The notes beneath the pieces are model-generated. The model was given only the letters and a program-made list of their open reading frames with translations, searched no databases and was not told the DNA's origin. From a virus, in IMG/VR virus record IMGVR_UViG_3300017709_000034, positions 1 through 24,237 of that record: a DNA stretch of 24,237 nt; one strand, 5' to 3'. Every line of letters begins with the position of its first letter. The stretch's first letter is position 1. This document shows positions 1-24,237 of this stretch, in pieces. The translations under genes and the position numbers were made by a program.

Positions 1-3000
1 AATAGATGTCGCATCATCTTCGTTGGCAACACTAATGTCTAGAATTTTAAACTCACGTGTACCTGTTCTAAACTTAGTTGTACCGTTTGGAATAAAGAAT
101 GATCCTTCGATATTACCTTCTGCATTTGTAGTAAGTGTAGACTTTCCATCTGGATGCTCAGTAGCATTCTTATATTGGTTACCATAATCGTCAACAGTAT
201 TGGCAAATCTTGTAAATGTTTCTGCCCTTACCCAATCTGCAATTGGTTTATCGTTAAAGAATGCATAGACCTGAGTATTTGGTTTGAGACCAAATCCACG
301 GAAACTTATTTTCTTAGATCTCATGAATGGAATGAAAGCAACATCCAATACACGATCCGCAACAAATTCACGAACCGTTTCTGATGCAACAACTCTATCT
401 ACTGAAGTAGTTCTTCCTACTGTCTGTGATGCAAGCTGTGACCCAACCTCTAGCTGATCTTCACGACCAACCCAATTCCATCTCCAGTTGTTCCAAAGTG
501 TTGCAGTACCATTATTACGTAGTCTTGTACCACCATCTTCAACACGATCTGGTTTACGATCAACATCAACCCACTCATCTGAAGCAGGAGATAGCTCAAT
601 GAAACCTTGACCAATAATAACCGCAAATGGGTTAATGTTCATGAATTCTGTGGCTTGTGCCTGATCAACATAGTTTTGGTTTGTGTGATTAAGGTAAACG
701 CTGTCACCTTTAAGAATTACGCCTGTAGATAGATCACTATCGTAAAGCATTCTAATGTTTGCTTCTGAGAACCAAGGGCGCATTATTTTAGCCTCTGGAT
801 CAATAGATGCCCTATAGTCTGCCGACTGGAAAGATCTTGCTTGATCAGCAAAGTTGTCCACAAAGAAACCTGATTTAGTTCTGTTGTTTCCGCTTGCGTC
901 AAGAACATTAAACGAATTAGTTTCTAGTTCAAGAAGGCTCAATGCTGTAGCTTCTTCTAGTTTGTCAATACGTTCTTCGATCTTACCAATGTCACGCATA
1001 GTAAAGCGTTTAGCTCTAATAGTAGTGGATGATACATCTGAGTCATTAATTGTAAATGGGTTCATGTTCACATGGAACAGATCTAAAGAATTTGTAGGAA
1101 TTGGCGGTAACATTGGCTTTACGCCCGGTTCACCTTCAATTGCAGTAACGTTGCTTTCTTTATCGATAACAACACGTACCTTTTTACCTAAGTAGTATTC
1201 CGCATCACATGTGATCAAACTTGTATTTTTAGGCATCTCATTAATACGAGCACCAGAACCAAAGTTACCTGACGAGTTAACTGTTGAGCGGAAATCAAGG
1301 ACATTTCTTAAATTAACTTCTGTCCCATTTGATTGAGTATATGATGGAATATCACCATAGTCAACTTGTCCAGTGTAAGAGTTAACAGCAAAGAAGTCAC
1401 CAGATGCACCATGTGTGAAGTGTTTATATCTTACAAACACATCAGCCGATTGTGTAACTCCAGCTTTCTTAAGCATTCTACCATTTAGGTAAGCAAAGTC
1501 ACGTTGACCGTTATCTAAGTCATAAGACGTTGTTAGATCAGCACCATCTGAATCTGCAAGAGTAATTCTCTCAATGCTACTAATATCAGCGTTTGTAAAG
1601 TTTAAATGCCCAGATGCGTCTGGAGTAATAGTTTCTGTAACTTCTGTTATGCTTTTAGTTCTAACAGTACCAGCCGACTTGTTAACATATGTTAAGATCT
1701 CATAAGTACCATCTGGAATGTTACCACTGATTGTACTTGATGTACTACCAGCACCACTGAATGTGATGTTTGTGTTGATATCTGAGTCTGCATGTGCCGC
1801 AATCCAAGCACTAGTATCCGCAAAGGTTTCTCCTGTTGCGGTTAGTGTAAGGGATCCAGATTGACCAGAAACAACCGCACTACGTTTACGCTGTGTAGTT
1901 AATGAGATATCTGTAATAACTTTTGGACGATCCTCTGGCAATGGAAATAATAGACTTGTAGACGCTTCGTCTTTAAACGCCGCTAGTGAGTTCTCAAGTA
2001 CCAGTGTCATATAGTCTGTAGAGCCACTGCCTAATGACTTAACATTGTTTTTGTTCTTGTTAGCATTAATCTTAATATCGAATAGATAAACTCTAAAGTT
2101 AGAACCATCTTCTTCAACTGATCTTACACGTGCAGTACCGATAACAGTTCCTGTACCTGTTGTGTTTGGATATAGATTTACTTCAGCAAATGTCTCAATG
2201 TTTGGTAGACCTTTGTTTCCAGAACAAATAACATACTGACCGTATGCCGCCGCTACGACATTATTGTTTTCTGTGATTGTTGTTCTAGGCTTTGGAACTG
2301 GAATTGATAAAGGAGAGTTGATAACTGCCCTGTAACCATCCACATACGCAACACCCGGAGTAATATCAAAGTCTAGATTGTTTGCATTAGTTTCATTAGT
2401 GTCAAAACTTACAGTAAACCTTTTAGCAATATAGTTCCCAGATTCTTCTGAAGTACGAAGAGCCATTCTATCTTCAATTGTATTGTAGTTGTCTGTTGGT
2501 TCAACTTGTGAAACGATCACACCATCCGTGACCTTACAGATGTAGATAAAGTTCTCATCTGCGGCGACATTAGCCTGATCAGCAATGATTAATCTAATAC
2601 GGTATCTATCAGCACCTGGGGCAGATAAGTTGGGTGTGGCACCTGAGTTATCATATAACGCCGAAGTGTCAGATACTGTGACGATATCCTGTATAACCTT
2701 AAAACCAACAACAGCATTTGCGTCTGAGGTATACTTAGAAATAATTAATGATTGTTCTGCCGCAAATACAAATCTATCGTTAGCAAAGAAGTCACCTGCG
2801 TGGATAGAAACTCTAGTACCTTGACCAACACATGGGTTAGCAACAGTGTTTGTTGCTTGAACAGTAAGTGTCTCACCACCACCTGATAGTGTATCACCTG
2901 CTGAAACACGTACTGGTGCAGTTCCACTTGATCCGCCTGACGTGCTTATATATCTTACATAGATTGTAGCTGGTTCAGCTTCTGATACTCTTGGAATAGC

Positions 3001-3324
3001 CTCAAGAACTTCTGCAATAATGGAGTTACTTGTTGACGTAAACTGCGTACCAACAATTGAATTGGTTGGAAGGTCTCCTTGGAGTTTAATAAACTCATAT
3101 CCGTTATTACAAGTCGCACCACCTGGGTTGACTGCCGCACCTTCTTTGAAGATGTTTCTACCCATTCGAGAAATCTCTCTTTGGGTAATGGTTTGCATCT
3201 GTGTTAATTCACGAGCTTGTAGTGCACGACCATTGTTAAAAAGAATTCTGTGGTAGTTGTCACTATCAGCAAAATCATCTTTATATGTTGACGCAAAAAG
3301 GTCTCTTGTAAAGTCTCTAGTCAT
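1..3324 (-). CDS. DUF4815-type large virion structural protein (3' end outside window)
   Basis: This frame is open for 1108 codons from the ATG at 3324 to the left edge, so the C-terminus is missing. The start is preceded by a TAGGA Shine-Dalgarno sequence about six bases upstream. The N-terminus (RDFTRDLF, then LFNNGRALQARELTQMQ and GRNIFKEGAAVNPGG) is the signature I associate with DUF4815 proteins of marine T4-like phages. Around residue 770 is a coiled-coil-like stretch (RDIGKIEERIDKLEE) followed by KSGFFVDNFAD. Near residue 1000 is a RSKKISFRGFGLKPNTQVY motif also typical of these proteins. The middle is Ser/Thr/Gly-rich and probably beta-structured. The family is known only as virion structural. 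The position just after gp10-like and gp8 suggests a baseplate-peripheral or fibre role, which is an inference. It is the last gene seen of the unit started by the late promoter at 5742-5749. Confidence 0.8.
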   Translation of the reverse strand, partial: MTRDFTRDLFASTYKDDFADSDNYHRILFNNGRALQARELTQMQTITQREISRMGRNIFKEGAAVNPGGATCNNGYEFIKLQGDLPTNSIVGTQFTSTSNSIIAEVLEAIPRVSEAEPATIYVRYISTSGGSSGTAPVRVSAGDTLSGGGETLTVQATNTVANPCVGQGTRVSIHAGDFFANDRFVFAAEQSLIISKYTSDANAVVGFKVIQDIVTVSDTSALYDNSGATPNLSAPGADRYRIRLIIADQANVAADENFIYICKVTDGVIVSQVEPTDNYNTIEDRMALRTSEESGNYIAKRFTVSFDTNETNANNLDFDITPGVAYVDGYRAVINSPLSIPVPKPRTTITENNNVVAAAYGQYVICSGNKGLPNIETFAEVNLYPNTTGTGTVIGTARVRSVEEDGSNFRVYLFDIKINANKNKNNVKSLGSGSTDYMTLVLENSLAAFKDEASTSLLFPLPEDRPKVITDISLTTQRKRSAVVSGQSGSLTLTATGETFADTSAWIAAHADSDINTNITFSGAGSTSSTISGNIPDGTYEILTYVNKSAGTVRTKSITEVTETITPDASGHLNFTNADISSIERITLADSDGADLTTSYDLDNGQRDFAYLNGRMLKKAGVTQSADVFVRYKHFTHGASGDFFAVNSYTGQVDYGDIPSYTQSNGTEVNLRNVLDFRSTVNSSGNFGSGARINEMPKNTSLITCDAEYYLGKKVRVVIDKESNVTAIEGEPGVKPMLPPIPTNSLDLFHVNMNPFTINDSDVSSTTIRAKRFTMRDIGKIEERIDKLEEATALSLLELETNSFNVLDASGNNRTKSGFFVDNFADQARSFQSADYRASIDPEAKIMRPWFSEANIRMLYDSDLSTGVILKGDSVYLNHTNQNYVDQAQATEFMNINPFAVIIGQGFIELSPASDEWVDVDRKPDRVEDGGTRLRNNGTATLWNNWRWNWVGREDQLEVGSQLASQTVGRTTSVDRVVASETVREFVADRVLDVAFIPFMRSKKISFRGFGLKPNTQVYAFFNDKPIADWVRAETFTRFANTVDDYGNQYKNATEHPDGKSTLTTNAEGNIEGSFFIPNGTTKFRTGTREFKILDISVANEDDATSI

Positions 3325-3340
3325 GTTTTCCTACACCAAT

Positions 3341-4708
3341 TTAAAGTTGAATAACGATTTTAATATCTTCAGTTTGTTCTGCGGATCTACTAACAGCCGC
3401 TCTATTATCTATATACAATACATCACCGCTTAATGGATCCATTTCACCAACAATGAATGCATCAGTGTCAACATCATCCCCTGCCAATGCAAGAACACCA
3501 GATCCAGATCCATCAGTTTCTGAGATAGATTCTGCTTCATCAAACTGGGTAAAGCCTGTTGTCTCGTTTTGATGGTAGTAAATATTGTCTGAGTCTACCT
3601 TATCGATATATGCTTTAGCACCACTTGTGGCACCAATGATAGTTTTGTCTGCACTGAATATCGATGAGATTGTAGATAGGTTTAGCCTATTAAGAGTATT
3701 TCCTGTATTGTCCGAAAACTTTGCACCTGCGTGTGTTAGAGGGTTTCTGATTAGAGAAACTTGTCTGAAATCATTCCCTACAATAAAGTCTCCTGCTTCA
3801 GTACCTTCTGGCTTTGAGTTGAACATAATAGCTCTTGTTCTAAGATCATCTCTTGGATCTGCACCAAGACCAGCTTTAGGTCCGAATATCGGTCTAATAG
3901 ATGCACCTGTACCACCACCGCCTGTTAGTTCTACACTTGCATATGTATATCCTGCACCAAATACCAATGTTCCAGATGAATCTCTGGCATCCACTTTAGA
4001 TACCGCACCACCTGAGATAGTCACATCAGCTTTAGCCAATGTGGATCCGTTACCCACGATAGTTGCATTTGGTGTTGATGTGTAACCTGTCCCACCATCA
4101 GTTACAGTATAACCAATAATCTCTCCTGGTACTGCCGCATCTTGAATAGATTTTTGCTCAACAGTTGAAGCTGGGCTGTCACTATCCGTAGACACAACAA
4201 ATGACACAGGAAGGAAGTTAGAAGAAAGAAACTTAGATGCTGTCAAAGCACCGATTGAATATGAGAATTTCCAAACATATCCATCCGCAGTCTTAAACGC
4301 TTTAGTACTAGTACCTGTAGGTTTAACTGTAGAGTTAACAATGTTACCAGCGGCATTTCTACCTGCTTGAATACAAAGATATACGTGGTTCTCGTCTGTA
4401 AAGACATAGTATGCGGATACTGGATGTCCTTCTATATCATCATTTAATGAAGAGTATGTTGCACCCGAAGACCAGTCTGTCCTTGGAGCACACAGTGTTT
4501 TATCAGCAACTGCTTTAACAGACTGTAAACTAAGACCTAAGTTCCTTGCATCTCGTTGAGTGTTCTTTGGTGTGGGTGCCGCATCTGTGGCATTCCATAC
4601 TTCTGATCGACCTATTCCAATGTAATAGTCGTTTGCCGAACTATCAATATCAGTAATGATATCAAGTAATAGTTGCTTTTTGAGTGTGTCTGTAATAATC
4701 GCTGTCAT
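3341..4708 (-). CDS. 8: Baseplate wedge protein gp8
   Basis: The protein has 455 residues; T4 gp8 has about 334. Recognition rests on landmarks shared in order with T4 gp8: YYIGIGRSEVW near residue 28 (T4 IFITFGRSEPW), ADGYVWKF near 141 (T4 GDGYVWEY), FRQVSLIRNPL near 314 (T4 FRQISIITNPL), and the C-terminal GDVLYIDNRAAVSRSAEQTE (T4 GEMIYMENRPPIIMAMDQTE). gp8 is a dimeric wedge component in T4 that sits with gp6, gp7 and gp10. The extra length falls in two insertions, about residues 195-283 (GGTGYTSTP and GAGYTYASV repeats, Gly-rich) and 345-412 (a small beta-type module, see findings). The start has an AAGGA Shine-Dalgarno sequence. It lies 11 bases from the gp10-like gene upstream and 16 bases from the DUF4815 gene downstream, in one transcription unit. 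Confidence 0.88.
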   Translation of the reverse strand: MTAIITDTLKKQLLLDIITDIDSSANDYYIGIGRSEVWNATDAAPTPKNTQRDARNLGLSLQSVKAVADKTLCAPRTDWSSGATYSSLNDDIEGHPVSAYYVFTDENHVYLCIQAGRNAAGNIVNSTVKPTGTSTKAFKTADGYVWKFSYSIGALTASKFLSSNFLPVSFVVSTDSDSPASTVEQKSIQDAAVPGEIIGYTVTDGGTGYTSTPNATIVGNGSTLAKADVTISGGAVSKVDARDSSGTLVFGAGYTYASVELTGGGGTGASIRPIFGPKAGLGADPRDDLRTRAIMFNSKPEGTEAGDFIVGNDFRQVSLIRNPLTHAGAKFSDNTGNTLNRLNLSTISSIFSADKTIIGATSGAKAYIDKVDSDNIYYHQNETTGFTQFDEAESISETDGSGSGVLALAGDDVDTDAFIVGEMDPLSGDVLYIDNRAAVSRSAEQTEDIKIVIQL

Positions 4709-4719
4709 TTTCTATGTCC

Positions 4720-5712
4720 TTAAGAAGCAACTGTTTTAGAGGCTAGATGCCAGTTTGCGCCATCCCACATCATGAAGCCAGCTTCGTTTGCCGCAAATGC
4801 CACTGTTGAGGGGTTACCTGTACCGACTAAGCTAGTTACTGTTACTGTAGCAGTACCACTTCCCCTATTTACAAAGTATTTAGTCTCGCCAGTAATCGTC
4901 CCATCTGCCATAGTTATAGCAAGAGCGGATGATGAGTTAAATATTGTAAGAGGAATTGTTAAATCTACTGCACCGTCTCCTGTTAGGAAGTGTTCACGAT
5001 GCACTACTTTGTTATTCATTGTAACACCACCAGTACCCTTAGAACCTAGTACCAGAGAAATGTTAGTATCATCTCCATCTGCCGTAATAGAAGGTGAGTT
5101 ATTAGTGGCGGCGTTTGCAACTAACAATTGGTTGACTGCCGTTGCTGTGGCTGTTACTTTAATTAATTCAGCACCATTAACATCATTAAGACTTGTCCCA
5201 ATTTTACCTGTATTGATTAATGGTGATGTGAGTGTTTTACTAGCTAACGTTTGTGAAGCATTCGCAAATACGAATGTATCATTTGTTCCTAGAACAGGGA
5301 GTGTCACATTTCTGTTAGCAGTTAGTTCAGAAGCAACAAAGACATACTTATGGTCAAGTGAAGTATCGTTGATCTGTGGTGTTGTTATGATAGGAGATGT
5401 TAATGTTTTGTTGGTCATCGTTTGAGTAGCAGTATTGGAAATCAATTCTGCACCAACTGTAGGCAAAGCTAGTGTGATATCAGTAGATGGATTACCAGAA
5501 ACCAATGTAGTCTCATGATCATCAACATTAGTACCTTCGAACACAATACCTTGATCAGTCATAGTGATACCTGCGCTCAACTCACCTGAGTCGCCACCAA
5601 GCATCTCATAAACTTCTGCGAAGTTCTGATTGATTTTCAAACCAGCTACTCTGAGAGTATCGCCAGTTCCGTCATTAGCATTAGTGCCTCTGTTTATGTT
5701 CTGTCTTGCCAT
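4720..5712 (-). CDS. gp10-like baseplate/short fibre protein
   Basis: The first 40 residues (QNINRGTNANDGTGDTLR, then GLKINQNFAEVYEMLG) closely follow the N-terminus of T4 gp10 (QNINIGNVVDDGTGDYLR, GIKINENFDELYYELG), the part that attaches gp10 to the wedge. The remaining ~290 residues do not resemble T4 gp10 (602 residues). They contain two copies of a tail-fibre type repeat (MTNKTLTSPIITTPQI and LASKTLTSPLINTGKI), a Ser/Thr/Gly-rich body, and a C-terminal strand-rich section ending GFMMWDGANWHLAS. It is best read as a shortened wedge-anchored protein with its own fibre-like distal part. The gene is the first of a unit: a T4-type late promoter lies 30 bases upstream of the ATG. The Shine-Dalgarno sequence is weak (GAGA). 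An adapter or fibre name would also be defensible. Confidence 0.75.
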   Translation of the reverse strand: MARQNINRGTNANDGTGDTLRVAGLKINQNFAEVYEMLGGDSGELSAGITMTDQGIVFEGTNVDDHETTLVSGNPSTDITLALPTVGAELISNTATQTMTNKTLTSPIITTPQINDTSLDHKYVFVASELTANRNVTLPVLGTNDTFVFANASQTLASKTLTSPLINTGKIGTSLNDVNGAELIKVTATATAVNQLLVANAATNNSPSITADGDDTNISLVLGSKGTGGVTMNNKVVHREHFLTGDGAVDLTIPLTIFNSSSALAITMADGTITGETKYFVNRGSGTATVTVTSLVGTGNPSTVAFAANEAGFMMWDGANWHLASKTVAS

Positions 5713-5741
5713 TTTCGATCTCTATTCTAATCTGTTAACTG

Positions 5742-5749
5742 TATTTATA
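5742..5749 (-). promoter_or_regulatory. T4-type late promoter for the gp10-like/gp8/DUF4815 unit
   Basis: On the minus strand the sequence reads CCCTTATAAATACAG, containing the exact T4 late promoter element TATAAATA with no need for a -35 box. It sits in the short gap just after the gp7-like stop codon and about 30 bases before the gp10-like ATG. The transcript should begin near 5736. T4 late promoters are read by host RNA polymerase with the phage sigma factor gp55 and the co-activator gp33; a gp33 gene is present in this window. Confidence 0.8.
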
Positions 5750-5753
5750 AGGG

Positions 5754-6722
5754 TTATGCGGAGTCACTGTCGTACCAAGGGAAAGAAACTTCATCAAAAG
5801 TGTCCAAATTTGTAGACATTCTTGGTGCACGGAAGTCAATTCCAGCACTATCTTCATCGAATGTCGGTGAAGAAGCCCCTGCCCATTCAGAAATATTGTC
5901 ATAGTTTCTATCAATCTGCTCAAGAGTAATGTCTTGGTAATCTTGAACTTTACGTACTAGATCAATACGTGCATCACTATCAGATATTCCACCAGTAAAT
6001 GGTATCAGACCTGTTGCGTCCATTTGTGCAGACATCTGTGATGTTGCTATACCTTCAATAATTGGATCTGTATTATCGACCAAGTCAACCGTTGGCATAA
6101 CTAAACGATCTTCTATATTTTCACTAACAATCTGAACTTCACCACCGATGTACATACCCGCTGGATGAACAAATAACTTATATGCCTCTTTCCATTCGGA
6201 GATGGGAATAGGAGCCTTAACTAATAGTGCATACTTCTGATATAACTTATCATCTATAAGATATTTTAAAGACTCTGTACCGATAGTTGATGTGTTTTCA
6301 CCTATGTTAAAAACATTTTCTTTAGTGTAAACAACATCAGGTGATATACCGAAGAAAGTTCTAAAGAACTGTTCGATTGAATATAACGTACCTTTTGACC
6401 TATATAGGGTGTTTGAATACTTAGCCGCCGCACGTTTGTTTTGGAAGCCTTCAAAGTATTGTTGCCCTAACAATAGCTCATCTTCTATGAACGATAAGTT
6501 AGATAATTCTGTAGCAGTGATGTCTCGGTTTAAGAACAAATCACTTATAATCTTAGAAGGCGAAACATCACTATCCTCAAACTCATAATAAGCATCAAGG
6601 AATGATATTAACTTTGGATATTCTTCTGCAAAGTATGAAGGAAGAACTTCAGAAACAGAATTGTAGTCCTGTAGAGATAGTGCTCTTCTGTTATTATCTT
6701 TTAATGTTTTATCTTTTGCCAT
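5754..6722 (-). CDS. 7: Baseplate wedge protein, gp7-like (C-terminal core only)
   Basis: The 322 residues match the C-terminal part of T4 gp7 (1032 residues) in order. A helical segment at 29-100 (SYFAEEYPKLISFLDAYYEF) corresponds to the T4 stretch beginning EAFCEAYIQYLSDGY. LYRSKGTLYSIEQFFRTFFG near 107 corresponds to FYSTKGIEASYKFLFKVLYN. SEWKEAYKLFVHPAGMYI near 175 corresponds to SRWKSDVIRFVHPVGFGF. gp7 is the wedge initiator that joins gp10 to gp6 and gp53 in T4. The large beta-rich N-terminal part of T4 gp7 is absent. The gene starts 10 bases after gp6 and is followed directly by a late promoter. The order 25-6-7-10-8 keeps the wedge genes together. The assignment rests on these aligned motifs and position; no search was possible. 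Confidence 0.75.
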   Translation of the reverse strand: MAKDKTLKDNNRRALSLQDYNSVSEVLPSYFAEEYPKLISFLDAYYEFEDSDVSPSKIISDLFLNRDITATELSNLSFIEDELLLGQQYFEGFQNKRAAAKYSNTLYRSKGTLYSIEQFFRTFFGISPDVVYTKENVFNIGENTSTIGTESLKYLIDDKLYQKYALLVKAPIPISEWKEAYKLFVHPAGMYIGGEVQIVSENIEDRLVMPTVDLVDNTDPIIEGIATSQMSAQMDATGLIPFTGGISDSDARIDLVRKVQDYQDITLEQIDRNYDNISEWAGASSPTFDEDSAGIDFRAPRMSTNLDTFDEVSFPWYDSDSA

Positions 6723-6731
6723 GCTTTATTA

Positions 6732-8555
6732 TTACGTGGTTGTAACCACAACTCCTGTAGCAAATGATGGACCTTGGTCATATTCTAAAATATCATTTCT
6801 TAGTGGACTAATAGCTGATTGATTAGCTGGGATAGCACTCACTTTGATAAATGCGTCTGCACCAATAACAGATGCAACATTTAAACCAACGATGTTGATA
6901 ACTCCAGTAGCAGAGTTGTAAGATCCGATATTATCTACTACTACACTGTCATCATCTGAAGAGATAACTTGTAGCTTATTAGACTTTAACTTATTTTTGA
7001 TAATGCATGTCTTCTCTCCAAATTGGAATGGAGTTGTTTTGATAACGAAATTGACATCATCTGGTTCTGCAAGACCAACAGGATATCTCAATGTGTGATC
7101 CTGTAATGTATTTGTTGTCGGAGTAAATCTACGTTGTAATTTAATATTAGCACGTGATGATAGGACAGCCGTATCCACTTCATCCACATCATTTAGCAAA
7201 TTAGATCTACGGAAGGATTGGTTGAACTTACCTATGTTTTCTGTAAAGTATTTGTTTATCTCTGTCTGTACGTTATCCTGTACGGTTGTTAATGATAAAG
7301 ATCCAAGTTTAGGGTTAAACTGGAAGAAGATTTCCGTTTCAACGAATGTGGTAACTGGATCTTCAAACTTTATGTCAAAACCAACAACTGCTAACTGTTT
7401 AGCCAAATCACGTATAGAGTCTTTTGTTGTTGTTACGGTATCCGTTGTCACATCAGAATTAAACACAATTGATAAAAATACTACACCAAACTCTGGCTTC
7501 AATGCATCCTCACCACCAAAGGCTTGGATATCTCTAATGAGTGTGCCAAAGTTACTCAACACAAGAGTAGAGTAATCGACTGCCGTAACCATACGGTTCT
7601 GTGTAGCATACTGGAATGGAGCATTCTTACGAATAGAAGCCATAGTCTCTGCTTCAGCACCACCAAGAGAGTTGATAGTCGTTACTGGTGTCACATCATA
7701 GTTTGATGCACCTACCTGTATTCTATTGTTAGCAGTAAATGTAGTAGCTCCGTTAGCCAAAGATCCGTTAACCTGTAAATATTCTATCACGATCTTATTA
7801 CCTGCAACAGGTGCTTTACCTAAAGTCACACCATCACCAAACGTAATTTCATAGAAGCCATTAGGAGCTTCTTTCATGATATACAGTTTAGTATTCTCAT
7901 TGATTGTAGATGCTTTAGATATATTGATATAGTTGGTGGATGACACATCATTAGCTGATTGATATACACTTACAACCGCAGTCTCCATATCAATGTTTGT
8001 GTCTGGAATAATGTACACATCGTCTACACTATCTGCACCAACAAAGAATGTCTTAGTTTTTGCAATACCTTCTAATACATCGATGTTTAGAGATCCTGTG
8101 GGTGTCTTATATGCATAATAACCATATCCATTATCTGTCGCAGTTACAGTTTGTCTGGTCTGAAATGTGTATGTCACGTCATCAACAGTAGATGTAAACT
8201 TAGTTCCTGTTGGTAGAGACAATGTTGAAGGTCTTCCTGATAGGTCACCAGTATTTGTAGAAAGAGTTAGTGTAGCTTTAGATGCTGTCTTTGACTTAGG
8301 AATATAACCAATACCCTCGGCAAGAGACACTAAAGAACTACGAAGTTGTGCAGTAGACAAATAAGATTCATTTAAAGCAAAGTTTGCAATAAGTGCATTA
8401 TAGTGTGTGTTGGTTGCAAGAACATCTAGAATATTAGAAAGGCCAGATCCCTCAAAGTTATAATCTGAGAATTCAGACTTTTCTGCTAAGGATATCTTTA
8501 AGTTGTTCTTGATCGTACTGAAGTCAAGATCTGTTGATTTTATTGTGGTAGCCAT
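6732..8555 (-). CDS. 6: Baseplate wedge protein gp6
   Basis: The protein has 607 residues; T4 gp6 has 660. The N-terminal section matches T4 gp6 well: SDYNFEGSGLSNILDVLATNTHY (T4 LDYDFEGSRLNVLCDLLAYNTLY), then LNESYLSTAQLRSSLVSLAEGIGYIPKSKTA (T4 VYESFMRTANLRSSVVQAAQDNGYLPTSKSA). The middle contains YEITFGDGVTLGKAP, comparable to T4 TEFYFGEGEISVNAA. This is the J-like baseplate family. gp6 dimers form the continuous ring that holds the six wedges together around the hub. The gene is tightly packed, starting one base after the gp25 stop region and ending 10 bases before gp7. Translation is probably coupled to gp25. No internal stop or odd composition is seen. Confidence 0.92.
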   Translation of the reverse strand: MATTIKSTDLDFSTIKNNLKISLAEKSEFSDYNFEGSGLSNILDVLATNTHYNALIANFALNESYLSTAQLRSSLVSLAEGIGYIPKSKTASKATLTLSTNTGDLSGRPSTLSLPTGTKFTSTVDDVTYTFQTRQTVTATDNGYGYYAYKTPTGSLNIDVLEGIAKTKTFFVGADSVDDVYIIPDTNIDMETAVVSVYQSANDVSSTNYINISKASTINENTKLYIMKEAPNGFYEITFGDGVTLGKAPVAGNKIVIEYLQVNGSLANGATTFTANNRIQVGASNYDVTPVTTINSLGGAEAETMASIRKNAPFQYATQNRMVTAVDYSTLVLSNFGTLIRDIQAFGGEDALKPEFGVVFLSIVFNSDVTTDTVTTTKDSIRDLAKQLAVVGFDIKFEDPVTTFVETEIFFQFNPKLGSLSLTTVQDNVQTEINKYFTENIGKFNQSFRRSNLLNDVDEVDTAVLSSRANIKLQRRFTPTTNTLQDHTLRYPVGLAEPDDVNFVIKTTPFQFGEKTCIIKNKLKSNKLQVISSDDDSVVVDNIGSYNSATGVINIVGLNVASVIGADAFIKVSAIPANQSAISPLRNDILEYDQGPSFATGVVVTTT

Positions 8556-8556
8556 A

Positions 8557-8997
8557 TTATCTTAACCTCGAAACGAATGTATTAAGTGTGATTACTTCTT
8601 CTGTACTAACAACCTTAAAGGTTAGTGTAACAGAGAGCGAATTTCTATCTGGCTGTAGATTAACATCAATGTTAAGTACTTCAGCACGTGGTTCATATAT
8701 GTAAAGAGCATTATCAATACTTTCCCTTACATTTTGTGACGAATTGTCATCAGCAAGTTCAAAGAACATAGACGTTATGTCTGCACCAAAATCTTCCTCA
8801 AAAGGTTTCTCTAGTCTTCCTGTGGCAATGATGTTCTTTACACTTTGTCTAACAGCCGCAGAATCACTCTTCTTGTAGATATCCCCAGATGGGCGTTTTG
8901 TGAAAGTTAAGTCGATATCTGAATACACCTTATTGCGAGAAGTGATTACACTTTTCACATTTGGATCTTTGTCTTCTATCGATAATACACGTGCCAT
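8557..8997 (-). CDS. 25: Baseplate wedge protein gp25 (GPW/gp25 family)
   Basis: The protein has 146 residues, close to the 132 of T4 gp25. The core contains SDIDLTFTKRPSGDIYKKSDSAAVRQSVKNIIATGRLEKPF and the diagnostic YEPRAEVL (EPR at 102-104), a motif conserved in gp25-like proteins of contractile tails and type VI secretion (TssE). gp25 sits at the inner baseplate, where it binds the gp6/gp53 core and helps to nucleate the sheath. The ATG is preceded by an AAGGACAG Shine-Dalgarno sequence and a late promoter, so it heads the 25-6-7 unit. No lysozyme activity should be inferred, although old annotations sometimes use that label. Confidence 0.95.
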   Translation of the reverse strand: MARVLSIEDKDPNVKSVITSRNKVYSDIDLTFTKRPSGDIYKKSDSAAVRQSVKNIIATGRLEKPFEEDFGADITSMFFELADDNSSQNVRESIDNALYIYEPRAEVLNIDVNLQPDRNSLSVTLTFKVVSTEEVITLNTFVSRLR

Positions 8998-9021
8998 AGT
9001 CTGTCCTTAAACTTATGCTTT

Positions 9022-9029
9022 TATTTATA
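9022..9029 (-). promoter_or_regulatory. T4-type late promoter for the gp25/gp6/gp7 unit
   Basis: The minus strand reads CTCTTATAAATAAAAGC, an exact TATAAATA element in the 38-base gap between the gp5-type needle gene and gp25. The expected start near 9016 gives a leader of about 19 bases that contains the gp25 Shine-Dalgarno sequence. The leading CTT is shared with the late promoters at 5742-5749 and 16355-16362. Confidence 0.8.
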
Positions 9030-9035
9030 AGAGTT

Positions 9036-11045
9036 TTACTGAGGTTCTGCTTTTAATTCTACAAGACTATCTGTAGCCTGTGTGATGTTATTGTATTTCG
9101 TTTCAACTTGTCTTTTGAATGTTACAGTCTCGCCAGTGATATTAGGCATTTCGACAATAATCTGCACGTTCATTGATCCATCAGCCGCAAAGTTGTCATA
9201 ATCTAAAACAAGTTTATCAAACATACCCATATCTGACAACTCAATAGCAAGATCAAATGTAGCATCAGTATCCATTTTACCATCAGGTCCGTATAGTTCG
9301 TAGACTACTGCCCTTCCTTTGTTCCTAAGATCTAGAAGACCGTTAGGCGTAAGTGTTTCTGCTTGGAGACCTTGGGGTGTTCCTTTACCATATAGTTCTT
9401 TGGCATAGAAACCTTCAACAACTTTAAGTCTATGCGAAGCAAATTGACCATTCGTTCCCATAGCAATTTTAGTTAAATTTACTTGTGCAATGTAGTTTTT
9501 GCCAATTTGTTTTTTATCTGCTAGACTTAGGTTCTTAAATGCACCACCATCTTCTGCACCAACAAATCTTGCAAAGCCCACTCTGTCTGTTACTCTAGTT
9601 CCTGTACCGATAATAGTTCTGGCATCCATTTCGCCATATGCCGAATCAGAAAGAGTAAACCTTTGTTTCCTTTTAGGTATGGTAAATGTTTTAGTACTTC
9701 TTTCGGGAGAAGTGTTTCCTATAGTCTCAGTTCCACGATGAGTTCCGCCCTGAGCATTTCTAATTCTACCATATCCATTGGGTGGAGATTGTTGAGCAAA
9801 TGCTGGGTTTAGATTTCCGTTACCAATTTGAGTTGCAGTAAACTCTGCATCATTTAGATATGAAGGATCTCTTAGTTTAGATCTAACGTCAGTCACCGCA
9901 AGAGGACGTAGTCTTAGACTATTCTTCAAGAAGTCATCAACATCCACTTTTACCTTCTTAACACCCAAAGCAGATTTATTAAGAACATCTGTGACAACAC
10001 CAGAAGGTGCAGTAAAGACCGCTGGTTGTGCTACATTTTCTGCGGTATAACCTTGTGCAGATCCTGTGTTACCTGCAGATCCTGGATCTGTGTCTGGATC
10101 TGAATAGTTTTGAGAGTTTGTGACATCAGCCGTTATAGCCTGTACTGCCGTACCCTGTAGATCTCCGTGGAATGTGGGTGCTGTGACACCTTCGCTGAAG
10201 TGTGCACCTTGTCCGTGAATTCTCATCTCAACACCACCAATGGTACCAGTATCAGACCAAATGAACATCTCATCAGATTGAGTATTAATCTTAGGAGAGG
10301 ATTGAATTATTCTAGTCTCGGCAGTTAGTTCTAATTTGTCTGAAGCCGCAATGATATGAGAACCTTCAGTGGCTTGTTTGTTAGTTCCTTTGATAGCTGT
10401 AGTGACGTTGCCAAGGTGTGTGTTTACTGTCGTACCAACTACTGTATTAGACGAGTTGCCCGACACAGTCTTACCTTCGTTACCAAATACCTTAGTTCTA
10501 GAGTTGCCGTTAATGTTCTCTACTTTGTCGTTTTTAGCATTAACTTCATAGCTGTCGCAATTAACTTTAAAGTCTCCCTTAACATTAATAGTCAGATCTC
10601 CCTCATATGTGAGTTGACCGTTGCCTTCTACTATCACCGTTTGATCACCATGGGTGACTTCAACCTTATTAGTCGTTGCCAAAACAACCACAGTGCCATC
10701 AGGACGCAACTCAATGCCAGATCCTGTGTTGTGTTTTATAAGAATACGTTCACCACCGGGCGTATCATTGAATTCAATAACATGACCACTGACAGTTTCT
10801 TTAACATCAGCATATGGATACTGTGTTGATGCTATAGGTGGAAGATCAACGTCTGCTCCTAGTGGTAGTGTGTGTGATCTACCAGAACGAAGTGACTCAT
10901 TTGTATTGGGTTGGTTTTCATAATGTTTACTAGGAAACTGTTTACTAGGATCTGCAAACGCATTGGTTGCTGTTCCCTGAGAGTTGGCATAACCAGTTCC
11001 AAATCTTTCTTCTCTATCCTTTAGATCATCTCTTTCCGTTGTCAT
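9036..11045 (-). CDS. gp5 C-terminal type beta-helix needle protein with extra C-terminal domain
   Basis: The protein has 669 residues. Residues 77-120 (YPYADVKETVSGHVIEFNDTPG, then RILIKHNTGSGIELRPDGTVV) match the start of the T4 gp5 C-terminal part (YPYVHTMETESGHIQEFDDTPG, then YRLVHPTGTYEEVSPSG). Residues 125-245 are runs of short strands with GN/GD/KG turns (VEGNGQLTYEGDLTINVKGD), as in the gp5/VgrG triple-stranded beta-helix that forms the membrane-piercing needle. The OB fold and lysozyme of T4 gp5 are not in this protein but in a separate gene at 12507-13373. After about residue 290 comes a linker and a ~340-residue C-terminal part that I do not recognise, including FARFVGAEDGGAFKNLSLADKK and NKGRAVVYELYGPDG. 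The start overlaps the upstream amidase stop by four bases (ATGA), so translation is coupled. Confidence 0.8.
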   Translation of the reverse strand: MTTERDDLKDREERFGTGYANSQGTATNAFADPSKQFPSKHYENQPNTNESLRSGRSHTLPLGADVDLPPIASTQYPYADVKETVSGHVIEFNDTPGGERILIKHNTGSGIELRPDGTVVVLATTNKVEVTHGDQTVIVEGNGQLTYEGDLTINVKGDFKVNCDSYEVNAKNDKVENINGNSRTKVFGNEGKTVSGNSSNTVVGTTVNTHLGNVTTAIKGTNKQATEGSHIIAASDKLELTAETRIIQSSPKINTQSDEMFIWSDTGTIGGVEMRIHGQGAHFSEGVTAPTFHGDLQGTAVQAITADVTNSQNYSDPDTDPGSAGNTGSAQGYTAENVAQPAVFTAPSGVVTDVLNKSALGVKKVKVDVDDFLKNSLRLRPLAVTDVRSKLRDPSYLNDAEFTATQIGNGNLNPAFAQQSPPNGYGRIRNAQGGTHRGTETIGNTSPERSTKTFTIPKRKQRFTLSDSAYGEMDARTIIGTGTRVTDRVGFARFVGAEDGGAFKNLSLADKKQIGKNYIAQVNLTKIAMGTNGQFASHRLKVVEGFYAKELYGKGTPQGLQAETLTPNGLLDLRNKGRAVVYELYGPDGKMDTDATFDLAIELSDMGMFDKLVLDYDNFAADGSMNVQIIVEMPNITGETVTFKRQVETKYNNITQATDSLVELKAEPQ

Positions 11046-12517
11046 ACTGGTATTCCTGCATTAATTTGTGCTGTTGTCAGAGGTCCTGACGATTTAGCAT
11101 CAGTTATTAGGTTAGTCTTATTAAAGTTTGCTTTCACATATTCCCCTACATCAAATCCAGGATCTACCTTACCAACATCAGTTGTATCATTATGACCCAA
11201 TGCCTGACCAGAAGGCCACACCTCATAGAATGATCTAACAAACATAGCAAAGGTGGTCATCTGTTTAGGTGTTAAGCTATCAGCACTTATGAACTTACTT
11301 GGATTTGCTGTACCAGATGGGCAGTTATATCCACCAGCCATAGATATCCCAATAGATCTTTTATTATGTCCATATGCGGCAGAGTGTGCACCTTGTCTTT
11401 CAAGTGGTCTTCCTCTTTGCAATCTACCATCTCTGCGTATTACATAATGATATCCACACCCACTCCAGCCTCTATCCAAATGCCACTGATGTACATCATC
11501 CGCACCAACGTCTTGGTTAGTGTATGTTCCTGTCCAGTGTGCAACAAACTCTGTGATTTCTCTGTCTGTATTTCTAAACTCTGCTATCAACTCTTCGGGC
11601 GAATCTACATAAGAAAATTGAGTTGCAGTGTTAGCTGTATCAACACCACTCCAAGTATTGTTATTAGAACCAATTTCATATGGAACTGATGAGTTTGTTC
11701 CTATCGCTTTATCACTGTTGGTTACAATGTTCTTTGATGGAGAGAGGTTTAATTTGTTTACCTTTTCTTCAATTTCTTCATATGGAAGATCTGATTCATT
11801 TGATATCAAAGCAATTACTTCATTAGTTTTACCCAACTCAACAAGTGATGCAACTGTATCTTTTTCTATTGTAGTACCTAGAATGAGTTCATCCACAACA
11901 AAATCAAATGTCTTATCAGTTATTCTAATAAGCTTAGTAAGAACACCACCAGCGGCATCACCAAGTAAATTAGAAAAGTTTGCATTGAATGCTTTTGTTG
12001 CCGCACTGATACCTGTAGATGTTCCAATACCAGAAGAGATTGTAGCACTTATCTTTGTAACTTCTTGTGCACCTGCTGTAGTAGCAACAGTACTTAGGAC
12101 ATTAGTTAAATCATCTGCTGTCTTGCCTGTAACCTTTGTTAGTGCTCTTGACACTGCTTCTGGTGCGCCAGAACTAATAACAAGTTCAAGTTCACCATTG
12201 TCAATAGTTTCTCCAATAGCACTGTTTATATTGCTTGTAGCTGAAGATAGATCACCAATTAACTCATTAGATAGACCAGGTACCTGTCCAGTAATCTCTA
12301 CGACTGAGTCTACTGCCTTAACAGCCTCAAGTAGATTATCACCACCAGACAATGGAAGAATACCACCCTTTATTGTACCCACCACATTTAAAGATGTTTC
12401 CAATTGACAGGAAGCCACCCCCACAACTTGAGTTTTAGTTTCGAGTATTTTATCCAAATTACTATTCTTTACAATAGCATTTAATTGACTGTTTAGAATG
12501 TTAATATTAATTGCCAT
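11042..12517 (-). CDS. Tail-associated N-acetylmuramoyl-L-alanine amidase (Amidase_2 fold)
   Basis: The protein has 491 residues. Residues ~320-465 form a T7-lysozyme-like (Amidase_2/PGRP) domain that cuts the bond between muramic acid and the stem peptide. EFVAHWTG supplies zinc ligand His327. QWHLDRGWSGCGYHYVIRRDG supplies the catalytic-site Tyr356 (T7 Tyr46). LGHND supplies His442. GKVDPGFD supplies Lys450 (T7 Lys128) and Asp452 in the place of T7 Cys130, a normal substitution in AmpD-type enzymes. Residues 1-300 are Ser/Thr/Ala/Gly-rich, mostly predicted helical, and match no domain I know; they probably anchor the enzyme to the tail. It lies between the OB/lysozyme gene (11-base overlap) and the needle gene (4-base overlap). 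This location argues for a virion-borne entry enzyme, not a lysis endolysin, although dual use cannot be excluded. Confidence 0.88.
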   Translation of the reverse strand: MAININILNSQLNAIVKNSNLDKILETKTQVVGVASCQLETSLNVVGTIKGGILPLSGGDNLLEAVKAVDSVVEITGQVPGLSNELIGDLSSATSNINSAIGETIDNGELELVISSGAPEAVSRALTKVTGKTADDLTNVLSTVATTAGAQEVTKISATISSGIGTSTGISAATKAFNANFSNLLGDAAGGVLTKLIRITDKTFDFVVDELILGTTIEKDTVASLVELGKTNEVIALISNESDLPYEEIEEKVNKLNLSPSKNIVTNSDKAIGTNSSVPYEIGSNNNTWSGVDTANTATQFSYVDSPEELIAEFRNTDREITEFVAHWTGTYTNQDVGADDVHQWHLDRGWSGCGYHYVIRRDGRLQRGRPLERQGAHSAAYGHNKRSIGISMAGGYNCPSGTANPSKFISADSLTPKQMTTFAMFVRSFYEVWPSGQALGHNDTTDVGKVDPGFDVGEYVKANFNKTNLITDAKSSGPLTTAQINAGIPV

Positions 12518-13373
12518 TATTATATGTCTCCAAAACTTGTCTAGCGTGTTCTACTCTTTGATCTTTGTGTGCGAATGCCGCCGCTGGTCTTTCATACTTG
12601 TCACAGAAGAACTCTGTAGCCGTTTTAAGATTTGTCATCTGTTTAAATTGGTTATATCCCCAAAACCTAGGAGATAATGTAGAGAAATCATATAATAAAA
12701 ATGCTAACTGTGTTTCTATTGTTCCTATATCTAGTCCACGATCTAAAGCATAAGTTTCTAGTTGCTGTAACCTACCAGCATCTGGATTCCATTGAGCAAT
12801 ACCAAACGAACTCTCGCCAGTAAAGGAAGACGTAACACCCGGATCCATATTAGATTCTTGAATAAGATTTCCAATGATAGCCGCAGACTGAATAGGAGTG
12901 AACCCATTAGCAATAAAGAAGTTAAATGCCTTTTCTGAATTATTAGATCCTACAACAGTATTAGTACTTACCGTATTTCTTGGAATACCACCAGATGGGT
13001 GTGGGGCGGATCTAACAACTGGATCTGGCTCTTGTGCATTCTCCACTACTCCTTGTTCTATTCTAGGCATAGATCCCATTACCATAGGAATTTGAGATTG
13101 CTCACCATCCATAAACATACCAAAGACTTGCGCACCAACTTTAAGTCCTACAGATCTACCCAAACCAGATACACCTTCTTCGGTTGTTGGTACCAGAACT
13201 TGCGCCCATGGTAACGTATGTTCTGGGACTTCATTTACATCCTCATTATGTACACCAAAGATGCGTACTCGAACTCTACCAACTCTAAGAGGATCTTGAA
13301 TATCGACAACTATGCCGATAAACCATCTATGAATATCACCGTAAAAGTTTGTTTGTATAGGTTTAAAACTCAT
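12507..13373 (-). CDS. 5: gp5 N-terminal type OB-fold hub protein with tail lysozyme domain
   Basis: The protein has 288 residues. Residues 14-104 match the T4 gp5 OB fold: HRWFIGIVVDIQDPLRVGRVRVRIFG (T4 NWFVGVVEDRMDPLKLGRVRVRVVG), HTLPWAQVLVPTT (T4 EKLPWMSVIQPIT), and the closing VFGMFMDGEQSQIPMVMGSMP. After a Pro/Asn linker, residues 146-285 form a lysozyme-like domain of the Phage_lysozyme2 type, with AIIGNLIQESNMDPG placing the likely catalytic Glu at 173 and FGIAQWN at 190-196. This differs from T4 gp5, whose lysozyme is of the T4L/gpe type. In T4 the OB fold sits on the gp27 trimer and the lysozyme digests peptidoglycan during injection. The protein ends after the lysozyme; the needle is encoded separately downstream. 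Its ATG overlaps the gp27-like stop (ATGA). Confidence 0.87.
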   Translation of the reverse strand: MSFKPIQTNFYGDIHRWFIGIVVDIQDPLRVGRVRVRIFGVHNEDVNEVPEHTLPWAQVLVPTTEEGVSGLGRSVGLKVGAQVFGMFMDGEQSQIPMVMGSMPRIEQGVVENAQEPDPVVRSAPHPSGGIPRNTVSTNTVVGSNNSEKAFNFFIANGFTPIQSAAIIGNLIQESNMDPGVTSSFTGESSFGIAQWNPDAGRLQQLETYALDRGLDIGTIETQLAFLLYDFSTLSPRFWGYNQFKQMTNLKTATEFFCDKYERPAAAFAHKDQRVEHARQVLETYNNGN

Positions 13374-14617
13374 AATTTAGAAACTCCTAAAGTTACTCTA
13401 TGCTTCTCATCAAAGAAAGAATGCCTAATAGATGAAATAATAAACTCTCCAGACTTTTGTTCATCAAGAACTGTTTCATCACCCACCATGGAAGTGACTT
13501 CAATCTTGATCTTACCACCTACTGTAGGCTTATCTAATTCCATAAACAATGTTCCAGTAACTTGCATAGTCGCCGTGTTATTATTCAAAGCTTTTAAAAC
13601 GCTCTTACGTTTGATATTAGACTTTAGTTTATTTACATCTTCATCATATCCATAACCATTTTCTCCAATTTGAGAAGGAGCAACAACATTAAATATGAAG
13701 TTAGATTCATAATCGACTATTCGTTTATCATCAATGGAAAACTCTGTGTCTATCAACTTGGTATTTGGAAGAGCTTCACTGAGCCTAAACTGAGGATTTT
13801 CAGATCTATTTCCATATAAGGTATCTAATACTTCATACTTTGCTCCAACAGAACCATTGATAACATTATACAAAGTAGAATTATTGTTATCATAACTAAT
13901 ATCTTCTATTGTGAATACTGACACTGCTGGATTATTATTACTTGCTATACCATTAGATTTAACAAAGGGTGTGTTGAATAGAGGTTCTGCATCCAACATG
14001 TCTCCTAGATTAGTTATAAAGATATCATCTGATTTTACAGATCCGTATAGAAAGTATGGAAAACCTTCTTGTGTTGTTAAGCTATTCATAACCCAAGTGA
14101 TTGCTGATATTGGTGTTATGTAAGGAGTAACAATACTCATAGATTGTTGAATAGGTTCTTGAGTGTTTAGTTCTGTGGTGTTTAATCTAACACCCATCTC
14201 ACCGTCTAATATCCTTTTTACGATTTGTAATGGCGTTCCGTCAAACGATTTACTAATAACTTTGAGGTGATTTTTAAACACATGCTCAGACATTAGTGAG
14301 AATACATATGTCATAGTTGTATCATTCACAACTGTAATAGAATCTGTTTTATACATGACAAAACGTTTCTTAATAGTCTTATCCTGTACGTGATTGTATA
14401 TCTCTAACTCAAGTATCTCCGTACCACTAAAGTTTGATTGTGAAAACAAATTAGCATTATCGACTATAAGGATATTTCCAGATACGCCAAGACTTCTAAT
14501 GTTCTCAACAAGAATTAATTCACCAATAACTTTTGACACATCAATCTCTTGAGAACTCTTCTCATTTATGATTGTTGCCTTCTTATAGGTATAATGGCTT
14601 GCCGTTGTATCGGACAT
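13370..14617 (-). CDS. 27: Baseplate hub protein, gp27-like
   Basis: The protein has 415 residues, close to T4 gp27 (391). The N-terminal half has the hub features I associate with this family: a short N-terminal strand section, SGNILIVDNANLFSQSNFSGTEILELEIYN near 45-75, then KRFVMYKTDSI and VFSLMSEHVFKNHLKVISKSF. The C-terminal end has a GGKIKIEVTS section, then SGEFIISSIRHSFFDEKHRVTLGVSKL, resembling the final beta domain of gp27/VgrG-type hub proteins. gp27 forms the trimeric torus under the tail tube and holds gp5. Its immediate neighbour, overlapping by four bases, is the gp5-type OB/lysozyme protein, which strongly supports the hub assignment. Residue-level identity to T4 gp27 is too low for me to see. 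It lies two bases from gp53 upstream. Confidence 0.7.
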   Translation of the reverse strand: MSDTTASHYTYKKATIINEKSSQEIDVSKVIGELILVENIRSLGVSGNILIVDNANLFSQSNFSGTEILELEIYNHVQDKTIKKRFVMYKTDSITVVNDTTMTYVFSLMSEHVFKNHLKVISKSFDGTPLQIVKRILDGEMGVRLNTTELNTQEPIQQSMSIVTPYITPISAITWVMNSLTTQEGFPYFLYGSVKSDDIFITNLGDMLDAEPLFNTPFVKSNGIASNNNPAVSVFTIEDISYDNNNSTLYNVINGSVGAKYEVLDTLYGNRSENPQFRLSEALPNTKLIDTEFSIDDKRIVDYESNFIFNVVAPSQIGENGYGYDEDVNKLKSNIKRKSVLKALNNNTATMQVTGTLFMELDKPTVGGKIKIEVTSMVGDETVLDEQKSGEFIISSIRHSFFDEKHRVTLGVSKL

Positions 14618-14619
14618 AA

Positions 14620-15345
14620 TTAACTACCTTTTAGTTCTGATATAAACTGTGTGGCAACTCTTTGAACCATCTTAGGATTGATAATTTTGATATTCGATAA
14701 GTCATCATTAAAGTCAATCAGTCTTTCTATATTTGTTTTAGCAACAAGACCAGTTATATTTGGATTGTGAGGATCTATATCTACATACTCTTTGTCAGAA
14801 TTTTCGTAGTGGTGTACTGCATCATATTGTGTACTATCGGCAGTTACAATACATGTTTGAACATCACCACCAGATCCTACGTTGACATTCTCTCCCACAT
14901 TAAAGTTGTCTGGTGTATCTATGATAACAGTTCCTGTGTCTAATAGAACTTCTTTTATGACACCTGTAGAACCAGACTGAGATCCAGTAGCAACAACACC
15001 CTTTTTGAAGTTAGTTTCTCCAATGTCTGTAGTTGTTCGTATTGCTCTATGAGGATAGTTCTTCTTAGCCAAGTTAAATAAAGCATTTCTACCCAAAGGC
15101 CAACCACTTTCAGTGATCTTATTGTTAACTAGGAAGAATGTCCAGTAATACTCTGATGTACCATAGAGTTTATATGATAAAGTATCTGGTCTCTCATCTT
15201 GTAGGATTGTATAAGTTTCGTATATTGTTACATCATCACGTGCTTCTTGTGTTAAGACTGCATGTCTAGTAAAGTCTTGGATTACAACACTTGCCTCATT
15301 TGTGCCAAAGTTGTATAAAGTCTTTTGGAAGTTCTTAAAATACAT
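14620..15345 (-). CDS. 53: Baseplate wedge protein gp53
   Basis: The protein has 241 residues; T4 gp53 has 196. The matching core is residues 18-100: a stretch like T4 KRALAGYRLRTYYIKGSPRPEELA (here ARDDVTIYETYTILQDERPDTLSYKLYG), then SEYYWTFFLVNNKITESGWPLGRNALFNLAKKNYP, comparable to T4 PQLYWVLLMCNDNYDPYYGWITSQEAAYQASIQKY. The C-terminal helix (LSNIKIINPKMVQRVATQFISELKGS) corresponds to T4 RQIKIIAKSDINSFMNDLIRIMEK. gp53 clamps neighbouring wedges together. The extra length is an insertion at about residues 112-175 (VVATGSQSGSTGVIKEV, then DNFNVGENVNV) resembling the second insertion in gp8. The gene starts directly at the gp48 stop (no gap) and is followed after two bases by the gp27-like gene. 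Confidence 0.85.
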   Translation of the reverse strand: MYFKNFQKTLYNFGTNEASVVIQDFTRHAVLTQEARDDVTIYETYTILQDERPDTLSYKLYGTSEYYWTFFLVNNKITESGWPLGRNALFNLAKKNYPHRAIRTTTDIGETNFKKGVVATGSQSGSTGVIKEVLLDTGTVIIDTPDNFNVGENVNVGSGGDVQTCIVTADSTQYDAVHHYENSDKEYVDIDPHNPNITGLVAKTNIERLIDFNDDLSNIKIINPKMVQRVATQFISELKGS

Positions 15346-16320
15346 TTATCTACCCTCTTGCACAATGTCTTGTTTATTAAGTGGACGCAACTCTGTAAAT
15401 GATAGAGTAATCTGAGCATCAGTAAACCCACCATCTTCATAGAAGCCCTGTCCAGCACTATTATAAGTAACCTGACAATTTGTTAGAAACGATGTTAATA
15501 TCTTAGTAAACACAGTCTCACCTTTGTATGTCATGGTAATGTCAAAAGGATCTGGGAACTTATAACCAACAGCAATTTCACCAACACCAATTTCATCTGG
15601 ATACATTGCTACTCTGAACTTCTTAATTATTTCTTTGATACGTTCTACTTCTGCCGCACTATTAGGCACCAACTTGAATGTAAATGAGTGTGAACGAGCC
15701 GCCACACTTTGAAATAGTGTACGACTATTAGGATTTAATGCAACACGTGACGCAGATGATATACCAGCCGCCGCCTGACTATTTACTTTCGAAGCAACTC
15801 TTAAAGCCGCTAAAGATCCACTCTCACTTCCTATTCCACCTAAAAGACCATCGATAAATCCTTGACCTGCGTTCCCTACTGCCGCCGCACCCAAAGCAAC
15901 TAAGTTTCCAGCCGTACTAACTGCCTTCTCTGCACCACCACCAATAACACCAAGGTCTGCGTTTTGATAGCTAATAGTATCATTGAAGTTTTGACCAGCT
16001 GGAAGTCTTAACTGAATTTGCCAGTCGCCGGGTTTACCACGATCAGTTCTTTTGATTGCTGTAGTAACAACACCAGATTGAATAGGCGGAAATTGATTTT
16101 CTCTCTGACCGGGATTTAGTCTTTCACCACTTACCGCTTGATTTGCGGCATTTCTTACTGCCGATTCTTGCCTACTAATCTCAGCATTTGCCGCACTAAT
16201 GAATGAAGATATATCCAAAGGGGCAATAATTCTTGGTCTAAACGAGATAATACCTGGATATTCTCCATCATTTATCCCATCGTTGTCGATTGGAAACGCA
16301 TATGTGTTCTTAAGTTCCAT
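15346..16320 (-). CDS. 48: Baseplate tail-tube cap gp48
   Basis: The protein has 324 residues; T4 gp48 has 364. The best-preserved stretch is residues ~195-245 (LNPNSRTLFQSVAARSHSF, TFKLVPNSAAEVERIKEII, KKFRVAMYPDE), the pattern by which gp48 of marine T4-like phages is recognised. It corresponds to T4 gp48 NRTKVFTWDLTPRSTEDLMAIINIYQYFNY. The end (CQVTYNSAGQGFYEDGGFTDAQITLSFTELRPLNK) matches T4 QSIRFDKTPNGNFNGLAIAPNLPSTFTLEITMREIITLNR in layout, with a tube-fold C-terminal strand pair. A long Ala/Gly-rich helical section (~130-190) lies in the middle. In T4 gp48 sits on the hub and starts tube growth together with gp54. The gene is the first of the minus-strand hub unit, with an AAGG Shine-Dalgarno sequence and a late promoter 35 bases upstream. 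Confidence 0.82.
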   Translation of the reverse strand: MELKNTYAFPIDNDGINDGEYPGIISFRPRIIAPLDISSFISAANAEISRQESAVRNAANQAVSGERLNPGQRENQFPPIQSGVVTTAIKRTDRGKPGDWQIQLRLPAGQNFNDTISYQNADLGVIGGGAEKAVSTAGNLVALGAAAVGNAGQGFIDGLLGGIGSESGSLAALRVASKVNSQAAAGISSASRVALNPNSRTLFQSVAARSHSFTFKLVPNSAAEVERIKEIIKKFRVAMYPDEIGVGEIAVGYKFPDPFDITMTYKGETVFTKILTSFLTNCQVTYNSAGQGFYEDGGFTDAQITLSFTELRPLNKQDIVQEGR

Positions 16321-16331
16321 TGTAAAACCTT

Positions 16332-16340
16332 AATAAATAG
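16332..16340 (+). promoter_or_regulatory. Possible late promoter for gp4 (one-base variant)
   Basis: The plus strand reads CCTTAATAAATAGAAG, a late-type element with one extra A or, aligned at its end, AATAAATA with one mismatch to TATAAATA. It lies about 31 bases before the gp4 ATG, the same spacing as at the other late promoters here. It is the mirror image of the exact element at 16355-16362. It is a weak call on sequence alone, supported by symmetry and by the need for a start for the rightward genes. Confidence 0.45.
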
Positions 16341-16354
16341 AAGTGTATCGTTAT

Positions 16355-16362
16355 TATTTATA
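16355..16362 (-). promoter_or_regulatory. T4-type late promoter for the gp48-to-needle hub unit
   Basis: The minus strand reads CCTTATAAATAATAACG, an exact TATAAATA. It lies about 35 bases upstream of the gp48 ATG in the 51-base divergent gap. The expected transcript would cover gp48, gp53, gp27-like, gp5-type OB/lysozyme, amidase and needle, which are tightly packed or overlapping with no other promoter evident. The element also overlaps the Shine-Dalgarno region of the oppositely oriented gp4 gene. Confidence 0.78.
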
Positions 16363-16371
16363 AGGCAAAAC

Positions 16372-16890
16372 ATGGCGCATAGTGGAAAATTCAAACCTAA
16401 AAACAAATCTAAGTATAAAGGTGATTGGACACAGATAGTCTATAGGTCTGGTTGGGAGTTGAGATGCTTTAAATGGTGTGATGATAGCCCTTTGGTGAAG
16501 TCTTGGTCAAGTGAAGAAGTAGTTATTCCATACCTATATGAAGTTGATAAACGTATGCATAGGTATTTTATGGATCTTAAGATCACTTGGAAAGATGGAT
16601 CTGTAGATCTTATTGAGATAAAGCCTGACAAAGAGACGAGACCACCAGAATATAAGGGCAAAAAGACTAAACGTTATATTAACGAGAGCTTAACATACAT
16701 TAAAAACCAAAACAAATGGGATACTGCTAAGAAGTATGCCAAGGATAGGGATTGGGGTTTTCAGATCTGGACTGAGCACACATTAGAGAAGATGGGTCTT
16801 ATGCCTAAGAGAACTAAACCATTGAAGTCTGCTAAGGTTGCCTTTAAACCATTAAAACCTCTAAAGGTCAAGAAGAAGACTAAAAAGTAG
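16372..16890 (+). CDS. 4: Head completion protein gp4 (PD-(D/E)xK nuclease-like)
   Basis: The protein has 172 residues; T4 gp4 (also gp50/gp65) has about 150. Landmarks are KYKGDWTQIVYRSGWELRCFKWC near 14-36, KSWSSEEVVIPYLYEVDKRMHRYFMDLKI near 43-71, and VDLIEIKPDKE near 78-88. Glu29, Asp68, Glu82 and Lys84 form an E...D...ExK set like that of TnsA-type restriction-fold nucleases, and the gp4 family is generally described as nuclease-like. gp4 acts in head maturation, allowing filled heads to be joined to tails. The C-terminus (~150-172) is a lysine-rich tail with a repeated KPLK pattern, longer than in T4 and likely to bind DNA (inference). An AAGG Shine-Dalgarno sequence lies six bases upstream. 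It is the first gene of the rightward block. Confidence 0.87.
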   Translation: MAHSGKFKPKNKSKYKGDWTQIVYRSGWELRCFKWCDDSPLVKSWSSEEVVIPYLYEVDKRMHRYFMDLKITWKDGSVDLIEIKPDKETRPPEYKGKKTKRYINESLTYIKNQNKWDTAKKYAKDRDWGFQIWTEHTLEKMGLMPKRTKPLKSAKVAFKPLKPLKVKKKTKK

Positions 16891-16898
16891 TATAAATA
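16891..16898 (+). promoter_or_regulatory. T4-type late promoter immediately before the 195-residue gene
   Basis: The exact TATAAATA lies just after the gp4 stop codon and ends five bases before the ATG at 16904. T4 late transcripts start about six bases downstream of this element, so the mRNA would begin on or next to the ATG. The AT-rich setting makes a chance match possible, but this would be the fourth exact element in the window, all of them in gene junctions. Confidence 0.65.
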
Positions 16899-16903
16899 AC
16901 ATC

Positions 16904-17491
16904 ATGAGCAAGAACTTATTCGACAAGTTAGAGATAGAAGCATTCCGTGCAGGTATTACTCCACGGACTGAAGAAAGCCGTGCATGGTTTCGTAGACGTG
17001 CTTCACAAATGCGTAACGTTAATAGAGAAGGCTTAATGCAAGCCGAACAGGTTAGGTTGACCAGAGATAGTGTTGTGGGTAACATGTATATGTTCTTCTA
17101 CGACCCTAAGCATAAAGACACCTTACCTTACTATGACCAATTCCCTCTGATATTTGTTCTTGGTGATGCTCCAGGTGGTTTTATGGGTTTAAACCTTCAT
17201 TACCTACCCCCACTATTACGTGCCAAACTATTAAGTGCTTTGTTAGATCTAGCAAACAATGATAAGTACAACAACAGAACTAAACTAATGTTATCTTATG
17301 ATTTGATTAAAGGATCTGCTAAATATAAAGCATTCAAACCTACACTCAAGCATTATTTGACAGCACACGTCAAAACTCGTTTGGCTAAAGTACCAGCCGC
17401 AGAGTGGGAGATTGCTACATTCTTACCAATGGCACAGTGGAAGAAAGCATCACAATCTCAAGTGTATAGACAGTCAAGGAAAATGATCTAA
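16904..17491 (+). CDS. Conserved T4-like phage protein, possibly DNA end protector gp2
   Basis: The protein has 195 residues and is soluble and basic. The N-terminus (KNLFDKLEIEAFRAGITPRTEESRAWFRRR) is helical and Arg-rich. The centre has MYMFFYDPKHKDTLPYYDQFPLI followed by GGFMGLNLHYLPPLLRAKLL. The end has YKAFKPTLKHYLTAHVKTRL and WEIATFLPMAQWKKAS. I recognise this as a conserved protein of T4-like marine phages that is, from memory, often labelled DNA end protector gp2. T4 gene 2 neighbours gene 4, which fits, but T4 gp2 is longer (274) and I cannot confirm residue similarity. If it is gp2, it would bind the packaged DNA ends and guard them from host RecBCD. No Shine-Dalgarno sequence precedes the ATG, while a late promoter ends five bases before it. 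Its stop overlaps the next start (TAATG). Confidence 0.6.
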   Translation: MSKNLFDKLEIEAFRAGITPRTEESRAWFRRRASQMRNVNREGLMQAEQVRLTRDSVVGNMYMFFYDPKHKDTLPYYDQFPLIFVLGDAPGGFMGLNLHYLPPLLRAKLLSALLDLANNDKYNNRTKLMLSYDLIKGSAKYKAFKPTLKHYLTAHVKTRLAKVPAAEWEIATFLPMAQWKKASQSQVYRQSRKMI

Positions 17492-18138
17492 TGTTTCAAG
17501 TAGATGAAATGAAGGCAATGATCTCTAAAAAAGGTGGATTTGCACTAGCAAACCAGTTTAGAGTAATCCTTCCTGCACCTAATACCATATCAAGAGTTAC
17601 AGACCGAAGAAGCAATGCTGAAGATATTCGTGATCTAAACTTGATGTGTAAAGATGTAAACCTACCAGGCAGACAGATCCTAACACAAGAACGTGTTATC
17701 GGTATGGCAAACCGTAAAGTTGCTTACTCATATGCATACAAAGACGTGAATATGACGTTTCATCTTATGAACGATTATAGTGCAAAGAGATACTTTGAAA
17801 ACTGGCACAATCAGATAATCGATTTTGAAAGAAAAGAGCTAAGATATAAGAACACTTATACTCATGATATTGAAATTATACAATACAGGAAAGGTGCGGA
17901 GACCGCAGATATTTCCAAAAAGACTAACATTGGTTTTGACATCAATGACAATTTAAGATTTGATCTTGATATAACTAAGACAAGAAAGGGTGCCATAACA
18001 CCTGCTGTTGAAGTGTACAAGTGTAAATTGATAAACGCATTCCCAACTACTATGAATGCTTTACAACTAAACAATGAGCAAAATGGTTTGCTTGAAATTA
18101 ATGTCCAATTTTCTTATGATGATTGGGTATCTACCTAA
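17491..18138 (+). CDS. gp19-fold tail tube protein, likely gp54-like tube initiator
   Basis: The protein has 215 residues with the tail-tube pattern seen in T4 gp19: ALANQFRVILPAP, then LMCKDVNLPGRQILTQE (T4 TFQCKATALPAGIVEKI), MANRKVAYSYAYKDVNMTFHLMNDYSAKRYFENWHNQI (T4 MNRKINVAGDRTFDDWTVTVMNDEAHDARQKFVDWQ), YTHDIEIIQY, and the final strand pair KLINAFPTTMNALQLNNEQNGLLEINVQFSYDDW (T4 GLWPTNVGELQLDWDSNNEIQTFEVTLALDYW). The main tube gene normally lies with the sheath gene gp18 in the head-gene region. This copy sits between gp4 and gp26, so the tube initiator gp54, which has the same fold, is the more likely role. That choice rests on position. A good AAGGA Shine-Dalgarno sequence lies inside the previous gene. 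Confidence 0.7.
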   Translation: MFQVDEMKAMISKKGGFALANQFRVILPAPNTISRVTDRRSNAEDIRDLNLMCKDVNLPGRQILTQERVIGMANRKVAYSYAYKDVNMTFHLMNDYSAKRYFENWHNQIIDFERKELRYKNTYTHDIEIIQYRKGAETADISKKTNIGFDINDNLRFDLDITKTRKGAITPAVEVYKCKLINAFPTTMNALQLNNEQNGLLEINVQFSYDDWVST

Positions 18139-18152
18139 ACAATGGAGTTATT

Positions 18153-18863
18153 ATGGCTTTACCTAAACTAAACGACCAACCCAAATATGAATTGACTATC
18201 CCATCCAGTGGTGTTGTTATCAGAATTAGACCATTCTTGGTTAAGGAAGAAAAGGTTCTTCTAATTGCCATGGAGAGTCAAGATCAGTCGCAGATTCTGT
18301 CAGCTATAGTTGACACTCTAGAAGCATGTGTACTAGGAGAAATCGATACCAATGCGCTAACAACGTTTGACATCGAATACCTATTCACTAAGTTAAGAGC
18401 TAAATCAGTCGGTGAGACTGCTAAGATCGAATTGGAATGTACGCACTGTAAGGCTAAAAACCCTGTGGTTATTCCAATGGATGATGTGGGTGTTAAGGGT
18501 GATATGACATCTCAAAAGGGAACTGTTGACATTGGCAGTGGAGTTACACTTGAATTGCAGTGGCCTCGTTATAAAACTATTGCATCAGATGCTACTGTTA
18601 TTGAGGGTGGAGCAGAAGCAACATTCTCTATGATCAAGCATTGTATCTCTTACGTATGTACTGATGATGATAGGATTAAGTTCTCTGAGGAAAGTGCAAA
18701 GGAAAAGGATGAATTCGTGATGTCCATGACTTCTGATAACTTCTCATCCATTAAAGACTTTATTGAAGGAATGCCTACACTGAAGCATGACATTGATTTT
18801 GATTGTATTGAGTGTGGTAAACATAACGAGTATACACTGGAAGGTATGCAAGATTTTTTCTAG
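18153..18863 (+). CDS. 26: Baseplate hub / tail assembly chaperone gp26 (T4_baseplate family)
   Basis: The protein has 236 residues; T4 gp26 has 208. The N-terminus (PKLNDQPKYELTIPSSGVVIRIRPFLVKEEKVLLIAMES) is the signature of the T4 gp26/gp51-type family. Two CxxC pairs (Cys96/99 in CTHC and Cys218/221 in CIEC) suggest one zinc ribbon. In T4 these proteins are needed for assembling the baseplate hub around the tape measure. The ATG at 18153 is chosen over a TTG 30 bases upstream because GGAG at 18144-18147 is ideally spaced and the upstream codons overlap the previous gene. The last codons are GAT TTT TTC TAG, which form a perfect -1 slippery site at the stop. A downstream -1 frame continues into the tape-measure start (separate entry). 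Confidence 0.85.
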   Translation: MALPKLNDQPKYELTIPSSGVVIRIRPFLVKEEKVLLIAMESQDQSQILSAIVDTLEACVLGEIDTNALTTFDIEYLFTKLRAKSVGETAKIELECTHCKAKNPVVIPMDDVGVKGDMTSQKGTVDIGSGVTLELQWPRYKTIASDATVIEGGAEATFSMIKHCISYVCTDDDRIKFSEESAKEKDEFVMSMTSDNFSSIKDFIEGMPTLKHDIDFDCIECGKHNEYTLEGMQDFF

Positions 18864-19048
18864 TATGTCTATCTCATAATAGTATACTTAATTACTATAA
18901 GAACAACTTTGCACTGATGCAACATCACAATTATAGTTTGAATGAGATAGACGGATTAATACCATGGGAGAAGGAAGTGTACATTACTATGCTTGCTGAA
19001 CACATAAAAGAACAAGAAGAAGAACGAAAGAGACAAAGAAATGGCTGA
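18153..19048 (+). CDS. Predicted gp26 -1 frameshift product (tail chaperone long form)
   Basis: Slipping back one base on T TTT TTC (18854-18860) makes the ribosome read CTA GTA TGT at 18860 instead of the TAG stop. It then continues for 62 codons to the TGA at 19046-19048, giving a product of about 298 residues. The extension includes LNYYKNNFALMQHHNYSLNEIDGLIPWEKEVYITMLAEHIKEQ and a charged EEERKRQ tail, a coherent helical protein. It has no proper start of its own: the only in-frame ATG (18917) lacks a Shine-Dalgarno sequence and lies within the conserved-looking part. The stop overlaps the tape-measure ATG by eight bases. The layout equals the G/GT chaperone pair before the tape measure in lambda and many other tailed phages. 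It may be the counterpart of the accessory hub-assembly proteins of T4 (for example gp51), which I cannot verify. Confidence 0.75.
18854..18952 (+). promoter_or_regulatory. Programmed -1 frameshift signal: slippery heptamer plus stem
   Basis: TTTTTTC at 18854-18860 is in phase as T TTT TTC, which fits the X XXY YYZ rule, and is followed at once by TAG. After six bases, GTCTATCTCAT (18867-18877) has its exact reverse complement ATGAGATAGAC at 18942-18952. This allows an 11-bp stem (12 with a G-U pair) around a 64-base loop. A spacing of six bases is typical for -1 stimulators. The large loop could fold further or form a pseudoknot, which I have not worked out. Confidence 0.75.
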
Positions 19049-20888
19049 TACCACTCTCAATGATGTAGTTAAAACCCTACAGAAAGGTCAAGCACGTGAC
19101 GAGCGAATGGCTAAGAACTTTGAAGCATGGTTCAAAGCTCAAGAACGTGCACGTCTTGATGCTCTAGAAGAGAAGAGAGAACGTAAAAAAGCTAAACCTG
19201 AGTCTGTAGAACGTGCAAGAAGAAAAGATACTGGTAAAGATAATACTAGTCTGGGTTTCTTGGCATTGGGTAGACTTGTAGGACCTTTAGGTGCATTCAT
19301 CGCTGGATTTACTGCATTAGGTGCGGCACTGGCAGGGTTCCGTGGATGGGAACTAAAAGCAATTAAATCATTGGATAAGTTTGGTGGCTTCAGTAAGGCA
19401 TTAGATCAAAAGTTCATTAACCTAAGAGCCAAGTTCTTCAATAAGCTAGGTCTAGATCCTAAGTTAGGAAAAGCTGTTGACGGTAAAAGAAGTCTTGCAA
19501 CACCATTAACTACCCAATTAAATAATAGGATGAATACATGGTTCTCTAATCTACAACAGAAGTATTTTAAGATCTTTGGTCTTGGTGTTGATGGTAAACC
19601 TATATCCGTACAGGGAGATGATGGAAAGATCAAACCTAAAAGTATTATGGCTAGGCTTGGTGTTAGAATAAACAGTATATTTAGACCCATAACCAAAATG
19701 TCTAGTGCTATTGGTGCTTGGTTTAGCGGAGCAGGAGCTAAGGTTGTAAACTTTGGTAAGAATTTCCTAGGTAAAGGTGGGGCATTTGTCAAACTCATGG
19801 GCAAGCTCTTATGGCCTATTGGTATTCTAATATCTGCATTTGATGGTATGAAAGCATACATGGCATCTGATGAAGCAACCACATTTGGTAAATTTGGTGA
19901 TGGTATCGCTGGAATGGTTGGATCATTCATTGGTGCACCATTCGACTTAATCAAAAGCGCATTCCTTTGGATCATAAGAAAGATTACTGGTGCAGAAGTT
20001 GATGCAGATGGTAACTACGATACATCAACAACAAGTGGAAAGATACTACAAGCCGCTAAGGACTTCTCGTTTACAGAGATGATAACTAAAATGGTTAAAT
20101 CACCTTTCACTGCAATTCTAAATGTCGTGGATTGGGTGAAGTCTAAGTTTGCTATATTCAGTGATGAAGGAGAAGGTGGTGGATTTGGTGGTATGATGAA
20201 ATCTATTCTGGATGATGCACTATCAGCCCTTGGCTATAAAAAGGGAATGAGTGTATTAGAGATCATTGGTCAAATCGTTACGGCACCTGCAACTGCTGGT
20301 ATTAAATGGATTGCAAGTAAGTTTGGATTTGAAGTACCCGAAAACTTTACACTAAACCCTGTCACCATAATAAAACAATATGGTAACGATGCTTTTAAAT
20401 GGATTGCAAGTAAGTTTGGATTTGAAATCACTGATGACGATTTTAGCGTCACTGGTTGGATTAAGAACAAATGGGATGAGGCTGTTGTTAAGATGCAGAA
20501 TGCATTCTTAGATCTGGGACTATGGATGTCTATGATCGGACCTAAACTAAAGGTTATGGCAGTAGAAGCAATTAAATCTTACACTGGTAACTGGATCATT
20601 GATGATTCTACTCTAGAAGAATTACAGGCAGACGTTGAGCGAAGAGAAAATCAAGCACAGATGCTCAGAGATCAGTTAGCGATCCAACAAAATAAAAACA
20701 ATGCAGAAGATATTACGCCAGAAACTGCGCCCGAACCAGCACCAGTAGTTGTGATAGATGGATCGTCAGGTGATACTGATGCTTCATCAACAACAATTAA
20801 CCAACTTAGGATACCGATGAACAATGGTGGGGATGCATTTAGAGATGAACATGGACTAGTAAGAATACCTATTAGCCCATTCAACTAA
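19041..20888 (+). CDS. 29: Tail tape measure protein (gp29 counterpart)
   Basis: The protein has 615 residues; T4 gp29 has 590, so a tail near T4 length (~0.1 micrometre) is expected at about 1.5 angstrom per residue. The N-terminus (~5-65) is a highly charged helix (FEAWFKAQERARLDALEEKRERKKAK). Hydrophobic segments follow at about 71-100 (LGFLALGRLVGPLGAFIAGF), 250-265 (LLWPIGILISAF) and 288-312 (MVGSFIGAPFDLIKSAFLWII), as in tape measures that enter the host membrane. KWIASKFGFE occurs twice near residues 423 and 454. Residues ~525-560 form a coiled coil followed by a Pro/Thr/Ser linker. Its place right after the chaperone frameshift unit is the strongest evidence for the role, since overall sequence similarity to gp29 is not visible. 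Its ATG overlaps the -1 frame stop by eight bases. Confidence 0.8.
   Translation: MADTTLNDVVKTLQKGQARDERMAKNFEAWFKAQERARLDALEEKRERKKAKPESVERARRKDTGKDNTSLGFLALGRLVGPLGAFIAGFTALGAALAGFRGWELKAIKSLDKFGGFSKALDQKFINLRAKFFNKLGLDPKLGKAVDGKRSLATPLTTQLNNRMNTWFSNLQQKYFKIFGLGVDGKPISVQGDDGKIKPKSIMARLGVRINSIFRPITKMSSAIGAWFSGAGAKVVNFGKNFLGKGGAFVKLMGKLLWPIGILISAFDGMKAYMASDEATTFGKFGDGIAGMVGSFIGAPFDLIKSAFLWIIRKITGAEVDADGNYDTSTTSGKILQAAKDFSFTEMITKMVKSPFTAILNVVDWVKSKFAIFSDEGEGGGFGGMMKSILDDALSALGYKKGMSVLEIIGQIVTAPATAGIKWIASKFGFEVPENFTLNPVTIIKQYGNDAFKWIASKFGFEITDDDFSVTGWIKNKWDEAVVKMQNAFLDLGLWMSMIGPKLKVMAVEAIKSYTGNWIIDDSTLEELQADVERRENQAQMLRDQLAIQQNKNNAEDITPETAPEPAPVVVIDGSSGDTDASSTTINQLRIPMNNGGDAFRDEHGLVRIPISPFN
20302..20426 (+). 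repeat. 32-base direct repeat inside the tape-measure gene
   Basis: The bases at 20302-20333 recur exactly at 20395-20426, a period of 93 bases (31 codons). Both copies encode KWIASKFGFE in frame, each followed by an acidic/Thr stretch. The perfect nucleotide identity suggests a recent internal duplication or continuing recombination between copies, which would change tape length by 31 residues. Confidence 0.85.
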
Positions 20889-20897
20889 GGAAATGAT

Positions 20898-21092
20898 ATG
20901 TATGTGATGATAACGATATTAATGTTGGGAAATAACATGTCTGTACAGGCACCTAACATAGTGTTTAATGATATGGCCTCTTGCATAAAAGCAAAGACCT
21001 TACAGAATAAGATCCTTGATTTAACTAAACCTGATGCTGATGCTAGACATGTAACTAATTGTTTTAAGATTACACCAGATATACAAGCGTAA
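20898..21092 (+). CDS. Small exported-looking protein with two cysteines, unknown function
   Basis: The protein has 64 residues and starts nine bases after the tape measure, with a strong TAAGGA Shine-Dalgarno sequence seven bases upstream. The first ~18 residues (MYVMITILMLGNNMSVQA) are hydrophobic and end in a plausible signal-peptidase site (VQA-P), though no basic residue starts the segment. The remainder is short and polar, with Cys29 and Cys55 that could form a disulphide after export. I do not recognise a family. It is the last gene of the rightward late block and is followed directly by the terminator. Roles in the host envelope during infection are possible but unsupported. Confidence 0.65.
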   Translation: MYVMITILMLGNNMSVQAPNIVFNDMASCIKAKTLQNKILDLTKPDADARHVTNCFKITPDIQA

Positions 21093-21124
21093 AAGGCAGA
21101 GGTTTCCCCCTGCCCTTTGTTTTA
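21091..21124. terminator. Bidirectional hairpin terminator between converging genes
   Basis: GGCAG (21095-21099) pairs with CTGCC (21110-21114) around a loop with further G-C pairs. AAA on the left and TTT on the right extend the stem around one bulged C. On the plus strand TTTGTTTT follows the stem; on the minus strand the A-run at 21091-21094 gives TTTTACG. It overlaps or abuts the stop codons of the small plus-strand gene (21092) and gp32 (21122), so it probably serves both. Confidence 0.7.
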
Positions 21125-22039
21125 GTCTTCGGCTGTTAAGCGAGAGAAGTAGGATAACGTATCGTCATCATTACTTGTCTCCATTGCCTCTGCCGTTACT
21201 GGCGCAAACTCCGTTTGTGGAGATGGGGCAGTAGCAGTTGCCATAGGTGGAGCACTCTCCTGTACCGACAAGTCTTGACGAGCTTGTGTGGTCATAGTCG
21301 ATTGACCAGTCACTTTCTCAAAACGAGCTTTCAACTCATCATATGATTTAAAGTTCTTAGGATCGATAAACTCACTCAAGTCGTACATCTTGTTATAGAT
21401 AGCTTCCAACTCAGCATCGTTATCAGACAATGCACTCTGAGAAGCGAACTCAGACTTATCGTAGTTACGATAGCCTTCGACTTGGCGGATCTTCAGTTTG
21501 AAGTCTGCACCTTCCCAAAAGTTAAATGGATCTACAGGCTTCTCGTCTGCAAATTCTGGTTGCATGGCATCAATGATCTTATCATAGATCTTCTTACCGA
21601 ACTGATACAACATTACCTTACCTTCATTGGCAGGGTTCGCAGGATCTGATACGATCAATGCATTAACAACATAATGTAAACGGCGTTTCTGTTTACGAGC
21701 AAGTGTCTTGCCCTCTTCAGTACCATTGTTCCATAGTGTTGAGTTGTATTCGGATACTGGATCCTGTTCGTTAAGAGTAGTCAGAGACTTCTCAATGTAC
21801 CAACCACCGGGGCCTTGAAAGCCATGATCGAAGTAACGAACCCATGGTAGGGCTTGTCCTTCTGCCGCAGGTAAGAAACGTAGAACAGCAAAGCCGTTAC
21901 CCATCTTATCTACTGTTGGTTTCCATAGACGATCATCGCCATATGATTTCTTACCAGTGGTACCACCACCTGCGGCATCTGCCGCCGCTAGAAGATCAGA
22001 GATCTGGTTACGTTTTGTTTTTAGATTTGCAAAAGACAT
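21122..22039 (-). CDS. 32: Single-stranded DNA binding protein gp32
   Basis: The protein has 305 residues; T4 gp32 has 301. Matches with T4 include GNGFAVLRFLP near 47 (T4 GNGQAVIRFLP), DHGFQGPGGWYIE near 71 (T4 NHGFKKNGKWYIE), LIVSDPANPANEGKVMLYQFGKKIYDKI near 128 (T4 [28 protein letters not shown]), FWEGADFKLKIRQVEGYRNYDKSEF near 174, and an acidic C-terminal end (SNDDDTLSYF...AED). gp32 coats single-stranded DNA during replication, recombination and repair, and its acidic tail recruits partners. The protein has no cysteine at all: the T4 zinc ligands Cys77, Cys87 and Cys90 are missing, with EKSLTTLNEQDPVSEYN in their place. The start has GAGGA eight bases upstream and its own sigma70-type promoter. 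Confidence 0.95.
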   Translation of the reverse strand: MSFANLKTKRNQISDLLAAADAAGGGTTGKKSYGDDRLWKPTVDKMGNGFAVLRFLPAAEGQALPWVRYFDHGFQGPGGWYIEKSLTTLNEQDPVSEYNSTLWNNGTEEGKTLARKQKRRLHYVVNALIVSDPANPANEGKVMLYQFGKKIYDKIIDAMQPEFADEKPVDPFNFWEGADFKLKIRQVEGYRNYDKSEFASQSALSDNDAELEAIYNKMYDLSEFIDPKNFKSYDELKARFEKVTGQSTMTTQARQDLSVQESAPPMATATAPSPQTEFAPVTAEAMETSNDDDTLSYFSRLTAED

Positions 22040-22052
22040 TTGTATGTTCCTC

Positions 22053-22086
22053 GTATTGCTGAATTATATTTGTATTACTGAATTAT
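22053..22086 (-). repeat. Tandem 15-base repeat in the gp32 leader/promoter
   Basis: GTATTGCTGAATTAT (22053-22067) and GTATTACTGAATTAT (22072-22086) differ at one of 15 bases and lie 19 bases apart. Read on the minus strand, the first copy is in the gp32 mRNA leader directly before the Shine-Dalgarno sequence. The second spans the expected transcription start and touches the -10 box. T4 gp32 represses its own translation by binding a structured, AT-rich leader. These repeats could be a binding site for gp32 or another repressor, which is an inference. Confidence 0.6.
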
Positions 22087-22113
22087 TATACTATAGAATC
22101 GATGTGGTGTCAA
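22085..22113 (-). promoter_or_regulatory. Strong sigma70-type promoter for gp32
   Basis: On the minus strand TTGACA (22113-22108), a 17-base spacer and TATAAT (22090-22085) match the consensus at all 12 positions. The start would be near 22078, giving a leader of about 40 bases before the gp32 ATG. It partly overlaps the end of gp33. This allows gp32 to be made early by unmodified host polymerase, apart from the late TATAAATA genes. Confidence 0.85.
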
Positions 22114-22116
22114 CCA

Positions 22117-22350
22117 TCAATCATCGAACAATAGCGTATTTTGTCTAGGGAGATAGTTCAACTTCATAGCTTCCCCCTCTAACTTCTCAACGATAACACC
22201 GTTAAGAAACTTCTTTACATCCTCTGGTTCGATGTTCGTCTCTTGACAGACATCAATGACTGCATCCATATAGGATAGCTTTTTACCAAACACAGAGATT
22301 TCTACCATTCTTGAAAATTTACTTTTATTCAGAAACCCTGTTTCGCTCAT
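22117..22350 (-). CDS. 33: Late-transcription co-activator gp33
   Basis: The protein has 77 residues and is helical: KFSRMVEISVFGKKLSYMDAVIDVCQETNIEPEDVKKFLNGVIVEKLEGEAMKLNYL. This is the form of gp33 found in marine T4-like phages, shorter than T4 gp33 (112). gp33 bridges the polymerase flap and the sliding clamp gp45 and switches on late promoters together with gp55. Three features support the call: the motif LSYMDAVIDVC with a C-terminal LEGEAMKLN, the position directly upstream of gp32 as in other T4-like phages, and exact TATAAATA promoters elsewhere in the window. Its ATG overlaps the stop of the 368-residue gene by four bases (ATGA), indicating coupled translation. Confidence 0.82.
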   Translation of the reverse strand: MSETGFLNKSKFSRMVEISVFGKKLSYMDAVIDVCQETNIEPEDVKKFLNGVIVEKLEGEAMKLNYLPRQNTLLFDD

Positions 22351-23453
22351 TTACTCATAGCCCTTAAGATGATTGTATCCCTATTTAGTCTTCCGTTTGG
22401 AACGGTTGTTTGCGTCTTTAAGGTGCTCCACATCTTATTGATCTGGTTTGCAGTCTTAGTTAAGGCAACAGGGAGACCCTCGTGTGGCTTACGAAGCGTA
22501 ATCTGCCTTGACAGATCTGCATCCCAACCCTTTAACGTAGTGCCTTTCACCTCTAACCCTGTTGCCTTATGACTTACGTATTCGGTCAGTTTCTTTGTTT
22601 TGACATTAAAGGCGTACAGTCTCATAGCACCTACGATTGACATAGGGTGTATTGACTTTAGTTTGTACTCTTTGTTTTCAGAACAAATCTGTATCTTGGC
22701 AACTTGCTTATCCGCACTCTTGATACGTGGTTTACGTGGTGTGCGTGTAGCTTTCTTAACTGCCACATACTTATCAGCATCATCAATGATACTCTGAACG
22801 AATTCGAGATATTTCTTCCATACACTCAGTGGTTGACTAGAGTATGCCTCAACAAGATCGGGAGTTCTCTTATTGATCAACTCAGTCAGTTCATTACGTA
22901 ATGGTGTGTAGAAAGAAACCACTGCACTCGCTGTTGACTGTGGGTAAATTCCCCCAACCAAATCCTCATACACATTGTGAGTGACGTTAGGCCATTCATC
23001 AAGTGTACACTCAATACCACCAATGAAGTCCGAAGTCTTCTCTTTGATGATATCAGCGGGTGTCTTACGTGCAATTGTCTGCACTTCCCCATTTTCTTCC
23101 TTTTCGACTAAGGATTTAAGTCCTAGGTCTTCAAGGTATTTGAAGAAAGTGCTCAAAGCGTTCTTTGCATTCCAATTGTCTGGAAAGACTTTGCCCTTTT
23201 GTTCCCACAGAATAGTAGAAGCAATAAAGTGCTTTGGAGTGAAAGCCCACTCTGGAGCGGCAAGATATACCTCTTGGGTATCCTTGTCGAATGTCTGCTT
23301 GATGTAAGTCTTAATGAATGACGCTATGTCTTTCTTATCGACTTCCATACGGATGTACTCGTTAAAGTGGCTAAAGTTGGTGTCGGGTGCGGCACCAATT
23401 CCTGTTCTAGCTCTCGCACGTGGTAGTGATTTTGCTTTCATTCTTTTAGCCAT
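22347..23453 (-). CDS. Conserved-looking 368-residue protein of unknown function
   Basis: I do not recognise a family with confidence. The N-terminus is basic (KRMKAKSLPRARARTGIGAAPDT). Residues ~30-200 look helical with aromatic positions (NFSHFNEYIRMEVDKKDIASFIKTYI, PEWAFTPKHFIASTILWEQKG). Residues ~225-255 are a basic stretch (KKATRTPRKPRIKSADKQ), followed by a probable beta-rich C-terminal domain (CSENKEYKLKSIHPMSIVGAMRLYAFNVKTKKLTEYV, then GTTLKGWDADLSRQITLR). It has its own sigma70-type promoter and a GAGGAG Shine-Dalgarno sequence, and is translationally coupled to gp33. The basic regions and neighbours (gp33, gp32) suggest nucleic-acid or polymerase-related work. The size rules out gp59 (217 residues in T4) as a simple match. 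There are no transmembrane segments. Confidence 0.75.
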   Translation of the reverse strand: MAKRMKAKSLPRARARTGIGAAPDTNFSHFNEYIRMEVDKKDIASFIKTYIKQTFDKDTQEVYLAAPEWAFTPKHFIASTILWEQKGKVFPDNWNAKNALSTFFKYLEDLGLKSLVEKEENGEVQTIARKTPADIIKEKTSDFIGGIECTLDEWPNVTHNVYEDLVGGIYPQSTASAVVSFYTPLRNELTELINKRTPDLVEAYSSQPLSVWKKYLEFVQSIIDDADKYVAVKKATRTPRKPRIKSADKQVAKIQICSENKEYKLKSIHPMSIVGAMRLYAFNVKTKKLTEYVSHKATGLEVKGTTLKGWDADLSRQITLRKPHEGLPVALTKTANQINKMWSTLKTQTTVPNGRLNRDTIILRAMSK

Positions 23454-23484
23454 AACGAATCATCTCCTCAAGTAGTTACATACT

Positions 23485-23513
23485 ATATTACCTTAATTTG
23501 CAAATAGTGTCAA
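23485..23513 (-). promoter_or_regulatory. Sigma70-type promoter for the 368-residue gene and gp33
   Basis: On the minus strand TTGACA (23513-23508), a 17-base spacer and TAATAT (23490-23485) give a perfect -35 box and a 4-of-6 -10 box. The flanking GGTTGACAC is the same as in the gp32 promoter, which suggests one promoter class. The start near 23478 leaves a leader of about 25 bases that contains GAGGAG. Confidence 0.72.
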
Positions 23514-23516
23514 CCC

Positions 23517-23759
23517 CTAATCGACACTGTTTTTAATTTGCTTTACATTTGGCTTGTCATTAAACTGATGTAGAACTAATTCTCCGTGTTCATCATAAGT
23601 ACTTCGAACAAACCCCTGTTCACAGAGATATTCGACAGTGCTACTAACTATGTCTTCATGCTTGTTAGCCCACCATGTCTTGTGGATAAAAAAGCCACAT
23701 ACTGCGCAACCCACGCCGAATATCACTGAGAGTATTTCTTGATCGATATAAAAGTGCAA
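23517..23759 (-). CDS. Small membrane-anchored protein with TTG start
   Basis: The protein has 80 residues. The start is TTG at 23759, backed by a very strong GAGGGGAG Shine-Dalgarno sequence five bases upstream; no in-frame ATG exists nearby. Residues ~9-26 (ILSVIFGVGCAVCGFFIH) form one membrane segment. The soluble part (VSSTVEYLCEQGFVRSTYDEHGELVLHQFND) has the pattern 'EYL..Q.F.R...D..GEL.L' found in small proteins of marine T4-like phages, as I recall them, with no known function. It stops directly before the -35 box of the next promoter. With the segment at the N-terminus, the bulk is probably cytoplasmic if the short end faces out. Confidence 0.65.
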   Translation of the reverse strand: MHFYIDQEILSVIFGVGCAVCGFFIHKTWWANKHEDIVSSTVEYLCEQGFVRSTYDEHGELVLHQFNDKPNVKQIKNSVD

Positions 23760-23780
23760 ATATACTCCCCTCTTAAATTA

Positions 23781-24137
23781 CTATTTAGGCTTCCCTTCTT
23801 CGATGAATTCCATGGGTGGCGGTACTTGCACATCCACATATTCCCACTTAGGGTCTTGCCAGTTAAACGATCCATCAGTTGATGTCACAGATTTGACTTT
23901 GTCCATACGAAATGAACGAAACCCATTCTTGTTAACATCCCAAGAAGGTAGAACTTCTTCGTTAATTTTGCGGATCTTCTTTTGTGTCAGAGGATCCTCT
24001 TTAGTTGCGGGCGGAAGATCTTCGGCACGTAGTGTACAAACCATCTTACGCATTTCACCATTTACTTTTTCGAATACTACTTCACACACGTGTTTCTGTA
24101 GCACTTCAACTAGTTCTTTTCTAGTTATCATTGTCAT
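23781..24137 (-). CDS. WYL_2 / DUF2693-like SH3-barrel protein
   Basis: The protein has 118 residues. TRKELVEVLQKHVCEVVFEKVNGEMRKMVCTLRAEDLP at 5-42, then LPSWDVNKNGFRSFRMDKVKSV at 63-84, follow the layout of the small Sm/SH3-like barrel family (WYL_2) common in T4-like phages: a strand with 'G..R.M.CTL' and a closing 'WD...GFRSFR.D.V'. The molecular role of the family is not established; nucleic-acid or protein binding is assumed. The C-terminal ~30 residues (FNWQDPKWEYVDVQVPPPMEFIEE) are extra and Pro-rich. An AAAGGA Shine-Dalgarno sequence lies eight bases upstream of the chosen ATG, which overlaps the end of the upstream gene by 17 bases. A second in-frame ATG is two codons further in. 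Confidence 0.75.
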   Translation of the reverse strand: MTMITRKELVEVLQKHVCEVVFEKVNGEMRKMVCTLRAEDLPPATKEDPLTQKKIRKINEEVLPSWDVNKNGFRSFRMDKVKSVTSTDGSFNWQDPKWEYVDVQVPPPMEFIEEGKPK

Positions 24138-24237
24138 AGTCTACATCCTTTCTAAAATGGTAGATTCCATGTGGTAGGTTCCAAGCTTCCATTAACTTAC
24201 GATACATATCAGATGTGAAGCCAATCACCTGATATCG
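24121..24237 (-). CDS. 3' end of an upstream gene, unidentified
   Basis: An open frame enters from the right edge and stops at TAG (24121-24123), giving the last 38 residues of a protein: RYQVIGFTSDMYRKLMEAWNL, then PHGIYHFRKDVDYDNDN. It overlaps the WYL_2-like start by 17 bases, and its coding bases include that gene's Shine-Dalgarno sequence, as expected in a tight phage operon. The regular amino-acid composition and acidic end suggest a real C-terminus. The fragment is too short for a family call. Confidence 0.6.
   Translation of the reverse strand, partial: RYQVIGFTSDMYRKLMEAWNLPHGIYHFRKDVDYDNDN

Follow-up and report, generated by a model that had tools for sequence, protein, structure and literature searches.

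A proposed tail assembly chaperone pair, very probably made by -1 frameshifting, at the gp26 locus of a T4-like marine phage

We are highly confident in reading the gp26 locus of the window (the whole stretch of viral DNA that was analysed, 24,237 nucleotides) as one from which a T4-like marine phage makes two tail assembly chaperones, short and long, by -1 frameshifting. Judged from the sequence, the frameshift itself is very probably real. The initial annotation had proposed that a programmed -1 frameshift fuses gp26 to a hidden frame, and this idea is now supported by the conservation of the slippery heptamer together with the frame, by low dN/dS values and by the constraint found ahead of the first ATG of the frame. 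The data show the conserved site, the open frame, selection on the protein, homology to T4 gp26/gp51 and RNA folding in excess; that the slip is translational, how often it happens and that the products act as chaperones is what we infer. Systems of this kind are already known, and the locus adds a well-supported example. The features are as follows.

17491-18138, + strand: tail tube gene upstream of gp26 (phrog_45 'tail tube', E 2.9e-32)
18153-18863, + strand: gp26-type gene, putative short chaperone form (TAC-N), 236 aa, stop TAG 18861-18863; PF12322, phrog_150
18854-18860, + strand: slippery heptamer T TTT TTC, in phase
18860-19048, + strand: -1 frame extension of 62 codons (TAC-C; phrog_634; 'gp51' in some cyanophage records), joined to gp26 by the proposed shift
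18867-18877, + strand: possible stimulatory stem, 5' arm GTCTATCTCAT, six bases past the heptamer
18917-18919, + strand: earliest ATG in the -1 frame, a competing candidate start; constraint reaches upstream of it
18942-18952, + strand: stem 3' arm, exact 11-base complement of GTCTATCTCAT
19041-20888, + strand: presumed tape measure gene, 615 aa, called by position and overlap only; weak phrog_1047 match, E 0.0024

The gp26-type gene lies directly downstream of the tail tube gene, with the presumed tape measure gene, so named by position only, as its downstream neighbour. It matches PF12322 with an E value of 7.5e-61 (206 bits vs a cut-off of 24.5) and phrog_150 with an E value of 1.1e-60. Its 3' end reads GAT TTT TTC TAG, and the initial annotation had correctly placed T TTT TTC in phase and abutting the TAG. 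It was equally right about the six-base spacer, the following arm with its exact 11-base complement, and a start-less 62-codon -1 frame that closes on the ATG of the next gene; the frame ends at TGA 19046-19048 and overlaps ATG 19041. Across the 7,817 codon positions in the 23 window genes taken from the ORF list, the gp26 end is the single place with an in-phase TTTTTTN, and the chance of a 62-codon open frame at the local base composition is about 0.009. Among 50,697 phage records, gp26 matches 912, compared with none for the presumed tape measure gene beside it, whose protein (19041-20888) gave no tblastn match at E 0.001. A small 64-aa frame, without a PHROG match at E 1, follows that gene at 20898-21092.

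For the comparison with relatives we used 200 loci, made up of 182 viral contigs found with the gp26 query only, the window and 17 named phages, which came from the gp26 search (1), the -1 frame search (5) and a fused query (11). Five of the 205 loci with a gp26-type match were left out: the window itself (L035), two cut loci (L031 and L101), and T4 and Aeromonas 31.2 (L032 and L036), which were treated apart. Since the two alignment scans delivered the best 80 of 592 and the best 80 of 595 confirmed relatives, the loci are near relatives and not a random sample. An in-phase T TTT TTN stands before the gp26 stop in 197 of the 200 usable loci: none of the 182 viral contigs found via gp26 alone lacks it, nor does the window, and 14 of the 17 named phages have it. 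Of these 197 loci, 195 continue into a homologous -1 frame, and the other two contigs end first. Heptamer and open homologous -1 frame are conserved together, in 197 and 195 of 200 loci, a coupling that the initial annotation had proposed to check. In all 27 complete relatives of the first scan the heptamer sits directly at the stop. Its last base is C in 121, T in 59, A in 14 and G in 3 of the 197 loci, and it is kept even at high local GC (Delftia PhiW-14, 0.55; Stenotrophomonas BUCT608, 0.53).

The three loci that lack the heptamer belong to two Ackermannviridae and to Vibrio phage K361, and these lineages come nearest to a conserved -1 frame with freely varying site codons. The Ackermannviridae (L041, L048, L205, L211, L215, L218-L226) keep the homologous -1 extension without T TTT TTN. 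At the gp26 stop all 14 listed loci read [A/G]TT TTC AT[T/C] followed by TAA or TGA, and some have a -1 frame ATG right at the stop, others ATT, ATC or ATA. The K361 locus carries a TAATG (L044:2164-2168) that sets a start in the -1 frame, and is likely a re-initiation variant of the same chaperone pair. A scan of the viral contigs with the K361 protein found no relative.

Downstream of the heptamer the RNA is predicted to fold more stably than expected. In the window, the 100 bases past the heptamer reach -24.3 kcal/mol, corresponding to a z of -4.1 against dinucleotide shuffles, of which 1 in 200 was as stable; the same 100 bases of the near relative L019 give -24.7 kcal/mol and a z of -4.5. 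The broader tests were made on representatives; the set of 169 was taken only from loci that possess the heptamer (3 of the 200 are without it). With dinucleotide shuffling, the 95 bases downstream have a mean z of -1.71, compared with -0.57 and -0.28 in two windows inside gp26. Synonymous recoding gave a z of -2.17 at the site (SEM 0.12, n 165), with four gp26 control windows lying at -0.39 to -0.62.

The window's own stem is a narrower matter. In 8 distinct rows, window included, 96.6% of the cells pair, falling to 51% or less when the arms are slid; these rows derive from nine sequences chosen by eye from 15 after the stem had been seen, and more distant sequences without the stem were omitted. 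Eight of the 11 pairs never vary; the variation seen amounts to one compensatory change, a single G-U at each of two pairs and a break of one pair in three rows. Covariation was discarded as support for this stem, with 114 of 500 shuffles scoring as well. The covariation is thin, and the RNA argument rests on the broader folding tests. Near relatives clearly show the exact 11-bp stem, which is not seen in L027, L029 or L001. The expected conservation of the stem therefore held in part: the exact helix is only partly kept, and stronger-than-expected folding at the site is general. We also tried a Shine-Dalgarno-like stimulator 8-9 bases upstream and dropped it as too weak to claim (strict motifs in 130 of 169 loci vs 113 expected from synonymous recoding; broad motifs in 159 vs 154 expected).

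The folding bears on a different source of the long form, in which it is RNA polymerase that slips at the run of T, and an mRNA carrying an extra base encodes the long form. The site is indeed a homopolymer, with 7 or 8 consecutive T in 50 of 167 representatives; the other 117, however, have six T only, which is shorter than the runs usually required for transcriptional slippage, and the excess of downstream RNA structure would better suit ribosomes. We regard polymerase slippage as very improbable, and keep to a -1 shift by the ribosome.

Selection on the -1 frame is strong. Comparing the window with the near relatives L008, L012 and L019 gave a dN/dS of 0.031, 0.153 and 0.043, dS being saturated for more distant partners; the span of 0.03-0.15 in these three is far from the value near 1 that the initial annotation had named as speaking against its proposal. 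The initial annotation had likewise considered that the frame might be read only from its own start at 18917, and here the region before this ATG turned out to be constrained as well. In a first set of 114 pairs, pN/pS is 0.20 before and 0.15 after the ATG position. A loose count, which finds no start at or just upstream of the first codons of the extension in 150 of 196 loci, underestimates how often a start is available. When all of the first four -1 codons are searched, an ATG, GTG or TTG that might serve as a start is present in 84 of 167 representatives (the window is not one of them), and we consequently repeated the test on start-less loci only, defined as those with none of the three codons in the first 18 -1 codons (69 loci, 46 representatives, window included). 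For 31 nearest-neighbour pairs of these, the stretch ahead of the internal ATG position has a pN/pS of 0.242 and the one behind it 0.231, compared with 1.36 when the former is taken in the 0 frame. Relaxing the identity limit (35 pairs) gives 0.265, 0.241 and 1.37, respectively. In the start-less loci, constraint ahead of the ATG position is thus as strong as behind it, something that no internal start can account for; this stretch behaves as translated in the -1 frame although it has no standard start.

These numbers speak against the -1 frame being a small gene of its own (gp51), whether translated from ATG 18917 or re-initiated once the gp26 stop has been reached. Such a gene would fit the records in which the frame has a separate hub-assembly feature (27 of 60 among the matches listed), which in S-CAM3, Mosig and syn9, for example, begins inside it. 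It would also fit the TAATG or TGATG -1 starts of nt-1, phiM19, Cr30, RHph_N34, BUCT608 and PhiW-14, and the start codons within the first four -1 codons of the 84 representatives above. Against it, the window has no ATG, GTG or TTG before 18917 in the -1 frame, the 18 codons before this position are constrained like the remainder in the 31 start-less pairs, and a Shine-Dalgarno-like 4-mer precedes a possible start within the first 26 codons in 11 of 167 representatives. An internal start as the sole source of the extension is thereby rejected for the start-less loci, and we give the separate gene marginally less credence still than polymerase slippage; lineages with early -1 starts may make both products.

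The -1 frame corresponds to a catalogued family, 'baseplate hub assembly catalyst' (phrog_634, E 1.4e-26), and has a weak match to the C-terminal end of phrog_150 (E 0.0012); Pfam holds no family for the extension at E 1. By tblastn it matches 576 phage records at E up to 10, the best listed at 2e-14, and a separate hub-assembly (catalyst) feature is annotated in 27 of 60 among the matches listed. The S-H9-1 record has no feature over the frame. For lineages of this sort, what records list as a 'baseplate hub assembly catalyst' of its own very probably represents the C-terminal portion of a chaperone made by frameshifting, which corrects a recurring marine phage annotation.

That the heptamer is a by-product of a conserved Phe-Phe and its neighbour, with the complementarity arising by chance, is the least credible explanation of all: G231, F235 and F236 are invariant in an 11-protein alignment, so that some T richness is expected, but the NNT TTT codon choice at the site is jointly very improbable given each gene's usage (log10 -70 over the 169 non-redundant heptamer loci, to be taken as an index only because the loci share ancestry), other Phe-Phe/Leu(TTR) pairs in the same genes read T TTT TTN in 14 of 236 cases, and T4-type gp26 genes, which need no slip, have T TTT TTN in none of 11 3' ends (48 bases), where they read GAGTTCTTTGAG or similar; this codon use, together with the rarity of the motif in the window, led us to reject chance or amino-acid constraint as its source.

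T4 itself helps to understand the pair. By hhalign, each value referring to a single pair, T4-type gp51 can be aligned to almost all of the 298-residue fusion (241 columns, pair probability 99.7), T4-type gp26 with the short form (99.8), and T4-type gp26 and gp51 with each other (99.3). The gp51 alignment held 12 proteins, L235 among them, and gp26 was not recovered for L229. A model of the extension gives T4 gp51 a score of 21 bits and T4 gp26 one below zero, its E-values referring to a set of four proteins. T4 gp51 thus resembles nearly the whole fusion and T4 gp26 the short form, whereas, unlike here, 26 and 51 are two genes on opposite strands and no heptamer stands at the gp26 end. That T4 has separate genes, as noted initially, holds insofar as there are two of them; they do, however, correspond to one protein in its short and its fused form. 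This offers T4 gp26 and gp51 specific candidate functions, open to experiment, as the short and the long tail chaperone. Among the Straboviridae, nt-1 and S13 have the heptamer. The otherwise T4-like locus of the viral contig L235 has a gp51 that reads as a truncated 120-residue frame, owing to a sequencing error or to a real break. Vladimirov and colleagues reportedly name T4 genes 26 and 51 in their abstract, along with a frameshift conserved across further groups of T4-like phages.

The fold points in the same direction. For the N-terminal domain of an AlphaFold2 model of gp26 (pLDDT 84.6), the best solved matches are 3FGX (Z 8.2), YqbN 3KLU (7.5), which we take to be a member of the tail assembly chaperone class, and the HK97 chaperone 2OB9 (7.5). 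A Vibrio PICI protein follows as the fourth match at Z 5.3, and the next row is at 3.0. Residues 1-86 align with 85 of the 107 residues of 2OB9 at an rmsd of 3.6 and a Z of 7.5, a range (under 8) in which, by the aligner's own caution, a score may reflect just a common arrangement. The Foldseek match to the HK97 chaperone is weak (E 0.34), and the gp26 profile found no match among PDB sequences at E 1. The model is thus supportive rather than conclusive of an HK97-type chaperone fold in the short form: gp26 residues 1-88 would share the fold of 2OB9 and 3KLU (Z 7.5 each), and unlike these, gp26 carries an extra part at about residues 89-236. With the T4 homology and the HK97-like fold, the two products are best read as a TAC-N/TAC-NC pair of the G/GT type.

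Tail assembly chaperones of T4-like phages were identified by Vladimirov, Gautam and Davidson (2022, Virology 566:9-15), as that work is represented in later papers. It is cited for some T4-like phages having a short gene and a longer fusion gene (PMC10885494) and for poly-T slip signals in the TAC-N genes of T4-like phages (PMC12846349). The locus described here resembles this TAC-N/TAC-NC system, as cited there, in its poly-T slip site at the end of the short T4-like gene. The initial annotation had expected a long form of gp26 to offer a new view of hub assembly, a claim we do not uphold, as frameshifted chaperones had, by these citations, already been reported in T4-like phages. A passage of a 2016 review (PMC5009743) calls the G-T frameshift widely conserved in long-tailed phages 'except T4' and states that in lambda neither the G nor the GT product is present in the virion. 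The lambda G/GT and P2 tail frameshifts, as far as these sources describe them, share with our locus, as we read it, a -1 shift close to where the short gene ends, ahead of the tape measure gene (here a presumed one). In phage 0305phi8-36, by the account in PMC2147016, the two genes gp143/gp144 stand in for G/GT without a frameshift, a two-gene form like that of T4 and unlike the present locus, from which it also differs in lineage.

The following course of events would account for the locus. Ribosomes that stop at TAG 18861 would release a short form of 236 residues (TAC-N, 'gp26'). A smaller share of ribosomes, whose Phe tRNAs occupy TTT and TTC, would move back by one base on T TTT TTC, probably aided by the RNA structure six bases downstream; having bypassed the stop they would add 62 residues to give the 298-residue long form (TAC-NC). 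By analogy to lambda G/GT, short and long forms may coat the tape measure protein, with the extra domain recruiting tube subunits, and both would later be lost.

On the history of the system we are evenly divided between belief and doubt as regards the following joint proposal. The -1 frameshift with a selected RNA structure would be ancestral in the T4-like group, and the T4-/Aeromonas-type lineage would have lost the slip site after duplication into 26 and 51, other Straboviridae (nt-1, S13) keeping it. The 'gp51 catalyst' of many records would usually be just the frameshift tail of gp26, and the Ackermannviridae would reach the same frame from the non-canonical [A/G]TT TTC ATY TRA (14 of 14 loci listed). 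That the slip site was lost and not gained is the direction of change that we infer. The short form itself varies in length: in Pelagibacter phage Mosig (L003) and three more loci the gp26 stop lies 24-27 bases past the heptamer instead of 0-6, which gives the short form a longer tail.
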